The position numbers and the translations under genes are program-made. The notes beneath the pieces were generated by a model. That model saw only the letters and a list, made by a program, of their open reading frames with translations. It did not search any database and was not told where the DNA came from. Shown piece after piece: positions 1 through 64,000 of a DNA stretch of 64,000 nucleotides. This stretch comes from Streptomyces abyssalis (lineage in GTDB: Bacteria > Actinomycetota > Actinomycetes > Streptomycetales > Streptomycetaceae), in assembly GCF_001751365.1 (NCBI RefSeq), contig NZ_LJGT01000037.1, positions 62,001 through 126,000 on the forward strand, given 5' to 3'. How positions within the stretch are numbered: position 1 is the first letter of the stretch; every line of letters begins with the position of its first letter.

Positions 1-1
1 C

Positions 2-535
2 GAGAACATCGAGACGGCGGGACGGGAGACGTTGTCCGGGCTGCGCAGGATGCTCGGCGCGCTCCGGCAGGCCGAGCCGGAACGACGCCCACAGGCCGCG
101 CCGTCCCCCGGCTCCGGTCCCGGAGGCCTGGCGGACGTCGGTGTGCTGGCCCGGAGGACGACGGACGCCGGAGTCCGCGTCGACGTCCGCTGGCTGGGCG
201 AACCCAGCCCGCTTCCACCGGAGATCGACATGTCCGCCTTCCGCATCGTCCAGGAGGCGGTCACCAACGTGGTGCGGCACGCAGGCAGCGATTCCTGCCG
301 GGTGTCCATCGACCGCCGGGGCGGCGAGGTGTTCATCGAGGTCGTCGACAGCGGGCACGGCGACAGCGTCGGCGGCGGCGCCCGCAACGGGACCGGCGGC
401 GAGGCCGGCTGGGGTCTGGCCGGAATGCGCGAGCGAGTGGCCCTGCTGCACGGGGAGTTCACTGCCGGGCCCCGGTCCGGCAGCGGCTTCCGCGTGGCCG
501 CCCGCCTTCCGGTACCGGCCCGCGAGGCCCGATGA
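2..535 (+). CDS. Two-component sensor histidine kinase, C-terminal part (5' end outside window)
   Basis: This is the C-terminal part of a NarL-partner histidine kinase (HisKA_3/HATPase_c class); the reading frame is already open at the left edge. The first visible residues, including GLRRMLGAL, fit the region just after the dimerisation helices. The ATPase domain follows, with an N box (RIVQEAVTNVVRHA, about residues 82-95 of the visible part), a G1-like box VVDSGHG and a G2-like box GWGLAGMRERV. Such kinases autophosphorylate a histidine and pass the phosphate to the paired regulator. The stop overlaps the next start (ATGA), so kinase and regulator are translationally coupled. The sensing region and phospho-accepting His lie outside the window, so the stimulus cannot be guessed. 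Confidence 0.93.
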   Translation, partial: ENIETAGRETLSGLRRMLGALRQAEPERRPQAAPSPGSGPGGLADVGVLARRTTDAGVRVDVRWLGEPSPLPPEIDMSAFRIVQEAVTNVVRHAGSDSCRVSIDRRGGEVFIEVVDSGHGDSVGGGARNGTGGEAGWGLAGMRERVALLHGEFTAGPRSGSGFRVAARLPVPAREAR

Positions 536-1197
536 CGGTCCGCGTCGTACTGGCCGACGACCAGCCGCTCGTACGGGCCGCACTGCGGATGGTCATCACC
601 GACGCCCCGGACATCGAAGTCGCCGGTGAGGCCGCGACCGGCGACGAGGCGGTACGGCTGACAGCGGACGAGCAGCCCGACGTCGTGGTGATGGACATCC
701 GCATGCCGGGCATGGACGGCATCCAGGCCACCCGGCAGATCACCGCTGCCGGCAGCGGAGCCCACGTCATCGTCCTCACGACGTTCGACGACGACGACTA
801 CGTCTACGGTGCGCTCCGCGCCGGAGCCGCTGGTTTCCTCGTCAAGGACATGGCGCTGGAGGACATCCTCGCGGCGGTCCGCGTGGTTGCCGCGGGGGAC
901 GGCCTCATCGCACCGGGGGTCACCCGGCGCCTGATCAAGGCGTTCGCGCAACGCCCCGCACCGGCACAGCCGGCTGGGCCGCCGGGTGAACCCGCCGGCA
1001 TCACCGGCCGGGAACGTGAGGTGCTGACCCTCATCGGAAGCGGCCTGTCCAACACCGAGATCGCAGCGGAGCTGTTCATCAGCGTCGCGACCGCGAAGAC
1101 CTACGTGACCCGGCTGCTCGCCAAGCTCGGTGCCCGCGACAGGGTGCACCTCGTGATCATCGCGTACGAGGCGGGACTCGTCGCTCCCTCCGGGTGA
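532..1197 (+). CDS. NarL/LuxR-family response regulator
   Basis: A 221-residue response regulator. The receiver domain occupies about residues 1-120, with the acidic pair near the N-terminus (ADDQPLVR), the phospho-acceptor Asp in VVVMDIRMPGMDG near residue 54 and the conserved Lys in FLVKDM. A LuxR-type helix-turn-helix follows at about 155-215 (ITGREREVLTLIGSGLSNTEIA through KLGARDRVHLVI). Phosphorylation by the upstream kinase should promote dimerisation and DNA binding. The ATG overlaps the kinase stop by four bases, which fixes this start. The regulon is not evident; the following gene is convergent and probably not part of the same unit. Confidence 0.96.
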   Translation: MTVRVVLADDQPLVRAALRMVITDAPDIEVAGEAATGDEAVRLTADEQPDVVVMDIRMPGMDGIQATRQITAAGSGAHVIVLTTFDDDDYVYGALRAGAAGFLVKDMALEDILAAVRVVAAGDGLIAPGVTRRLIKAFAQRPAPAQPAGPPGEPAGITGREREVLTLIGSGLSNTEIAAELFISVATAKTYVTRLLAKLGARDRVHLVIIAYEAGLVAPSG

Positions 1198-1226
1198 CGT
1201 CCGCGAGGGGCGGGAGCGCGAGGGCA

Positions 1227-1243
1227 GCCGGGGCGGCCCCGGC
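1227..1243. terminator. GC-rich hairpin between convergent genes
   Basis: A perfect 7-bp stem with a 3-nt loop (GCCGGGG-CGG-CCCCGGC) sits 30 bases after the regulator stop and before the 3' end of the opposing LysE gene. Without a U-tract it fits a Streptomyces-type terminator that could serve both directions. Confidence 0.5.
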
Positions 1244-1289
1244 AGCCGGAGCCGCGCGGGCAGCCGCAGCCCCGCGGAAACTGCCCCCC

Positions 1290-1967
1290 TCATGCGGGCT
1301 CCGCCCGCCCCGTCACGGCGACGGTCACCCCGAGGCCGATCATGCCGATGCCGCCCGTCGCCCCGAGCAGGGACGCGCGGCGCGGTGAGCGGGCGAGCCA
1401 GTCCCTCGCCGCGGAAGCCGCGAGACCCCACATGCTGTCCGAGGCGAGCTGCAGCAGTGCGCCCGCCATCCCCAGCAGCAGCATCTGAACGACGACATGA
1501 CCCGCTGCGCGGTCGACGAACTGGGGCAGGACAGCCATCAGGAAGACGATGCTCTTGGGGTTCGTCACCCCGACCGTGAACCCTTCCCACCCCTGCCGCA
1601 GGCCGCCCGGCGCAGCGGTCTCCGGGGCCGTACGCGTCGGGGCCGCGCGCCCCCGGGCCGTGCCCTCCCGGAGGGTGCTCCGGCTGCCGCGTACCGCCCG
1701 CACGCCCAGCAGGATCAGATACGCCGCTCCCACGATCTTGACGGCGCCGAAGAGGAAGGCCGACCGGGACACCACGCTCCCCAGCCCCAGCGCCACCGCG
1801 ACGACGAGGACATAGCCGCCGACGGCGTTGCCGGTCACGGAGGCGAGCGCCGCACGGCGTCCGTGTGCCAGGGCCCTGCCGACCACGAAGAGCACACTCG
1901 GTCCGGGTACTGCGGACAGCAGCAGTGACATCGCGCAGAAGGCTGCCAGGCGGTGGAGGTCGACCAT
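1290..1967 (-). CDS. LysE/RhtB-family amino-acid exporter
   Basis: A protein of about 225 residues from the ATG at 1967. The open frame continues further upstream, but that extension is Arg-rich and unlike the family. The N-terminus MVDLHRLAAFCAMSLLLSAVPGPS carries the first membrane segment and the PGP signature of LysE/RhtB exporters. Five to six hydrophobic segments follow. The family exports amino acids or their analogues (lysine, homoserine, threonine, leucine) driven by proton motive force; the substrate cannot be told here. No strong ribosome binding site precedes 1967. It is divergent from the urate operon, sharing about 220 bases of intergenic DNA. Confidence 0.88.
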   Translation of the reverse strand: MVDLHRLAAFCAMSLLLSAVPGPSVLFVVGRALAHGRRAALASVTGNAVGGYVLVVAVALGLGSVVSRSAFLFGAVKIVGAAYLILLGVRAVRGSRSTLREGTARGRAAPTRTAPETAAPGGLRQGWEGFTVGVTNPKSIVFLMAVLPQFVDRAAGHVVVQMLLLGMAGALLQLASDSMWGLAASAARDWLARSPRRASLLGATGGIGMIGLGVTVAVTGRAEPA

Positions 1968-2113
1968 GACCCGGAAGCATTCCGCAGGCCGCCCCCGCGC
2001 GGCCACCCGGACCTTCGGACGAGGACTCCGGACGTAGCCGGAGGCGGGCCGGCGGACGCGGCTGCCACGTCCCGCACCCGGGTCCCCGCGATCCCCGCAC
2101 CCCGTCGAGAATT

Positions 2114-2128
2114 TCAACAAAGTGTTGA
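2114..2128. promoter_or_regulatory. Palindrome TCAACA-AAG-TGTTGA over the -35 of the urate operon
   Basis: A perfect 6-3-6 inverted repeat whose right arm runs into a consensus -35 (TTGACG, 2125-2130). A weak -10-like TAGCTG follows about 18 bases later and the GTG start is at 2186. The same palindrome with another centre (TCAACA-GAT-TGTTGA) lies in front of allB at 29563-29577. The position suggests a repressor site. The protein that binds is inferred, not shown; the IclR regulator encoded at 28537 is the obvious candidate. Confidence 0.6.
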
Positions 2129-2185
2129 CGTCGGGTGTCTCCGGGGCTTAGCTGTTCCCAGCCCGAACGTCTCACGGAGGCATAC

Positions 2186-3109
2186 GTGACGCCCTCCCAC
2201 GCACCTTCCCATTCCTCGGCGGCACCAGGTCTGACCTGGCTCAACTCCGCCGCCCGCAGCGACGCCCGTACCGCGCTCGACGAGGTCTGCACCGCCTCCG
2301 CATGGGCGGACTCGCTGCTCGCCGGACGTCCGTACGCGGACACGGCGGAACTGCTCGCCGCGAGCGACGCCGCCATGGCCGGGCTCACCGCGGCGGACCT
2401 CGCCGAGGCCATGTCAGGGCACCCGCCCATCGGACGGCCTCGTCCCGGCGACCCGTCCTCCGCACGTGAGCAGCGGGGGATGGCGGGAGCTCCGGAGGCG
2501 CTCAAGGAGGAGATGCTGGAGCTGAACCTCGCCTACCAGGAGCGGTTCGGGCACGTCTTCCTGATCTGCGCGACCGGACTGAGCGGGGAGCAGATGCGGG
2601 ACGCCGCACGCAGCCGCCTCGGCAACTCGCCCGAGGAAGAACGGGAGACCGTCCGCACCGAGCTGACGAAGATCAACCGGATCCGGCTGACCGCACTGGC
2701 GGACACGGGTGCCACCGACCCCTCGGCGGCACCCACCGCCTCGGTGTCCACGCACATCCTCGACACCAGCGCCGGCCGGCCCGCCGCCGGCGTCGGCGTC
2801 GAACTCTCCGTGCGTACGGGCCGCGAGGCGCAGTGGTCCGCACACGCCGTCTCGACGACGGACGCGGACGGACGCTGCAAGGACCTGCCGGCGCTGCCCG
2901 GGGGCACCGCGCACGCGCGGCTCACCTTCGGGGTCGAGCCGTACCTGACGACGAACACCGCGGACGGGCCCGAGGAGCCGGACGGGGCGGGGGAGCGGGG
3001 GACCTTCTTCCCCGAGGTGACCGTGGTATTCGCGGTCGCCGCCGGCGAGCACTATCACGTGCCGCTGCTGCTCAACCCGTACGGCTACTCCGTATACCGA
3101 GGGAGCTGA
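2186..3109 (+). CDS. Fused OHCU decarboxylase / 5-hydroxyisourate hydrolase (allantoin-synthase-like)
   Basis: One 307-residue protein carries both steps after uricase. Residues about 17-173 match 2-oxo-4-hydroxy-4-carboxy-5-ureidoimidazoline decarboxylase: GHPPIG with the catalytic His near 79, SSAREQRGM, LNLAYQERFGHVFLICATG and a final LTKINRIRLTALAD. A linker of 10-15 residues rich in Thr, Pro and Ala leads into a transthyretin-like HIU hydrolase at about 187-307 (STHILDTSAGRPAAGV, then EHYHVPLLLNPYGYSVYRGS with the diagnostic C-terminal YRGS). The frame is continuous. The GTG at 2186 follows a strong GGAGG, so I prefer it to upstream codons. Together the domains turn hydroxyisourate into S-allantoin. 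It is first in the operon and 7 bases ahead of uricase. Many streptomycetes encode these as separate genes; a GTG inside SVSTHILD lacks a ribosome site. Confidence 0.93.
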   Translation: MTPSHAPSHSSAAPGLTWLNSAARSDARTALDEVCTASAWADSLLAGRPYADTAELLAASDAAMAGLTAADLAEAMSGHPPIGRPRPGDPSSAREQRGMAGAPEALKEEMLELNLAYQERFGHVFLICATGLSGEQMRDAARSRLGNSPEEERETVRTELTKINRIRLTALADTGATDPSAAPTASVSTHILDTSAGRPAAGVGVELSVRTGREAQWSAHAVSTTDADGRCKDLPALPGGTAHARLTFGVEPYLTTNTADGPEEPDGAGERGTFFPEVTVVFAVAAGEHYHVPLLLNPYGYSVYRGS

Positions 3110-3116
3110 CAGCGAC

Positions 3117-4025
3117 ATGACGGTGCCGAACACGATTCTCGGCCAGAACCAGTACGGCAAGGCGGAGAACCGCGTCGTCAAGATCACCCGGGACGGTGCC
3201 ACCCACCACATCAAGGACCTCAACGTCTCCGTCGCTCTCAGCGGCGACCTCGACGAAGTCCACTACTCCGGCTCCAACGCGAACGTCCTGCCCACCGACA
3301 CCACCAAGAACACGGTCTTCGCCTTCGCCAAGGAGCAAGGCATCGAGTCCGCCGAGCAGTTCGGCATCGCGCTCGCCCGCCACTTCGTCGACACGACCGA
3401 ACCGATCCGCACCGCGCGCATCCGCGTCGAGGAGTACGCGTGGGAGCGCATCGCCGGCTCCGGCGGCGGGAGGCCCCACTCCTTCGTGCGCGGCGGCCGC
3501 GAGACCCGCACCGCGCAGATCACCTACGACGGGCAGAGCGTCCAAGTGCTCAGCGGGCTCAAGGGACTTACGGTGCTCAACTCCACGGACTCGGAGTTCT
3601 GGGGCTACATCAAGGACAAGTACACGACCCTCAAGGAGGACCACGACCGCATCCTCGCCACCGAGGTGACGGCCGTGTGGCGGCACAACTCCGCACACCA
3701 GGGCCCCGGCTGGGACGCCTCGTACGAGGCCACCAGGGAGCAGATGCTGGGGGCCTTCGCGGAGACCTACTCGCTCTCACTGCAGCAGACGCTCTACCAG
3801 ATGGGCTCCCAGGTCCTGCAGAACAGGCCCGAGTTGGAAGAGATCCGCTTCTCGATGCCCAACAAGCACCACTTCAGGGTGGACCTGGAGCCGTTCGGCC
3901 TCGGCAACGAAGCGGCGGACGGTGCCGTCTACTTCGCCGCAGACCGCCCCTACGGCCTCATCGAGGCCACGGTGCTGCGCGACGGCGCCGAGTCGCTCAT
4001 ACCGGCCGACATGACCAACCTGTGA
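3117..4025 (+). CDS. Urate oxidase (uricase)
   Basis: A 302-residue uricase, close to the family length of about 300. It oxidises urate with O2 to 5-hydroxyisourate and H2O2 without a cofactor. Visible signatures are the N-terminal YGKAENRVVKI with the active-site Lys, VLPTDTTKNTVFAFAKEQG with the Thr of the catalytic Lys-Thr pair, ALARHFVD, and MPNKHHFRVDLEPFGLG, whose His is the third catalytic residue. Two T-fold repeats make up the chain. The ATG lies 7 bases after the fused decarboxylase/hydrolase stop, with GGGAG upstream, so both are co-translated and the unstable product can be handed on directly. Identification is secure. Confidence 0.98.
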   Translation: MTVPNTILGQNQYGKAENRVVKITRDGATHHIKDLNVSVALSGDLDEVHYSGSNANVLPTDTTKNTVFAFAKEQGIESAEQFGIALARHFVDTTEPIRTARIRVEEYAWERIAGSGGGRPHSFVRGGRETRTAQITYDGQSVQVLSGLKGLTVLNSTDSEFWGYIKDKYTTLKEDHDRILATEVTAVWRHNSAHQGPGWDASYEATREQMLGAFAETYSLSLQQTLYQMGSQVLQNRPELEEIRFSMPNKHHFRVDLEPFGLGNEAADGAVYFAADRPYGLIEATVLRDGAESLIPADMTNL

Positions 4026-4079
4026 CCACCGCTGCCGCGGCACGACGCGGCCGGCACCGAGGACGGGACTCCCGACACC

Positions 4080-5519
4080 ATGACTGACCCGGCAGACCGC
4101 ACAGACCGGACCGAGGGCGCAGCCGAGAACACGGCCGAGGGTGTGGCGGAGCGCACCGTCATCGAGAACTGCGCCGTGGCGACCGTCGACGCGCACGGCA
4201 CCGAACACGCCGTCGGACACGTCGTCGTGGCGGGCGACCGGATCGAGTACGTCGGTGAAGGCAGCGCGCCGGCGGGACTTGACGGTGTCGTGCGCCGCGT
4301 CGACGGTGCCGGCCATCTCGTCACTCCAGGCCTGGTCAACACCCACCATCACTTCTATCAGTGGCTCACCCGCGGTCTCGCACAGAACGCCAACCTCTTC
4401 GACTGGCTCGTCGCTCTCTACCCCGTGTGGGCACGCATCGACGAGGACATGGTCCGCGCCGCCGCGCGCGGCTCGCTCGGCATGATGGCGCGCGGCGGCG
4501 TGACCACCGCCATGGACCACCACTACGTCTTCCCGCGCGGCGCCGGCGACCTCCTGCGTGCCGAGATCGACTCCGCGCGCGAACTCGGCGTCCGCTTCAA
4601 CCCCACCCGGGGATCGATGGACCTCGGGGCGTCGGACGGCGGACTTCCGCCGGACTTCGCCGTCGAGACCACCGACGACGCCCTCGCCGCGACCGAAGCG
4701 GCCATCGACACGCACCACGACCCGTCCTTCGGCTCGATGCTGCGGATCGGCGTCGCGCCCTGCTCGCCGTTCTCCGTGACGACCGAACTGCTGCGGCAGG
4801 CAGGTGAGCTGGCACGGCGCAAGGGTGTACGGCTGCACACGCACGGATCGGAGACGGTGGAGGAGGAGAAGTTCTGCCACGAGCGGTTCGGCATGGGCCC
4901 CACCGACTACCTGGACTCGGTGGGCTGGCTCGGCGACGACGTGTGGATGGCGCACTGCGTCCACATGAGCGACTCCGACATCGCCGCGTTCGCCCGCACC
5001 CGCACGGGCGTCGCCCACTGCCCCTCCTCCAACGCCCGTCTTGCCGCGGGCATCGCGAGGGTTCCCGACATGCTGACGGCGGGCGTCCCCGTCGGTCTCG
5101 GGGTCGACGGCACCGCGTCCAACGAATCCGGCGAACTGCACACCGAGTTGCGCAACGCGCTCCTGGTGAACCGCCTCGGCGCACACAAGGAGAAGGCCCT
5201 CACCGCACGTCAGGCACTGCGTCTGGGAACGTACGGCGGAGCCCAGGTCCTCGGCAGAGCCGACGAGATCGGCTCGCTGGAGCCCGGCAAGCTCGCCGAC
5301 CTGGTGCTCTGGCGGCTCGACGGCATCGGGCACTCCACGATCGAGGACCCGGTCGCCGCGCTCGTGCTCGGCGCCGCCGCCCCGGTGACGCTCTCGCTCG
5401 TGGGGGGCCGGACGGTCGTCGAGGACGGCCGTCTCACCACCGCCGACGAGGACCTGATCGCGCGCGAGGCCCGCAACGAGGCCCGGCGCCTCGCCCGTAT
5501 CGCCGCGGACGCGGGCTGA
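4080..5519 (+). CDS. 8-oxoguanine deaminase-like amidohydrolase
   Basis: A 479-residue cytosine-deaminase-like amidohydrolase. Metal ligands are visible in order: NTHHHFYQW (first HxH), LHTHGSE, MAHCVHMSD and GLGVDGTASNESGELHTE with the metal Asp. The sequence style (VTPGLVNTHHHFYQWLTRG, DYLDSVGWLGDDVWMAHC) matches the group containing bacterial 8-oxoguanine deaminase, which makes urate and ammonia directly from 8-oxoguanine. Guanine deaminase or an atrazine-chlorohydrolase-like enzyme is the alternative. It sits 54 bases after uricase on the same strand, which fits an enzyme that supplies urate. A strong hairpin follows at 5536, so it probably ends the operon. Confidence 0.88.
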   Translation: MTDPADRTDRTEGAAENTAEGVAERTVIENCAVATVDAHGTEHAVGHVVVAGDRIEYVGEGSAPAGLDGVVRRVDGAGHLVTPGLVNTHHHFYQWLTRGLAQNANLFDWLVALYPVWARIDEDMVRAAARGSLGMMARGGVTTAMDHHYVFPRGAGDLLRAEIDSARELGVRFNPTRGSMDLGASDGGLPPDFAVETTDDALAATEAAIDTHHDPSFGSMLRIGVAPCSPFSVTTELLRQAGELARRKGVRLHTHGSETVEEEKFCHERFGMGPTDYLDSVGWLGDDVWMAHCVHMSDSDIAAFARTRTGVAHCPSSNARLAAGIARVPDMLTAGVPVGLGVDGTASNESGELHTELRNALLVNRLGAHKEKALTARQALRLGTYGGAQVLGRADEIGSLEPGKLADLVLWRLDGIGHSTIEDPVAALVLGAAAPVTLSLVGGRTVVEDGRLTTADEDLIAREARNEARRLARIAADAG

Positions 5520-5535
5520 GACGCAGCGGCCGGAC

Positions 5536-5578
5536 CGCGGCCCCGGTCCGGGACCTGAACACGCGGTCCGGGGCCGCG
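5536..5578 (+). terminator. Strong hairpin after the urate operon
   Basis: An 11-bp perfect inverted repeat (CGCGGCCCCGG ... CCGGGGCCGCG) with a 21-base loop starts 17 bases after the deaminase stop. A competing shorter hairpin (GGACC ... GGTCC, 5532-5549) uses the left arm. No U-run is present, as is usual in Streptomyces. Confidence 0.75.
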
Positions 5579-5765
5579 ACAACACAAGACTCCGGCCGGG
5601 AGGGACGGCTCCCGGCCGGGCCAGCACCACCTCAGCCGTTCCCGGGCGTGGCCCAACCCCCTCACGCCTCCGGGACGGTCCGGCACCACCGGGCGTAACG
5701 GCGACGCAGAACACCGTGGAACGTGACCTGACCTGTGGCACCGACAGCAGGACCGGAGGACCGCC

Positions 5766-7310
5766 GTGAACAAGACGCCCGGACCCAACGAGACGCCCGG
5801 ACCCAACGAGACGCCCGCCCCGGACGACGAAGCAGCAGGGAGCGGGCACCCGCCCGCGTCGCCGCAGGGCAAGCACCCCGTCGACCAGACCCTCCCGCCG
5901 CTGAAGCTCCTCACCACCGGCCTGCAGCATGTGGCGGCCATGTACGCGGGAGTGGTGGCGCCGCCGCTCATCATCGGGGCGGCCGTCGGACTGCCGGTCT
6001 CCGAACTCACCTTCCTCACCGGCGCGAGCCTGTTCCTGGCGGGCGTCGCGACCCTCCTGCAGACGATCGGAGTCTGGCGGATCGGCGCGCGCCTGCCCTT
6101 CGTCAACGGCGTCACCTTCGCGTCGGTCGCGCCGATGCTCGCGATCAACAAGTCCGAGGGCCCGCAGGACGCGCTGCCGGTCATCTTCGGCGCGTGCATG
6201 GTCGCAGCGGCACTCGGCTTCCTGCTCGCGCCGTACTTCAGCAAGCTGGTGCGCTTCTTCCCGCCCGTGGTCACCGGCACCGTGATCACCCTCATCGGCG
6301 TCTCGCTCATGCCGGTCGCCTTCAACTGGGCGCAGGGCGGCGACCCCGAGGCCCCGGGCTACGGCGCGACGAAGAACATCGCCATGGCCGGCGTCACCCT
6401 CGTCGTCGTGCTGCTGCTGCGTCGCTTCACACGCGGCTTCGTCAAGCAGATAGCGGTGCTGCTCGGACTCGCGGTGGGCACGCTGATCGCCGTCCCCGTG
6501 GGCATCACGGACTTCGGCGCGCTGAGCGGCGCGGGCATCGTCGGCTTCCCCACGCCCTTCCATTTCGGCGCACCGCAGTTCGCGCTGGCCGCCATCGTCT
6601 CGATGTGCGTCGTCATGCTCGTCTCGATGACCGAGTCCACCGCCGACATGCTGGCGCTGGGAGAGATCGTGGACCGCCCGGCGGACGAGAAGACCATCGC
6701 CGCCGGGCTGCGGGCCGACACCCTCGGCTCCTTCCTCAGCCCCTTCTTCAACGGCTTCCTGGCCACCGCCTTCGCGCAGAACATCGGCCTGGTCGCGATG
6801 ACGCGGATCCGCAGCCGCTGGGTCGTCGCCGCGGGCGGCGGCATCCTCATCCTGATGGGGCTGTGCCCGGTGGCCGCCGCTCTGATCGCGACGGTGCCGC
6901 AGCCGGTGCTCGGCGGGGCCGGCGTCGTACTCTTCGGCTCCGTCGCGGCCAGCGGCATCCGCACCCTGGCCAAGGCGGACCTGGGCGACGACAGCAACAT
7001 CGTGATCGTCGCGGTGTCGCTGGCGGTGGGTGTGGTCCCCGTCGCGGCCCCCGACTTCTACGACGTCTTCCCGGGCGGCGCCCGCATCATCCTGGACTCC
7101 GGCATCTCCACGGGCTGCGTCACGGCCGTCGTCCTCAACCTGCTCTTCCACCACGTGGGCCGCCGCCGGGACGAAGCCGCCGCCGCACCCGCGGCCGAGG
7201 GCGCAGTCCCCGCCCACGAGGGCGGAGCCAACGCGGACGAGGGCGGAATCCCCCGACCGCGCACGACCGGCACCGCGGACAGGCAGGGCAGGGAGGCCGC
7301 TCAGGAGTGA
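5766..7310 (+). CDS. NCS2-family urate/xanthine permease
   Basis: A 514-residue nucleobase:cation symporter-2 protein of the NAT group. About 12-14 hydrophobic segments start near residue 50 (TTGLQHVAAMYAGVVAPPLIIG is typical of xanthine/urate carriers). FVNGVTFASVAPM, the helix-8 region MTESTADMLALGEIVDRP, and AFAQNIGLVAMTRIRSR with its conserved Gln-Asn support the family. It should import urate or xanthine with protons, in step with the preceding catabolic operon. The N-terminus carries two copies of TPGPNE, a low-complexity cytoplasmic leader. The GTG at 5766 has GGAGG seven bases upstream. The C-terminal 50 residues are hydrophilic and Ala/Glu-rich. Substrate choice is inferred from the neighbours. 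Confidence 0.92.
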   Translation: MNKTPGPNETPGPNETPAPDDEAAGSGHPPASPQGKHPVDQTLPPLKLLTTGLQHVAAMYAGVVAPPLIIGAAVGLPVSELTFLTGASLFLAGVATLLQTIGVWRIGARLPFVNGVTFASVAPMLAINKSEGPQDALPVIFGACMVAAALGFLLAPYFSKLVRFFPPVVTGTVITLIGVSLMPVAFNWAQGGDPEAPGYGATKNIAMAGVTLVVVLLLRRFTRGFVKQIAVLLGLAVGTLIAVPVGITDFGALSGAGIVGFPTPFHFGAPQFALAAIVSMCVVMLVSMTESTADMLALGEIVDRPADEKTIAAGLRADTLGSFLSPFFNGFLATAFAQNIGLVAMTRIRSRWVVAAGGGILILMGLCPVAAALIATVPQPVLGGAGVVLFGSVAASGIRTLAKADLGDDSNIVIVAVSLAVGVVPVAAPDFYDVFPGGARIILDSGISTGCVTAVVLNLLFHHVGRRRDEAAAAPAAEGAVPAHEGGANADEGGIPRPRTTGTADRQGREAAQE

Positions 7311-7406
7311 GTCCCGCCGCCGGGTCAGGGAAGGGCGGGAGGAGGCCGGCGCGCAGCGTCCCGGGCACGGCCCGGCGAAGAGCCGGTACGAGACGGCCGG
7401 CGAGCG

Positions 7407-8078
7407 CTAATCGGGGAACTGGGCCCAGAAGTGACCGACGATGTTGTCGACGAAGCGCCGTCCCTCTTCGCCGGTGGCGTTGCTGCTGGCACGGCCGAGG
7501 GTGGCGGCCATGAGCGCCTGGTACTCCTGCTGCATGGCAGCCAGAGGTTCCTTCAGCTCGCTCTTGTCCATGGAGACGAGCTTGGAGATGGCGCGGATGT
7601 GCGCCTGCCAGCGGGTGGAGACGGCTTCGGTGAGGAGACGGGCGAGTTCGTCCTCCAGGCCTGTGATGGCGATGAAGTCGCGAGGGGGGAGCTTGAGGAT
7701 GCTGCCCAGGTTGGCGGACTGACGCTTGTCACCCGTCCAGCTGCCCGTCTCCTCCATGCGACGGTAGGCGTCGAGATCGACCCCGATGAGGCGGGCGATG
7801 TCGTCGGCCGACATCCCTTGGGCCAGGCGGTGTTCGAGCAGGGAGCGGGGACGGCCCATGAGTTCGCCGGGGTGGCACCACAAGGCGCCGGCCAGGGCGG
7901 ACAGCTCGTTGGCGTTGGGCAGGGCGTCGCCGCGTTCCCACGCGGTGATGTGGTCGGGGCTGACGTGACTCATGCCGTACGAGGCGCGCATGCCGTAAGC
8001 GACGTGGCCAGGGGCCATCCCCAGTCTCTCGCGCAGGGTACGGGCGGCGCGCGCGTTGAATGAGATCGGTGGATGCAC
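7407..8078 (-). CDS. XRE-type helix-turn-helix regulator
   Basis: A 223-residue DNA-binding protein from the GTG at 8078 (MHPPISFNARAARTLRERLGMAP). The first half has an XRE-like helix-turn-helix (HVAYGMRA through SPDHITAWERGDALPNANELSALAGAL, about residues 20-65). A second helix-turn-helix-like stretch lies near 75-105 (LAQGMSADDIARLIGVDLDAYRRME). The remainder is helical and unassigned. A -10-like TACTCT (8085-8090, minus strand) lies exactly seven bases ahead of the GTG, predicting a leaderless mRNA. It is convergent with the urate permease and divergent from the second purine permease, which makes it a possible local regulator, but nothing in the sequence proves this. Confidence 0.85.
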   Translation of the reverse strand: MHPPISFNARAARTLRERLGMAPGHVAYGMRASYGMSHVSPDHITAWERGDALPNANELSALAGALWCHPGELMGRPRSLLEHRLAQGMSADDIARLIGVDLDAYRRMEETGSWTGDKRQSANLGSILKLPPRDFIAITGLEDELARLLTEAVSTRWQAHIRAISKLVSMDKSELKEPLAAMQQEYQALMAATLGRASSNATGEEGRRFVDNIVGHFWAQFPD

Positions 8079-8217
8079 GGGGTGAGAGTAGGGGGTTACA
8101 CACCGCGACTCCACGGTTGCTGTCCCGGCATTCCGTTTTGGGGGATAGGTCGGGGGCGATTCTGTAGGAACCCACAGGTCTGTTTCGAAGCCGTAAACCT
8201 CCGAGACCGCAGAGGAA

Positions 8218-8245
8218 TTGTGAATCCCCGCCTCACGCGTATGAT
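8218..8245 (+). promoter_or_regulatory. Promoter of the AzgA-type permease
   Basis: TTGTGA (8218-8223), a 16-base spacer and TATGAT (8240-8245) make the best promoter in the intergenic DNA. It predicts a start near 8252 and a leader of about 97 bases before the ATG. Confidence 0.6.
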
Positions 8246-8251
8246 CCGCTC

Positions 8252-8317
8252 GGCAAGGCACCGCATGCGTGTTTGAACACTGCCTCCACGCTCCCCGGCG
8301 GCACCGCCCTGCTTGCC
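8252..8317 (+). other. Potentially structured leader of the purine permease
   Basis: The predicted 5' UTR can fold into a closing helix GGCAAG/CTTGCC (8252-8257 with 8312-8317). It encloses GTGT-TTGA-ACAC (8269-8280) and GGCG-GCAC-CGCC (8297-8308). An alternative helix GCGTG/CACGC (8267-8271 with 8287-8291) excludes the first inner hairpin. It does not match the conserved core of known purine riboswitches. Chance folding in GC-rich RNA is possible. Confidence 0.3.
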
Positions 8318-8348
8318 CCTCACACCTGTAGGTCCAGGAGACGCAGAA

Positions 8349-9794
8349 ATGCAGACCAGCCCCGCACGTCCGGCCGACGCGCCGCCCAGGAGAGACGGCG
8401 GCCCGATCGACCGGTACTTCCGCATCAGCGAACGTGGATCGACGCTCAACCGGGAGATACGTGGTGGATTCGCCACGTTCTTCACGATGGCGTACATCCT
8501 CGTGCTCAACCCGATCATCCTCGGCAGCGCCGAGGACAAGTTCGGTCAGCAGCTCGACGGTGCCCAACTGGCCACCGCCACGGCCCTGGTGGCCGGGGTG
8601 ATGACCTTGATCATGGGCGTGGGCGGCAACCTTCCGCTCGCCCTGGCCGCGGGTCTCGGCATCAACGTCATCGTCGCCGTCCAGGTCGCCCCCCTCATGG
8701 CCTGGGAAGACGCGATGGGCCTGATCGTGCTCGAGGGCCTGCTGATCAGCATCCTGGTGATGACGGGTCTGCGCGAAGCCGTCATGCACGCCATCCCGCA
8801 GCCCCTCAAGCAGGCCATCAGCGTCGGCATCGGCCTGTTCATCGCCTTCATCGGCCTCGTGGACGCCGGGTTCGTCACCCGCATCCCGGACGCGGCGAAG
8901 ACCACCGTTCCGGTTCAGCTCGGCACCGGCACGCTCACCGGCTGGCCCATGCTCGTCTTCTGTCTCGGCGTGCTGCTGACGATCGTGCTCGTCACCCGCA
9001 AGGTGAAGGGCGCCATCCTGATCAGCATCGTCGTCATGACCGTCGCCGCGATCGTGATCAACGAGTTCGCCGAGGTCAAGAACTGGGGTGTGACCTCGCC
9101 GGACCTGCCCGGCAACCCCGTCGCCGCTCCCGACTTCGGACTCGTGGGCGCGTTCGATCTGTTCGGCGCGTTCGGACAGGCCGGCATCCTCACCGTCGTC
9201 CTGCTCATCTTCGCCCTGATCCTGTCCGACTTCTTCGACACCATGGGCACCATCGTCGGCGTCACCGCCGAAGCCGGGCTTCTCGACGAGCGTGGTCAGG
9301 TCCCCGGCCTGGGCCGCGTCCTGCTCATCGACGGCGGTGCCGCCGTCGCCGGCGGCGCCTGCTCCTCCTCGTCCGCCACCACCTACATCGAGTCGGCGGC
9401 CGGTGTCGGGGAAGGCGCACGTACCGGATTCGCCAGCCTCATCACCGGCAGTCTGTTCGGTCTCGCGCTCTTCCTCACGCCGGTCCTGACCATGGTGCCC
9501 CTCCAGGCCGCCTCCCCGGCGCTCGTCGTGGTCGGATTCCTGATGATGACGCAGGTCAAGCACATCGACTGGGACCGCTACGAACTGGCCATCCCCGCCT
9601 TCCTGACCATCACCGTCATGCCGTTCACCTACTCCATCACCAACGGCATCGGCGCCGGCTTCATCGCGTACGTGTTCATCAAGGCGTGCGTGGGCAAGGC
9701 CCGGGAGGTGCACTGGCTGCTCTGGGTCAGCGCGCTGCTGTTCCTGGTCTACTTCGCCATCGAGCCGCTGAAGATGCTGCTCGGCATCAAGTAG
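8349..9794 (+). CDS. AzgA-type (NCS2/PbuG) hypoxanthine-guanine-adenine permease
   Basis: A 481-residue membrane carrier from the ATG at 8349, which has AGGAG nine bases upstream. The open frame extends 12 codons further without a ribosome site. The family marks are plain: GGFATFFTMAYILVLNPIIL, NLPLALAAGLGINVIVA, LSDFFDTMGTIVGVTAEAGLLDE and GGACSSSSATTYIESAAGVGEGARTG (the signature around TM10). About 12-13 helices are visible. The family takes up hypoxanthine, guanine or adenine with protons. It is the second purine carrier in the window and differs in subfamily from the one at 5766, so the two should cover oxidised and salvageable purines respectively. A 16-bp hairpin terminator follows. 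Confidence 0.93.
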   Translation: MQTSPARPADAPPRRDGGPIDRYFRISERGSTLNREIRGGFATFFTMAYILVLNPIILGSAEDKFGQQLDGAQLATATALVAGVMTLIMGVGGNLPLALAAGLGINVIVAVQVAPLMAWEDAMGLIVLEGLLISILVMTGLREAVMHAIPQPLKQAISVGIGLFIAFIGLVDAGFVTRIPDAAKTTVPVQLGTGTLTGWPMLVFCLGVLLTIVLVTRKVKGAILISIVVMTVAAIVINEFAEVKNWGVTSPDLPGNPVAAPDFGLVGAFDLFGAFGQAGILTVVLLIFALILSDFFDTMGTIVGVTAEAGLLDERGQVPGLGRVLLIDGGAAVAGGACSSSSATTYIESAAGVGEGARTGFASLITGSLFGLALFLTPVLTMVPLQAASPALVVVGFLMMTQVKHIDWDRYELAIPAFLTITVMPFTYSITNGIGAGFIAYVFIKACVGKAREVHWLLWVSALLFLVYFAIEPLKMLLGIK

Positions 9795-9814
9795 CCATCC
9801 CTGCACGGCACATC

Positions 9815-9851
9815 GCGACGGCCCCGGCGGCACTCCCGCCGGGGCCGTCGC
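9815..9851 (+). terminator. Strong 16-bp hairpin terminator
   Basis: Arms 9815-9830 and 9836-9851 pair perfectly around a CACTC loop, 20 bases after the permease stop. It separates the permease from the phosphoesterase gene. Confidence 0.85.
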
Positions 9852-9892
9852 CGTACAGGAGCGGGGCAGGTCGCGTCGGCTATGGTCGCGGC

Positions 9893-10399
9893 GTGCGACT
9901 ACTGCTGACCTCGGACACGCATCTGCCGAAGCGTGCCAAACGGCTCCCCGACGAGCTGCTCAGCGAACTGGCCGCCGCTGACGTCGTGTTCCACGCCGGG
10001 GACTGGGTCGACACCGCCACGCTCGACCTGTTCGAAACACGCGCCCGCCGTCTCGTCGGCGTGTACGGCAACAACGACGGGCCCGCACTGCGCGCCCGCC
10101 TGCCCGAGGTGGCGGAAGCCGAACTGGGCGGCGTGCGCTTCGCGGTCGTGCACGAGACCGGGGAGGCGCGCGGCCGTGAACGCCGCTGTGCCGAGCGCTT
10201 CCCCGAGGCCGAGGTCCTCGTCTTCGGGCACAGCCACATCCCGTGGGACAGCACAGCCGGAGAGGGCCGCCTCCGCCTGCTCAACCCGGGCTCGCCCACA
10301 GACCGCCGCCGCCAGCCTTACTGCACGTACATGACGGCGGAGGTGACGGCCGAAGGCCTCTCCCAGGTGCAGCTGCACCGCCTGCCGCGCCGCGGCTGA
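9893..10399 (+). CDS. YfcE/MJ0936-type metallophosphoesterase
   Basis: A 168-residue calcineurin-like phosphoesterase. The two-metal motifs come in the expected order: SDTH near residue 7, FHAGDWVD (GD), VYGNNDGP (the GN[HN]D motif), VVHETG and FGHSHIP. Length and motif spacing match the compact YfcE/MJ0936 group of phosphodiesterases, usually Mn2+ dependent; the natural substrate is unknown. The GTG at 9893 begins MRLLLTSDTH. A -10 hexamer TATGGT (9881-9886) lies seven bases upstream, predicting a leaderless transcript. It is convergent with the esterase gene, with 31 bases between. Confidence 0.92.
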   Translation: MRLLLTSDTHLPKRAKRLPDELLSELAAADVVFHAGDWVDTATLDLFETRARRLVGVYGNNDGPALRARLPEVAEAELGGVRFAVVHETGEARGRERRCAERFPEAEVLVFGHSHIPWDSTAGEGRLRLLNPGSPTDRRRQPYCTYMTAEVTAEGLSQVQLHRLPRRG

Positions 10400-10430
10400 G
10401 GCCTCCGGTGGGGCCGCTGCCCGGGAGCGC

Positions 10431-11507
10431 TCACCGGCGGCCCAGCCGCACCTCGTGCAGCGCGTCCGCGACGAGCCCCGGGTCCGGCGGACCCATGTGC
10501 GAGGCGCGGGGGAAGTCGCGGACGTCGAAGCGGTTGTGCGGGGTGAGTTCGTCTGCCTCGGCGATCATCCGGTCCTGCAGGGCGGGCGGCACCAGACGGT
10601 CCCTGCCCGTGCGCAGATACGTACGAGGGACGCGGCCCCACGTGTGCGCCCGGCCGACTGCCCGCTCTCCGTAGGCCCGTACGCACTCGTCGGTCTGCAT
10701 GAGGCCGAGGATCCGCCGGAAGGCCGCATCCGGATAGTCCGCGCAGACCATCTCCTTGAAGAGCGCGAGGTCCTTGGCCGAGCCCGTACGCCAGTTGAGG
10801 CGGATCACGCCCAGCTTCTCCGGGTCGCCGATCACCTGCTCGTCCGGATCCATGGCGTCCGCGGCCTCCGGAGAGGACATGCACGCCTCCAGCGACGGCA
10901 TCGCCCGGCTCGGGCAGAAGGCTGCGAAGTAGCAGATGCGGTCGAGGAGCCGGGGCACCGCGTCAGCGACGCGGCTCACGGAGGTGCCGCCCATGCTGTG
11001 GCCGACGAGCACCACGGGCCCGTGACGTGCCGCATCGCGTACGTGCCCCTCGACGCGGCGTGCGTAGTCGTCCAGAGTGAGCTCCGCCAGCGGCGACGGC
11101 TCGGTGGCCAGGGCCCGCAGGTCCTGCCTCTGGTACGCCTCCGGCACGAAGGCCTCCGTGCCGTGCATCGGCTGGTCCACGGTGACGGCGCGGTGTCCGC
11201 GCCGCTGCAACTCCCGCGCGATGCCGGCCAGATGACCGCCGGCGCTGTGGGTGCCGTGCACGAGGACGTACGTACGCGGGCCGTGCCCGCTCCGGCTCCC
11301 GGCCGGGTGCCCGCCCTGCTGCTCGTCGCGCCGCCCGGTCCCGGAGGCGCCGGCCACGCCCGCGCCCGCACTGCCGGCCAGCGCCGCGCCTCCCCCGGCC
11401 AGGCTGAAGGTGCGGAGAACTCTCCGCCGTGTCGCACCGCTTGCGGCCCCAGCACCCGTGACCGGGCGGACCGCGTCCGTCCCGTCGTTCTTCTCCCGTT
11501 TCGTCAT
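10431..11507 (-). CDS. Tat-exported alpha/beta hydrolase (methylesterase-like)
   Basis: A 358-residue protein from the ATG at 11507. The N-terminal 60 residues hold a twin-arginine signal (ATRRRVLRTFSLAGGGAALAG) followed by a Gly/Ser-rich linker. The hydrolase domain starts at YVLVHGTHSAGGHLAGIARELQRRGH, has the nucleophile Ser in GHSMGG, the acid in LRTGRDRLVPP and the His in RASHMGPPDP. This layout resembles the plant methylesterase/hydroxynitrile-lyase (SABP2-like) group, which cleaves small methyl esters. It should act outside the membrane. An unusual feature is the CYFAAFCPSR/ACMSS cysteine pair. The physiological substrate is not known. Confidence 0.88.
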   Translation of the reverse strand: MTKREKNDGTDAVRPVTGAGAASGATRRRVLRTFSLAGGGAALAGSAGAGVAGASGTGRRDEQQGGHPAGSRSGHGPRTYVLVHGTHSAGGHLAGIARELQRRGHRAVTVDQPMHGTEAFVPEAYQRQDLRALATEPSPLAELTLDDYARRVEGHVRDAARHGPVVLVGHSMGGTSVSRVADAVPRLLDRICYFAAFCPSRAMPSLEACMSSPEAADAMDPDEQVIGDPEKLGVIRLNWRTGSAKDLALFKEMVCADYPDAAFRRILGLMQTDECVRAYGERAVGRAHTWGRVPRTYLRTGRDRLVPPALQDRMIAEADELTPHNRFDVRDFPRASHMGPPDPGLVADALHEVRLGRR

Positions 11508-11938
11508 GGCCCCGAAGCTACGTACGCCCGGCAGCGCACGACATGGCTCTGAGCCCCGGAGCGGGGGTGTACCTGCCGCCACCGTTCCGTCCACGGGCCG
11601 CTCACCGAGCTGCTGCTTGTGATCTACCGCCGCCGTCCCGCACGCGGCGGCAGCGTCGGGATAACCGGTGATGAGAAGTTGCTCGACTTCTGGCTGGATC
11701 GGGTCGGATTCGGCTGATCCGGCCGCCCGTGTCACGTATCTCCGGCGCCCTCCGGATGCTCTCTTTTGCCGTTGGCTCATCAACGACGTGCGGCCCGCCG
11801 CGGGCGAGTACGGTGACGTCTCACCGATGACCCTCCGGTTGGACGTCCCGGGGAAACACGGAGCCGGCACCCCGGCTCCGCGGCTGAGGCAGAGGAACGG
11901 TGTTTCGGGTGACTGCGGACCATCAACAGGAAGATGTC
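11508..11938. other. Intergenic region, no gene recognised
   Basis: About 430 bases between divergent genes. I see no conserved coding frame. It contains a perfect 6-6-6 inverted repeat AGAAGT-TGCTCG-ACTTCT (11674-11691), a possible operator or small hairpin. The 3' part must hold the promoter of the membrane-protein gene. Confidence 0.5.
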
Positions 11939-12943
11939 ATGCCAGAGGCCTCACTTGAACACGACGGAGGCGAGGCCGCCGCGGCGCGACGTGAGGGGAC
12001 GGGGGCCGATCGGAGCGGGACGCCGGCCGGGAGCTTCGACGCCGGGGCCGCACCCGCCGCGCCGGCCCACGCGGGCGCTCCCGCACCCGCTCCTGCGTCC
12101 GCTCACGCCGCCGCGGGCCCCGGCGCCCCCGTTCCGGGCCGCTCCGGCGACCACGCCGCCCCGCCGCCGCCCGTCCCCGCCGCCGCCCCGACCGCCCCTC
12201 CCAGACGCGAGCCTCTGTGGGCGCTGGCGACCGTGGCCTCGTACGGGGTCACACTCTTCGTGGGCAGTGAGGACCTGGTCCTCCTCGCGATACCCGGGAT
12301 GCTCTCTCTCGCCGTCCTCGAACTGCTCGGGGTGCGCTATGTGCTGCGCAGACCCGCCAGGGGCGGCGCGGCGCCGTACGCCACCGACGGCAGCGATCAC
12401 CGCGGAGTGGTCAACCACCTGTACACAGCCCTGCTGAAGCGCTACGGCGTGCTCGTGCTCATCTGCCTCGCGCTCATGGCCGTACCGCTGATCACGCGAG
12501 CCACGTACCTCATTCCCCTGATGGGCGTCGGGCTTCTCGGCATCGTACTGGCGACGGTCTGCTGGTTCGACCAGCTGCGCTGGGTACGGCAGTGCGCCCG
12601 CGTACTGAGTGTGTACGGGTTCGAATTCCGCACCCCCGTCTACCAGTTGGACCTGTCGCGGAACGGAGGGCGGGTCCTGGTGCTCGGTTACGAGGGGCTG
12701 GAGTCCCCTGACATGTTCGCCCGTGAACCCATGGGGCACCCCTGCTGGCCCGAGCGGATCGCCGAAGGCGTCTGGTTCGCGGGGGACGAGGTGTTCGGAG
12801 GCGCGCTGCTGGTTCCCGGCACGGGCGAGCTGATGTGCCTGCAGCCGCTGGACTGGGACGCGTTCGACGAGTGGCGGGCCGCGGCGGACGAGGAGCGGCG
12901 CGCGAAGGCGAAGCGCGCAGGGCTCGACCGCAATTCCGTCTGA
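11939..12943 (+). CDS. Conserved membrane protein with long Ala/Pro-rich N-terminus
   Basis: A protein of about 334 residues from the ATG at 11939 (AGGAAG upstream); a GTG at 11900 with GAGGAA upstream would add 13 residues. The first 95 residues are an Ala/Pro/Gly-rich, probably disordered, cytoplasmic arm. Hydrophobic segments follow: WALATVASYGVTLFV, DLVLLAIPGMLSLAVLELLG, YGVLVLICLALMAVPLI and YLIPLMGVGLLGIVLATVCWF. The soluble C-terminal domain (FEFRTPVYQLDLSRNGGRVLVLGYEGLESPDMFAREPMGHPCWPERIAEGVWFAGDE) is well formed but unassigned. I do not recognise a function. The layout resembles conserved Streptomyces membrane proteins of unknown role. Confidence 0.8.
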   Translation: MPEASLEHDGGEAAAARREGTGADRSGTPAGSFDAGAAPAAPAHAGAPAPAPASAHAAAGPGAPVPGRSGDHAAPPPPVPAAAPTAPPRREPLWALATVASYGVTLFVGSEDLVLLAIPGMLSLAVLELLGVRYVLRRPARGGAAPYATDGSDHRGVVNHLYTALLKRYGVLVLICLALMAVPLITRATYLIPLMGVGLLGIVLATVCWFDQLRWVRQCARVLSVYGFEFRTPVYQLDLSRNGGRVLVLGYEGLESPDMFAREPMGHPCWPERIAEGVWFAGDEVFGGALLVPGTGELMCLQPLDWDAFDEWRAAADEERRAKAKRAGLDRNSV

Positions 12944-13092
12944 CGCCCTCCGTCTGACGCCGCTCCGTCCGGCGACGCCGCCCGCGCGTACGCTGCCCGC
13001 CCCGCCCCCCGGCGGCGACCGGCGAGCCGCCTCGGCCTGCCCGCGGCCCCGGGTCAGGATGGTGCCTCCCGATCCAGGAGGAGGGCGCCCCG

Positions 13093-13680
13093 ATGGACTT
13101 CCGTGACCCGCCGAAGGCCGCCGCGTGGCAGCACATGAAGGCCCGCTCGGGCTTCGAGGTCGTCTACTTCCAGCACGCGCCGTCCGGCGACGGCTGGCGC
13201 GTCCACGGCTGCACGACCGCCCTCGAAGACGGCACGACCTGGATCGTCGACTACGAGATCGAACTGGACACCGACTGGGCCACCCGCACCGCGCACATCT
13301 CCGGCCGTTCCGCCGCCGGTCACCGCACGACATCGATCCTCACCGACGGCTCCGGTCACTGGCAGATCGACGGCGTGGTCTCGACCCACCTCGACGGGTG
13401 CCGCGACATCGACCTCGAATCCTCCGCGATGACCAACGCGTTGCCCGTACGCCGCCTCCGCCTCGCGGACGGAGACCGCGCGGACGCCCCCGCCGCGTAC
13501 GTACGCGCGGCGGACCTCTCCGTAGAGCGGCTCGACCAGACCTACGAACTCGTCCGCGACAAGGCCGGACAGCAGCGCTACGAATACGCCGCCCCCGCCT
13601 TCGGCTTCAACTGCCGCCTCGCGTACGACAGCGCCGGCCTCGTCCGCGACTACCCCGGCATCGCCATCCGCGTCACCTGA
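13093..13680 (+). CDS. Putative glycolipid-binding family protein
   Basis: A 195-residue soluble protein. The features GCTTALEDGTTWIVDYEIELDTDWATRTAHI, GSGHWQIDGVVSTHLDGCRDIDLESSAMTNALPVRRL and YEYAAPAFGFNCRLAYDSAGLVRDYPGIAIRV match the putative glycolipid-binding domain family seen across actinobacteria and proteobacteria. The family is structurally related to lipoprotein-carrier folds, but no biochemical role is firmly established. A strong AGGAGGA precedes the ATG. It is monocistronic, 161 bases before the MerR gene. Confidence 0.8.
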   Translation: MDFRDPPKAAAWQHMKARSGFEVVYFQHAPSGDGWRVHGCTTALEDGTTWIVDYEIELDTDWATRTAHISGRSAAGHRTTSILTDGSGHWQIDGVVSTHLDGCRDIDLESSAMTNALPVRRLRLADGDRADAPAAYVRAADLSVERLDQTYELVRDKAGQQRYEYAAPAFGFNCRLAYDSAGLVRDYPGIAIRVT

Positions 13681-13804
13681 GGGCCGCACCGAGAGCGATG
13701 GTCCGCCGGCTCGGCCGCGAGGGCTGGATCAGGCCCCAGCGGGTGATCGACTGCGTCGGCGGGGCGCAGGCCCGAAGTCGGAAACGACGACCGGTCACCA
13801 GGGC

Positions 13805-13835
13805 TTGAGTCTCCAGCCGCTGGAAGGTCCAGACT
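13805..13835 (+). promoter_or_regulatory. MerR-type promoter with 19-bp spacer and palindrome
   Basis: TTGAGT (13805-13810) and CAGACT (13830-13835) are 19 bases apart, longer than normal. The spacer holds the palindrome TCCAG-CCG-CTGGA (13812-13824). This is the architecture that MerR-family activators untwist. The -10 ends six bases before the ATG at 13842, so the transcript would be leaderless and the gene autoregulated. Confidence 0.65.
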
Positions 13836-13841
13836 TCCCGC

Positions 13842-14744
13842 ATGAGCGAAGACGAACACCAGGCCTGCCTCACGATCGGGCAGCTCGCCGACCGTACAGG
13901 CGTCCCCGTCCGCACCGTCCGCTACTGGTCGGACGTCGGTGTGCTGACGCCCGAGCGGCGGTCCGGAGGCGGTTACCGGCTGTACGGCGCCGAAGCCGTC
14001 GCGCGCCTCGAACTCGTCCGAACCCTACGGGAGTTGGGGCTCGGACTGGAGGAGGTGAGCCGCGTAGTGCGCCGGGAGGCACCCGTCGCCGAGATCGCGG
14101 CCGCGCACGTCGCCGCTCTGGACGCCCGCATACGTGCCCTGAAGGTGAGCCGGGCCGTCCTTTCCACCGTCGCGGAACGCGGTTCCACCGCAGAGGAGAC
14201 AGCACTGATGAACAAGCTGGCGCGGCTCTCCGTCGCCCAACGCAGGAACATCATCGAGGACTTCATGCTGGAGGTGTCCGAAGGCGTCGACGGGGGCCCC
14301 GAATTGGCGGAGCGGCTGAGACGCTCCCCGGTCGAACTGCCCGACAGCCCCACGCCGGAGCAGGTCGACGCCTGGCTTCAGCTGGCCGAACTGATGCAGG
14401 ACCCGGACTTCCGCTCCCGGATGCGGAAGATGCTGGAGCTCAACGTGAAGGGAAGCCCGGGCGGTTCGATCTGGTTCACCCGGCACGTGGTGAACGTCGT
14501 GAGCGAAGCACGCGAGGACGGCGTGGACCCGGACGGGCCGGACGCCTCGGAGGTGCTGACGGATCTCTTCGGCGACGCGGACAGGGCCGGGATTCTCCAA
14601 GGCCTGGACGCGGGTCTGGAGGCGGGAGCGGACCGCTACGCCGAACTTCTCCGCAGCGTGAGAGGCCACGAGCCGCAGCCGTCACGTGCTCCGGACTACG
14701 AATGGCTGGGGCGGGCGTTGCGGGCGGAGCTCCGGCGGGAGTAG
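13842..14744 (+). CDS. MerR-family transcriptional regulator with long effector domain
   Basis: A 300-residue regulator. A winged MerR helix-turn-helix opens the protein (LTIGQLADRTGVPVRTVRYWSDVGVLTPERRSGGGYRLYGAEAVARLELVRTLRELGLGLEEV, residues 10-72). A dimerisation helix of about 30 residues (AHVAALDARIRALKVSRAVLSTVAERG) follows. The 180-residue C-terminal part is helical, acidic and without Cys, so metal or redox sensing is unlikely. A small-molecule-binding domain is more likely, but I cannot name the ligand. It probably controls itself through the 19-bp-spacer promoter at 13805. No adjacent target gene is obvious; downstream genes are convergent. Confidence 0.9.
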   Translation: MSEDEHQACLTIGQLADRTGVPVRTVRYWSDVGVLTPERRSGGGYRLYGAEAVARLELVRTLRELGLGLEEVSRVVRREAPVAEIAAAHVAALDARIRALKVSRAVLSTVAERGSTAEETALMNKLARLSVAQRRNIIEDFMLEVSEGVDGGPELAERLRRSPVELPDSPTPEQVDAWLQLAELMQDPDFRSRMRKMLELNVKGSPGGSIWFTRHVVNVVSEAREDGVDPDGPDASEVLTDLFGDADRAGILQGLDAGLEAGADRYAELLRSVRGHEPQPSRAPDYEWLGRALRAELRRE

Positions 14745-14774
14745 CGCACCGGCTCCACGGCCCGGCACGCCCGC

Positions 14775-14850
14775 GCACCCCTGCGACCGTGCACCCCTGC
14801 GACCGTGCACCCTGCGCCTGTGCACCCCTGCATCCGTGCCCCTGCGCGCC
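14775..14850. repeat. Short tandem repeat array between convergent genes
   Basis: About five head-to-tail copies of a 15-16-base unit. Copies 14775-14790 and 14791-14806 are identical (GCACCCCTGCGACCGT). Those at 14807-14821, 14822-14837 and 14838-14850 are diverged. It lies between the MerR stop and the 3' end of the GNAT gene; no coding role. Confidence 0.85.
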
Positions 14851-14878
14851 GGGCCCGGGAGGAGGCGTCGGCGCGCGG

Positions 14879-15367
14879 TCAGCGATGCCGCACCAGTTCG
14901 ACCCTCTCGGGGCCAGCGGACTCCAGCGGGCCCTTCACCGACCAGCCGCATGCCTCGTAGAACGCGATGGCGGCGTGGTTGGAGGTGAAGCTCTCCAGGC
15001 GGATCTCGTCGTACTCGGCGAAGAGCATCTTCTCGGCCTCCGTGAGCAGGACGCGTCCCAGGCCCTCCCGCTGGCGGTCCACATCGATCATGATCAGGTC
15101 GATGGTGGGGCCCTCGAGAATCGCGAGTCCCACGATCCGCCCCGCTGCTGTCATGCAGTGCACGTGGCCCTGCCGGAAGTGCGATTCGATGTGGTCGTCC
15201 GAGGCTCCGCTGCCGATGAACCCCTCGACGCTCTCGTCACCCAGGAACGGGCGGTAGCGCGAATCGATTGTGCGGCGGGCGAGTTCTTGAAGCGCCGGGA
15301 GATCCGTCGCGGAAGCGGGGCGCACGACAGGCGCCGGTGTCCCGTTCCGCAGGCCGTCGGTGGTCAT
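14879..15367 (-). CDS. GNAT-family N-acetyltransferase
   Basis: A 162-residue acetyltransferase from the ATG at 15367, with GGAG seven bases upstream. The acetyl-CoA loop is IDVDRQREGLGRVLLTEAEKMLFA, a variant of Q/RxxGxG/A. The C-terminal RLESFTSNHAAIAFYEACGWSVKG is the usual GNAT ending. The N-terminus VRPASATDLPALQELARRTIDSRYRPFLGDE is typical of acetyltransferases of unassigned substrate. It lies 50 bases downstream of the dGTPase on the same strand and may be its operon partner. The substrate is unknown. Confidence 0.9.
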   Translation of the reverse strand: MTTDGLRNGTPAPVVRPASATDLPALQELARRTIDSRYRPFLGDESVEGFIGSGASDDHIESHFRQGHVHCMTAAGRIVGLAILEGPTIDLIMIDVDRQREGLGRVLLTEAEKMLFAEYDEIRLESFTSNHAAIAFYEACGWSVKGPLESAGPERVELVRHR

Positions 15368-15417
15368 TGCGCGCTCCTTGAGGCCGGGCGGCCCGTCGGG
15401 GCCCGCCAGCGGGCCCG

Positions 15418-16779
15418 TCACAGCCACATGGCGTCGCTCACGGATCCCAGGCTGGTGCCGGACAGGCGACGGTGCAGGGTCATGGCCTGGTCCTCGGTCA
15501 GGGACGCGACGTGGTCGGCGGCGGCACGCAGAGGGTCGCCGTGGAGGTCGAGTTCCTCGGCCCGGTCGGTGGGGAGCAGCCGAGGGGACTCGTAGGTCCA
15601 GCGAAGCAGTTCGGAGACGATGCGCTGCTTTCCGTGCTGCTGGGTGGCGAGTGCGGGGCGGTCGATGACGTAGCACCAGACCAGTTCCTTGAGCAGGTCG
15701 CAGGCGGCCCGGCTGTCGGCCGGTACGACGAGGCGGGCTCCGTAGCGGATCGCTGCCGGGCCCTCGACCGCCAGCGCGATGTCGCGTGTGAAGTGGTCGA
15801 TGAGTTTGGCGGTCCGGGCGTTGACGGCGACGTCGTCGTCGTGACGGCCGGCGTAGGGGCCTGGCACCGACAGGGCTTTGGCGATGTCGGCGAGGAGGTG
15901 CGACGCCTCGTCCCGGTCGAACGCGACACCGGCGCGGCGGCGTTTGGCTTCCACATAGTCGAGGAACCGTTGCGTCTCGCGTTCGGTGTCACCGCCCGCG
16001 GCTCCCGGGGGCGGGAGGAGCGCGGCCAGCGGGATCAAACCGGTGCGGTAGAAGTCCTCCACGTCGTGACAGGCGTAGGTGACGTCGTCGGCCCAGTCCA
16101 TCACCTGCTCCTCGATCGGCACGGCGTCGTCACCCCGGCCCGCTCTCACCCATGCGAACGCCTCGCGGTCGGCCGCGTAGACGCCCCATTTGGCGTGCCG
16201 CGCGGGATCGACGTCGCGCGGGGCGCGCTCCCAGGGGTACTTCGTCGCGGCGTCCAGGCAGGCCCGGGTCAGGTGAAGTCCGCGGTGTCCGGGGTACTTG
16301 TGGGCGGCGAGGAAGGTGAGGATGTGCAGGGTCTGGGCGTTGCCCTCGAAGCTGTCGAGCACCCCGCCCGCGAAGTGCAGCTCGTCCATCGTCGCCCGCA
16401 ACGCGGTCTCTCCGGCGTGGCCGAAGGGCGGGTGACCGATGTCGTGCGCCATGCAGGCCGCTTCCACCAGCGCCGGGTTGGGGCCGCCGTAGCGCCGCTC
16501 CAGGCGCTCGGCCATTCGCCGCCCCAGCTGGGCGACCTTCATCGAGTGGGTCAACCTGGTGTGGTAGGCGCCGAGTTCACCGCTGGCGACGACCTGGCTC
16601 TTGCCGGCGAGCGCGCGCCATTGCGTGGAGTACAGGATCCGGTCGACGTCGTGCTCGAACGCCGACCGTTGTCCGTCGTCGGCGACACGCCGGCGCAGGG
16701 AGTGCTGCTCCAGGTCCTCGTCGCTGTAGTGAGCCGGTCGCATGAGGGGATCGTAAGTCCGTGATCGTGTGCTGGTCAC
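15418..16779 (-). CDS. dGTP triphosphohydrolase-like HD-domain protein
   Basis: A protein of up to 453 residues of the dGTPase-like family. It hydrolyses dNTPs to the nucleoside and triphosphate, controlling nucleotide pools. RILYSTQWRALAGKSQVV and HTRLTHSMKVAQLGRRMA precede the metal-binding CMAHDIGHPPFGHAGE, which carries the HD pair. MDWADDVTYACHDVEDFYRTG supplies the distal Asp. The GTG at 16779 has no clear ribosome site; the ATG at 16743 (MRPAHYSDEDLEQ) is an equally good start, shortening the protein by 12 residues. It lies upstream of a GNAT gene on the same strand. Confidence 0.92.
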   Translation of the reverse strand: MTSTRSRTYDPLMRPAHYSDEDLEQHSLRRRVADDGQRSAFEHDVDRILYSTQWRALAGKSQVVASGELGAYHTRLTHSMKVAQLGRRMAERLERRYGGPNPALVEAACMAHDIGHPPFGHAGETALRATMDELHFAGGVLDSFEGNAQTLHILTFLAAHKYPGHRGLHLTRACLDAATKYPWERAPRDVDPARHAKWGVYAADREAFAWVRAGRGDDAVPIEEQVMDWADDVTYACHDVEDFYRTGLIPLAALLPPPGAAGGDTERETQRFLDYVEAKRRRAGVAFDRDEASHLLADIAKALSVPGPYAGRHDDDVAVNARTAKLIDHFTRDIALAVEGPAAIRYGARLVVPADSRAACDLLKELVWCYVIDRPALATQQHGKQRIVSELLRWTYESPRLLPTDRAEELDLHGDPLRAAADHVASLTEDQAMTLHRRLSGTSLGSVSDAMWL

Positions 16780-16827
16780 ATGATTATGGGTGGCTGCCGC
16801 CTGCCTCCGCGCAGCCGTACGGGGTGC

Positions 16828-16857
16828 CGGCAGTGGCTGGTTGACCGGCCACTGCCG
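16828..16857 (-). terminator. Hairpin after malate synthase
   Basis: A perfect 10-bp stem (CGGCAGTGGC/GCCACTGCCG) with a 10-base loop starts 10 bases beyond the malate synthase stop on the minus strand. It separates that gene from the dGTPase transcript. Confidence 0.75.
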
Positions 16858-16867
16858 ACGTGAGGAA

Positions 16868-18496
16868 TCAGTCGAGCAGTTCGTACGCGGGGAGCGTCAG
16901 GAACGCCTCGTATTTCTCATCCAGCGCGACCCGCAGCAGCAGCTCGTGTGCCCGCTGCCACTCGCCCGCCGCGAAGGTCTCGGCGCCCAGTTCCTCGCGC
17001 AGTTCTGCCAGGTCCTCGTCCGCGACGCGCCGGACCAGCTCCGCGGTGACGCGCACCTCGCCCTCCGGGGCGTCGGGCAGCACCACTCCGGCGTTGACCC
17101 ACTGCCAGATCTGCGAGCGGGAGATCTCCGCGGTGGCCGCGTCCTCCATCAGGCCGAAGATGGCGACGGCGCCCATGCCGCGCAGCCACGCCTCGATGTA
17201 ACGGGTGCCGACCTGGACGGCGTTGCGCAGGCCCGCGTACGTCGGCTTCGCGTCGGTCTCCTCGACGGCGAGCAGTTCGGAGGCGGTGACCTCGACGTCC
17301 TCGCGCAGCCGCTCCTTCTGGTTCGGACGGTCGCCGAGGACCGCGTCGAAGGACTCCTGCGCGACGGGGACGAGGTCCGGGTGTGCCACCCAGGAGCCGT
17401 CGAAGCCGTCGGAGGCCTCGCGTTCCTTGTCGGCCCGCACCTTGGCCATGGCCTTCTCGTTGGCCTCCGGGTCGCGCCGGTTGGGGATCTGTGCGGCCAT
17501 GCCGCCGATGGCGTGGGCTCCGCGCTTGTGGCAGGTGCGTACGAGCAGTTCGGTGTACGCGCGCATGAACGGGGCCGTCATCGTGACCGAGTTGCGGTCC
17601 GGCAGGACGAACTTCGCCCCGGCGTCACGGAAGTTCTTCACGATGGAGAAGAGGTAGTCCCAGCGGCCGGCGTTCAGCCCCGAGGCGTGGTCGCGCAGTT
17701 CGTAGAGGATCTCCTCCATCTCGTACGCGGCGGTGATCGTCTCGATCAGGACGGTGGCCCGTACCGTGCCCTGGGGGATGCCGCAGTGGTCCTGGGCGAA
17801 GACGAAGATCTCGTTCCACAGCCGGGCTTCGAGGTGCGATTCGAGCTTGGGCAGGTAGAAGTACGGCCCCTTGCCCATGTCGATGAGGCGCTGGGCGTTG
17901 TGGAAGAAGTAGAGACCGAAGTCGACGAGGGCGCCCGGCACTTGCTCACCGTCGACACGCAGGTGCCGCTCGTCGAGGTGCCAGCCGCGGGGACGCATGA
18001 CGACGGCGGGCATGCTCTCGGCGGGCCCGAGCGCGTAGGACTTGCCGGAGTTCTCGTCGGTGAAGTCGATGGTGCGCTCGTAGGCGGAGATCAGATTGAG
18101 CTGGCCGCCGACGACGTTCTCCCACGTCGGGGCGGAAGCGTCCTCGAAGTCCGCGAGCCACACCTTGGCGCCCGAGTTGCACGCGTTGATCGTCATCTTG
18201 CGGTCGGTGGGGCCGGTGATCTCCACACGGCGGTCGTTCAGCGCCTCCGGGCAGCTCGCCACCTGCCAGTCGCCGTCGCGGATGTGAGCGGTGTTGGGAA
18301 GAAAGCCGAGGGTGGAGGTGCGGGCGATCTCGGCCCGCCGCTCCCCGCGCTGGGCCATCAGCTCGTTGCGGCTCGGTGTGAACCGGCGGTGCAGGGCGGC
18401 CAGGAAGTCCAGCGCCCCGTCGGTCAGCACTTCCTCCTGACGCTCCACGGGAGTCGCATCGACGATTTCGACGGCGGAGGGCGCTCCTGCGGACAT
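16868..18496 (-). CDS. aceB: Malate synthase A
   Basis: A 542-residue malate synthase A, the family's usual length. It condenses glyoxylate with acetyl-CoA to malate. Signatures are GWHLDERHL, YFYLPKLESHLEARLWNEIF, VRATVLIETITAAYEMEEILYELRDH (catalytic Arg and Mg-binding Glu), GRWDYLFSIVKNF and IPNRRDPEANEKAMAKVRADKEREASDGFDGSWVAHP. The C-terminal plug holds the catalytic Asp in FGLMEDAATAEISRSQ. The ATG at 18496 follows AAGGAG. No isocitrate lyase is nearby, so the glyoxylate most likely comes from allantoin breakdown. The operator motif it shares with allR/allB supports this. Confidence 0.97.
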   Translation of the reverse strand: MSAGAPSAVEIVDATPVERQEEVLTDGALDFLAALHRRFTPSRNELMAQRGERRAEIARTSTLGFLPNTAHIRDGDWQVASCPEALNDRRVEITGPTDRKMTINACNSGAKVWLADFEDASAPTWENVVGGQLNLISAYERTIDFTDENSGKSYALGPAESMPAVVMRPRGWHLDERHLRVDGEQVPGALVDFGLYFFHNAQRLIDMGKGPYFYLPKLESHLEARLWNEIFVFAQDHCGIPQGTVRATVLIETITAAYEMEEILYELRDHASGLNAGRWDYLFSIVKNFRDAGAKFVLPDRNSVTMTAPFMRAYTELLVRTCHKRGAHAIGGMAAQIPNRRDPEANEKAMAKVRADKEREASDGFDGSWVAHPDLVPVAQESFDAVLGDRPNQKERLREDVEVTASELLAVEETDAKPTYAGLRNAVQVGTRYIEAWLRGMGAVAIFGLMEDAATAEISRSQIWQWVNAGVVLPDAPEGEVRVTAELVRRVADEDLAELREELGAETFAAGEWQRAHELLLRVALDEKYEAFLTLPAYELLD

Positions 18497-18506
18497 TTCG
18501 GGTCAC

Positions 18507-18518
18507 TCCTTATGGCGG
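18507..18518. repeat. Second copy of the operator core over the aceB ribosome-binding site
   Basis: The 12 bases TCCTTATGGCGG occur here, covering the aceB ribosome-binding site, and again at 18646-18657 inside the promoter operator. The flanks are less like the operator (CTCC and GCGGCG), so binding would be weaker. It may instead be coincidence imposed by the AAGGA Shine-Dalgarno sequence. Confidence 0.4.
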
Positions 18519-18558
18519 CGTGGGGGCTCGGCCGCCGGATCGCGTGCGTACCGGCACG

Positions 18559-18583
18559 GAGTGCCGCGAGCCGCGCGGCACTC
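18559..18583 (-). other. Hairpin in the aceB leader
   Basis: A perfect 9-bp stem (GAGTGCCGC/GCGGCACTC) with a 7-base loop lies within the predicted leader of about 130 bases of malate synthase mRNA. It may affect stability or be incidental. Confidence 0.4.
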
Positions 18584-18636
18584 GTGGAAGCGGCCCCGAC
18601 GTTCACCGGGAGCGCGGGAACGCTTCTGAACAGTGG

Positions 18637-18666
18637 ATACTAGTTTCCTTATGGCGGAATAGGCAA
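18637..18666 (-). promoter_or_regulatory. aceB promoter with AllR-type operator in the spacer
   Basis: On the minus strand TTGCCT (18666-18661), an 18-base spacer and TAGTAT (18642-18637) form a good promoter. The spacer is filled by TTCCTTATGGCGGAA (18645-18659, plus strand), which matches the two 15-bp boxes in the allR/allB region (TTCC-N5-GCGGAA). A degenerate TCAACA-N3-TGTTGA (18663-18677) overlaps the -35. The placement implies repression relieved during allantoin or glyoxylate use. Binding by the IclR protein encoded at 28537 is inferred. Confidence 0.7.
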
Positions 18667-18846
18667 GAGTCTGTTGACGTCGAGACATTCATGGGCCGTC
18701 AGCGGCCGCCGTCCGGTGACCCTGGGTGCCAGCCGACTCCGGGAAACGCGGACCGCGCCGTACGACGGGTGGTGAGGTGCTGAGTTCCGCGGCCGCGCGG
18801 GGTGAAACCCGCAGGGGCCGAGGTGTGGGATGTGCCCGCCCGGTGC

Positions 18847-19482
18847 TCAGGAGCCGGTCCGCTTCAGCCGTTCCAGGTCCTGCGGGGTGTCGATGTCCGA
18901 CGGGTCGGCGATGTCGCCGCACTCCACCAGCTCGATTTCGTCCTCACGCGTACGCAGGTAGGGGCGCGCCCCCTGATCGCCCTCCGCGCTCTTCACGATG
19001 CCCGCCCAGTGCTCCGCCCCGAACAGGACGGGATGCCCGCGCCGTCCCTCGTACGACGCGGCCGCGAGCGTGGCCGAGGAGCGGCACACCGAGCGGACGC
19101 GGGCGACCGCACCCGCACCGATGCCCGGCTGGTCGACGAGCAGGACGAGCGCGGCGTCCGTGCCCGTGCCCGTCAGCGAGTCGAGGCCCAGCCGCAGCGA
19201 GGAACCCATGCCCGACTCCCAGTACGGGTTGTCGAGCACGGTGCAGCCGGAGAGTTCGGCCCGCGCCCGTACCTGCCCGGCCGCGGCGCCCAGGACCACG
19301 TGCACGCGCTCGCAGCCGCCGGCGCGGAGCGTACGTACGGCGTGCTCGACCAGCGGCCGCCCGTGCAGCGGCAGCAGCGCCTTGGGCCGTCCGCCCAGGC
19401 GGCGTCCGCCGCCGGCCGCGAGCAGCAGCCCGGCCACCACGGGGGCGGCCGGGCCTTCCGGCTCGTCCCGCTTGGTCGTCAT
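18847..19482 (-). CDS. MobA-like molybdenum-cofactor nucleotidyltransferase
   Basis: A 211-residue NTP-transferase from the ATG at 19482 (AGGAG seven bases upstream). The nucleotide loop is LLLAAGGGRRLGGRPKALLPLHGRPLVEHAVRTL. The metal Asp is in ALVLLVDQPGIGAG, and GHPVLFGAEHW and DIDTPQDLERL complete the MobA/MocA pattern. Such proteins attach CMP or GMP to molybdopterin, usually for molybdo-flavoenzymes such as xanthine dehydrogenase. That would suit a purine-catabolism region, although no xanthine dehydrogenase is in the window. It is transcribed with its 3' end about 180 bases from the malate synthase promoter. Confidence 0.85.
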   Translation of the reverse strand: MTTKRDEPEGPAAPVVAGLLLAAGGGRRLGGRPKALLPLHGRPLVEHAVRTLRAGGCERVHVVLGAAAGQVRARAELSGCTVLDNPYWESGMGSSLRLGLDSLTGTGTDAALVLLVDQPGIGAGAVARVRSVCRSSATLAAASYEGRRGHPVLFGAEHWAGIVKSAEGDQGARPYLRTREDEIELVECGDIADPSDIDTPQDLERLKRTGS

Positions 19483-19825
19483 GGGAGCTCTCCTCGCGTT
19501 CTGTGCTTCTCGGGGGCAGGGTGCGGGGGTTGTCGCCTGGCGGCGGGGGTGGTGGTGCCGGGCGGGCACAGGCCGCGCAGTCCCGCACCCCTTCACGTAC
19601 GCCTTCCTGTCGGCTCAGCGTCCCGTACGTCCCCGCCGGTGCGGCACATCCATTCCGCACGATTCTGTACGAGCCGCGCAAGACGTTGCGAACTTGGCGT
19701 TGCACGCCCCCAATTTCGCCCTCCGTGTGGCGCGATGTGCGGAGAGTGGCGTTTACTTGGGCGAGCCGGTCGCGCTCGATCCTGTGGGGGACAGGCGCGC
19801 GGCACCATCTCTGTGGGGGAGAACT
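19483..19825. other. Divergent intergenic region, no gene recognised
   Basis: About 340 bases between the MobA-like gene and a small plus-strand gene. Base composition becomes relatively A+T-rich around 19640-19760, as expected for promoters, but I see no clean pair of hexamers and no conserved reading frame. Confidence 0.4.
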
Positions 19826-20164
19826 GTGCAGCGAAGCGATGCTGTGGGGCAGCGTGTGATACCTGCCGCCGACCGCGGGGAAGACCCGCGAGTCGCCGGG
19901 CTGAGCGCTGCCGTTGCCCGTCTCCGGGCCGAACTGGACGCCTACCCCGCCCAGTTGCATGACAGGCACGCTGCCGAGGACGAACTGACCGCCCTCGACG
20001 GCCAGGTCGCCAGTGGTGCCCCGACGGCCGAAGAGCTGCGTCATTCGCTGCTGCTGACGGTCGCGGCCGTCGGTTCGGTGAGCGCCCTCGCCGACGCTCT
20101 CTCGGGCCTGCGGAACGCCATCGAGCTCTTCGGTGAGCCGTCCGGCTTCCGACGGGTGAACTGA
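19826..20164 (+). CDS. Small conserved Streptomyces protein (DUF5955-like)
   Basis: A protein of about 112 residues from the GTG at 19826, with GGGGGAGA just upstream. Two amphipathic helices are visible: VAGLSAAVARLRAELDAYPAQLHDRHAAEDELTALDGQVASG, and LRHSLLLTVAAVGSVSALADALSGLRNAIELFGEPSG. This pattern is shared by many small Streptomyces proteins that I would place in DUF5955. No catalytic residues or export signal. Function unknown; a regulatory or scaffolding coiled-coil role is only a guess. It appears to be transcribed alone. Confidence 0.7.
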   Translation: MQRSDAVGQRVIPAADRGEDPRVAGLSAAVARLRAELDAYPAQLHDRHAAEDELTALDGQVASGAPTAEELRHSLLLTVAAVGSVSALADALSGLRNAIELFGEPSGFRRVN

Positions 20165-20616
20165 CCTGTGAACCGGCGGACGTTCACGGACTCCGGCGTG
20201 CCGCGGACGCACCCGTAGGACTTCTGCCCAAGTGAGCCGGGGGCTGCCGCCGGTCCGGTGTGGGCTGTTCCGAGCCGCGCTCGCCTGCGTGCTGACGCAC
20301 ACTGGTACGCCCTTTCGCGAATTCCCCTTCTCCGCCTGCCGGCAGAGCCGTTCCGCTGCCTGGAGGGCCGGGCACGCCCGTGGTGCCGCCCAGCCGTGCC
20401 GCCCTGCCGCGGCCGCCGCGGCCGCCGCAGCGCAGGAGCGCAACCGGAAGCAGACGGACGTAAGGAATCCGTCCCAGTCCTTACGCACAGCGGACGCCGA
20501 GGCTGAACCGCTGGCACCTGCCGAGTACTTCACGCCAGCGTGTTGGAGCGATGAGAGCGCGGGGGCAGGCCGTCCGGTCCATCGGAACAGCCATCACGCG
20601 AAAGTGAGGATCCAAC
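20165..20616. other. Long intergenic region upstream of the DUF1996 gene
   Basis: About 450 bases with no convincing gene. It contains a run of GCCGCG-type hexamer repeats (20405-20428). It also holds a perfect 8-11-8 inverted repeat CGTAAGGA/TCCTTACG (20459-20485), about 130 bases before the DUF1996 start, which could be an operator or a leader hairpin. Confidence 0.5.
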
Positions 20617-21666
20617 GTGCGTGCTCACAAACGGAACAAGGCCGGGCGCAACGTCGCCATGGCAGCCGTCGCGCTGCTGCTCGGGGGCGGCGGCATCGCG
20701 ATCGTCAACGTAAGCGCCAACGCCGGGCAGAACGGCGGCTCTGCGGCCTCGCAGGCCGGCCATGCGCACGGCGACGCCGAGCAGGGCGGCCCGGTCGGCA
20801 GCGACTTCGTCGACATCACCAAGGTCCCGGACAACGTGGAGAAGCCCGGGAACGGCCCGGGCGCTTCGACCGGCACCTTCACCTCCGCCTGCGGCACCAA
20901 CGCAGGTGACCAGCACAACTCGGACAACGTGATCGTGGCTCCGGGCGTGGCCAACGGCGCGCACCACACGCACGACTACGTCGGCAACAAGCAGGTCGAC
21001 GGCGATTCGACCGACGAGTCGCTCGCCGCGCAGGACACCACGTGCACCAACGGCGACCAGTCCACCTACTACTGGCCGGTGCTCCGCGACCGTAGGCAAC
21101 AGGGCGAGGACGCCGGCAAGCCCGGAGGCGGAGCCGAGGGCAACATCGGTTCCATCATCGAACCGGCCACCGTCGACCTCACCTTCCGCGGAAGCCCCCG
21201 TGGCGACGTCGTCGCCATGCCGCGCTTCCTGCGGATCATCACCGGCGACGCGAAGGCCTCCACGAACGGCGGCGCGAACGCCAACGCCGCCTGGTCCTGC
21301 ACCGGCTTCGAGGACAAGGTCCAGCTCGAGGACAAGTATCCGATCTGCCCCGACGGCAGCAGGGTCGTGCGGACCGCGTTCTTCCAGAGCTGCTGGGACG
21401 GCCAGAACACGGACAGTGGGGACCACCGCGCCCATGTGGCCTTCGCCGAGGACGACGGATCGTGCCCCGACGGCTTCAAGGCCATCCCGCAACTGGTGCA
21501 GCGCCTGACCTATGACGTGCCCGACGCACCGGACTTCGCGGTGGACAGCTTCCCCGAGGAGAAGCACAAGCCGGTCACCGACCACGGCGACTTCATCAAC
21601 GTCATGAGGGACGGCCTCATGAACCGGGCCGTGGACTGCATCAACTCCGGCCGGCGGTGCGGCTGA
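20617..21666 (+). CDS. Secreted DUF1996 protein
   Basis: A 349-residue exported protein. A signal peptide (basic start [12 protein letters not shown], then [22 protein letters not shown]) precedes a DUF1996 domain. Hallmarks are [90 protein letters not shown], and a C-terminal [21 protein letters not shown]. Four or more conserved Cys and several His/Asp suggest disulfides and perhaps metal binding. The domain is common in fungi and streptomycetes; its function is unknown. The GTG has AGGA upstream. The next gene encodes a membrane-anchored cellulose-binding domain, so a role at the wall or on polysaccharide is plausible. Confidence 0.9.
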
Positions 21667-21675
21667 CGACACGAT

Positions 21676-21695
21676 CCGGCGCCGGTGCCCCGCCA
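21676..21695. repeat. 20-bp direct repeat, left copy
   Basis: This 20-base sequence recurs exactly at 21774-21793, so the two copies flank the strong terminator hairpin. It is part of a local duplication in the DUF1996-CBM2 gap. Confidence 0.85.
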
Positions 21696-21738
21696 GGCCC
21701 GGGTCCGGTGCCGGCGTCTCCGTACGGCGCCACGATCC

Positions 21739-21774
21739 GTCCCGTCCGTCCGGGGCCACCCGGACGGACGGGAC
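21739..21774 (+). terminator. 16-bp perfect hairpin terminator
   Basis: Arms 21739-21754 and 21759-21774 pair without mismatch around a GCCA loop, 72 bases after the DUF1996 stop. This is one of the strongest hairpins in the window and should separate it from the CBM2 gene. Confidence 0.88.
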
Positions 21775-21838
21775 CGGCGCCGGTGCCCCGCCACCTCCCG
21801 TTGTTCAGCTTCCGTAGCCGCAAGAGGGGTTGTTGAGA

Positions 21839-22519
21839 ATGGACGATTCCGGATCGCCCTGGACACCGATGCGCCGTCGCCCGCCCGGCCGCGGAGTGAC
21901 GTGGGGGCTCCGGGTCGCGCGTGCGGCGCCGGCGGGGGCGGGCGCGGTCGTGGTGCTGCTGCTGGCGTTGACGGTGGTCCTCCAGCAGGTCGGCGCCTGG
22001 CCGTTCGCGCGGCATGACATCCCCTCCCGCTCCGTGCCGGACGCCCGGCTGCCCTTGCCGCCGTCGGCCGTGGGCTCCGGCGGTTCGCCGTCCGACGGGG
22101 AAGGGGCGGGCCGGGCTCCGGGCGGGAGCGGCGAGCCGGAGCCCGGCGCGCCAGGTGACGGCAGGACCGCTCCCGGTGTGCCCGGTGACGGCGCGCCAGG
22201 TGACGGCGAGGGGACTGCCGACTGCGGCTGCAAGGCCGTCTGGCACGTCGACGGCCAGTGGGAGGACTTCAACGCGACGGTGAGGGTCACGAACACCGGG
22301 GAAGTGCCCGTACGCGGCTGGCAGATCACCTGGACGTGGCCGGACGGACAGCGGCTGGTCAAGGGCTGGAACGCCGAGTTCCGGGAGTCGGGCGCGGCTG
22401 TGACGGTGCGGAACGGCCGCGGCAACGCGGAGATTCCCACGAAGGGTCAGACGGCGTTCGGCTTCCAGGCGACCCGAAGCGGAAGTCCCGCCCCACGTCT
22501 CACCTGTCACGTCCTCTGA
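21839..22519 (+). CDS. Membrane-anchored CBM2 (cellulose-binding) protein
   Basis: A 226-residue protein with a basic N-terminus, one membrane segment (GAGAVVVLLLALTVVLQQVGAW, about residues 37-58), a Gly/Pro/Asp-rich linker of 70 residues and a C-terminal family 2 carbohydrate-binding module. Module marks are the paired cysteines (CGCKAVW and LTCHVL), VTNTGEVPVRGWQITWTWPDGQ, GWNAEFRESGAAVTVRN and TAFGFQA. Exposed Trp residues should bind cellulose or chitin. No catalytic domain is attached, which is unusual for CBM2. It may hold the cell on a substrate or sense glycan for the adjacent kinase genes. The ATG at 21839 has GAGGGG ten bases upstream. Confidence 0.88.
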   Translation: MDDSGSPWTPMRRRPPGRGVTWGLRVARAAPAGAGAVVVLLLALTVVLQQVGAWPFARHDIPSRSVPDARLPLPPSAVGSGGSPSDGEGAGRAPGGSGEPEPGAPGDGRTAPGVPGDGAPGDGEGTADCGCKAVWHVDGQWEDFNATVRVTNTGEVPVRGWQITWTWPDGQRLVKGWNAEFRESGAAVTVRNGRGNAEIPTKGQTAFGFQATRSGSPAPRLTCHVL

Positions 22520-22538
22520 GATGTCACGTCCTCTGAGA
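22505..22538. repeat. 17-bp tandem duplication across the CBM2 stop
   Basis: TGTCACGTCCTCTGAGA occurs twice head to tail (22505-22521, 22522-22538). The stop codon lies in the first copy, so the duplication does not lengthen the protein. It looks like a recent slippage event. Confidence 0.9.
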
Positions 22539-22670
22539 CCACCCGGCCCCGCGCCCAGGACCCGGCATCAGGCACCGCGGCCCCCGGCAGCCCGTGCCGG
22601 AATCGCGGGCTGTCCGTTCGTGGGATTTCGTCTAGGCTCCCCATGCTTCATGAAACAAGGGGGGAAGCGG

Positions 22671-23696
22671 ATGGAGCCGCTGCGGCTGGACGATCCACGG
22701 AATCTGGGCGACTACGTGCCGATCGGGCGGGTGGACGCTCCGGACGGCGAAGTCCCCTTGCCAGTACGCCGGTTCGTCGCAAGAGGTGCGGGAGGCGGCC
22801 GTACGGTCCTGATCAGCGTGCCCCTCGCGGAGCTCGCCGGCGACCACGAGTACGGCGAGCGGTTCGCGGCGGAGGCCGAAACGGCCCGGCGGCTCGGGGC
22901 GGAAGCCCGCCTGCCGTGGACGGCACAGGTCATGGAGAGCTCCCGCCTCCCCGGCGGTCCGCCGTGGTACACGACGCCGTACGTGCCCGCCCTGCCGCTG
23001 CCGGGCGTACTGGCGGCACACGGCGGCGGTCTCCCCGAACGCACCCTGCGGGCGCTCGGTCTCGGGCTCGCCGAGGCACTCACCGAGCTGCACGCGCGCG
23101 GAGCGGTGCATGCCGGGGTCTCGCCCGGTGCCCTGCTGGTGGCCGCGGACGGGCCGCTGCTGACGGCGTACGGAGCGATGCGTGCGCTGGTGCCCGGGAC
23201 AGGTCACTTCGCCCACCGTCCCTCCCTTGCCGGTCTCCCCGAACGCGGCGGCGTGCCGCCCGAGCAGCTCTCGGGCGGTACGCCCGGTCCACCGGGTGAC
23301 GTCCACGCGCTGGGGGCGGTGCTCTGCTATGCGGCATCCGGGCTGGACGGGGCGGACTCCTCCCGCATGCCCGCGAGCATGCGCACCCTGGTCGCAGCCT
23401 GCCTGTCCGAGGACCCCGGCGACCGTCCGCAAGCGGCCGTCGTACGCGACGAGTTGAGAACAGGGGCGGCGGCCTTGCCGGTGACGTCCGGCCCGCCGCC
23501 CGTCCCCGTGGCGGCGCAGCGTCGGGGCCCGGTCTCAGCCCCCGCCGCCGTTCCGTGGTCTGCCGGGGGTGCTGCCGGAGGCACGGTGCTCGACAGCGCC
23601 GCGAGCGCCTTCGGGCCGGGCTGGCTGCCGGCACGCGTCATCGCGGCCATCGCCCGGCAGTCCGCTTGCGCGCTCGGGGCGGCACTCCCCGCCTGA
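22671..23696 (+). CDS. Serine/threonine pseudokinase
   Basis: A 341-residue protein with the fold of a bacterial Ser/Thr kinase but without the chemistry. Alignment by eye to the neighbouring kinases gives these equivalences. The VAxK strand is TVLISVPLAEL (no Lys). HRDLKPSNILL is HAGVSPGALLVA (catalytic Asp, Lys and Asn all gone). DFG is TAYGAM. The C-lobe is intact (PPEQLSGGTPGPPGDVHALGAVLCYAASGL, LVAACLSEDPGDRPQAA). An 80-residue Pro/Ala-rich tail follows with no membrane segment. ATG 22671 follows AAGGGGGG. It precedes two active-looking kinases on the same strand, so an allosteric or scaffold role toward them is likely but inferred. Confidence 0.85.
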   Translation: MEPLRLDDPRNLGDYVPIGRVDAPDGEVPLPVRRFVARGAGGGRTVLISVPLAELAGDHEYGERFAAEAETARRLGAEARLPWTAQVMESSRLPGGPPWYTTPYVPALPLPGVLAAHGGGLPERTLRALGLGLAEALTELHARGAVHAGVSPGALLVAADGPLLTAYGAMRALVPGTGHFAHRPSLAGLPERGGVPPEQLSGGTPGPPGDVHALGAVLCYAASGLDGADSSRMPASMRTLVAACLSEDPGDRPQAAVVRDELRTGAAALPVTSGPPPVPVAAQRRGPVSAPAAVPWSAGGAAGGTVLDSAASAFGPGWLPARVIAAIARQSACALGAALPA

Positions 23697-23875
23697 CGGC
23701 CCGGCTGTTCCGGCCCGGGTTCCCGTCCGGCTGTTCCGGTCCGGTCCGGTCGAGCCCCGATGCCCCGATGCCCCGACTTCCCGATGTCTCCGACGTTCCG
23801 GCCGCACGCCCGCACCAGCGGTGCTCCGCGGCGTGCACCCGTCCTTGCCCTCACTCATCCGTGGACTGCGATCCG

Positions 23876-26284
23876 ATGGCTCCTCAGCATCTGCCCCTCA
23901 CCCATGACGACCCCGTGCAGCACGGCCCGTACCGCTTGGTCGCGCGCCTCGGCAGCGGGGGCATGGGCACCGTCTACCTCGCCCGCGACTCCGGCGGCCG
24001 CGCCGTCGCCCTCAAGACCATGCACGCACGCATCGCGGACGAGCCCGAATTCCGCAGCCGTTTCCGGCTGGAGGCGGATGCCGCCCGCGTCATCGGAGGC
24101 CGGTACGGAGCCGAAGTCGTGGACGCCGACCCGCTGGCGCGGACACCCTGGCTGGCGACGGAGTACGTGCTCGGCCCTCCGCTGGACGAAGCGGTGGAGT
24201 ACTGCGGCCCGCTGCCGGAGGAGTCCGTACGCGCACTGGGTGCGGCCCTGTGCGAGGCGCTGGGACAACTGCACAGCTCCGCCGTCGTGCACCGTGACCT
24301 CAAGCCGTCCAACATCCTCCTCAGCGCCTCCGGGCCGAAGGTCATCGACTTCGGCATCGCCAGGGCGATCGGGGACGACCGGCTGACGCGCACGGGCACC
24401 GCCGCCGGAACCCCCGCCTACATGTCGCCGGAGCAGGCCGGCGGGCTCGAACACACCGCAGCCGGCGACGTGTTCGCGCTCGCCGGGGTGCTGGTGCACG
24501 CAGCGTCCGGGCACGGCCCGTTCGGCGGCGGGCAGGCGGCCGACCTGCTCTACCGCGTCCGCTACGGCGAGCCCGACCTCGGCGAGGTGCCGGAAGCGCT
24601 CGTACCGGTGCTGCTCCGCTGTCTCGCCAAGGACCCCGCGGCGCGGCCCGGCATGGCGCAGCTCGCGGCGGAACTCGCGTCCCGGCTGCCCCGCGACGGC
24701 GGGGAGTTCGCGGAGGCTCTTCCGGACAGTGTGCTGGCGGAGATCGGGCGCCGCAGCGCGGAGGTGTGGAGGATCGAGCCGCACAGGCTGCCTCCGCCGC
24801 CGGGCGGCACGTTCGGCACAGGCACAGGCACGGGCACGGGCACGGGCACAGGCACAGGCGCCACAGCAGGTGCCGGCGGGTACACGCCCACCCAGGCGGC
24901 GTATCCGGCCCCGTCGGTCACCGGGGGCGACGGCGTCCGCACCGGCTTTCCGCGTCGCAAGCTCCTTGCGGTGGCGGGCGGTTCGGGCCTGGCGCTGGCC
25001 GCGGCGGGAGCCGGGGCGTGGGCCTGGGCAGGCGGCGGCGGTGCCGGAGGGACGGCACCGGACGGGTCTGCCTCCCGCGGGCCGGGCGGTGCGCCGGAGC
25101 CCGTGTGGCGGGCCGCGACGTCGTTCTTCACCGACGGCGATCTCCCGCCGCTGCTGGTGGGCGGGCAGCTGGTGACGTCGAACAGGGAAGGTCTGGTGGC
25201 CCTCGACGTGAAGTCCGGCGACCAGCAGTGGACCAGCGCCGAGGCCGACGACAACCAGGTGACCGGCGACGGCGAACGGCTCTACGAGATCGTCGCGGAG
25301 GCCACGAAGGGCAGCGGCGTCACCATCCGCACGCTCGATCTCCGTACCGGCGCACGCGCGGGCGAGGCCGGCAGGCTCCCGGACTTCGACGGCCGCGAGC
25401 ACGGCGACGGCGACCGCACCACACAGCCGCTCGCCGCCGCCGGCGGAGTGCTCTACCTCGCGGCGCGCACGCGCGAGGCGAACGCGTCGAATAGGCCTCT
25501 CGCGCAGGGCTGGTACGTCGTGGCGTTCGATCTGCGCGCCCACAAGGAGCGCTGGCGCAGGCCGCTGAAGCAGTACGCCACGTCCTTCGCCTCCTTCGGC
25601 GACGACGTCAGCGCCTACTCCGTCAAGCCGCTGCGCGGGCGCCTGCTGCTCGCACGTCCCCGCAACGACTACGAGAGTCCGCTGCAGACCGTGGCCGCCT
25701 GGGACCCGCGGAACGGTGAGGTGATGTGGAACGCCGAGCCCCTGCCCAGGGAGCTGGACGACGACGCGCCTCCGCTGCCCAGGCAGCTGGCCACCGACCT
25801 GCGGCACGTCTACTTCGGCTCCGGCCGCGTCACCGCGCTCAGGCTCTCCGACGGCAAGGAGGCGTGGCGGTACGAGAGCGCGGGCGTCCGCGGCGGACAC
25901 GCGGCCGCGAACCCGGACGAGCAGCCCGCCCTGTACGGACCGCCCGCCGTACGCGACGGCGTGGTCTACGCGGCGGAGCGGAACCGCGGCCTGGTCGCCG
26001 TCGGCGCCCGCGACGGGAGACTGCTGTGGAAGCAGAAGTCCGGCAGCGAGCCCGCCCCCGATCTCGACGTGCCGCCCGTCGTCGGCGAGAAGTACGTCTA
26101 CGTCTCGGCCGGGGGGCACAGGTGTCTGACCGCGGTCAGCCGCCGTACGCACCGCACCGCCTGGAAGTTCCGCCTCACCGGCGACGGCGACGGCGGCACG
26201 GGCGAGCGCTTCGTGGTGCACAGGAAGGCCCGGCGGATCATCGGCAGGGGGCGTGGCGGGGCGTATGCGATACCGCTGGAGTGA
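23876..26284 (+). CDS. Membrane Ser/Thr protein kinase with PQQ-like beta-propeller
   Basis: A protein of about 802 residues. The kinase domain (about 19-275) has GSGGMGTVYLA, the ATP Lys in AVALKTMH (residue 47), VVHRDLKPSNILL, DFGIARAIGDD and GTPAYMSPEQAGG, so it should be active. A low-complexity linker includes seven Gly-Thr dipeptides. A single membrane segment (RRKLLAVAGGSGLALAAAGAGAWAWA) follows. The C-terminal 430 residues form PQQ-like propeller repeats ([55 protein letters not shown]). The kinase would lie in the cytoplasm and the propeller outside, as a sensor. No good ribosome site precedes the ATG at 23876; a GTG at 23861 is possible. Confidence 0.9.
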   Translation: MAPQHLPLTHDDPVQHGPYRLVARLGSGGMGTVYLARDSGGRAVALKTMHARIADEPEFRSRFRLEADAARVIGGRYGAEVVDADPLARTPWLATEYVLGPPLDEAVEYCGPLPEESVRALGAALCEALGQLHSSAVVHRDLKPSNILLSASGPKVIDFGIARAIGDDRLTRTGTAAGTPAYMSPEQAGGLEHTAAGDVFALAGVLVHAASGHGPFGGGQAADLLYRVRYGEPDLGEVPEALVPVLLRCLAKDPAARPGMAQLAAELASRLPRDGGEFAEALPDSVLAEIGRRSAEVWRIEPHRLPPPPGGTFGTGTGTGTGTGTGTGATAGAGGYTPTQAAYPAPSVTGGDGVRTGFPRRKLLAVAGGSGLALAAAGAGAWAWAGGGGAGGTAPDGSASRGPGGAPEPVWRAATSFFTDGDLPPLLVGGQLVTSNREGLVALDVKSGDQQWTSAEADDNQVTGDGERLYEIVAEATKGSGVTIRTLDLRTGARAGEAGRLPDFDGREHGDGDRTTQPLAAAGGVLYLAARTREANASNRPLAQGWYVVAFDLRAHKERWRRPLKQYATSFASFGDDVSAYSVKPLRGRLLLARPRNDYESPLQTVAAWDPRNGEVMWNAEPLPRELDDDAPPLPRQLATDLRHVYFGSGRVTALRLSDGKEAWRYESAGVRGGHAAANPDEQPALYGPPAVRDGVVYAAERNRGLVAVGARDGRLLWKQKSGSEPAPDLDVPPVVGEKYVYVSAGGHRCLTAVSRRTHRTAWKFRLTGDGDGGTGERFVVHRKARRIIGRGRGGAYAIPLE
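24815..24856 (+). repeat. Hexanucleotide microsatellite coding for (Gly-Thr)7
   Basis: Seven in-frame copies of GGCAC(A/G) in the linker of the first propeller kinase. Gain or loss of units would change linker length without a frameshift. Confidence 0.9.
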
Positions 26285-26371
26285 CGCGGACGCCGGTGCC
26301 CGTCCACGGCCGGGCCCCGGCGTGTGCGCTGCCCGATGGCCCGCCCCACCCCTCAGCAGGAAGGCTTCGCG

Positions 26372-28471
26372 TTGAAACCCCTCGGCTACGGCGATCCGCT
26401 CCGACTCGGCCCGTACCGCATCATCGGCACGCTCGGCGAAGGCGGCATGGGCAAGGTCTATCTCGGCCGCGACGGTTCGGGCGAGGTGGCGGCGGTCAAG
26501 GTGCTCCGTCCCGAACTCGCCCACGAGACACACATGTCGCAGCGTTTCGTGCGGGAGGCGCAGGCCGCGCAGGCCGTACGGAGCAAGGGCGTGGCGCGGG
26601 TGCTGACCGCGCAGACAGACGGCGGAGCGCCCTTCATCGCCACGGAGTTCCTCGCCGGGCCGACCCTCGACCGGGCCGTCGAGCGGCACGGGCCGTTTCC
26701 CGAGCCGGAGGTGAGAGCGCTCGGTGCGGCGCTCGCCCGGACGCTCGGCGACATCCACGCCGCGGGGCTGGTGCACCGGGACCTGAAGCCCTCCAACATC
26801 GTGCTGACTTCGGGCGGTCCGCGCATCATCGACTTCGGCATCGCCCGCCCGGAACACGGCCTGACGCTGACGACGACCGGTCAGGCGCCGGTGACGCCCG
26901 GCTACGGTGCGCCGGAGCAGGTGCTCGGACAGCGGACGGGACCGCCCGGCGACGTCTTCGCGCTCGGTGCCGTGCTCGTCTTCGCCGCGAGCGGCGAACG
27001 GGCGTACCAGGGCGATCAGATAGCCGTCGTGCAGTACGAAGTGGTGCACGGTGAGCCCCGGTTGGAGGGTGTGCCCGAGGCGCTCGTGCCGCTCATCGCC
27101 CCCTGCCTCACCAGGGACGCGGCGCAGCGGCCGCAGCCCGCGCAGATCACCTCGGCTCTCGCCCCGCCCCGTGACGGCCGGCAGCTGTGGAAGAAGGGCG
27201 GGCTTGGGGACGACATCGCCGAGGCGGAGTCGGCCGCGAAGCAGCTCGCCACGTTCCCCCCGGCTCCCGGCAGCCAGAACGGCACAGCCGCCACCGGGCC
27301 CGCCGCCGGGTCCGCCGCGCCGCCCCCGGCCGATTCCCCCACGCGGCGCCGCGTACTGACCGGCCTCGCCGCCGGCGGCACCCTGCTCGTCGCGGGCGGC
27401 GGCACGGCCTGGTGGCTGACACGGGAGGAGCCTCCGCGGCGCGCCCATCCCTGGTTCGCGCTGCCGCTCCAGGACGGGGAGTACGAGGAAGGCAGGGCCC
27501 CCGAGCCGCTGTGGGGGCCGCGGGACGTCGCGTTCGCGCAGTCGCCAGCTCCACTGGTGTCCCGGGACCTCGTGGTCGTCGGGGGCAAGCGGGACGCGCG
27601 TGTGACGGCGTTCTCCGTACGGGACGGAAAGCGGAAGTGGGTCTCCGAAGCCGCCTTCTACCAGCCGTTGTTCGCCGCGTCCCCGCGTCTGATCGTCACC
27701 GGCGGCTCCGACGGGCAGCTCTTCGGCGTCGACGCCCGCACCGGTGCCGTCGAGCGGCGGCACCCGACCGGGATGAGCGTCCTCCTCGCCGTGGACGCGC
27801 GTGCCGCGTACTGCCTCGTCGAGGACGAAGTGCGGTGCGTGGAACTCGTGTCGGGGAAGGTGAGGTGGCGCAAGCCGGCACCGCTGGACGAGTTCTCCGG
27901 GGGGCGCGGAATCTCCGCGACGGCCGCGGGCGGTCTGCTGGTGCTCGCCACGGCCAAGGACGCGGCGATCGCCCTCGACGTCCGTACGGGCGGGAAGGTG
28001 TGGAGCAGGCCCGGCGGAAGCACCGGCGCCGGGGTGCCGCCCGTGACGGCGGGCGGCGAGGTCTATCTCGGCGGGCAGTCGCTGAGCGCCGTACGGCTGC
28101 GGGACGGCGAGGAGCAGTGGTCGGTGCCGGCGGAGGTCAACGAGGGCTGGAGCGGACCGGCCGTACAGGGCGACGCCGTCTACGCCTCCGCCGGGTCCGA
28201 AGTCCGGTGCCGCGGACGGCGCGACGGGCGGGAGGTGTGGCGGCGGGAGGTCGACGGCGGGGTCTTCGCGGGCGGCAGGCCCGTGGCGGAGGGCAACACC
28301 GTCTGGGTGACTCTGAAGGAGACCGCGGGGGTCGCCGCGCTGGATACGCGGACGGGCCGCGCGGCATGGGTCCGGCGGCACAAGGACGGCGGGAGCGTAC
28401 GCATGACCGGCGCGGGGAACCGCGTGTTCCTGCTGACGGAGGGGAAGCTGACGGCCATGCCCGTCATCTGA
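26372..28471 (+). CDS. Second membrane Ser/Thr protein kinase with PQQ-like beta-propeller
   Basis: A 699-residue kinase from the TTG at 26372. That start has AGGAAGG seven bases upstream and gives the family-typical MKPLGYGDPLRLGPYRIIGTLGEGGMGKVY. An ATG at 26336 lacks a ribosome site. Catalytic features are Lys43 (AAVKVLRP), LVHRDLKPSNIVL, DFGIARPEHGL and GYGAPEQV. After a Pro/Ala linker comes a membrane segment preceded by three Arg (SPTRRRVLTGLAAGGTLLVAGGG). Then come propeller repeats: RVTAFSVRDGKRKW, QLFGVDARTGAVER, AAIALDVRTGGKVW, SAVRLRDGEEQW and GVAALDTRTGRAAW. The order matches the preceding kinase, so the pair arose by duplication. The ligand read by the outer propeller is unknown. 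Confidence 0.92.
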   Translation: MKPLGYGDPLRLGPYRIIGTLGEGGMGKVYLGRDGSGEVAAVKVLRPELAHETHMSQRFVREAQAAQAVRSKGVARVLTAQTDGGAPFIATEFLAGPTLDRAVERHGPFPEPEVRALGAALARTLGDIHAAGLVHRDLKPSNIVLTSGGPRIIDFGIARPEHGLTLTTTGQAPVTPGYGAPEQVLGQRTGPPGDVFALGAVLVFAASGERAYQGDQIAVVQYEVVHGEPRLEGVPEALVPLIAPCLTRDAAQRPQPAQITSALAPPRDGRQLWKKGGLGDDIAEAESAAKQLATFPPAPGSQNGTAATGPAAGSAAPPPADSPTRRRVLTGLAAGGTLLVAGGGTAWWLTREEPPRRAHPWFALPLQDGEYEEGRAPEPLWGPRDVAFAQSPAPLVSRDLVVVGGKRDARVTAFSVRDGKRKWVSEAAFYQPLFAASPRLIVTGGSDGQLFGVDARTGAVERRHPTGMSVLLAVDARAAYCLVEDEVRCVELVSGKVRWRKPAPLDEFSGGRGISATAAGGLLVLATAKDAAIALDVRTGGKVWSRPGGSTGAGVPPVTAGGEVYLGGQSLSAVRLRDGEEQWSVPAEVNEGWSGPAVQGDAVYASAGSEVRCRGRRDGREVWRREVDGGVFAGGRPVAEGNTVWVTLKETAGVAALDTRTGRAAWVRRHKDGGSVRMTGAGNRVFLLTEGKLTAMPVI

Positions 28472-28504
28472 CGGCCGCCGGCGGCCCATTGGGAGGCGTG
28501 GGCG

Positions 28505-28541
28505 GAGGGTCCCGGTCTCAGCGAGGGGTCCCGGTCTCAGC
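28505..28541. repeat. Tandem 18/19-bp duplication at the allR stop
   Basis: The sequence at 28505-28522 repeats at 28523-28541 with one extra G. It crosses the stop codon of the IclR gene and lies in the convergent gap with the kinase gene. Confidence 0.85.
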
Positions 28542-29361
28542 CGCCGCCCGAGCCCGTGCTGGCCAGCGCCTTGGACAGCTGCTCGGCGACCTCGTGCATC
28601 AGCGGCACGAACTTGTCGGTGGCTGCCTCCGTGACCCGGCCCGCCGGCCCGGAGATCGAAATGGCCGCCGCCGTGGGGGAGTCGGGGACCGAGACGGCGA
28701 TGCAGCGCACCCCCAGCTCCTGCTCGTTGTCGTCCATCGCGTAGCCCACTTCGCGGACGTGCTCCAGCGCCGCGAGGAAGTCCTCCGGCGTGGTGATGGT
28801 CCGCTCGGTCGCGGCAGGCATCCCCGTACGTGCGAGCACCGCGCGCACGTCGTCGGGCGGGCTGCCGGCGAGCAGGGCCTTGCCGACTCCGGTGGAGTGC
28901 GGGAGCACGCGCCGTCCGACCTCCGTGAACATCCGCATCGAGTGCCGCGAGGGCACCTGCGCCACGTAGACCACCTCGTCGCCGTCCAGCAGTGCCATGT
29001 TGGCGGTCTCGCCCGTCTCTTCGACCAGGCGCGCGAGATACGGGCGCGCCCAGGTGCCCAGCAGCCGTGAGGAGCTCTCACCGAGGCGGATCAGGCGGGG
29101 GCCCAGCGCATAGCGCCGGTTGGGGTGCTGGCGTACGTAGCCGCAGGCCACCAGCGTGCGCATCAGCCGGTGGATGGTCGGCAGGGGCAGCCCGCTGCTG
29201 CCGGAGAGCTCGCTCAGCCCGACCTCTCCGCCCGCGTCGGCCATCCGCTCCAGCAGGTCGAAGGCGCGCTCCAGGGACTGGACGCCGCCCGACTGGCCCG
29301 TGGCGGCCGTGGAGGTGTGTGCGGCGGTGGCGGCGGATTCTCGCCGGTCGGACGACGGCAC
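28537..29361 (-). CDS. allR: IclR-family regulator of allantoin catabolism
   Basis: A 274-residue IclR-type repressor from the GTG at 29361 (AAAGGAA upstream). The winged helix-turn-helix is about residues 25-90 (VQSLERAFDLLERMADAGGEVGLSELSGSSGLPLPTIHRLMRTLVACGYVRQ). The effector domain has MALLDGDEVVYVAQVPSRHSMRMF, PHSTGVGKALLAGSP and CIAVSVPDSPTAAAISISGPAGRV. Its position divergent from allantoinase and the operators shared with malate synthase fit AllR, which in Streptomyces coelicolor and enterobacteria controls allantoin pathway genes in response to pathway metabolites. One of the tandem operators spans its own -10, so autoregulation is expected. Confidence 0.93.
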   Translation of the reverse strand: MPSSDRRESAATAAHTSTAATGQSGGVQSLERAFDLLERMADAGGEVGLSELSGSSGLPLPTIHRLMRTLVACGYVRQHPNRRYALGPRLIRLGESSSRLLGTWARPYLARLVEETGETANMALLDGDEVVYVAQVPSRHSMRMFTEVGRRVLPHSTGVGKALLAGSPPDDVRAVLARTGMPAATERTITTPEDFLAALEHVREVGYAMDDNEQELGVRCIAVSVPDSPTAAAISISGPAGRVTEAATDKFVPLMHEVAEQLSKALASTGSGGG

Positions 29362-29473
29362 GTCGCGTTCCTTTCCTGCGGGTGGGCCGCATGCTACCGG
29401 CACGGAATCCCCGTCCCCTGCGGCCGCTCACCGTGCGGATCTTCGGGCAGAGACCACCGGAGGCCCTGGCGGT

Positions 29474-29509
29474 TTCTGCATGGCGGAATTATAGTTCCAA
29501 TTTGCGGAA
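29474..29509. promoter_or_regulatory. Tandem AllR-type operators and allR promoter
   Basis: Two 15-bp boxes, TTCTGCATGGCGGAA (29474-29488, one mismatch) and TTCCAATTTGCGGAA (29495-29509, perfect), fit TTCC-N5-GCGGAA. They are 21 bp apart, two helical turns, so bound dimers would face the same side. A perfect TATAAT on the minus strand (29493-29488) lies between them and should be the allR -10. The same box is found in the aceB promoter at 18645. Confidence 0.75.
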
Positions 29510-29527
29510 TCCACCATGGTGTGTGTC

Positions 29528-29577
29528 TTGACGGGGCAGTGAACTGCCAAGAGGATCTGGCATCAACAGATTGTTGA
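29528..29577 (+). promoter_or_regulatory. allB promoter with two palindromes
   Basis: TTGACG (29528-29533) and GAGGAT (29551-29556) are 17 bases apart. The spacer contains a perfect palindrome GGCAGT-GA-ACTGCC (29535-29548). The predicted start region carries TCAACA-GAT-TGTTGA (29563-29577), identical in its arms to the box at the urate operon promoter. Two kinds of site next to the AllR boxes suggest more than one regulator. Confidence 0.6.
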
Positions 29578-29594
29578 AGAGAAGGGGTGGTCCG

Positions 29595-30947
29595 GTGCCC
29601 GGCGTCCAACTCGTGCTGCGCTCGTCGCGCGTCGTCACACCCGAGGGTACGCGTGCCGCGTCGGTGAGCGTCGCGGACGGCCGGATCGTCTCGGTCGGTC
29701 CGCGTGACATGCCGGTGCCCGACGGCGCACGGCTGGTGGACGCGGGCGACGACGCGGTGCTTCCCGGGCTCGTCGACACCCACGTCCACGTCAACGACCC
29801 CGGCCGCAGCGAGTGGGAGGGCTTCACGACCGCCACCCGTGCGGCCGCCGCGGGCGGCATCACCACGCTCATCGACATGCCGCTCAACTCCCTGCCGCCG
29901 ACCACCACCGTCGCCCACCTGCGGACGAAGCAGGAGAGCGCGCGCGGGCAGGCCCACATCGACACCGGATTCTGGGGCGGCGCGATCCCCGGCAACGTGG
30001 CGGACCTGCGGCCGCTCCACGACGCCGGAGTCTTCGGCTTCAAGTGCTTCCTCTCGCCCTCCGGCGTCGAGGAGTTCCCCGAACTCGGCCCGGCCGGACT
30101 GGAGTCGGCGCTCGCGGAGATCGCAGGCTTCGGCGGGCTGCTCATCGTCCACGCCGAGGACCCGGCGCATCTGACGGCCGCACCGCAGAAGGGCGGCCCC
30201 GCCTACGCGGACTTCCTCGCCTCCCGCCCGCGCGCCGCGGAGAACGACGCGATCGGCCGGCTCATCGCGCTGGCCCGGAAGCTGGACGCACGCGTGCACG
30301 TCCTGCATCTGTCCTCCGCCGACGCACTGCCGGCCATCGCACAGGCCCGCCGGGAAGGCGTGGCGCTCACCGTCGAGACCTGCCCCCACTTCCTCACCCT
30401 CTCCGCCGAGGAAGTCCCGGACGGCGCAACGGAGTTCAAGTGCTGTCCGCCCATCCGCGAGCGCGCGAACCAGGACGCACTCTGGCAGGGCCTGGCCGAA
30501 GGCGTCCTGGACTGCGTCGTCTCCGACCACTCGCCCTGCACCGCCGAACTCAAGGACGGCGACTTCGGCACCGCGTGGGGCGGCATCTCCTCGCTCCAGC
30601 TCGGGCTGCCGGCGATGTGGACCGCGGCCCGGGCGCGGGGCCACTCCCTCGACGACGTCGTGCGCTGGATGTCCTCGGGACCGGCCCGGCTCGCCGGGCT
30701 CGGCGGGCGCAAGGGGGCGATCGCGCCCGGCCACGACGCGGACTTCGCCGTCCTCGCCCCCGAGGAGACGTTCACCGTCGACCCCGCGCGGCTCCACCAC
30801 CGCAATCCGGTCACCGCATACGCGGGCCGCACGCTGCACGGCGTCGTACGCGCCACCTGGCTGCGCGGTGAGCGGATCGCCGAGGCCGGAGACGCCGGCC
30901 GTCCCCTCCGGCAGACCGGACGACTGATCGAGAGGCCCACCGGATGA
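29595..30947 (+). CDS. allB: Allantoinase
   Basis: A 450-residue dihydroorotase-type amidohydrolase that opens the allantoin ring to allantoate. Metal ligands are visible: [17 protein letters not shown], the carboxylated Lys in [35 protein letters not shown] and [29 protein letters not shown] and the C-terminal [18 protein letters not shown] are also allantoinase-like. The GTG at 29595 has AAGGGG seven bases upstream, and I prefer it to the TTG at 29571, which lies inside the operator. The stop overlaps the allantoicase ATG by four bases. Confidence 0.97.
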
Positions 30948-32086
30948 CACGCATGGCAGCAGCACGGCACGTCGCGCACTTCACCGGTGCCGCGAGCCCG
31001 TACGCGGGCGGCGACCCCTACGCCGACTACCGCACCGCCGAACTCCCCTTCACCCACCTCGCCGACCTCGCCGACCGCCGCCTCGGTGCCGGCGTGATCG
31101 CCGCCAACGACGAGTTCTTCGCCGAGCGCGAGAACCTGCTGAAGCCGGGGCGCGCCGAGTTCGACCCCGAACGCTTCGGCCACAAGGGCAAGATCATGGA
31201 CGGCTGGGAGACCCGGCGCCGGCGCGGCACCGGCGCCGGGCACCCGCACCCGTCCGCGGACGACCACGACTGGGCCCTGGTCCGGCTGGGAGCGCCCGGC
31301 GTCGTGCACGGCATCGTCGTCGACACCGCGCACTTCCGCGGCAACCACCCCCGCGCGGTCTCCGTCGAGGCGGCCTGCGTGCCCGGTGCGCCCTCGCCGG
31401 AGGAGCTGCTCGCCGACGGCACCGAGTGGACGGTCCTCGTCCCCGAGACCGACGTCGGCGGGCACGCCGCCAACGGCTTCACCGTCGAGGCCGCCCGCCG
31501 CTTCACGCATCTGCGCCTCAACCAGCATCCCGACGGCGGCGTCGCGCGGCTGCGCGTGTACGGCGAGGTCGCCCCCGATCCGGGGTGGCTCGCCGCCCTG
31601 GGCACCTTCGACCTCGTCGCGCTGGAGAACGGCGGCGCGGTGCAGGACGCCTCCGACCGCTTCTACTCGCCGCCCGGCAACACGATCCTGCCGGGCCGTT
31701 CACGGCAGATGGACGACGGCTGGGAGACCCGCCGCCGCCGCGACACCGGCAACGACTGGATCAGCTACGCGCTGACGGCTCAGGCTCAGGTCCGCGCCGC
31801 CGAGATCGACACCGGCTTCCTGAAGGGCAACGCCGCCGGCTGGGCCGCGCTATGGGCCAAGGACGGCGAGGACGGCGAATGGCGCGAGCTGCTGCCGCGC
31901 ACCGCGCTGCAGCCGGACACCGTGCACCGCTTCGTGCTGCCCGATGGAGCGCAATCCGTGACCCATGTACGGCTGGACATCTTCCCCGACGGCGGAATCG
32001 CCCGTGTGCGCCTGTACGGGTCTCTCACCGCACAGGGCGCCCGTGACCTCGAAGAACGGCACGAGCGGTGGGCCTCGGGGACGTGA
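30944..32086 (+). CDS. alc: Allantoicase
   Basis: A 380-residue allantoicase, converting allantoate to ureidoglycolate and urea. It consists of two jelly-roll repeats. Each has a GWETRRRR motif ([14 protein letters not shown] near residue 85 and [14 protein letters not shown] near 257), followed by [10 protein letters not shown] or [11 protein letters not shown], and an ending of the type [20 protein letters not shown] or [20 protein letters not shown]. The ATG overlaps the allantoinase stop (ATGA), so the two are translationally coupled. A ureidoglycolate lyase or hydrolase is not in the window. Confidence 0.97.
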
Positions 32087-32148
32087 ACACCCGGGAAAAA
32101 TCCTCGACTTGGCGTTGACATGTCATCTACGCGCGTCAGCATGGATGC

Positions 32149-32577
32149 ATGAGATTCCCCCCACGAATCGCGCGCGTAAGCGCCCTCAGTGCCCTGTCCC
32201 TCACCCTCCTCGTCGGCGGTCCCGCAGCGATCGCCCAGGCGACCGCGGAGGCCCCGAAGTCCTCGGCCCCGGCGGCAGTGGCACCCGCGGACGTCGGTGA
32301 GATCTGCGAGTCGAAGCTGCCGAAGGAGGCACACGAGACCCTCGACCTCATCGAGAAGGGCGGCCCCTACCCGTACCCGCAGGACGGGACCGTCTTCCAG
32401 AACCGCGAGGGAATCCTCCCTGACCAGAACGAGGGCTACTACCACGAGTACACCGTGGAGACGCCCGGCTCCGACGACCGCGGAGCCAAGCGCATCGTGA
32501 CCGGTGAGGAGAAGCAGGAGGACTACTTCACCGAGGACCACTACGAGTCGTTCGACAAGGTCGACTTCAGCTGCTGA
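32149..32577 (+). CDS. Secreted guanyl-specific ribonuclease (RNase Sa family)
   Basis: A 142-residue precursor. A signal peptide (MRFPPRIARVSALSALSLTLLVGGPAAIAQA) and short pro-region precede a mature domain of about 96 residues very close to RNase Sa: ICESKLPKEAHETLDLI, GPYPYPQDGTVFQNREGILP, YYHEYTVETPG, KRIVTGEEKQEDYFTEDHYESF. The catalytic Glu (HEYT), Arg (KRIV) and His (EDHY) are present, and the two Cys at either end make the single disulfide. It cleaves RNA after guanosine outside the cell. No barstar-like inhibitor gene is adjacent, although one may lie elsewhere. It releases purine nucleotides, which suits its place after the allantoin genes. Confidence 0.95.
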   Translation: MRFPPRIARVSALSALSLTLLVGGPAAIAQATAEAPKSSAPAAVAPADVGEICESKLPKEAHETLDLIEKGGPYPYPQDGTVFQNREGILPDQNEGYYHEYTVETPGSDDRGAKRIVTGEEKQEDYFTEDHYESFDKVDFSC

Positions 32578-32643
32578 CGCACCGGCGGCACAGGTCTCCG
32601 GCTGCCGGCGCCGGAAGCACGGCAGCCGGAGACGGACGGGCGG

Positions 32644-34098
32644 TCAGCCGGTGGGCGCCCCGGGCCACGTGAAGGTCGCGACGGCGCCCGCCGGCAGCTC
32701 GTACGCCAGCGAGCGACCGGCCTCCGTGACGGAGAACTTCCGCGGCGAACCGGCGGAGTTGAGGACGACGGCCGCCCGTGAGCCGTCCGGGTTCTCGAAC
32801 ACCACGTCCTCGACTCCGCCCGGCTGCTGCGTGGTCGAGCCGATGCGGTGGGCGCCGCGGTCCACGAACCTGGAGATGTGGCCGAGCGTGTAGTACTCGG
32901 CGTTCCTCGTGACGCTGCCGCCGTCGATCTCGACGACCCCGTTGCACCTGGTGCCGCAGTTTCCGAAGTGCGGTCCGCCGTTCTCGTCGAGCGCCATGTT
33001 CCACAGCACCACCGTCTCCGAGCCCGAGCGCATGCTGCGGATGACGAGGTTCTCCGTCTGCCACTTCAGGCTGTCGGCGAACGTGTTCGCGCTCTCGTCG
33101 CTGTCGGTGCCGGAGCACTCGGTGAAGAAGACTCTGCCGCCCGCGTCCCGCACCTGCTGCTGGGCCTCCGGCTCACCGCCGTAGCAGTGGAAGGCCGCGC
33201 CCTGCACACGGCCGATGTCCCCTGTCTTCGCCAGGACTTCGAGCGGGTATTCGGGCTTGTCCCAGTTGTGGTCGTAGGCGAAGAGCTCCGTGCCCAGACC
33301 GGCCGCGGTCAGCTTGCCGTCCAGCACGCGCAGGAACTCCGCCTGCTCCGCGGCGGACATCCCCATGGACGGGTACGTCGTCTCGAACAGCGGCTCGTTC
33401 TGAACGGTCAGATCGTGCACGGGCACGCCCGCGTCCGCGTACGCCTCGACCGCCTTGACGAGATAGTCCGCGTACGCCTCCTGGTTCTCCGGCTTCAGGC
33501 TGCCGCCCTCCAGCGCCCCGCCGTCCTTCATCCAGGCCGGCGCGGACCACGGGCTGCCCATGACGCGGATGCCGGGGTTGACCGCGAGGGCCTGCCGCAG
33601 CAGCGGCAGGATCTCCTTGCGGTCGCGGTCGACGGAGAAGGAGCCCTTCTCGTCCTCGTAGCTGTAATAGGGCAGTTCGGCGACGAAGTCGGAGCCGCCG
33701 AAGGGCTGGCGCAGATAGTCCAGGCCGATTCCTTCGCCGTCCGTGGAGAACAGGCTGTGCATCAGCTGCTCGCGTTCGCCCTCGGGCAGCGCGGCCATCA
33801 GCCGGGCCGACGCCTCGGTGAGGGAGGCACCGGCGCCGGTGAACTGCTGCTCCCGCTCGGACGCGTCGACGGCGAGGTCGATCTCCTGCCTGCCGCCGTC
33901 GAAGGCGACGTCCTCGCCGCGCTCCAGGCGCTTGCCGCCGTCGGCCGTCGTCACCCACACCTGGGCGGTCGTGGCGGCCTGCCCTGCTGCGGGAGAGCCG
34001 CCGCCGTCCGCACGGGCGGCCTCGCTCACGAGGACATGGGTGGCGGCGAGCAGCGCCAGAGCGGTGGCCGACGCGGCGAATCTCCGTCTGTGTGTCAT
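32644..34098 (-). CDS. Secreted glycoside hydrolase family 30
   Basis: A 484-residue exported glycosidase. A signal peptide (MTHRRRFAASATALALLAATHVLVSEAARA) precedes a (beta/alpha)8 barrel with QQFTGAGASLTEASARLM, MGSPWSAPAWMK, the acid/base Glu in DLTVQNEPLFET and the nucleophile Glu in RVFFTECSGTDS. A C-terminal beta domain closes it (PGGVEDVVFENPDGSRAAVVLNS). The subfamily is that of glucosylceramidases and endo-beta-1,6-glucanases; in a soil bacterium the glucanase role is more likely, but this is inference. It is last in a minus-strand operon with a GH1 beta-glucosidase and a sugar importer. The ATG follows GGGAG. Confidence 0.92.
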   Translation of the reverse strand: MTHRRRFAASATALALLAATHVLVSEAARADGGGSPAAGQAATTAQVWVTTADGGKRLERGEDVAFDGGRQEIDLAVDASEREQQFTGAGASLTEASARLMAALPEGEREQLMHSLFSTDGEGIGLDYLRQPFGGSDFVAELPYYSYEDEKGSFSVDRDRKEILPLLRQALAVNPGIRVMGSPWSAPAWMKDGGALEGGSLKPENQEAYADYLVKAVEAYADAGVPVHDLTVQNEPLFETTYPSMGMSAAEQAEFLRVLDGKLTAAGLGTELFAYDHNWDKPEYPLEVLAKTGDIGRVQGAAFHCYGGEPEAQQQVRDAGGRVFFTECSGTDSDESANTFADSLKWQTENLVIRSMRSGSETVVLWNMALDENGGPHFGNCGTRCNGVVEIDGGSVTRNAEYYTLGHISRFVDRGAHRIGSTTQQPGGVEDVVFENPDGSRAAVVLNSAGSPRKFSVTEAGRSLAYELPAGAVATFTWPGAPTG

Positions 34099-34197
34099 GT
34101 GCGCTCCCTTCGGGTGCGTGTACGTCTTGCGCGGCTTCCAGGACGGGCGGGGACGGGGGAGGGGGCCGGAGCGGTGACCGCGACGGCGGCCGGCCGG

Positions 34198-35586
<1,389 letters not shown>

Positions 35587-35770
35587 GGACTTCCTTTCGT
35601 ACGGAACCAGCGGATCGGGCGGATCGGACGGAACCAGCTGGAGCGAGCCGGAACGGGGCGAACGTGTTTGCTGCGGGCGGGAGTTCGGAGCGTGTGGACC
35701 CGCCGGCAGGCGTGACGGGCCGACGGCACGGCGGAGGGACCGTGCCGTCACGGCCGCCCGGCGGGCCGGG

Positions 35771-35812
35771 CCGGTGGATCAGGCCCGTTGGATCAGGGCC
35801 GTTGGATCAGGT
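35771..35812. repeat. Three 14-bp tandem repeats upstream of GH1
   Basis: CCG(G/T)TGGATCAGGN is repeated three times head to tail (35771, 35785, 35799). It lies in the 270-base gap between the permease and GH1 genes and could affect spacing or expression within the operon. Confidence 0.85.
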
Positions 35813-35856
35813 TCGGTGAGCCGGGTGGTCCCGGGGGAGCCGGGGCCGGCCGGGGT

Positions 35857-36864
35857 TCACTTGACCGCCCCCGCGGTGAGGCCGGTGACCAGATAGCGCT
35901 GCAGCAGCAGGAACCCGGCGACGATCGGCACGCTCGCGACGAGCGAGGCGGCCATGACCTGGTTCCAGTAGACCTGCGTCTGCGTGGCGTAGCCCTGCAG
36001 TCCGATGGCGAGTGTGCGGGTGGTCTCGTTCGTCATGACGGACGCGAAGAGCACCTCGCCCCACGCCGTCATGAAGGAGTAGACGGCGACGGCGACGATG
36101 CCCGGAACCGCCGCGGGCACCACGACGCGCACCAGCGCGCCGAGCGGTCCGCAGCCGTCGGTGAGGGCGGCCTCGTCCAGGTCGCGCGGGATGGAGTCGA
36201 AGTAGCCGATCAGCATCCAGATGGAGAAGGGCAGCGTGAAGGTGAGGTAGGTGACGATCAGCGCGCCGCGCGAGCCGTAGAGGGCGACGCCCGTCGCGTT
36301 GCCGAGGTTGACGAAGATGAGGAACAGCGGCAGCAGGAAGAGGATGCCGGGGAACATCTGCGTCGAGAGGATGGTGACCGTGAACAGGCGCTTGCCGCGG
36401 AACCGGTAGCGGCTGACGGCGTAGGCGGCGAAGGTGGCGATGACCACCGAGCATCCGGTCGCAGCGCCCGCCACGATCAGCGAGTTGAGGAAGTAGTCCG
36501 CCAGCGGCACCGTGCTCCAGATGTCGACGTACGGACTGATCGTCAGCGAGCTCGGAATCCACCGGAAGCGGTCCGAGACGTCCTGAAGCGGCTTGAGTGA
36601 ACTGCTCACCATCACCAGCAGCGGGGTCGCCGCGAAGATCGTGAGCAGCGTCAGGACGACGCGCCGCGTCCAGATGAACGACCGGGGCGGTGCGGTCGGG
36701 GAGACGCGGCCCGGGCCCTTCCGCCCTCCCGCGCCCGAGGCCCGTCCCGCCAGGTGCCCGCCGGGCTTCCGTGACGTGCCGCCGGCGGTGCCGTCGCCCG
36801 CCGTGCCGCCCGTCCCGCCGTCAGCGGTGCCGTCCGCGGTGGCGGTCGCCGTGGCCTCAGACAT
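35857..36864 (-). CDS. Carbohydrate ABC transporter permease (MalG/CebG type)
   Basis: A 335-residue permease. A 60-residue Gly/Thr/Ala-rich cytoplasmic tail precedes six membrane segments (FIWTRRVVLTLLTIFAATPLLVMVSSSLK is the first). The EAA loop that contacts the ATPase is LDEAALTDGCGPLGALVRVVVPAAVPG. It overlaps the preceding permease gene by eight bases. No ATPase gene is in the operon; Streptomyces sugar importers of this class normally share the MsiK ATPase encoded elsewhere. The glycine-rich N-terminal extension is unusual for a MalG homologue. Confidence 0.93.
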   Translation of the reverse strand: MSEATATATADGTADGGTGGTAGDGTAGGTSRKPGGHLAGRASGAGGRKGPGRVSPTAPPRSFIWTRRVVLTLLTIFAATPLLVMVSSSLKPLQDVSDRFRWIPSSLTISPYVDIWSTVPLADYFLNSLIVAGAATGCSVVIATFAAYAVSRYRFRGKRLFTVTILSTQMFPGILFLLPLFLIFVNLGNATGVALYGSRGALIVTYLTFTLPFSIWMLIGYFDSIPRDLDEAALTDGCGPLGALVRVVVPAAVPGIVAVAVYSFMTAWGEVLFASVMTNETTRTLAIGLQGYATQTQVYWNQVMAASLVASVPIVAGFLLLQRYLVTGLTAGAVK

Positions 36865-37867
36865 CGCGTTTCCTCCCCGCGCCGGTCACCAGCAGATAGC
36901 CGCCGGTCACCAGCAGCAGGAAGAGCAGCAGCAGTACGGACATGGCCGAACCGGAGCCGAAGTCCCAGGTGACGAACGACGCTTGGTAGATGTGGATCGA
37001 GATCAGGTCCGCGGCCTCGGGTGCCGACTTGCCGAAGAGGATGTACGGCACGTTGAAGTCGTTGAACGTCCACAGGAACAGGACCAGCACCAGGACCTGG
37101 TTGACGGGGCGCAGCGAGGGCAGCGTGATGCGGCGGATCTGCTGCCGCATGCCGGCGCCGTCGACGTGCGCGGCCTCGTACAGCTCCTTGGGGATGTTCT
37201 GCAGCGCGGCCATCAGGATGAGGAACGCGAACGGCCAGGTCCGCCACACCGCGACCACGACCAGAGCGGCGAAGCTGTTGTCGCCGATGAGCCAGAAGGG
37301 TTCGGAGTCGGTGAGCCCCAACTGGTCGTGTATGACGTGGTTGACCATGCCGCCGTCGCGCTGGAGCAGGAAGGACCAGGTGATGACGGCGGTGTAGACG
37401 GGCAGCGCGTAGGGCGTCAGGAACAGCGCCCGCAGCACGCCCCGTCCCCGGAAGGACTCCTGCATCAGGATCGCCGCCGTCACTCCCAGCAGCCACGCCA
37501 GTGAGACGGCCAGCACCGTGAACGCGCAGGTGACGAAGAACGAGTGCAACAGGGCTTCGCCGACAGGGGCGTTGACGTCGACGGCGATGCGGAAGTTGTC
37601 GGTGCCGGTCCACGGTGCCGCACTCCAGTCGCGTATGTACTGCTGCGTCAGCTCCTTGAAGCTCATCGTCACGCCGACGGCCATCGGGCCCAGGTGGATG
37701 AGGATCTCCAGGACCAGCGCCGGCAGCAGCAGCAGATACGGCAGTCCGGCCCGGCGCAGGCGGTCGGGGAGGATACGCCTGCGCCGGGGGAGCGGGGGAC
37801 CGCTGTGTGACGGGCCGGCCTCACGGTCCGGACGGGACGTGCCGGGTGGGGGGCTGAGAGTCGTCAT
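36857..37867 (-). CDS. Carbohydrate ABC transporter permease (MalF/CebF type)
   Basis: A 336-residue permease with six segments (YLLLLPALVLEILIHLGPMAVGVTMSF first). It has the family's FLTPYALPVYTAVITWSFLLQRDGGMVN and an EAA-type loop ELYEAAHVDGAGMRQQIRRITLPSLRP. It pairs with the overlapping MalG-type gene to form the membrane channel for the sugar delivered by the binding lipoprotein encoded just upstream (gap about 8 bases). Confidence 0.94.
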   Translation of the reverse strand: MTTLSPPPGTSRPDREAGPSHSGPPLPRRRRILPDRLRRAGLPYLLLLPALVLEILIHLGPMAVGVTMSFKELTQQYIRDWSAAPWTGTDNFRIAVDVNAPVGEALLHSFFVTCAFTVLAVSLAWLLGVTAAILMQESFRGRGVLRALFLTPYALPVYTAVITWSFLLQRDGGMVNHVIHDQLGLTDSEPFWLIGDNSFAALVVVAVWRTWPFAFLILMAALQNIPKELYEAAHVDGAGMRQQIRRITLPSLRPVNQVLVLVLFLWTFNDFNVPYILFGKSAPEAADLISIHIYQASFVTWDFGSGSAMSVLLLLFLLLVTGGYLLVTGAGRKRDV

Positions 37868-37875
37868 CGCCCGGC

Positions 37876-39195
37876 TTACTTCCGCATCTGCTGCTGGGCG
37901 GCGGACAGTTCCTTCGCGACGGACTCGGTGGTCACCTTGCGTCCCGCCGCGGCGTCCGCGAAGAGGTCCTTGGTGGCGTTACCGACGAGCGTCTCGAACT
38001 TCGACTCGTCCTTGACCTGCGGAAGCGGGGCGGAGGAGGTGGTGAGCACCTCACGCAGCACCTTCAAGTCGGGTGTGTCGAAGGCCTTGTCGCTCTGTGC
38101 AGCCTTGACCGGAGGAATCGATCCGTAGGCCGCGTTGAGGGTGCGCTGCTCCTCGTCCGACGTCATGAACTTCGCGAACTTCATCGCGCCGTCGATGTTG
38201 TCGGTGTTCTTGAAGACGGCCAGGTTGATGCCCGCGACCATCGACCGGGTGCCCTTCTCTCCCGAGCCGGGGTTCTGCACGGGGATCGGCGCGACGCCGT
38301 ACTCGTCGGACTTCATGCCGTTGGACTGCAGAGCGGTGCCCGCCGCCTGCCACAGCAGCATGCCCGCCTTGCCCTTCGCGAAGTCCCGCACGGACTCGCG
38401 CTTGGCGAACTCGGCGTTGCCGGGCGCCGCGATCTTGTCGGCGGCCAGCAGGTCGACGTACTGCTTGACGGCGTCGACCGCGCCGGGCGAGTCGAACGTC
38501 GGCTTGCCGGAGGCGTCGAAGAAGTCGGCACCGTGCTGCTTGCCGAGGATGAAGGCGTGGTGTGAGTTCTCGACCGGGTCGCCGCCCTCCAGGGCGATGC
38601 CGTGCTTGCCGTCGCCGGTGAGCTTCTTGCCGTCCTTGACCAGCTCGTCCCAGGTCTCGGGCGGTCCGTCGATGCCCGCGTCCTTGAACATCTTCTTGTT
38701 GTAGTAGAGGCCGTAGGCGAGCGAGTAGATCGGCAGGGCCGCCGGGTCCTTGTCCGGAGCGCCGGCCGCGGCCAGAGCGGAAGGCGTGAAGCGCTCGGCT
38801 CCGCCGACCTTCGCCATGTGCTCGTCGTCCCAGGGGAGCAGCGCGCCGGTCGCCTGGAGCGAGGCGGACCAGGTGTTGCCGATGTTCAGCACGTCGGGGC
38901 CCTGGCCCGAGGACGTCGCGGCCAGGATGCGGTCCAGCAGGCTGCTCCACGGGATGACTTCGAGCTTGACCTTGATCCCGGTCTTCTTCTCGAAGCGCTT
39001 CAGCTCGGGGGCGAGCACCTTCTTGTCGTGGGCGACGCTGGTGCCCTGGTTGCTGGCCCAGTAGGTGAGCTCCTTCGGCTTGTCGTTGCTGCCCTCGCTG
39101 TCGGTCGTGGTGCCGCCGCCGCAGCCGGCGGTGACGGCTGTGAGTGCGGCGGCGAGTGCGACGGCTGCTGCGTTGCGTGCCCGGCTTCTGCGCAT
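37876..39195 (-). CDS. Extracellular sugar-binding lipoprotein (ABC)
   Basis: A 439-residue family 1 solute-binding protein. The lipobox is AVTAGCGGG (lipid-anchored Cys near residue 25). The mature part shows KELTYWASNQGTSVAHDKKVLAPELKRFEKKTGIKVKLEVIPWSSLLDRIL, GPDVLNIGNTWSASLQATGALLPWDD, YSLAYGLYYNKKMFKDAGIDGPPETWDELV and GKAGMLLWQAAGTAL. It captures an oligosaccharide for the two permeases. Many aromatic residues fit a sugar site, but the ligand is not predictable; context favours beta-glucosides. A very strong GGGGAGGGG precedes the ATG. Expression should be controlled by the inverted repeat at 39225. Confidence 0.93.
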   Translation of the reverse strand: MRRSRARNAAAVALAAALTAVTAGCGGGTTTDSEGSNDKPKELTYWASNQGTSVAHDKKVLAPELKRFEKKTGIKVKLEVIPWSSLLDRILAATSSGQGPDVLNIGNTWSASLQATGALLPWDDEHMAKVGGAERFTPSALAAAGAPDKDPAALPIYSLAYGLYYNKKMFKDAGIDGPPETWDELVKDGKKLTGDGKHGIALEGGDPVENSHHAFILGKQHGADFFDASGKPTFDSPGAVDAVKQYVDLLAADKIAAPGNAEFAKRESVRDFAKGKAGMLLWQAAGTALQSNGMKSDEYGVAPIPVQNPGSGEKGTRSMVAGINLAVFKNTDNIDGAMKFAKFMTSDEEQRTLNAAYGSIPPVKAAQSDKAFDTPDLKVLREVLTTSSAPLPQVKDESKFETLVGNATKDLFADAAAGRKVTTESVAKELSAAQQQMRK

Positions 39196-39224
39196 GGCTG
39201 ACGGCCCCTCCCCGAGGCGGCTGT

Positions 39225-39252
39225 GTTCGGACCCTGAATGGTCCGAACCATT
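39225..39252. promoter_or_regulatory. Operator: 9-bp inverted repeat overlapping a second palindrome
   Basis: GTTCGGACC-CTGAAT-GGTCCGAAC (39225-39248) is a perfect 9-6-9 inverted repeat. AATGGT-CCGA-ACCATT (39237-39252) is a second perfect one sharing its right half. Both lie between the binding-protein gene and the divergent ROK regulator gene, just downstream of the predicted minus-strand start near 39260. A roadblock operator for the ROK protein is the simplest reading. Confidence 0.7.
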
Positions 39253-39266
39253 AATTTCACGCCGTG

Positions 39267-39295
39267 AGTTAAGTAGTGAGAGAAGGGGGCGTCAA
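39267..39295 (-). promoter_or_regulatory. Promoter of the GH/ABC operon
   Basis: On the minus strand TTGACG (39295-39290), a 17-base spacer and TTAACT (39272-39267). The predicted start near 39260 puts the inverted repeat within the first 35 transcribed bases. Confidence 0.6.
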
Positions 39296-39335
39296 GAGTT
39301 CTGACAGAGGTACGTTTGGCAGGGGAGGGCAGCTG

Positions 39336-40610
39336 ATGGGCGGATACGACAGGCGTACTGTACGCGACCTGCGGCGGAACAACCGCGCTGCCGTGCTGCG
39401 CCGTCTGTATTTCGAAGGCCCGCTCAGCAGACAGGAGTTGGGCCCGGCGACAGGGCTCAGTTCCGGGTCGATAAGCAATGTCGTCACCGAACTCCTCGCC
39501 GAGGGCGTCCTGGAGGAGGCCGGCTCCGTAGGCTCCGACGGCGGCCGTCCCCGTACGCTGCTGCGCGTCGCCGCGCACTGCGCCTGCCTCGTCGGCGTCG
39601 ACGTCGGCGAAACGCGGGTGCGCGTCGAGCTGTTCGACATGATGCTCACCGAAGTGGCCCGCAGCGAACAGCCGCTGGACGACGGCCGGCACGACGCGGC
39701 GCTCGTCGTCCAGCTCATCGAGAAGGGCCTCGCCTCGGTGCTGGCTCAAGTCGGGGCGTCCACCGGCCCGTTGCTGGGTGTCGGTGTCGGCGTCCCCGGC
39801 ATCGTCGAGCGGCGGGCGCACGGCGGAGCGCTCGTGCACGGCCAGACCATCGGCTGGGACGCCGTTCCCCTGGAGGCCATGCTCCGCGAATCCGGCGGAA
39901 TCACCCAGGGCGACGCCCTCGCCGAGGGGCGGCGCGCACCGCTCCACATCGACAACGGCGCGAAGACCCTCGGCCAGGCCGAGATGTGGTTCGGCGCCGG
40001 CCGTGGCGCCCGCGACGCGGTCATCGCGCTGATCGGTTCCGGGGTCGGTGCCTGCGTGGTCACCGGCGGCGAACCGTACAGCGGTGCCTCGAGCGGCGCG
40101 GGCGAGTGGGGCCACACCGTGCTCACCGTCGGGGGCCGGCGCTGCCGGTGCGGCGCCAGGGGCTGCCTGGAGGCGTACGTGGGAGCGGCCGCGGTGATCG
40201 ACCGCTGGCGCGAGGCGGGCGGGGAGCCGGACGGCGGGGACGAGGAGACGGTGCTCGCGGAACTGCTGGCCACGGGGGGCGGCGAGGGGGCGCCGGGGCG
40301 CTTGGCGCGAGAGGTGCTGGCGGAGACGGCCGAGTATCTCGGCGCGGGCATCGCCGACCTGGTCAACCTCTTCAACCCCGAGCGGATAGTGATCGGAGGC
40401 TGGGCCGGACTGTTGCTGGGACCACAGTTGCTTCCGGCTGTGCGTGAGGCGACGGACGCGTACGCTCTCCGGTACCCGGCGGCCCGCACGGCCGTCGAAC
40501 TGTGCAGGCTCGGCCCGGACGCGGTGACCGTCGGCGCTGCCACGCTGCCGCTTCGCCGCTTCCTCGACGCGGGAGGAAGTCCGCCCCCAGGGGTGGCTTT
40601 GTCCGTGTGA
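39336..40610 (+). CDS. ROK-family transcriptional regulator
   Basis: A 424-residue regulator. An N-terminal winged helix (TVRDLRRNNRAAVLRRLYFEGPLSRQELGPATGLSSGSISNVVTELLAEGVLEE, residues 8-62) is joined to a ROK domain with VGVDVGETRVRVELFD, DNGAKTLGQAEMWFGAGRG, the ROK zinc motif CRCGARGCLEAY and NLFNPERIVIGGWAG. It has lost part of the kinase ATP-site glycines (DVGETR instead of DIGGTK), consistent with a sugar-sensing repressor (NagC/XylR type). It is divergent from the GH/ABC operon with the operator in between. In the cellobiose locus of other streptomycetes this position is taken by a LacI-type protein. ATG 39336 follows GGGGAGGG. Confidence 0.92.
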   Translation: MGGYDRRTVRDLRRNNRAAVLRRLYFEGPLSRQELGPATGLSSGSISNVVTELLAEGVLEEAGSVGSDGGRPRTLLRVAAHCACLVGVDVGETRVRVELFDMMLTEVARSEQPLDDGRHDAALVVQLIEKGLASVLAQVGASTGPLLGVGVGVPGIVERRAHGGALVHGQTIGWDAVPLEAMLRESGGITQGDALAEGRRAPLHIDNGAKTLGQAEMWFGAGRGARDAVIALIGSGVGACVVTGGEPYSGASSGAGEWGHTVLTVGGRRCRCGARGCLEAYVGAAAVIDRWREAGGEPDGGDEETVLAELLATGGGEGAPGRLAREVLAETAEYLGAGIADLVNLFNPERIVIGGWAGLLLGPQLLPAVREATDAYALRYPAARTAVELCRLGPDAVTVGAATLPLRRFLDAGGSPPPGVALSV

Positions 40611-40620
40611 GCGGGTACCG

Positions 40621-40659
40621 TCTCCACAGAGAGTGATGCCATGGTGGCAGCTGTGGAGA
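40621..40659 (+). terminator. Long hairpin between the ROK and KDG kinase genes
   Basis: Outer arms TCTCCACAG (40621-40629) and CTGTGGAGA (40651-40659) and inner arms TGCCA/TGGCA (40637-40649) nest in one stem-loop ending 20 bases before the kinase GTG. It may end the ROK transcript, or act as a leader element for the kinase. Confidence 0.65.
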
Positions 40660-40678
40660 GACCTCTAGGGGGAAATGG

Positions 40679-41647
40679 GTGGTAAACGGGCCGGAGGCCA
40701 TCACATGCGGTGAGGCCATGCTGCTGATGCTCGCCGAGCCCGGCATGCCGCTGGACCGCGCAGTCTCCTTCCGCCGCTCCGTCGCCGGTGCCGAGTCCAA
40801 CGTGGCCCAGGGCCTGGCCCGTCTCGGCCACTGGGCACGCTGGATCGGCCGCGTCGGCGACGACCCCGCCGGCGAGGCCGTGCTCCGGGAGCTGCGCGCC
40901 GACGGAGTCGACGTCTCCGGCGCCGAGATGGACCCTCAGGCGCCCACCGGCCTGCTGCTGCGCGACAGCCACGCACAGCGCGTGATCGACGTGCAGTACT
41001 ACCGCTCGGGCTCCGCCGCCTCGCTGCTCTCCCCGGACCAGATCCGTCTGGAGATGCTGGAGGGTGCCCGCGTCGTGCACGTCTCCGGCATCACGCCCAT
41101 GCTCTCGGAATCGGCGGCACAGGCCACCTGGGCCCTGGTCGAGCGCGCACGCCAGGTCGGCGCCGCGGTCTCCTTCGACCCGAACGTACGGCGCAAGCTG
41201 GGCTCGGAGCACGAGTGGATCCGCACCGTGGGGCCGCTGCTGCGCGAGGCCGACCTCGTCATCGCGGGGGAGGACGAGCTGGAACTGCTGCTGGGCGGCG
41301 GCGCCGAGGAGACCTCGAAGGCGCTGCTGACGATGGGCAGGGCCCGCACCGTCGTCGTCAAGCGCCGCGACCACTCCGCGTCCGCCCTCGGCCGCGACGG
41401 GGAGTGCACTCAGGAGCCCTTCTCCGTGCCGGTGTCCGACCCGGTGGGCGCGGGGGACGCGTTCGCGGCCGGCTGGCTCTCGGCCTGGCTGCGCGGGCGG
41501 AAGCCCGAGGAGGCCCTGGCCGAGGCGGCGTGCGTGGCGGCCCTGGTCGTACAGGCGCCGGGCGACACCGACGGGCTGCCCACGGCCCACACCCGGGACA
41601 GGGCCCTGGCGGGCTTCCTCCAGGACTCCGACTCCGTGAACCGCTGA
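40679..41647 (+). CDS. kdgK: PfkB-family 2-keto-3-deoxygluconate kinase
   Basis: A 322-residue ribokinase-like sugar kinase. It has ITCGEAMLLMLAEPG, RSVAGAESNVAQGLARLGH, RVIDVQYYRSGSAASLLSPDQI and the anion hole/catalytic Asp in SDPVGAGDAFAAGWLSAWLRG. The tyrosine/arginine pair in YYRSGSA and the adjacent KDPG aldolase gene identify KDG kinase (KDG + ATP to KDPG). The GTG at 40679 has AGGGGGA six bases before it. KDG usually arises from uronates or gluconate, so its place beside a beta-glucan locus is noteworthy. Confidence 0.9.
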   Translation: MVNGPEAITCGEAMLLMLAEPGMPLDRAVSFRRSVAGAESNVAQGLARLGHWARWIGRVGDDPAGEAVLRELRADGVDVSGAEMDPQAPTGLLLRDSHAQRVIDVQYYRSGSAASLLSPDQIRLEMLEGARVVHVSGITPMLSESAAQATWALVERARQVGAAVSFDPNVRRKLGSEHEWIRTVGPLLREADLVIAGEDELELLLGGGAEETSKALLTMGRARTVVVKRRDHSASALGRDGECTQEPFSVPVSDPVGAGDAFAAGWLSAWLRGRKPEEALAEAACVAALVVQAPGDTDGLPTAHTRDRALAGFLQDSDSVNR

Positions 41648-41798
41648 GCGCGGCACTTCCCGTGGCGCATGCCGGGAACCAGAAGGAAACACCAAGCAGA
41701 CCGAGCGCATCGCACTTCAGACGGGGAGCGGAGACAGGCGGCCCATCACGGGTGCTCCGCCTCTCCCCGGCCGGACGAGAAGAGAGGCGGCGACTGCC

Positions 41799-42449
41799 GT
41801 GTACCGATGGGAGATCACCCGGACCGCCCTTGAGCAGCGTGTCTTCGCCATCATCCGAGCCGACAGCTACGAGCGCGTGACGGCCACGGCCGACACCCTG
41901 CTCGGCGCGGGCATCACCAGCCTGGAGATCTCGCTGACTTCGGCCCACGCCCTGGACGCGGTGGCCACGCTGCGGCGCGAGACCGACGAGGAATGCGTCA
42001 TCGGGGCCGGCACCGTCCTCGACGAGGCCTCGGCGCGCGCCGCCATCGACGCCGGTGCCCGCTTTCTCGTCTCGCCCGCCCTGGACGCCGAGGTCATCCG
42101 TACCGGCCACCGCTACGGCGTGCCCGTCTTCCCCGGCGTCGCCACCCCCACCGAGATGGTGCGCGCGATGGAGCTGGGCGCCGACGCGCTGAAGCTCTTT
42201 CCCGCCTCCGGTTACGCCCCGGGCTGGCTCAAGGACGTACGGGCGGCGCTCCCGCAGGCGCCGCTGCTGCCCACCGGCGGTGTCACCGTCAAGAACGCCC
42301 CGGAGTGGATCGCCGCCGGCGCCGTCGCCTGCGGCATGGGTTCGGCACTCACGGAGGGGGACAGGGAGGCCGTGGCCAAGCGTGTCACTGCGCTGCTGCA
42401 GCGGTTGGAGGAGGCCGTTCCCTCCCCGTCACGCAGATCCAGACGCTGA
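41799..42449 (+). CDS. eda: KDPG aldolase (2-dehydro-3-deoxyphosphogluconate aldolase)
   Basis: A 216-residue class I aldolase. It cleaves KDPG to pyruvate and glyceraldehyde 3-phosphate. VFAIIRADSYERVTATADTLLGAGITSLEISLTS carries the catalytic Glu. ECVIGAGTVLDEASARAAIDAGARFLVSP and VPVFPGVATPTEMVRAMELGADALKLFPAS include the Schiff-base Lys. LLPTGGVTVKNAPEWIAAGAVACGMGS is the phosphate site. It lies 151 bases after KDG kinase and completes the lower Entner-Doudoroff branch. The short C-terminal Arg/Ser tail is not part of the fold. Confidence 0.95.
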   Translation: MYRWEITRTALEQRVFAIIRADSYERVTATADTLLGAGITSLEISLTSAHALDAVATLRRETDEECVIGAGTVLDEASARAAIDAGARFLVSPALDAEVIRTGHRYGVPVFPGVATPTEMVRAMELGADALKLFPASGYAPGWLKDVRAALPQAPLLPTGGVTVKNAPEWIAAGAVACGMGSALTEGDREAVAKRVTALLQRLEEAVPSPSRRSRR

Positions 42450-42706
42450 CCGGTCCGCCGTGCGCGATGCCGTCCGCTTCCGGCGTCGCTTCTCCTCCTG
42501 CGCCGTCCTCTTCCGGTTACGGCGCTCTCGTCCGCCGCCGCGCTCTGGACGGCGCTCCGCGCACTGCCCTGTGTGGCGGTCCGTTCACCGCCGGCGGCCG
42601 CCGTGGCGCGCGCGGAGACCCAAGCCGTGGGGGAGCCGCATGTTCCGCCTCACATGCCTCCGGAACCCCCACCTCAACGGCACATGATGAATCTAGTCTG
42701 GCCGCA

Positions 42707-43228
42707 ATGAGAATCAGGGAGTGCCGGGAAGAGGACGTGGCGTTGCTCGACGAGCACATGCCTTCCCCCGGTGCTGCCTGCGACCACGCCTCCCGGTTCG
42801 TACGGCACCTCGGCGGCGGCAGCACTCTCCTCGTCGCCTGGCGCGGCGAACTGCCCGTCGGCAGCTGCGAGATCCGCTGGGAGGGCTGCCGGGCACCGGA
42901 GGTGCGAGCCGTACACCCCGAGTGCTCCGAGATCAGCGGCCTCGGCCTCTGGCCGGAGGCGCTCCGCTCCCAGCGCGTCGGCACCGCCCTGATCCACGCC
43001 GCCGAGCGACTCGTGCTCGGGCGGGGGCGCGTCAGCGTCGGCTTGGGCGTCGAGAAGAACAACCCGCGCACTCAGGACCTCTACAAGCGCCTCGGCTACC
43101 GCCCCTCGACTCCGTATCTCGACTGCGGCTCGTACGAGGACAGTGCGGGCCTCATCCATCGCGTCGCGGACGCGTGCACGTTCATGGTGAAGGACCTGGA
43201 CCCCGCTGGTCCCGTCCAAGTCCCGTAG
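42707..43228 (+). CDS. GNAT-family N-acetyltransferase
   Basis: A 173-residue acetyltransferase starting MRIRECREEDVALLDEHMPSPG. The acetyl-CoA loop is GLGLWPEALRSQRVGTALIHAAERLVLGRG. A typical ending is VSVGLGVEKNNPRTQDLYKRLGYRPSTPYLDC. A -10-like TAGTCT (42694-42699) ends seven bases before the ATG, so the transcript may be leaderless or nearly so. Related proteins are annotated only as GNAT; substrate unknown. The 257 bases before it, after KDPG aldolase, hold no recognisable gene. Confidence 0.9.
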   Translation: MRIRECREEDVALLDEHMPSPGAACDHASRFVRHLGGGSTLLVAWRGELPVGSCEIRWEGCRAPEVRAVHPECSEISGLGLWPEALRSQRVGTALIHAAERLVLGRGRVSVGLGVEKNNPRTQDLYKRLGYRPSTPYLDCGSYEDSAGLIHRVADACTFMVKDLDPAGPVQVP

Positions 43229-43445
43229 CGCCGGGGGCGGTTGCCCCGGTGCGGGCCCGTGCGGAGTGACGCGCGCCGGAGTCCGGCTTCTGACCGAACG
43301 GGCCCCGGATGAGCACCACCTGGGTTCGTGAACACCCGGTCCGGTACGCGTCCCACGCCCCGGAGCCGCACCGTCACCGGCGCGGGGGAGCTACCCTCGA
43401 CTCCGGCACGCACCGACCAGTGCCCGCCGGGGGCGGAGGGACCTC

Positions 43446-44249
43446 ATGACCAGCTCGAAGTCCACCCCTGACTGCTCGTTCGACGCCGCCCTCGACACGT
43501 GGCGGGTGTGGCAGGAGAGCCCGTGGGGCCGACTGCGGTACACACTCGCCGAGTTCAACCTCCAGCGGCGGCTGGCGGTGCTCGGTCCCGGGCCCCTGCG
43601 CGTGCTGGATCTCGCCGGCGCCGACGGCGGCGACGCGACGCGGCTGCTGCGGCGCGGGCACGAGGTCACCGTCGTCGACTTCTCCCCGGGCATGCTCGCC
43701 GCGGCGCGCGAACGCGCGGGGGACGAAGGCACGAGCGGCCGTCTGAGCACGGTCGAGGCGGACGTCTTCGACCTTCCCGAGTCCGTGGCCGGCAGCCGCT
43801 ACGACGTCGTGCTGTGCCACAACCTCCTGCAGTACCAGGACGATCCGGCGCCCGCGCTGCGCACCGCGGTCCCGCTCGTACGCGGCGGCGGTGTCCTGTC
43901 CGTCATGGCGATCAACAGGCATGCGGTGCCGCTCGGCCTCGCCGTCCGCTCGCTCGATCCCGCCGCCGCGCTCGACGCCCTGGACCGGCGGAAGGTGCGT
44001 GGCCAGACCTTCGACGCCGAACTGACGCTCCACACGGCGGAGGAAGTCACCGCGCTCCTGGCCGAGTCGGGCTGCACGGACATCGAGCACTGCGGCATCC
44101 GCAACGTCAACGACCACATCGTGGACGACGCGCGCAAGCACGACCCCGGCTTCTTCGCGGCGCTGGAGGCCCTGGAACTGGCGACGACCAACCGCCACCC
44201 GTACCCGCACACGGCGAGGATCTTCCAACTCCTCGCCCACGTCACCTGA
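43446..44249 (+). CDS. SAM-dependent class I methyltransferase
   Basis: A 267-residue methyltransferase. Motif I is LRVLDLAGADGGDATRLLRRGHEVTVVDFSPGMLAAARERAG, with the SAM Asp after VTVV. Motif II/III is YDVVLCHNLLQYQDDPAPALRTAVPLVRGGGVLSVMAINRHA. The style, with MAINRHAVPLGLAVRSLDPAAALDAL and ELTLHTAEEVTALLAESGCTDIEHCGIRNVNDHI, resembles CmoM/SmtA-type tRNA or small-molecule methyltransferases. The substrate is not certain. A clear GGCGGAGG precedes the ATG. The following VOC gene begins 27 bases later and may be co-transcribed. Confidence 0.87.
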   Translation: MTSSKSTPDCSFDAALDTWRVWQESPWGRLRYTLAEFNLQRRLAVLGPGPLRVLDLAGADGGDATRLLRRGHEVTVVDFSPGMLAAARERAGDEGTSGRLSTVEADVFDLPESVAGSRYDVVLCHNLLQYQDDPAPALRTAVPLVRGGGVLSVMAINRHAVPLGLAVRSLDPAAALDALDRRKVRGQTFDAELTLHTAEEVTALLAESGCTDIEHCGIRNVNDHIVDDARKHDPGFFAALEALELATTNRHPYPHTARIFQLLAHVT

Positions 44250-44276
44250 CCGAGCACGAATCATCGGGAGCCTGAA

Positions 44277-44624
44277 ATGACCGTCCGCCGTGTCGTCCCC
44301 GACATCCAGTCGGACGCCCTGGAAGAGAGCCGCGACTTCTACGGGCTGCTGGGGCTCGAGGAGGTCATGAACATGGGCTGGGTCATGACGCTCGCCTCGC
44401 CTTCCAACCCGACGGCTCAGATCATCCTCATCGAGGAGGAGCAGACGGCTCCCGTCACGCCCGACATCAGCATCGAGGTCGAGGACGTCGACGCCGTGTA
44501 CGAGGCCGTGCGCGCGGGCGGCGCGGAGATCGTACGGGCGCTGCAGGACGAGGAGTGGGGCGTGCGCCGCTTCTTCGTCAGGGACCCGAACGGGCGCGTG
44601 GTCAACGTGCTGAGCCACGGCTGA
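44277..44624 (+). CDS. VOC-family (glyoxalase/bleomycin-resistance fold) protein
   Basis: A 115-residue single-domain VOC protein. It has RRVVPDIQSDALEESRDFYGLLGLEEVMNMGWVMTLASP, ISIEVEDVDAVYEAVRAGGAEIVRALQDEEWGVRRFFVRDPNGRVVNVLSHG. The expected first metal-ligand position is not a His, so metal catalysis is doubtful, and binding or sequestration of a small molecule is possible. GGGAG precedes the ATG. It follows the methyltransferase closely. Confidence 0.85.
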   Translation: MTVRRVVPDIQSDALEESRDFYGLLGLEEVMNMGWVMTLASPSNPTAQIILIEEEQTAPVTPDISIEVEDVDAVYEAVRAGGAEIVRALQDEEWGVRRFFVRDPNGRVVNVLSHG

Positions 44625-44868
44625 CCCGCCGAGTCGTCCGAGCGGTCCTCCTGGGCAGAAAATACGTCCTGGTCCGAGTGGGCAGCGGGTGTACCGCGGT
44701 CCAGGGGCCCGGAGACCGGTGGGGCGGACGACCTCGTGGCCTCCGTGTTTCCCCGCCCGTGCGGCGCGGCCGCTCGGGCGATGCAACCGTGCCGAGCGGA
44801 CCGGCCGTTCCCGGTGCGACAGGCCGGCAGTCAGGAACCGATGGGCCCGGCTCGGTAGCATGCAACGC

Positions 44869-45306
44869 GTGGCCATCAAACTGGAGAACGTCGGCATCGC
44901 CGTTCGCGACCTCGAAGCGGCGATCTCCTTTTTCACCGATCTCGGCCTCACGGTCCTCGGCCGTGACACGGTCAGTGGTGAGTGGACCGACACCGCCGTC
45001 GGCCTTGACGGCAATCACGCCAACATTGCGATGCTGCAGACGCCCGACGGTCACGGTCGTCTTGAGCTCTTCGAGTACATCCACCCCGAAGCGATCGAGT
45101 CGCAGCCCACTCGGCCCAACGAGATCGGCATGCATCGCGTCGCCTTCTCAGTCGACGACATCGACGAAGCCCTTGAGACAGCCGCAAAGCACGGATGCCG
45201 TCCGCTTCGCGGTGTGGCGACCTATGAGGACGTCTACAAACTCACATACCTCCGCGGTCCCAGCGGCATCCTTGTGATGCTCGCCGAGGAGCTGAAGAAG
45301 AACTGA
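44869..45306 (+). CDS. VOC-family protein
   Basis: A protein of about 145 residues from the GTG at 44869 (MAIKLENVGIAVRDLEAAISFFTDLGLTVLGRDTVSGEWTDTAVGLDG). An ATG at 44860 would add three residues. TAGCAT (44856-44861) sits seven bases ahead of the GTG, pointing to a leaderless message. RLELFEYIHPEA, MHRVAFSVDDIDEALETAAKHGC and YLRGPSGILVMLAEELKK complete a two-module VOC fold with possible metal residues (Glu in LELFEY, His in MHRVAF). It is similar to methylmalonyl-CoA-epimerase-like and lactoylglutathione-lyase-like proteins, but its reaction is unknown. Its last 65 bases overlap the 3' end of the opposing SARP gene. Confidence 0.87.
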   Translation: MAIKLENVGIAVRDLEAAISFFTDLGLTVLGRDTVSGEWTDTAVGLDGNHANIAMLQTPDGHGRLELFEYIHPEAIESQPTRPNEIGMHRVAFSVDDIDEALETAAKHGCRPLRGVATYEDVYKLTYLRGPSGILVMLAEELKKN

Positions 45307-48300
45307 CGACGCGGTGGTCCTGCGTTCCCGTGACGCCGATTTCGGCGAAGCCGGCCTGGGCCAGCTCTCTGTAGGCGGATGCAGCATCTGGCCGACCGGT
45401 GGCGTGCATCAAGGCTGCCAGGTCTGTGAGTGTTTCGGCTTCGCCGTGCCGGTCGCCGATGTGTTGCCGAGTGGTGAGTGCTGCCCGCAGGTGTCGTTCG
45501 GCTTCCTCGTAGCGTCCGAGTCGTGTGCAGGCGTAGCCGATGCCGTTGACGGCCATGGATTCGGTGAAGAGGTCGCCGGTCCGTTGTCCGGTCTCAGCAG
45601 CACGGCGATGCCAGTCCGCTCCTTGTTCGGGGCGGTCGCCGAAGCAGCATGCGAGACCCAGGGTGATCATCGCCCACGTCTCGTTATGCGGGTTGCCTAT
45701 GCTCTGCGACAGAGCGAGTGCCTGCCGCGCTCCCTCTTCGCAGCTGCTCAACTGTCCCTGGTTCAGGCTTACCAGGGCGAGACCGACCAGGGCACTGGCC
45801 TCGGGATGCCGGTCCCCTAGGGATCTTGAGAGGCTGAGTGCCTTCTCCAGGTGTTCCTGTCCTTCGTCGTTGCGCTGCAGCCGCAGGCACATGTGTCCCA
45901 GAGAAGCGAGCGACCATGCCTCGGTGCTGCGGTTGCCGGTCTGTGCGCAGACGGCGAGCGTCTCGTGCAGCCGTTTCTCGCCCACGTCGTACCGGCCCGT
46001 GGCCCAGTTCGCGTAGCCCACGCATTGCAGGGCCACTGCCTCACCGCGACGGTCACAGACCTCCCGGAAGACCGTGAGGGCTTGCTGGTGGTACTCCCCG
46101 GCTCGGACAAGCCGGCCGAGGTGCCAGTCAGCCAGGCCGAGCCCGTTGAGCGCGATTGCCTGTCCGCGCCGGTCACCGGTTTCCTCGAACAGTGCGAGCG
46201 CCCGCCGGTGCTGGCGGGCGCACTCCGCATAGTTGCCGAAGAACCAGTGCGCCAGCCCCAGACCGGCGAACTCGTACGCCTGCACGCGTCGGTCACCGCA
46301 TTCTTCCGACAACGTCAGTGCTCGCCGGTGCTGCTCCTCGGATTCGCGATAGCGCCCGTGGATGAACCAGTTCACCAGCCCCAGATTCCCAAGGACCAAG
46401 GCCTGGCCCCGCCGGTCACCGGTCTCCTCGAACAGTGCAAGCGCCCGATGGTGCCGCTCCGCGCTCTCGGCGTAACGTCCCAGCCCGAAAGCGGCGCAGC
46501 CCAGACCGTAGTGAGCGGTGGCCGCGCCGTGGCGGTCACCGGTCTCCTCGAAGACGGCCAGCGCGGCATGATGACGCCTCGCCGCCTCCTCGTGCCGGCC
46601 GAGGCTGTCACACACCATGCCGATGTCCGCCAAGGTCCGGGCCCGCCGTGCTCGGCCGTCGGCTCCTCTGGCTGCGGTCAGCCCCAGCCTGAGCCCCTCC
46701 ATGCAGTCGGTGCCGTATGAGCGCAGTCCCAGAAAGGCATGCGCCGCTGTCGCGAGTCTCCAGGTGCAGCCGCGCCATTCGTGCTGCGCCGCCTCCCGGC
46801 TGACTGCGAGCAGATTCGCCCGTTCCTCCTCCAGCCATTTCAGGGCCGAGTCGGCGTCGTCGGCGAGGTGCGGCACTTCGGGATGCTCCTCGCTCAACAC
46901 CCCGTTGCCCAACGCCCCGTCGCCGGCCGGTCCGCGGTGCCACCACGGTTCAAGGCTGAGCCGGGCGGTCTCGGCCCCGGCGCAGTACCAGCGCACCAAC
47001 TGCCGTACAGCCGCTGTGCGTTGCTCAAGGCTGCCGGCGTCCGCGGCACGATCCCGTGCGTACAGCCGCAGCAGATCGTGGTAGCGATAGCGTCCGGCGA
47101 CGTGCTGCTGCAGCAGGTGCTCGTCCAGCAGGGACTCCAGCAGATCTTCGGCCTCGCCACGGCCTGTGCCCAGAAGGGCGGCGGCCGAGTCCGCTGTGCA
47201 GTCCGGGCCGGGGTGCGCAGCCAGCAGCGTGAAAGCCCGCTGCTGCGCGGGGGACAGCCATTGATAGGACAGGTCGAACGTGGCCTCCACCGCTCGCCTC
47301 CCCACGGTGAGTTGCGCGAGCCGCTTCTCATCGGTCTCCAGCCGGTCGGCCAGCTCGTCCATCGACCACGCGGGCCGGGTGCGCAGCCGACGTCCCGCCA
47401 GCGCCACCGCGATCGGCAGCCGCCCGCTCAGTTCCGCGACGCGCATGGCCGCGGGGGATCCCGTCTCGTCATGGGTGCGGTCGGCGACGCGGTCGATCAA
47501 CTCGACGGCTTCCTGCGGGGAGAAGACATCGAGCCGGATCGTATGGGCGCCGTCCAGCCCGGACAGCACACGGCGGCTCGTGATCAGCAGCAGGCAGGAA
47601 GCCGAACCGGGCAGCAGGTGGCGCACCTGCTCCTCGTCGGCCGCGTCGTCCAGCACCACCAGCGCCCGCCTGCGCGCCAGCCGGTCGCGGTACAGGGCAG
47701 CGCGCGCCTCCACACCGCCGGGAATCCGGTCGCCGGGCACGCCGAGCAGCCGTAGGAAGTCCTCCAGCACATTCGCGGGGTCGACCGGGGCGCGCTCCGG
47801 TGTGAAGCCTTTCAGGTCGGCCCACAACTGGACGTCTGCGAAGCGGTCCTGGGCGATGAACTCGTGAGCGGCACGCACCGCGAACCGTGTCTTGCCCACC
47901 CCTGCCATTCCTTCGACGACGGCGACCAGCACTCCCCGCTCACCGGCTTCGGCGCCGCCGGTGCCCGGAGCTTCCACCAACTCCCGCAGTTCACGCAGCT
48001 CTTGCTCGCGGCCGACGAACTCCGAGATGTCCATCGGAAGCTGGTGCACGCCCCGCGTGCCGTCCGGAACGGCCGGCTCCTGGCCGTCCGCGGCGGATCC
48101 GTCGGCCTCCGCGCCCGGCGGCGGCCCCTGCCAGGACAGCGAGGGGGAGGCGGCGAGTATCCGGCGGTGCAGTTCCTCGACTTCCGTACCGGGATCCACG
48201 CCGAGGTCGTCACGCAGGCCGCGACGGACCTGGTGATAGACGTTCAGAGCGTCTCCCTGCCTGCCGGCTCGGTAGAGGGCCAGCATCAGCAGCGCGGCGA

Positions 48301-48925
48301 ATCGCTCGCGCAACGGGAACTCGGCGACCAGACGCCTCAGTTCGGCGACCAGCCGACCGTGGCGTCCCAAGTCGAGGTCCGCCTGGATGCGCTCTTCCAG
48401 CACCGCGGTCCGCAGCTCCGCCAGCCGGTCGCGTTCCGCGTCCAGCACGGCACTGGAGACGTTCCCCAGTGCCGGGCCGCTGAAGAGGCTCAGCGCTTCG
48501 TGGAGTTCCGCCCCGGCCTGCTGTGCATCTCCTTGCGCGAGCGCTTTCCGGCCCCGGCCGACCAATCGCTCGAAGGCCGCGAGGTCGAGCCCGCCCGGCC
48601 CGACCCGCAGAACGTACCCGCCCTCGGACCACCCCAGAACCTCCGACGGCGATCGCGCCGCCCGGCCGGGTTCCAAGATCCTCCGCAGCGCCGAGACGTA
48701 CTTCTGCAGCTGATTGACCGCATACGCCGGCGCGGGATCACCCCACACCGCCTCGATCAGCGACTCGCGCTGCACCGGCCGGTTCACGTGCAGCAGGAGC
48801 ACCGCCAACACTGCACGCTGCCGCGCCGCCCCCAGGCCCAGCTGCTCCTCGCCGCGCCAGGCCCGGACCGGCCCGAAGACCGCGAACCGTAAGTGCTCCC
48901 CGGGACCTTCTCCGTTCCCACGCAC
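45242..48925 (-). CDS. AfsR-type SARP regulator (BTAD, NB-ARC, TPR)
   Basis: A protein of about 1227 residues if begun at the GTG at 48925 (MRGNGEGPGEHLRFAVFGPVRAW); an ATG at 48973 would add 16 residues. The N-terminus is an OmpR-like winged helix (12-100) and a bacterial activator domain (100-270, LFSGPALGNVSS, YHQVRRGLRDDLGVDPGTEVEELHRRIL). An NB-ARC NTPase follows (EFVGREQELRELRELV, Walker A VEGMAGVGKTRFAVRAA, RRALVVLDDAADEEQVRHLLPG). The last 450 residues are about ten TPR-like repeats of roughly 40 residues (ALALFEETGDRRGQA recurs). Such STAND regulators switch on ATP binding and often control antibiotic or morphological genes. No biosynthetic cluster is adjacent. The C-terminus overlaps the VOC gene antisense. 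Confidence 0.92.
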   Translation of the reverse strand: MRGNGEGPGEHLRFAVFGPVRAWRGEEQLGLGAARQRAVLAVLLLHVNRPVQRESLIEAVWGDPAPAYAVNQLQKYVSALRRILEPGRAARSPSEVLGWSEGGYVLRVGPGGLDLAAFERLVGRGRKALAQGDAQQAGAELHEALSLFSGPALGNVSSAVLDAERDRLAELRTAVLEERIQADLDLGRHGRLVAELRRLVAEFPLRERFAALLMLALYRAGRQGDALNVYHQVRRGLRDDLGVDPGTEVEELHRRILAASPSLSWQGPPPGAEADGSAADGQEPAVPDGTRGVHQLPMDISEFVGREQELRELRELVEAPGTGGAEAGERGVLVAVVEGMAGVGKTRFAVRAAHEFIAQDRFADVQLWADLKGFTPERAPVDPANVLEDFLRLLGVPGDRIPGGVEARAALYRDRLARRRALVVLDDAADEEQVRHLLPGSASCLLLITSRRVLSGLDGAHTIRLDVFSPQEAVELIDRVADRTHDETGSPAAMRVAELSGRLPIAVALAGRRLRTRPAWSMDELADRLETDEKRLAQLTVGRRAVEATFDLSYQWLSPAQQRAFTLLAAHPGPDCTADSAAALLGTGRGEAEDLLESLLDEHLLQQHVAGRYRYHDLLRLYARDRAADAGSLEQRTAAVRQLVRWYCAGAETARLSLEPWWHRGPAGDGALGNGVLSEEHPEVPHLADDADSALKWLEEERANLLAVSREAAQHEWRGCTWRLATAAHAFLGLRSYGTDCMEGLRLGLTAARGADGRARRARTLADIGMVCDSLGRHEEAARRHHAALAVFEETGDRHGAATAHYGLGCAAFGLGRYAESAERHHRALALFEETGDRRGQALVLGNLGLVNWFIHGRYRESEEQHRRALTLSEECGDRRVQAYEFAGLGLAHWFFGNYAECARQHRRALALFEETGDRRGQAIALNGLGLADWHLGRLVRAGEYHQQALTVFREVCDRRGEAVALQCVGYANWATGRYDVGEKRLHETLAVCAQTGNRSTEAWSLASLGHMCLRLQRNDEGQEHLEKALSLSRSLGDRHPEASALVGLALVSLNQGQLSSCEEGARQALALSQSIGNPHNETWAMITLGLACCFGDRPEQGADWHRRAAETGQRTGDLFTESMAVNGIGYACTRLGRYEEAERHLRAALTTRQHIGDRHGEAETLTDLAALMHATGRPDAASAYRELAQAGFAEIGVTGTQDHRVVSSSSAPRRASQGCRWDRGGM

Positions 48926-49318
48926 GTCTGCCAACCCCCGTCGTCTGCCCGGCCCTTGGTGCCGGCCCCGCATCCCGCCCGCTCTCCCGAGCACACCGGA
49001 CGCCCCGCATGCCTGCACCAGTGTGTCGCCCAGAGCCCGTACCAGCGATACGCCCAATCAAGCCGACCACAGTAGCCAGGCAAGGGGGCGAGCGATCGTC
49101 CCCGAGTCCTGCCTCGCTGTAAGGGGGGAGAGTCCGGCGGTCTTGAAGCCTTCCGGCTCGCGAGGCGGACGACGACGGCACCGGCCCCGCACCGCTGCTT
49201 CATGCGGCCCGAACCAGCGGTGCGGGCCGGCGCCGTTACGTGATCGCCGGGGCAGATCTCAGGCGACGTGGACCGCACACCGGCAAGACGGCAAATCAAC
49301 GGGAAGCAGGGGGTAGAC
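48926..49318. other. Divergent intergenic region with a strong hairpin
   Basis: About 390 bases with no convincing gene. On the minus strand TACTGT (49074-49069) could be a -10 for the SARP gene. A 16-bp hairpin with one bulge (arms 49181-49197 and 49215-49230) lies about 90 bases before the SH3-like gene. No gene precedes it on the plus strand, so it is not an ordinary terminator. Confidence 0.55.
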
Positions 49319-49834
49319 ATGATCAGTTGGACCAAGCGTGCCGTTGTGGGCACTGCTTTCGCGGTGGCGACGATCAGCATGGCAGCGTCACCTGCCGTGG
49401 CGAGTGACGCGACCGCCGCGGGGGACAATTACCCAACAGTCGCGGGGGACTCGTATCCCAAGGTTGCTGGGGACCACTGGCCGACGGCCGCTGAAGACAC
49501 CTGGCCGAAGGTCGCTGAGGACAACTGGCCGATCATCGCGGGGGATCAGCGGCCGGATCAGGGGCGCACGGTTGTTCATTCACAGGCATGCAAGACCGTC
49601 ACCGCCAAGGAAACGGTCAATATCCGTTCGGCGGCTTCGACCCGGTCCAAGGTCTTGGGTGCCCTCAAGAAGGGCAGGTCCGGATGCTTGATGTCTGTGG
49701 TCTCCAAGGGCGGCAGCTATTACGCATGCGGTGGCAGCAGCCGGACGTGGTACAAGATCAAGGTCGCCAAGCAGCTACCCGCGGGGTATGTAGCCGCGCG
49801 CTGCATGCTCAACCAGAAGCCGCCGAGGTCCTAG
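49319..49834 (+). CDS. Secreted SH3-like protein with aromatic-Pro octapeptide repeats
   Basis: A 171-residue exported protein (ATG 49319, GCAGGGGG upstream). Its parts are a signal peptide (MISWTKRAVVGTAFAVATISMAASPAVA), five to six octapeptide repeats at residues 34-79 and a C-terminal SH3b-like domain (85-165) with CKTVTAKETVNIRSAASTRSKVLGALKKG, WYKIKVAKQLPAGYVAARCML. The repeats are AGDNYPTV, AGDSYPKV, AGDHWPTA, AEDTWPKV, AEDNWPII and a partial AGDQRP. Four Cys in the SH3-like domain may form disulfides. Bacterial SH3 domains often bind cell-wall peptides. The acidic aromatic-proline repeats could be an adhesive or wall-spanning segment. I do not recognise a named family. Confidence 0.8.
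   Translation: MISWTKRAVVGTAFAVATISMAASPAVASDATAAGDNYPTVAGDSYPKVAGDHWPTAAEDTWPKVAEDNWPIIAGDQRPDQGRTVVHSQACKTVTAKETVNIRSAASTRSKVLGALKKGRSGCLMSVVSKGGSYYACGGSSRTWYKIKVAKQLPAGYVAARCMLNQKPPRS
49418..49555 (+). repeat. 24-bp coding repeats (octapeptide units)
   Basis: Five full units and one partial unit encode A-(G/E)-D-x-(Y/W)-P-x-x. Third positions differ between copies, so the repeat is old and kept by selection on the peptide rather than a fresh duplication. Confidence 0.9.
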
Positions 49835-49916
49835 GTCCGGCATCGACCGGGAGAAGGCCGTGACCACACTGCGCGGTTGCGGACGCGGCGACTGATCGCC
49901 ACAAGGAGGGCCCCGG

Positions 49917-50052
49917 TTGGCGAAATTCGAGGGTCGTTGCAACACGGCTGGTCAGCTGGCTGGATGCAGTAGCTTGGCGAGGCGCTCGGCTGGGTTTCCC
50001 AGCCGAGCGTCTTGCGTGGGCGGCTGTTGAGCTCAGCCGCGACCGTCGAGGG
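49917..50052 (-). pseudogene. Relic of an IS30-family transposase C-terminus
   Basis: Read on the minus strand from 50040, the translation is AAELNSRPRKTLGW, the typical end of IS30-type transposases. After a two-base insertion near 49995 the other frame continues NPAERLAKLLHPAS and stops at 49952-49954. Sequence beyond the stop (toward 49917, TTGCAACGACCCTCGAATTT on the minus strand) resembles an element terminal repeat. Nothing of the N-terminal part is left. The insertion also creates a perfect 12-bp hairpin (49983-50009, TTT loop) that could act as a terminator for the SH3-like gene. Confidence 0.75.
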
Positions 50053-50088
50053 GCAGTTCCCGGGACCCCCTGATACGCCCTTACTCCC

Positions 50089-51087
50089 CTACGCCAGTTC
50101 CGCCACCGCCACCGGACGGCCCTCGCGCCGCGAGACCTCGCATGCCTCGGCGATGCGCAGCGCGGCCAACGCCTCATATCCGTCACAGGGGTTGGGTGCC
50201 TCGCCCCGCACCGCCCGTACGAACGCCGCCAGTTCGGACTCGTACGCGGGCGCGAACCGCTCCAGGAAGCCCGGCCAGGGCGTGCCCTGAGAGGCGCCCG
50301 CCGTCGGCTCCACGGAGGTGATGGGCGTACGGGCGTCGAGGCCGACCGCGATCTGGTCCTTCTCGCCCGCGACCTCCATGCGCACGTCGTAGCCGGCGCC
50401 GTTGACGCGGGTGGCCGTCGCCGTGCACAGGACGCCGTCGTCCAGCGTCAGCAGCACGGCGGCGGTGTCGACGTCCCCGTGCTCGCGGAACATCCCGGGG
50501 CCCGCGTCCGACCCTGCCGCGTACACGGAGACCACCTCCCTGCCCGTCACCCAGCGCAGCGCGTCGAAGTCGTGGACGAGGCAGTCGCGGTAGAGGCCGC
50601 CGGAGAGCGGAATGTAGGCAGCCGGCGGCGGCGCCGGGTCGGAGGTCGCAGCCCGTACGGTGTGCAGCCTCCCCAGGGAGCCGGACTGCACGGCGGCGCG
50701 GGCCGCGGCGTACCCCGCGTCGAAGCGCCGCATGAAACCGATCTGCAGCAGGATTCCCGCCTCGTCGACCGTGCGCAGGGCCGCCGCCGTGCCGGGAAGG
50801 TCGAGCGCGATCGGCTTCTCGCAGAAGACGGGCACGCCGCGCGAGGCGGCTGCCTGGATCAGGTCCGCGTGCGAGGAGGTGGCCGAGGCGATCACGACGG
50901 CGTCGAGTTCGCGGGAGAGGAGTTCGCCGGGGGAGGGGACGAGCGTCGCGCCGAGATCCGTGGCCACGGCGGTGGCGCGTGCGGCGTCCACGTCGGTGAC
51001 GAGCAGCTCGCTCACCTCCGGTGCGGCGGTGAGGGTACGGGCGTGGAAGGTGCCGATCCGGCCGGTGCCGATGAGTCCGATGCGCAT
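50089..51087 (-). CDS. Gfo/Idh/MocA oxidoreductase (inositol 2-dehydrogenase-like)
   Basis: A 332-residue NAD(P)-dependent sugar/polyol dehydrogenase from the ATG at 51087. The Rossmann motif is MRIGLIGTGRIGTFHARTL. The family's catalytic Lys is in VFCEKPIALDL, and GGLYRDCLVHDFDALRWVTGREVVSVYA contains the D-x3-H pair of inositol dehydrogenases. A TTG at 51123 is really the -35 of its promoter, so 51087 is preferred; the message would be leaderless. It is divergent from a GntR gene and shares operator boxes with the sugar ABC operon, so it should oxidise the imported sugar or polyol. Inositol is one candidate. Confidence 0.9.
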   Translation of the reverse strand: MRIGLIGTGRIGTFHARTLTAAPEVSELLVTDVDAARATAVATDLGATLVPSPGELLSRELDAVVIASATSSHADLIQAAASRGVPVFCEKPIALDLPGTAAALRTVDEAGILLQIGFMRRFDAGYAAARAAVQSGSLGRLHTVRAATSDPAPPPAAYIPLSGGLYRDCLVHDFDALRWVTGREVVSVYAAGSDAGPGMFREHGDVDTAAVLLTLDDGVLCTATATRVNGAGYDVRMEVAGEKDQIAVGLDARTPITSVEPTAGASQGTPWPGFLERFAPAYESELAAFVRAVRGEAPNPCDGYEALAALRIAEACEVSRREGRPVAVAELA

Positions 51088-51117
51088 GGGTGTACGTTCG
51101 CCGGTCCGCTCAAGAGC

Positions 51118-51139
51118 TGTCAATACTTTGTCAGGACAA
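51118..51139 (-). promoter_or_regulatory. Operator and -35 of the dehydrogenase gene
   Basis: TTGTCAGGACAA (51128-51139) adjoins, on the minus strand, the 14 bases GACAAAGTATTGAC that also occur in the binding-protein promoter at 52101-52114. The -35 is TTGACA (51123-51118), with GAACGT (51099-51094) as a possible -10 after 18 bases. Confidence 0.7.
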
Positions 51140-51181
51140 TTGAACGTGCCGCGGGGGTAAGCAGGAAAGCCGCGGCCCGCT

Positions 51182-51193
51182 TTGTCCGGACAA
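51182..51193. promoter_or_regulatory. Operator box upstream of the GntR gene
   Basis: TTGTCCGGACAA is a perfect 12-bp palindrome and the best copy of the box, 48 bases before the TACGCT -10 (51230-51235) of the regulator gene. It implies autoregulation. Confidence 0.7.
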
Positions 51194-51241
51194 CCGAACT
51201 TACGCCTTCCAGTGGGCCGCCCGGCGCACTACGCTCCCCTC

Positions 51242-52000
51242 GTGGCCAAGAATGATCCCGTGGACCTCGAGTTCAGCGTGGACCGCAGCAGCCCGGTCCC
51301 TCTGTACTTCCAGCTAGCCCAGCAGCTCGAGACCGCCATCGAGCGCGGCAGACTCTCCCCCGGCAGCCTGCTGGGCAACGAGATCGAACTCGCGGGGCGG
51401 CTGGGTCTGTCCCGTCCCACGGTGCGTCAGGCCATCCAGTCGCTCGTCGACAAGGGCCTGCTGGTGCGCCGGCGTGGCATCGGCACCCAGGTCGTGCACA
51501 GCCAGGTGCGGCGCCCCCTTGAGCTGAGCAGCCTCTACGACGACCTGGAAGCGGCAGGTCAGCGCCCCGCCACGCAACTGCTCCGGTACGAGAAGGAGGA
51601 GGCGACGGCCGAGGTCGCCGCCGCCCTGGCCGTCGCCGAGGGCGCCCAGGTGCGGCGCGTGGAGCGGCTCCGTCTGACCCACGGCGAGCCGATGGCCTTC
51701 CTCCGCAACCATCTGCCGGGTGATCTGCTGCAGGGCGAGCGCGGCGAGGAGCTGGAGTCGACGGGGCTCTACCGGCTGATGCGCGGACTCGGCGTCACCC
51801 TGCACAGCGCGCGGCAGTCCGTCGGTGCGCGTGCGGCCACCGCGGAGGAGGCGAAGCTGCTCGGGGAGGAGGCGGGCGCACCGCTGCTGACGATGGCGCG
51901 GACGACCTTCGACGACACGGGGCGCCCCGTCGAGTACGCCTCGCATCTGTACCGCGCCTCGCGCTACTCCTTCGAGTTCCAGCTCCTCGTACGGTCCTGA
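51242..52000 (+). CDS. GntR-family (HutC/UTRA) regulator
   Basis: A 252-residue regulator from the GTG at 51242. TACGCT ends six bases before it, so the message is predicted leaderless. The winged helix is VPLYFQLAQQLETAIERGRLSPGSLLGNEIELAGRLGLSRPTVRQAIQSLVDKGLLVRRRGIGTQVV (residues 18-86). A UTRA effector domain follows (LRYEKEEATAEVAAALAVAEGAQVRRVERLRLTHGEPMAFLRNHLP through MARTTFDDTGRPVEYASHLYRASRYSFEFQLLV). It should repress the flanking dehydrogenase and ABC genes until its sugar ligand binds. Four TTGT(C/T)CGGACAA-like boxes surround it. Confidence 0.93.
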   Translation: MAKNDPVDLEFSVDRSSPVPLYFQLAQQLETAIERGRLSPGSLLGNEIELAGRLGLSRPTVRQAIQSLVDKGLLVRRRGIGTQVVHSQVRRPLELSSLYDDLEAAGQRPATQLLRYEKEEATAEVAAALAVAEGAQVRRVERLRLTHGEPMAFLRNHLPGDLLQGERGEELESTGLYRLMRGLGVTLHSARQSVGARAATAEEAKLLGEEAGAPLLTMARTTFDDTGRPVEYASHLYRASRYSFEFQLLVRS

Positions 52001-52068
52001 CCCGGCCCCGGCACGCGCACGACCCGGAGCCCGCGGCGGTCACGCCCCTGTCCGGCAGGCCACAGGAT

Positions 52069-52139
52069 TTGTTCGGACAAACTCTCATGGAGAATGTTCG
52101 GACAAAGTATTGACGCCCCGCTCCGGGCCCGGCTAGAAC
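52069..52139 (+). promoter_or_regulatory. Promoter and two operator boxes of the sugar ABC operon
   Basis: Boxes TTGTTCGGACAA (52069-52080) and ATGTTCGGACAA (52094-52105) are 25 bp apart. The second abuts TTGACG (52110-52115), followed after 18 bases by TAGAAC (52134-52139). The -10 ends seven bases before the ATG at 52147, so the start point is at the codon itself. Repressor binding would occlude the -35. Confidence 0.75.
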
Positions 52140-52146
52140 TCCGCTC

Positions 52147-53157
52147 ATGGTCCTTCGGCGTAGAGCACGTAGAGCGACAACGGTGGCGGTAGCCCTGACG
52201 AGCGCGGCCCTTCTCGCCGCCGGCTGCAGCAGCTCCGGCGGCAAGGGTGGCGAGGAGAACAGCAGCGGCGCGGGCGGCGGCAAGGGCGTCAACACCCCGC
52301 GCATGACGATCGCGATGGTCTCGCACTCAGGTGAGGGCGACACCTTCTGGGACATCGTGCAGAGCGGAGCGAAGGACGCTGCCCGCAAGGACAACGTCCA
52401 GTTCGACTACTCGCACGACGACGAGGCGGGCCGCCAGGCGCAGCTCGTGCAGTCGGCCATCGACAAGAAGGTCGACGGGCTGATCGTCACGCTCGCCAAG
52501 CCCGACGCGATGAAGGGTGCCGTGAAGAAGGCGGTGGATGCCGGGATTCCGGTGATCACCATCAACTCCGGCGGCGAGCACTCGGCCGGGTTCGGTGCGA
52601 TCTCGCACATCGGGCAGGACGAGGCGATCGCGGGTGAGGCGGTCGGCGACGAGCTCAACAAGCGCGACCGCAAGAAGGCCCTGTGCGTCATCCACGAACA
52701 GGGCAACGTCTCGCTCGAAGAGCGCTGCGCGGGCGCGAAGAAGACCTTCGACGGGGAGATGAGCACGCTCAACGTCGACGGCACGAACATGCCCGACGTG
52801 CAGTCGTCGGTCGAGGCCAAGCTCCAGTCGGACAGCGACATCGACACCGTCCTCACCCTCGGCGCCCCCTTCGCGGCGACGTCGGCGAAGGCCAAGGAGA
52901 AGGCCGGCAGCAAGGCGGAGATCGACACCTTCGACCTCAACGCGCAGGTGGTGAAGGGGCTGAAGGACGGCAGCTTCGGCTTCGCCGTCGACCAGCAGCC
53001 CTACCTCCAGGGGTACGAGGCGGTCGACGCGCTGTGGCTGCACTCCTACAACGCCAACGAACTGGGCGGCGGCAAGCCCGTGCTGACCGGCCCCGCGGTC
53101 GTCACCAAGAAGGACGTCCCACGGCTGGAGAAGTACACCAAGCGCGGAACCCGGTGA
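52147..53157 (+). CDS. Sugar-binding lipoprotein, copy 1 (ribose/inositol type)
   Basis: A 336-residue periplasmic-binding-protein-type lipoprotein. The signal peptide ends in the lipobox LLAAGCSS. The mature chain shows [91 protein letters not shown] and [20 protein letters not shown]. This is the substrate-binding class of ribose, xylose, fructose and inositol importers. It is the first gene of the ABC unit and is predicted to be translated leaderless. It has a close tandem paralogue downstream. Confidence 0.94.
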   Translation: MVLRRRARRATTVAVALTSAALLAAGCSSSGGKGGEENSSGAGGGKGVNTPRMTIAMVSHSGEGDTFWDIVQSGAKDAARKDNVQFDYSHDDEAGRQAQLVQSAIDKKVDGLIVTLAKPDAMKGAVKKAVDAGIPVITINSGGEHSAGFGAISHIGQDEAIAGEAVGDELNKRDRKKALCVIHEQGNVSLEERCAGAKKTFDGEMSTLNVDGTNMPDVQSSVEAKLQSDSDIDTVLTLGAPFAATSAKAKEKAGSKAEIDTFDLNAQVVKGLKDGSFGFAVDQQPYLQGYEAVDALWLHSYNANELGGGKPVLTGPAVVTKKDVPRLEKYTKRGTR

Positions 53158-53269
53158 GCATCCGCCGCAGGCAGGTCGCCGATACTGGCGCGGGCATCCG
53201 CGCCCGTACCGGTGGCCCCTGCGGGCGCCGGGATGAACAGAAACACCCGTACCGAGAGGTCAGCAGTAC

Positions 53270-54304
53270 GTGTCGAGGCTGGAAGGGTTCCGCGGGAACC
53301 GCAGGCGAAAGAGCGCGGGCCGGGCAGCGATGGCAGCCGTGGTCCTCGCGTCCGTGGGGCTCGCGGGATGCAGCAGCACCGGCGGAAAGCGGGCGGAGGA
53401 GGAGCGCGACGCGGCCGTCTCGGGCGAGGCGGCCGTCGGCACTCCCCGCTGGAAGATCGCGATGGTGAGCCACTCCGGCGAGGGCGACACCTTCTGGGAC
53501 ATCGTGCAGAGCGGTGCCGAACAGGCCGCCGCGAAGGACAACATCGAGTTCCACTACTCGCACGACAAGGAGGCGGGCCGCCAGGCGCAGCTCGTCAAGG
53601 CCGCCGTCGACAACGAGGTGGACGGCCTGATCGTCTCCCTCGCCAAGCCGGAGGCGATGAAGGGCGCCGTGGAGAAGGCCGTCAAGGCCGGCATCCCCGT
53701 CGTCACCATCAACTCCGGCCAGGACCAGTCCGAGAAGTACGGCGCCCTCGCCCACATCGGCCAGGACGAGGAGATCGCGGGCGAGGCCGTGGGACGTGAA
53801 CTCAACGACCGTGGCCGCAAGAAGGCGGTCTGCCTCCTGCACGAGCAGGGCAACGTCGGACACGAGGAGCGCTGCCGCGGCGTGCGCAGGACCTTCGATG
53901 GCGAGGTGCGCAACCTGCACGCCGACGGTACGAACATGCCGGCCGTGGAGTCCTCCCTGGAGGCCGAACTCCAGTCGGACCCCGGGACCGACACCGTCGT
54001 GACGCTCGGCGCACCCTTCGCCCCCACCGCCGTCAAGGCCGCCGAGGGCGCGGGCAGCAAGGCCGAGACGGTCACCTTCGACCTCAACGACCAGGCGGCG
54101 CAGGGCCTCAAGGACGGCTCGATCGGATTCGCCGTGGACCAGCAGCCGTATCTGCAGGGCTACGAGGCGGTCGACCTGCTGTGGCTGGAGCGCTACAACG
54201 CCAACATGCTGGGCGGCGGCAAGCCAGTGCTGACCGGCCCGCAGATCCTCACGAAGAAGGACGCATCCACCTTGCAGAAGTACACGAAGCGGGGAACGCG
54301 ATGA
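53270..54304 (+). CDS. Sugar-binding lipoprotein, copy 2 (tandem paralogue)
   Basis: A 344-residue lipoprotein (lipobox VGLAGCSS) very similar throughout to copy 1: the [18 protein letters not shown] block, the AKPxAMKGAVxKAVxAGIPVxTINSG block, the HEQGNVxxEERCxG block, [13 protein letters not shown] and the terminal YTKRGTR are shared. The signal peptide and the first 20 mature residues differ. Changes near the sugar site ([29 protein letters not shown] for INSGGEHSAGFGAISHIGQDEAIAGEAVG) suggest altered ligand range. The GTG at 53270 has GAGAGG upstream. The stop overlaps the permease ATG (ATGA), so this copy is the one coupled to the transporter. Confidence 0.94.
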
Positions 54305-55431
54305 CGGCTGCACCCACACCCACACCCTCCGGCGCCCCCGGGGCGACGGAGGAGAACGCAACCACTCAAGCCGGCGGGACCGCGGGATCCGGCGGTGCCG
54401 GGAAGACCGCTGGAAGCGACGAGCGCCTGGTGCACCGGCCGCTGCTGCAGCGGCTGCTGGGACGTCCCGAACTCGGAGCCGTCGTCGGCGCGGTCGCCGT
54501 CTTCGTCGTCTTCTCGGTCGTGGCCGAGAGCTTCCTGCGCGCCTCCAGCCTCTCCACGGTGCTCTACGCCTCCTCGACCCTCGGGATCATGGCGGTGCCG
54601 GTGGCGCTGCTGATGATCGGCGGGGAGTTCGACCTGTCGACCGGCGTGATGGTCACCACCTCCTCGCTGGTCTCCTCGATGTTCAGCTACCAGATGACGG
54701 CGAACGTCTGGGTCGGCGTCGGGGTCTCGCTGCTGGTCACGCTGGGCATCGGGCTCTTCAACGGCTACATGCTCGTACGTACGAAACTGCCGAGCTTCAT
54801 CATCACGCTCGGCACGTTCCTGATGCTGACGGGTCTCAACCTCGGCCTGACGAAGCTCATCAGCGGCACGGTCTCCACCAAGACCATCTCCGACATGGAG
54901 GGGTTCGCTTCGGCGAAGGCGCTGTTCGCCTCCGAGCTGAGCATCGGCCCCGTCGGCATCCAGGTCACCGTGGTGTGGTGGCTGGGCCTGGTGGTGCTGG
55001 CGACGTGGCTGCTGCTGCGTACAAAGGCGGGCAACTGGATCTTCGCGGTCGGCGGCGGCCAGCACACCGCACGGGCGGTCGGCGTCCCCGTCGCCCGTAC
55101 GAAGATCGGCCTGTATCTCGGGGTGGCGCTGGGCGCGTGGATATCCGGCCAGCATCTGCTCTTCAACTACGACGTCGTCCAGTCCGGCGAGGGCGTCGGC
55201 AACGAACTGATCTACATCGCCGCGGCCGTCATCGGCGGCTGCCTGCTGACCGGCGGCTACGGGTCGGCGGTCGGCGCCGCTGTGGGCGCCTTCATCTTCG
55301 GCATGACGAGCAAGGGCATCGTGTACGCGCAGTGGGAGCCGGACTGGTTCAAGTTCTTCCTCGGGGCGATGCTGCTGGTCGCCGTGCTGCTGAACGCGTA
55401 CATACGCAAGCGGGCGGAGGCGAACCGATGA
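54301..55431 (+). CDS. Sugar ABC transporter permease (RbsC/FrcC type)
   Basis: A 376-residue permease with a 60-residue Thr/Ala/Gly-rich cytoplasmic leader and eight to ten membrane segments. Family marks are [94 protein letters not shown] and [32 protein letters not shown]. It forms the channel for the two binding lipoproteins. Starts and stops overlap by four bases on both sides (ATGA), so the three genes are translated in step. Confidence 0.95.
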
Positions 55432-56345
55432 CCGGCGACAAGGACGGGAACGTGGCGGACACCCCACCGAAGGACGAGGCGGCGGCCGGAGCACCGGCCG
55501 TTCAGGACCCGGCGCCGCCCGTTCAGGACCCGGCGCCGGCCGTCCAGGACACGGTGCCGCTCGTGGAGCTGACGGACGTCAGCAAGTTCTACGGCAACAT
55601 CCGCGCCCTGGAGGAGGTCTCCCTGCAGGTGCACGCGGGCGAGATCACCTGCGTGCTCGGTGACAACGGGGCGGGGAAGTCGACCCTCATCAAGATCGTC
55701 GCGGGCCTGCACCAGCACGACACCGGCACCTTCCGCATCAACGGCGAGGAGGCCCGGCTCGCCTCCCCGCGCGAGGCCCTGGACCGGGGCATCGCCACCG
55801 TCTACCAGGACCTGGCAGTCGTCCCGCTGATGCCGGTGTGGCGCAACTTCTTCCTCGGCTCCGAGCCGACCAAGGGCCGCGGGCCCTTCGCCCGGCTCGA
55901 CGTCGAGAGCATGCGCCGCACCACCCACAGCGAGCTGCTGCGCATGGGCATCGACCTGCGCGACGTCGACCAGCCCATCGGCACCCTCTCCGGCGGTGAG
56001 CGGCAGTGCGTGGCGATCGCCCGCGCCGTCTATTTCGGCGCGAAGGTGCTGGTGCTGGACGAGCCGACGGCGGCGCTCGGCGTCAAGCAGTCCGGCGTCG
56101 TGCTGAAGTACGTGGCGGCGGCACGGGACGCCGGGCTCGGCGTCGTGCTGATCACGCACAATCCTCACCACGCGTATCTGGTCGGTGACCGCTTCGTACT
56201 GCTCAAGCGCGGCACGATGGCCGGCAGCCACCGCAAGGACGGGCTGGAGCTCGACGAGTTGACCCGGCAGATGTCCGGCGGCAGCGAGCTGGAGCAGCTC
56301 AGCCACGAGCTGGAGCGCGCACCGGTCCCGCAGCATCTGCAGTGA
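55428..56345 (+). CDS. Sugar ABC transporter ATPase (single-domain, FrcA type)
   Basis: A 305-residue ATPase. After a Pro/Ala/Gln/Asp-rich leader with three near-copies of VQDPAP come Walker A ([15 protein letters not shown]), the Q-loop VYQDLAVV, signature [18 protein letters not shown], Walker [13 protein letters not shown] and the H-loop [14 protein letters not shown]. It has one nucleotide domain, whereas RbsA/MglA-type sugar ATPases have two, so it works as a homodimer like FrcA. The leader is missing from usual relatives. It overlaps the permease gene by four bases. Confidence 0.95.
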
Positions 56346-56537
56346 GCGGCCGCAGGCTGCAGGCGCCCGGAGACGGCCTCGCATCGTCCCTGGTGAGAGG
56401 CCCGTGGCGCCGCGGCCTCACGCGGTAGGGCAGAATCGGCCAGTGGGCAGGCGTACGCATCCGCCGTACGAACCGGCTCACGTACGACCGACCCGTGGCC
56501 CACAGCCAGCAGCCGCGCACAGAGGAAAGGCCGCGCA

Positions 56538-57698
56538 GTGAGCATGTACCGAGAGCGCGCGGACCGGGACCGTCTCTACCGCCGCTCCGCGCCGAGCGCC
56601 AGCGTTCTGCGGACCGTCAGCACCCGGGAGCGGCGTTCGCCCCTGTCCGCCCCCCGGGTCCCCACTGTCGGCATCGACATCGGCGGTACGAAGGTGATGG
56701 CGGGCGTCGTCGACGCCGACGGCCAGATCCTGGAGCAGGTACGCGCCGAGACCCCCGAGAAGTCCAAGAGCCCCAAGGTCGTCGAGGACACCATCGCCGA
56801 GCTGGTCCTGGACCTCTCCGACCGGCACGACGTGCACGCCGTGGGCATCGGCGCCGCCGGCTGGGTGGACGCCGACCGCTCCCGGGTGCTGTTCGCACCG
56901 CATCTGGCCTGGCGTGACGAGCCCCTCAAGGACGCCCTCACCGCACGCCTCGCCGTGCCGGTGATGGTCGACAACGACGCGAACACCGCCGCGTGGGGCG
57001 AGTGGCGCTTCGGCGCCGGACGCGGCGAGGATCACCTCGTGATGATCACGCTCGGCACGGGCATCGGCGGGGCCATTCTGGAGAACGGCCAGGTCAAGCG
57101 CGGCAAGTACGGGGTGGCAGGCGAGTTCGGGCACATGCAGGTCGTGCCCGGCGGCCACCGCTGCCCCTGCGGCAACCGCGGCTGCTGGGAGCAGTACAGC
57201 TCGGGCAACGCCCTGGTGCGCGAGGCGCGCGAACTGGCCGTCGCCGATTCGCCCGTGGCGTACGGGCTCGTGGAGCGTGTCGGCGGCCAGACCTCGGAGA
57301 TCACCGGGCCGCTCATCACGGAACTCGCCCGTGGCGGCGACGCCATGTGCACCGAGCTGCTCCAGGACATCGGCCACTGGCTCGGCGTGGGCATCGCCAA
57401 CCTGGCCGCCGCTCTCGACCCGGGCGGCTTCGTGATCGGCGGCGGGGTCAGCGCCGCCGACGAACTGCTCATCGATCCGGCTCGTGAGGCCTTCAAGCGC
57501 CATCTGACGGGCCGTGGATACCGGCCGGAGGCCACCATCGCCAAGGCACAGCTCGGCCCCGAGGCGGGCATGGTCGGCGCCGCCGACCTGGCACGCCTCG
57601 TCGCCCGGCGCTTCCGCCGCGCCAACCGGCGCCGTCTGGAGCGGTACGAGCGCTACGAACGGGCCGCGGACAACCTGCGACGGGCGGTGGGGCAGTGA
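56538..57698 (+). CDS. ROK-family sugar kinase (glucokinase-like)
   Basis: A 386-residue kinase. The ATP loop is VGIDIGGTKVMAGVVDADG, the sugar-binding region PVMVDNDANTAAWGEWRFGAGRGEDHLVMITLGTGIGGAIL with the catalytic Asp, and the zinc motif CPCGNRGCWEQYSSGNALV. FVIGGGVSAADELLIDPAREAFKRHL closes the domain. This is the pattern of Streptomyces GlkA-type enzymes, which are near 317 residues. This one has about 40 extra N-terminal residues and a basic C-terminal helix (RRFRRANRRRLERYERYERAADNLRRAV). It should phosphorylate the hexose brought in by the upstream ABC system. The GTG at 56538 follows GAGGAAAGG. Confidence 0.9.
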   Translation: MSMYRERADRDRLYRRSAPSASVLRTVSTRERRSPLSAPRVPTVGIDIGGTKVMAGVVDADGQILEQVRAETPEKSKSPKVVEDTIAELVLDLSDRHDVHAVGIGAAGWVDADRSRVLFAPHLAWRDEPLKDALTARLAVPVMVDNDANTAAWGEWRFGAGRGEDHLVMITLGTGIGGAILENGQVKRGKYGVAGEFGHMQVVPGGHRCPCGNRGCWEQYSSGNALVREARELAVADSPVAYGLVERVGGQTSEITGPLITELARGGDAMCTELLQDIGHWLGVGIANLAAALDPGGFVIGGGVSAADELLIDPAREAFKRHLTGRGYRPEATIAKAQLGPEAGMVGAADLARLVARRFRRANRRRLERYERYERAADNLRRAVGQ

Positions 57699-58258
57699 CG
57701 GCCACCGCACCGCAGAACCTGCGCCCCTCGCAGCGGCCGCCGCACCGGCCCCGCCACCGCATACTCACGCTCATCATCGTCGTACTGCTGATCGCGGTCC
57801 CCGCGGGATACGTGGTCAAGTCGGCCTTCGAGAGCCGGGACAGCGGTGAGGACAAGGAGCGCAACGCCGCCGCGACCAACCTCACCTACGGCTGGCCGAG
57901 CAAGGTCCAGCGCAACGTCTACGACGTCCCCTTGCCGTCCAAGTCCAGCCACTACGCCTTCTACGAGGCCAACTCCTGGCAGACCAGCACGCTCTACGTG
58001 CAGTTCCGCCTCCCGGAGAAGCAACTCGGCGACTTCCTCGACGACGTGGGCACCAGCTCTTCCGCTCTGCGGCCCGGGCAGGTCACCATCAGCGGCAAGG
58101 AGGCCGAGACGGTCGGCTGGGACCTGGACAAGGACGGTCACGACTACGAGGGCACCACGTACCGGCAGGGCGAGAGCCGTCCCGACGTGGCGATCACCGT
58201 CGACCGCACCTACAAGAACATGCCGCGTGTGTATGTCGTGTCCACCGTGAAGTTCTGA
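57695..58258 (+). CDS. Membrane-anchored extracytoplasmic protein, unknown
   Basis: A 187-residue protein whose GTG overlaps the ROK kinase stop (GTGA). A Pro/Arg-rich cytoplasmic start (MTATAPQNLRPSQRPPHRPRHR), one membrane segment (ILTLIIVVLLIAVPAGYVV) and a soluble outer domain are visible. That domain (NLTYGWPSKVQRNVYDVPLPSKSSHYAFYEANSWQTSTLYVQFRLPEKQLGDFLDDVGTSSSALRPG, ending RVYVVSTVKF) looks well folded. It resembles single-pass Streptomyces proteins of unknown function. Its coupling to a sugar kinase is unexplained and may just reflect shared transcription. Confidence 0.8.
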   Translation: MTATAPQNLRPSQRPPHRPRHRILTLIIVVLLIAVPAGYVVKSAFESRDSGEDKERNAAATNLTYGWPSKVQRNVYDVPLPSKSSHYAFYEANSWQTSTLYVQFRLPEKQLGDFLDDVGTSSSALRPGQVTISGKEAETVGWDLDKDGHDYEGTTYRQGESRPDVAITVDRTYKNMPRVYVVSTVKF

Positions 58259-58315
58259 TGTACACAGCGATGCCCCCGAACCCGCACCCCGGCAGGGGCT
58301 GGGTAGCGTGGCCGC

Positions 58316-59587
58316 GTGAGCGAGAAGCAGAGTGACCGGATGTTGCAACACCGCCTCGACGGCCCCGACGACGCCCCCGTGCTCGTGCTCGGTCCGGCCC
58401 TCGGTACCACCTGGCACATGTGGGACCGGCAGATACCGGAGCTGACCCGCAACTGGCGCGTTCTCCGCTTCGACCTGCCAGGTCACGGCGGAGCCCCCGC
58501 GCACCCCGCCGACTCGGCGACGTCGCTCGCCGAGCGCGTCCTCGCCACCCTCGACTCCCTCGGAGTGCAGCGCTTCGGCTACGCCGGCTGCTCCGTGGGC
58601 GGCGCCGTCGGCATACAGCTCGGCATGCTGGCCCGCGACCGGCTCTCCTCCCTCGCGCTCATCTCCAGCTCGCCCCGCTTCGGCACCGCCGACGCCTGGC
58701 GGCAGCGGGGTGTCGTCGTCCGTACGAACGGACTCGACCCCATCGCCCGCTCCACCCCGGAGCGGTGGTTCACCGAAGGCTTCATCGAGGCGCAGCCGGC
58801 GATCGTGGAATGGGCCGTGCAGATGGTCCGCACCACCGACCCGGGCTGCTACATCGCGGCATGCGAGGTGCTGGCCGCCTTCGACGTACGCAGCGACCTG
58901 GGCGGCATCGGAGTGCCCACGCTCGTCGTCGCGGGCGCCGAGGACGAGGCGACGCCGCCCTCCGACGCCCGTGCCCTCGTCGCCGGGATACCGGACGCGA
59001 GGCTCGCCATAGTGCCCGGGGCGTCGCACCTGACGCCCGTCGAACAGCCGGGCGCCGTCACCGAGTTGATCATCAGGCACTTCACCACGAGCTGGCAGGA
59101 GTCGCCCGCGGGCCCGCCCGCGCCCGCACCGGTGATCACGCCCGCACCGGCCAGACCCACCGGCGCCATAGCCGAACTGGAGTCCGCCGATGCCGCGGCC
59201 GGCCGCGGCGACACCTACGACGCCGGGATGAAGGTGCGCCGCGAAGTCCTCGGCGACGCGCACGTGGACCGTGCGCAGGAGAACGCGGACCACTTCACCC
59301 AGGACTTCCAGGACTTCGCCACCCGCTACGCCTGGGGCGAGATCTGGACTAGGCCCGGCCTCGACCGGCGTACCCGCAGCGTGATCACCCTCACCGCGCT
59401 CGTCTCCCGCGGCCACTTCGACGAGCTGACCTTCCACATCCGCGCGGCCCTGCGGAACGGGCTCACGCCGGAGGAGATCAAGGAAGTCCTCCTGCAGACC
59501 GCGGTCTACGCGGGCGTGCCCGCGGCGAACTCGGCGTTCGCCGTGGCCCAGAACGTCATCCGCGAGGAGACCACGCCCACGGAGTAG
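58316..59587 (+). CDS. pcaL: Fused 3-oxoadipate enol-lactonase / 4-carboxymuconolactone decarboxylase
   Basis: A 423-residue bifunctional protein of the beta-ketoadipate pathway. Residues about 8-258 are the enol-lactonase alpha/beta hydrolase (VLVLGPALGTTWHMWDRQIPEL, nucleophile Ser in GYAGCSVGGAVGIQLG, acid in AGAEDEATPP, His in VPGASHLTPVE). A Pro/Ala linker is followed by the decarboxylase domain at about 300-420 (YDAGMKVRREVLGDAHVDRA, SVITLTALVSRGHFDELTFHIRAALRNGLTPEEIKEVLLQTAVYAGVPAANSAF). This pcaL fusion is known in actinobacteria, usually inside a pca cluster, but here it stands alone. TAGCGT (58304-58309) ends six bases before the GTG: leaderless promoter. Confidence 0.95.
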   Translation: MSEKQSDRMLQHRLDGPDDAPVLVLGPALGTTWHMWDRQIPELTRNWRVLRFDLPGHGGAPAHPADSATSLAERVLATLDSLGVQRFGYAGCSVGGAVGIQLGMLARDRLSSLALISSSPRFGTADAWRQRGVVVRTNGLDPIARSTPERWFTEGFIEAQPAIVEWAVQMVRTTDPGCYIAACEVLAAFDVRSDLGGIGVPTLVVAGAEDEATPPSDARALVAGIPDARLAIVPGASHLTPVEQPGAVTELIIRHFTTSWQESPAGPPAPAPVITPAPARPTGAIAELESADAAAGRGDTYDAGMKVRREVLGDAHVDRAQENADHFTQDFQDFATRYAWGEIWTRPGLDRRTRSVITLTALVSRGHFDELTFHIRAALRNGLTPEEIKEVLLQTAVYAGVPAANSAFAVAQNVIREETTPTE

Positions 59588-60191
59588 CCCCTCCCGGGGC
59601 AGCCACGACCGCGCCGGCTCGCGTGTGTGGGTGCGGCCGCGAACGCAGTTCGCAGCGGGCGCCCCTCGACGTGGCCGGCGGCCGCCTCACCGCTGGCCCG
59701 TTCTGCCGCCGCGGCCGTCCGCGTCGCGGGCATGTCCATGCGCCGCCGCTGCCGCGAAGTCGGTCATGCGAGACCGGGTCTGTCGCCTGCGGCGTGCCGC
59801 GCCTGCGGTCGCCTTCACCCGCCGGGCCCCGTGCGGTCCGGCCGACCCTCGTCGGCCAGCTGGGGGCCCCTCGGTCGCAGCCGGGGCACGGACGGCTGCC
59901 GCCGTGGCGAGCGGCCACCGCGCAGGAGGGCCCGGCAGCGTGGCCGGCTGCCTGCCGTGGTGGGCGTGGCGTCGCCGGTCGCGGTCGTCGGCGGGCGTGC
60001 ATCGCCGGGACTTCGGTACGGGCCGGGGCCCGGGGCGGCACGGGAGAACCGCGAACACCCGATGCGCGGGTCCCGCGGCGTGGTCGGCTGCCGGAAGGGC
60101 CGCCTGGCCCGGCCGAGAGACGAGGGGGAGCCTCGGGCGGTCGCGCCCCGAGGTCGGCCGGGGCGCCGCAGGCGACAGGCACAATGGGGCC
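59588..60191. other. 600-base gap without a recognisable gene
   Basis: Extremely GC-rich, with long open frames in several phases, but none has the codon pattern or sequence features of a protein. They are Arg/Pro/Ala-rich in every frame. CACAAT (60180-60185) near the right end is the likely -10 for the next gene. The rest could be a decayed gene or a large structured RNA region. Confidence 0.5.
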
Positions 60192-60830
60192 ATGAAGCTG
60201 ATCAAGAAGGGCCACGCCTGCGTACGGATCGAGCAGGACGGGCGCACGCTCGTCATCGACCCCGGAGGCTTCAGCGAGGGCGACGCGGCAGTCGGAGCCG
60301 ATGCGATCCTGGTCACGCACGAGCACCCGGACCACTTCGACGAGGGCAGGCTGCGCGCGGCCATGGAGGCCAACCCGGGCGCGCAGATCTGGACGCCGCG
60401 CAGCGTCGCCGAGAAGATCTCCACCACCTTCCCCGGCCGCGTGCACACCGTCGGCGAGGGCGACACCTTCGACGCCGCCGGATTCGAGGTCGAGGTCCAC
60501 GGCCAGCTGCACGCCGTCATCCACCCGGACATCCCGCGGATCGCCAACTGCGGCTATGTCGTGGACGGTTCGGTCTTCCACCCCGGCGACGCGCTGACCG
60601 TGCCGGGCCGGGACGTCGACACGCTGCTGCTCCCGGTGCACGCACCGTGGAGCAAGGTCTCCGAGGTCATCGACTACGTACGGGAGGTCGCGCCGCGCCG
60701 CGCCCTCGACGTGCACGACGGGCTCCTGGCGGACCAGGCACGGCCGATCTACGACCGGATGATCGGCGACCTCGGAGGGGTGGAGCACGGCCGTCTGGCC
60801 CCCGGCGAGAGTGTCGGTGTGGCGCGGTAG
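60192..60830 (+). CDS. MBL-fold metal-dependent hydrolase
   Basis: A 212-residue metallo-beta-lactamase-fold protein (MKLIKKGHACVRIEQDGRTLVIDPGGFSEGDAAVGADAILVTHEHPDHFDEG). The HxHxDH zinc motif is THEHPDHF. Later His/Asp ligands are in VFHPGDALT and ALDVHDGLL. It resembles the UlaG/YycJ-like family of putative hydrolases; the substrate is unknown. CACAAT ends six bases before the ATG, so the message is predicted leaderless. Exonuclease III starts 10 bases after its stop but has its own -10. Confidence 0.9.
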   Translation: MKLIKKGHACVRIEQDGRTLVIDPGGFSEGDAAVGADAILVTHEHPDHFDEGRLRAAMEANPGAQIWTPRSVAEKISTTFPGRVHTVGEGDTFDAAGFEVEVHGQLHAVIHPDIPRIANCGYVVDGSVFHPGDALTVPGRDVDTLLLPVHAPWSKVSEVIDYVREVAPRRALDVHDGLLADQARPIYDRMIGDLGGVEHGRLAPGESVGVAR

Positions 60831-60840
60831 ATTTCACCGC

Positions 60841-61620
60841 ATGCGTATCGCGACCTGGAACGTGAATTCCGTCGGGGCCCGACTGCCGCGGCTGCTGGAG
60901 TGGCTGGAGTCCGCCGGCCCGGATGTGGTCTGCCTCCAGGAGCTGAAGTGCTCCGCCGAGGCGTTCCCCGCCGCCGAAGTCGAGGCGCTGGGTTACGAGT
61001 CGCTGGTCAACGGCGACGGCCGGTGGAACGGGGTCGCCGTGCTCTCCCGCGTCGGCCTCGCCGACACCGTCCTCGGCCTGACCGAGGGCCCGGCGTACGA
61101 GGGCGGCCAGGAGTCCCGGGCGGCTGCCGCCACCTGTGGCGGCGTGCGCGTGTGGTCGGTGTACGTGCCCAACGGCCGCGAGGTCGGCCACCCGCACTAC
61201 GACTACAAGCTGCGGTGGCTGGAGGCGCTCCGCCTCACCGCACGGCACGAGGTCTCCGGCGACCTCCCCTTCGCGATACTGGGCGACTACAACATCGCCC
61301 CGGCTGACGAGGACGTCTACGACCGGGCAGAGTTCGAGGGCTCCACGCACGTCACCGAGCCGGAGCGCGCCGCCCTGAAGGCGCTGCGCGAGGAGGGTCT
61401 GACGGACGTGATGCCGCGCCCCCTGAAGTACGACCACCCATACACGTACTGGGACTACCGGCAGTTGTGCTTCCCCAAGAACAGGGGCATGCGCATCGAC
61501 CTGGTCTACGGGAACGCCCCCTTCGCGGCGGCCGTCAAGGACGCCTACGTCGACCGCGAGGCGCGGAAGGGCAAGGGAGCCTCCGACCACGCCCCGGTCG
61601 TCGTCGACCTCGAGGTCTGA
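60841..61620 (+). CDS. xth: Exodeoxyribonuclease III
   Basis: A 259-residue AP endonuclease/exonuclease of the exonuclease III family, acting in base-excision repair. The motifs are in order: MRIATWNVNSVGARLPRLLEWL, DVVCLQELKC (metal Glu), VYVPNGREVGHPHYDYKLRWL (catalytic Tyr), AILGDYNIAPADEDVYD (Asp/Asn) and KGASDHAPVVVDLEV (final Asp-His). TAGATT (60828-60833) lies seven bases before the ATG, again suggesting little or no leader. The gene is conserved in Streptomyces; the repair role follows from the family. Confidence 0.96.
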   Translation: MRIATWNVNSVGARLPRLLEWLESAGPDVVCLQELKCSAEAFPAAEVEALGYESLVNGDGRWNGVAVLSRVGLADTVLGLTEGPAYEGGQESRAAAATCGGVRVWSVYVPNGREVGHPHYDYKLRWLEALRLTARHEVSGDLPFAILGDYNIAPADEDVYDRAEFEGSTHVTEPERAALKALREEGLTDVMPRPLKYDHPYTYWDYRQLCFPKNRGMRIDLVYGNAPFAAAVKDAYVDREARKGKGASDHAPVVVDLEV

Positions 61621-61719
61621 CTCGGCGGGGTCCGGGCGGCCGACCGCCGCTCCTGCACCCCGCTCCGGGCCCGGGCGGGGCGGCGCCCAGCCCCCGGCAC
61701 CCCGCCCACTGCACCCCGC

Positions 61720-63528
61720 CTACGGCACCAGCTTCTTCAGCTCCACCGAGTCCGCCATCGCCTTCAACCCCGCGTCGCCCGGGTGCAGATGGTCCCCGCT
61801 GTCGTAGGCGGGCAGCATCCGCTGGGGGCGTGCCGGGTCCCGTACGACGGCGTCGAAGTCGAGCACCGCGTCGAACGTGCCCTTGCTGTCGCGTACGAAG
61901 GCGTTGACGGCGCTGCGCTTGGCGTCCACTTCGGGGAAGCAGTCCTTGTAGCCCTCACAGGGCGTCAGGGTGGCGCCTACGACCCGCAGTCCGCGTTCGT
62001 GGGCCCGCCGCGCGATCTCCTTCAGGCCCGCGATGACCTCCTCGGGCGTCGCGCCCCACCGCACGTCGTTGATGCCCTCGAAGACGACGACGGTGTGTGC
62101 GTTCGTCTGCGCCAGCACGTCGCGTTCGAGCCGGTGCACGGCGCTGACGCCGCCCGTGTCGTCGCTGATCCCGTCGCCGGGATAGCGGTCGGAGACGACG
62201 CGGTTCGCGGAGATGCCCTGGTTGAGCACCCCGTAACGCGGCACTTCCTGCTGTGCGCGCAGCCGCCGCGACAGCACGTCCGGCCAGCGGCGGTTGGCGC
62301 CGGGCGTGGAGCGCACACCGTCGGTGATGGAGTCGCCGAACGCGACGACGGAGCCCGGGCCGCCCCGCACGTCGACGGCCGTGAGGAAGGGCCAGACCTC
62401 CAACGAGCCGGTGAACGCGCTGCCTTCCGTGTCTCCTGTCCGGTCGCCGCTGCCCTTCCCGCTGACGTAGCTGCGCTGGCTGGTCGCGCTGTGCACCGGG
62501 GCGGCCGCGACCGGGTCCGGCAGGTGGAGGCTCACCAGCAGATTGGTGCCGGAGGGCACCTGGAAGCCGACGGGGTCGCTGACGGCGCTCGTGCCCGCGG
62601 GCATCACCACGCCGTCACGTCCCCCGAACTGCAGCCGCACCGGCCGGCCCCGCCCTGTCGCGCCCTCGCGCTGTACGACGACCGACGCGTGGCCGATCTC
62701 GACGGGGCCGGAGGCGAAGGTGTTCGCCAGCTTGATCCGCGTACGGGAACCGCCGGCGGAGGTGTGCACGACGAGCCGGAGGGTCTGGTTCTCCCAGGGG
62801 CCGACGGTGGTGTAGCCGGCGGTGCTCGTCGTCCAGCTTCCCGTCCAGGAGGACTCCTCGCGCCGGACGGACGCGGCGAAGACGTGCAGATCGCTCGTGG
62901 AGCCCGGGTCACGGGGCAGCGTGATGGAGCGGATGCGGCGGTCCTCGTGCACCGGCACCGTCACCGCGTACAGCTTGGCCTTCTCGGTGAGGGGGCCGCC
63001 GGAGCGGGTGTTGACCTTCGGCAGCGCCACGGCCTTCGTGGCGAGGGGGCCGCCGCGCCAGTCGGGCGCGGAGAGCGAATAGGCGGACGTGGAGCCGTCC
63101 CAGTAGCGGACGGTTCCGGTCCCGGTGACGTCCGTGCCGGGGGCGCCGCGCGATGTGCCCGCCACCAGCAGCGAGATGGCGTTGCCCGTTCCGCTCAGCC
63201 GCACCTGCTGTCCGTCGGCGGTCACGTTGTCGGGCCTGCCGGGCCGGGTGTGCGGCCAGCGCAGCGAGGCGGAGTCGAGTCCGAGAAGCCGGCCGGGATT
63301 CCAGCCGGCGGCGCGCAGGTCCTGTGCGGACAGGGAGTTGCCCGCCCCGTCGAAGTCGGCCTCACCGGGGCGTGCGTCGTCGCTCACCGCCCGGTTGTCG
63401 AAGAGCCGCTCCAAGGGGAGCGGCTCGGTGGTGTCCGTCGCTGTGCGGCTCTCCGCGACGGCGACCGCGGGGGTCCCCGCGGCGGTCAGGAGGATCATGA
63501 GGGGAACGTTCCACAGACGTCCGCGCAC
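61720..63528 (-). CDS. Secreted SGNH/GDSL hydrolase
   Basis: A 602-residue exported esterase-like protein from the GTG at 63528 (AGAGAGGA upstream). A signal peptide (MRGRLWNVPLMILLTAAGTPAVAVAES) precedes about 380 residues of beta-rich sequence including VTVPVHEDRRIRSITLPRDPGSTSDLHVFAASVR and SGGPLTEKAKLY. The SGNH domain has VVAFGDSITDGVRS (nucleophile Ser), NQGISANRV (Gly), VVVFEGINDVRWG (Asn) and YDSGDHLHPGDAG (Asp-x-x-His). A paired Cys (PCEGYKDCF) is probably a disulfide. The family includes lipases and carbohydrate deacetylases; given the long beta-rich N-terminus, polysaccharide de-esterification is plausible but unproven. Confidence 0.92.
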   Translation of the reverse strand: MRGRLWNVPLMILLTAAGTPAVAVAESRTATDTTEPLPLERLFDNRAVSDDARPGEADFDGAGNSLSAQDLRAAGWNPGRLLGLDSASLRWPHTRPGRPDNVTADGQQVRLSGTGNAISLLVAGTSRGAPGTDVTGTGTVRYWDGSTSAYSLSAPDWRGGPLATKAVALPKVNTRSGGPLTEKAKLYAVTVPVHEDRRIRSITLPRDPGSTSDLHVFAASVRREESSWTGSWTTSTAGYTTVGPWENQTLRLVVHTSAGGSRTRIKLANTFASGPVEIGHASVVVQREGATGRGRPVRLQFGGRDGVVMPAGTSAVSDPVGFQVPSGTNLLVSLHLPDPVAAAPVHSATSQRSYVSGKGSGDRTGDTEGSAFTGSLEVWPFLTAVDVRGGPGSVVAFGDSITDGVRSTPGANRRWPDVLSRRLRAQQEVPRYGVLNQGISANRVVSDRYPGDGISDDTGGVSAVHRLERDVLAQTNAHTVVVFEGINDVRWGATPEEVIAGLKEIARRAHERGLRVVGATLTPCEGYKDCFPEVDAKRSAVNAFVRDSKGTFDAVLDFDAVVRDPARPQRMLPAYDSGDHLHPGDAGLKAMADSVELKKLVP

Positions 63529-63725
63529 GCCGACTGTCCTCTCTCTCGTCCGGCACCAACACCCGCTCCTCGCACCCCGATTCGAACGAGGCCCGGTGAA
63601 GGTAGAGAGACGGCAAAGCGGCGTCAAGGTGTCCGGTCGGGACACTGACCGTTTTTTCCGCACCCCTGCCCGATGCACAGCGTGCCTGTGGTGCGGGCCC
63701 ATGTGGGGATGCCACCCTGACCCGT

Positions 63726-64000
63726 ATGAACATCCCCTTCCTGGACAACTGGCGTAAGAGGCACGAGGAGGCGCAGAGCGCGTCGCTCGCGGACGCGGTG
63801 TCCAGCGACCCCGAGGGCGCCGCCCAGCTCCTCTCGGAATGCGAACTGCTGCGGAACCAGGCCGAGGACGCGGGGGTCGAACTCGACGACTCCGCCGAGT
63901 CGTTGTCCGCGCTCGACCAGCTCCTGCCGCGCTGGCGCGAGGACCCGGAGGTCGCTCCCTGGCTCGGCAGCGACGCGGGCCTGTACCTGGGCACGGTCCT
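63726..64000 (+). CDS. DUF6278-like protein, 5' part (runs off the window)
   Basis: The first 91 residues of a protein that continues beyond the right edge: MNIPFLDNWRKRHEEAQSASLADAVSS, LLSECELLRNQAEDAGVELDDSAESLSALDQLLPRWREDPEVAPWLGSDAGLYLGTV. This matches the start of small conserved Streptomyces proteins that I would place in DUF6278. No signal peptide. Function unknown. It is divergent from the GDSL gene across about 200 bases that include an AT-rich stretch near 63650. Confidence 0.75.
   Translation, partial: MNIPFLDNWRKRHEEAQSASLADAVSSDPEGAAQLLSECELLRNQAEDAGVELDDSAESLSALDQLLPRWREDPEVAPWLGSDAGLYLGTV

Follow-up and report, generated by a model that had tools for sequence, protein, structure and literature searches.

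The window, a stretch of 64,000 nucleotides from the genome of Streptomyces abyssalis (an assembly of 6.6 Mb in 41 contigs), contains five adjacent genes that all lie on the + strand. The first, at 20617-21666 and thus upstream of position 21839, where the first-pass annotation had its cassette begin, encodes a secreted DUF1996 protein with a signal-like N terminus (Pfam E 3e-28). The second (21839-22519) encodes a CBM2 protein (Pfam CBM_2 E 6e-21) that is anchored in the membrane by a single transmembrane segment near residue 29, and in which a domain search found no catalytic domain. Both proteins, and their common direction, are as that annotation described them. They are followed by a soluble pseudokinase of 341 residues (22671-23696) and by two Ser/Thr kinases, kinase A (23876-26284) and kinase B (26336-28471); with the start chosen, 179 bp separate the pseudokinase from kinase A. 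The five genes are flanked by malate synthase and a MobA-like gene on one side and by an IclR regulator, an amidohydrolase and allantoicase on the other, so that the block looks as if it had been inserted among housekeeping genes.

The pseudokinase is the core of the conserved unit described below. Its match to Pfam Pkinase reaches only E 0.007, under the cut-off, with an AfsK-like match at the N terminus (E 1e-16) and a match to PknB by sequence (E 1e-11). AlphaFold2, run with 15 sequences, nevertheless returned a kinase fold (pTM 0.80, mean pLDDT 78), for which PknB and PknI were the top matches among solved structures. Alignment places Ser at the position of the β3 lysine (22815-22817, + strand; VLIS for VAIK), His-Ala-Gly at the HRD motif (23109-23117, +), in the context HAGVSPGA where active kinases have HRDLKPSN, and Ala-Tyr-Gly at the DFG motif (23166-23174, +). 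The Gly-rich loop is also absent, and the C-lobe marks PPEQ, GDV and DPGDRP are retained. The loss of catalytic residues is common to the orthologues: β3 Lys, HRD Asp and DFG Asp are kept in none of 53 orthologues, every one of which is dead, the HRD aspartate being replaced by Gly in 52 of the 53 and that of DFG by Cys (40), Gly (11), Ala (1) or Ser (1). The description of a kinase-fold protein lacking its catalytic residues therefore holds. The G-helix is missing as well, as seen from an alignment gap after ASG/ATG and from the AlphaFold2 model, in which no full helix lies between those at residues 207-223 and 235-244.

Kinases A and B, by comparison, retain the Lys, HRD, Asn and DFG elements together with activation loops that bear Ser/Thr. 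Each has an intact kinase domain (Pkinase E 6e-34 and 3e-37, respectively), an anchor and a PQQ-like propeller (PQQ_2 E 8e-28 and 2e-24), as the first-pass annotation had it, and the outer position it gave the propellers is probable, since the anchor stands before them. The signal-anchors are of the twin-arginine type, lying on the + strand at approximately 24950-25034 in kinase A (FPRRKLLAVAGG...) and 27338-27420 in kinase B (PTRRRVLTGLAAGG...); the motif is found in 47 of 50 kinase A orthologues and in all 50 of kinase B, among which RRR is invariant. Anchors of this SRRRLL type, low in hydrophobicity, thus precede the propellers in 97 of 100 kinases, which suggests export of a folded sensor domain by the Tat pathway. 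Such an anchor is not peculiar to these kinases, because 13 of 27 control Streptomyces kinases, sampled from those longer than 500 residues, carry the same motif.

The pseudokinase, kinase A and kinase B form a conserved three-gene unit, referred to below as the trio. When 101 Streptomyces genomes were searched with a profile of pseudokinase orthologues, 20 scored at least 303 bits and the next match, second copies in trio loci aside, scored 205. All 20 also encode a kinase B orthologue (~800 bits or more), and one further genome has kinase B alone; the two genes therefore occur together in 20 of the 21 genomes with either (p = 3e-20 over the 101). The trio is present in about a fifth of the sampled Streptomyces. 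A wider draw of 198 genomes of the order, covering six genera, recovered it in 34, every one of them Streptomyces and none outside that genus. Gene neighbourhoods were read at 53 trio loci, 51 of which contain all three genes, in the order pseudokinase-A-B in 48 and B-pseudokinase-A in 3; two loci are incomplete (L172 and L173), and L176 and L099 appear shortened or degraded. Median gaps are 6 bp from the pseudokinase to A and 47 bp from A to B. Pairwise distances of the pseudokinase correlate better with those of kinase A (r 0.76) than with those of kinase B (r 0.59), some correlation being expected from shared ancestry alone; taken with the tight spacing, this suggests that kinase A is the nearer partner. 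Conservation of this kind is consistent with a pseudokinase that regulates true kinases. In one genome (G067), kinase B of the trio locus (L093) contains an in-frame TAG close to its end; a second kinase B is encoded elsewhere, with which no pseudokinase was detected.

Another view of the dead kinase would be that it is a functionless duplicate in decay. It does evolve faster than the kinases, with dN/dS of 0.15-0.50 compared with 0.06-0.33 in 12 close pairs, and it stands alone, with no C-terminal PQQ_2 in the window, whereas 8 loci have two tandem pseudokinases and relatives there carry a propeller of their own (called by length, and in L039 also because it resembles the propeller of kinase A). 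However, dN/dS is well under 1 in all 12 pairs, the same motifs have been lost in 53 of 53 orthologues, and the position upstream of kinase A is conserved. The selection values and the fixed pattern of motif loss lead us to reject a decaying pseudogene, which we regard as most improbable.

The first-pass annotation extended the cassette to all five genes and had the outer modules read the state of the wall or of a polysaccharide. The part of this that stands is the trio, which is conserved across very different sites; at the 52 other trio loci, both CBM2 and DUF1996 are absent from the neighbourhood. Lack of conservation among neighbours was what that annotation itself had named as counting against its proposal, and for these two genes the surface-glycan reading fails on exactly this point. 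The genes are adjacent and on the same strand in the host genome, and a cluster of sugar genes, comprising GH30, GH1, an ABC transporter and a ROK regulator, lies a few kb on, which would suit a glycan sensor. Yet there is no full-length orthologue of the CBM2 protein in 100 other Streptomyces genomes, where only CBM2 domains were found, and its anchor-type paralogue in the host genome (L182:9636-10538, 50-51% identical) has no kinase near it. A single glycan-sensing cassette of CBM2, DUF1996, pseudokinase and kinases is thus very unlikely, and we reject it since its neighbours are not conserved; CBM2 and DUF1996 are best described as local neighbours outside the conserved unit. The other sampled genomes likewise lack a counterpart to this paralogue. 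The sugar cluster, at 32644-40610 of the window and a few kb past the CBM2 gene, may be the true glycan context of CBM2.

What does accompany the trio, repeatedly, is type VII secretion (T7SS). Under strict thresholds, T7SS core genes lie within ~10 kb of 17 of the 53 trio loci and of none of 26 control kinase loci drawn from the same genus (p = 4e-4, a value that, like the one for co-occurrence above, overstates independence, as loci within a branch are kin). The strict count omits L098 and L178, with weak EccC-like matches, and L040 and L041, which have only a partial gene of the SCO5717 family. Of 48 trio genomes, 14 have EccC no more than 25 kb from the trio, against a chance expectation of ~0.5 with relatedness ignored. 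Neighbour families were checked with NCBIfam and Pfam; EccB, C, D, E, mycosin and WXG100 were confirmed with NCBIfam, and by EccB, C, D, E and mycosin the linked loci belong to T7SSa. Seven loci (L047, L087, L153, L155, L156, L159 and L169) have two WXG100 genes immediately upstream of the trio and on its strand; in three more (L039, L095 and L096) the trio sits between EccD and rpsO of the canonical ESX locus, and in L093 on the SCO5717-family side of that locus. A tree of concatenated trios spreads the T7SS-linked state over several well-supported branches, and the trio of the window groups with ESX-linked ones.

Several further observations concern these loci. Between EccD and rpsO of one genome (G085, L099:7673-9910), a degraded kinase remnant and a pseudokinase fragment are what is left of a trio that decayed at the ESX locus. 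Proteins of ~770 residues with a WXG-like N terminus, paired with a small protein of ~140 residues, adjoin the trio in L045, L046, L090, L150-L152 and L176, a group that also has mycosin-like subtilases nearby; they are possible T7SS substrates, and the one scanned had no Pfam or NCBIfam match. No FHA phospho-reader was found among the scanned proteins neighbouring the trio.

This linkage can be read in two ways. The trio could be a general envelope-signalling module that moves horizontally and has no special client, T7SS loci being merely variable places in which it settles. It is found at many sites that have nothing to do with T7SS, several of them seen in single genomes only, and about half of the loci, the window included, have no T7SS gene within 10 kb. 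The host genome is a case in point: its complete ESX locus, with EccB, two WXG100 genes, mycosin, EccC and EccD by rpsO-pnp, is on another contig (C39, L180-L181), contains no kinases and has EccD and rpsO only ~178 bp apart; here, then, the trio and the T7SS are unlinked. Against a module with no special client, the 26 control loci show no such linkage in the strict test, and in seven loci the trio runs on directly from a WXG100 pair in the same orientation. A module with no client is therefore a tentative alternative that deserves to be kept in view. To the other reading, in which 22671-28471 is a portable phospho-signalling unit whose dead kinase regulates two membrane kinases and whose usual client is the T7SS, we would give an even chance.

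On this latter reading the pseudokinase, cytoplasmic and unable to transfer phosphate, would bind the adjacent kinases or regulate them allosterically, kinase A most directly. The catalytic domains of kinases A and B lie in the cytoplasm, and their propellers, probably exported in folded form through the Tat pathway, would detect some cue at the cell surface. The output would usually be control of the T7SS, its parts or its substrates, a likelihood that rests on the repeated presence of the unit in ESX loci and beside WXG100 substrate genes; in the host genome, its target would be either the unlinked ESX locus or a more general one in the envelope. The loss of catalytic motifs, the conservation of the unit and its linkage to the T7SS are observed; the direct pseudokinase-kinase contact, the Tat route and the client are inferred. 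Helix G is a surface for docking and dimers in PknB-type kinases; as it is missing here, the pseudokinase would more likely touch its partner by other faces.

For most bacterial pseudokinases no partner is known; here comparative genomics puts forward two kinases as candidate partners, together with a probable client, and both questions can be tested in a tractable genus. The closest likeness is to ActPs1, an actinobacterial pseudokinase family in which all three catalytic residues are lost, the G-helix is absent in ~60% of members and a C-terminal PQQ_2 is present in many, not all (PMC12599244). Compared by the features described in the available text of that paper, the pseudokinase of the window resembles ActPs1 in having lost β3 Lys, HRD Asp, DFG Asp and the G-helix, and its relatives in 8 trio loci share the PQQ_2 propeller. 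It differs in lacking PQQ_2 itself, an optional feature of the family, and the same text mentions neither a kinase pair nor a secretion locus for ActPs1. Among named NCBIfam models, AfsK is the best match of the kinase domains. The AfsK equivalog NF053615, with a cut-off of 1300 bits, gives only 60 bits for the pseudokinase and 293 and 238 for kinases A and B, which sets them apart from AfsK proper; they share with AfsK and the PkaI cluster SCO4775-4779 the character of clustered Streptomyces Ser/Thr kinases acting at the cell envelope, the genes of the PkaI cluster being transcribed separately (PMC4416010).

EssB/YukC, a pseudokinase that is a core part of T7SSb (PMC9600267), is likewise a dead kinase domain tied to a T7SS, and those relatives of the pseudokinase that possess an anchor and an outer domain match it in topology, but the system here is T7SSa and has two active kinases beside the pseudokinase. 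EssB appeared neither in the sequence search nor among the 50 best fold matches, where PknB and PknI rank, and homology to it is unsupported by either. A Streptomyces T7SSa with an EssB-like arrangement, in which the dead kinase serves as a dock for WXG100 or LXG-like substrates and the two kinases switch it such that envelope sensing gates secretion, seems to us unlikely. In the literature searched we found no pseudokinase with two active kinases tied to a Streptomyces T7SSa. The survey of Garrett et al. 2024 (PMC11217815), in its accessible sections, describes membrane Ser/Thr kinases in the clusters of T7SS subtypes c, d, e and h, and lists none for Streptomyces T7SSa, a genus of which a word search of the paper gave no mention. 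At the linked loci the trio kinases are also membrane Ser/Thr kinases in T7SS clusters; those subtypes are other than T7SSa, and no set of a pseudokinase plus two kinases is described for them in those sections. If the proposed role is correct, phospho-control, already proposed for other T7SS subtypes, would extend to the T7SSa of Streptomyces.
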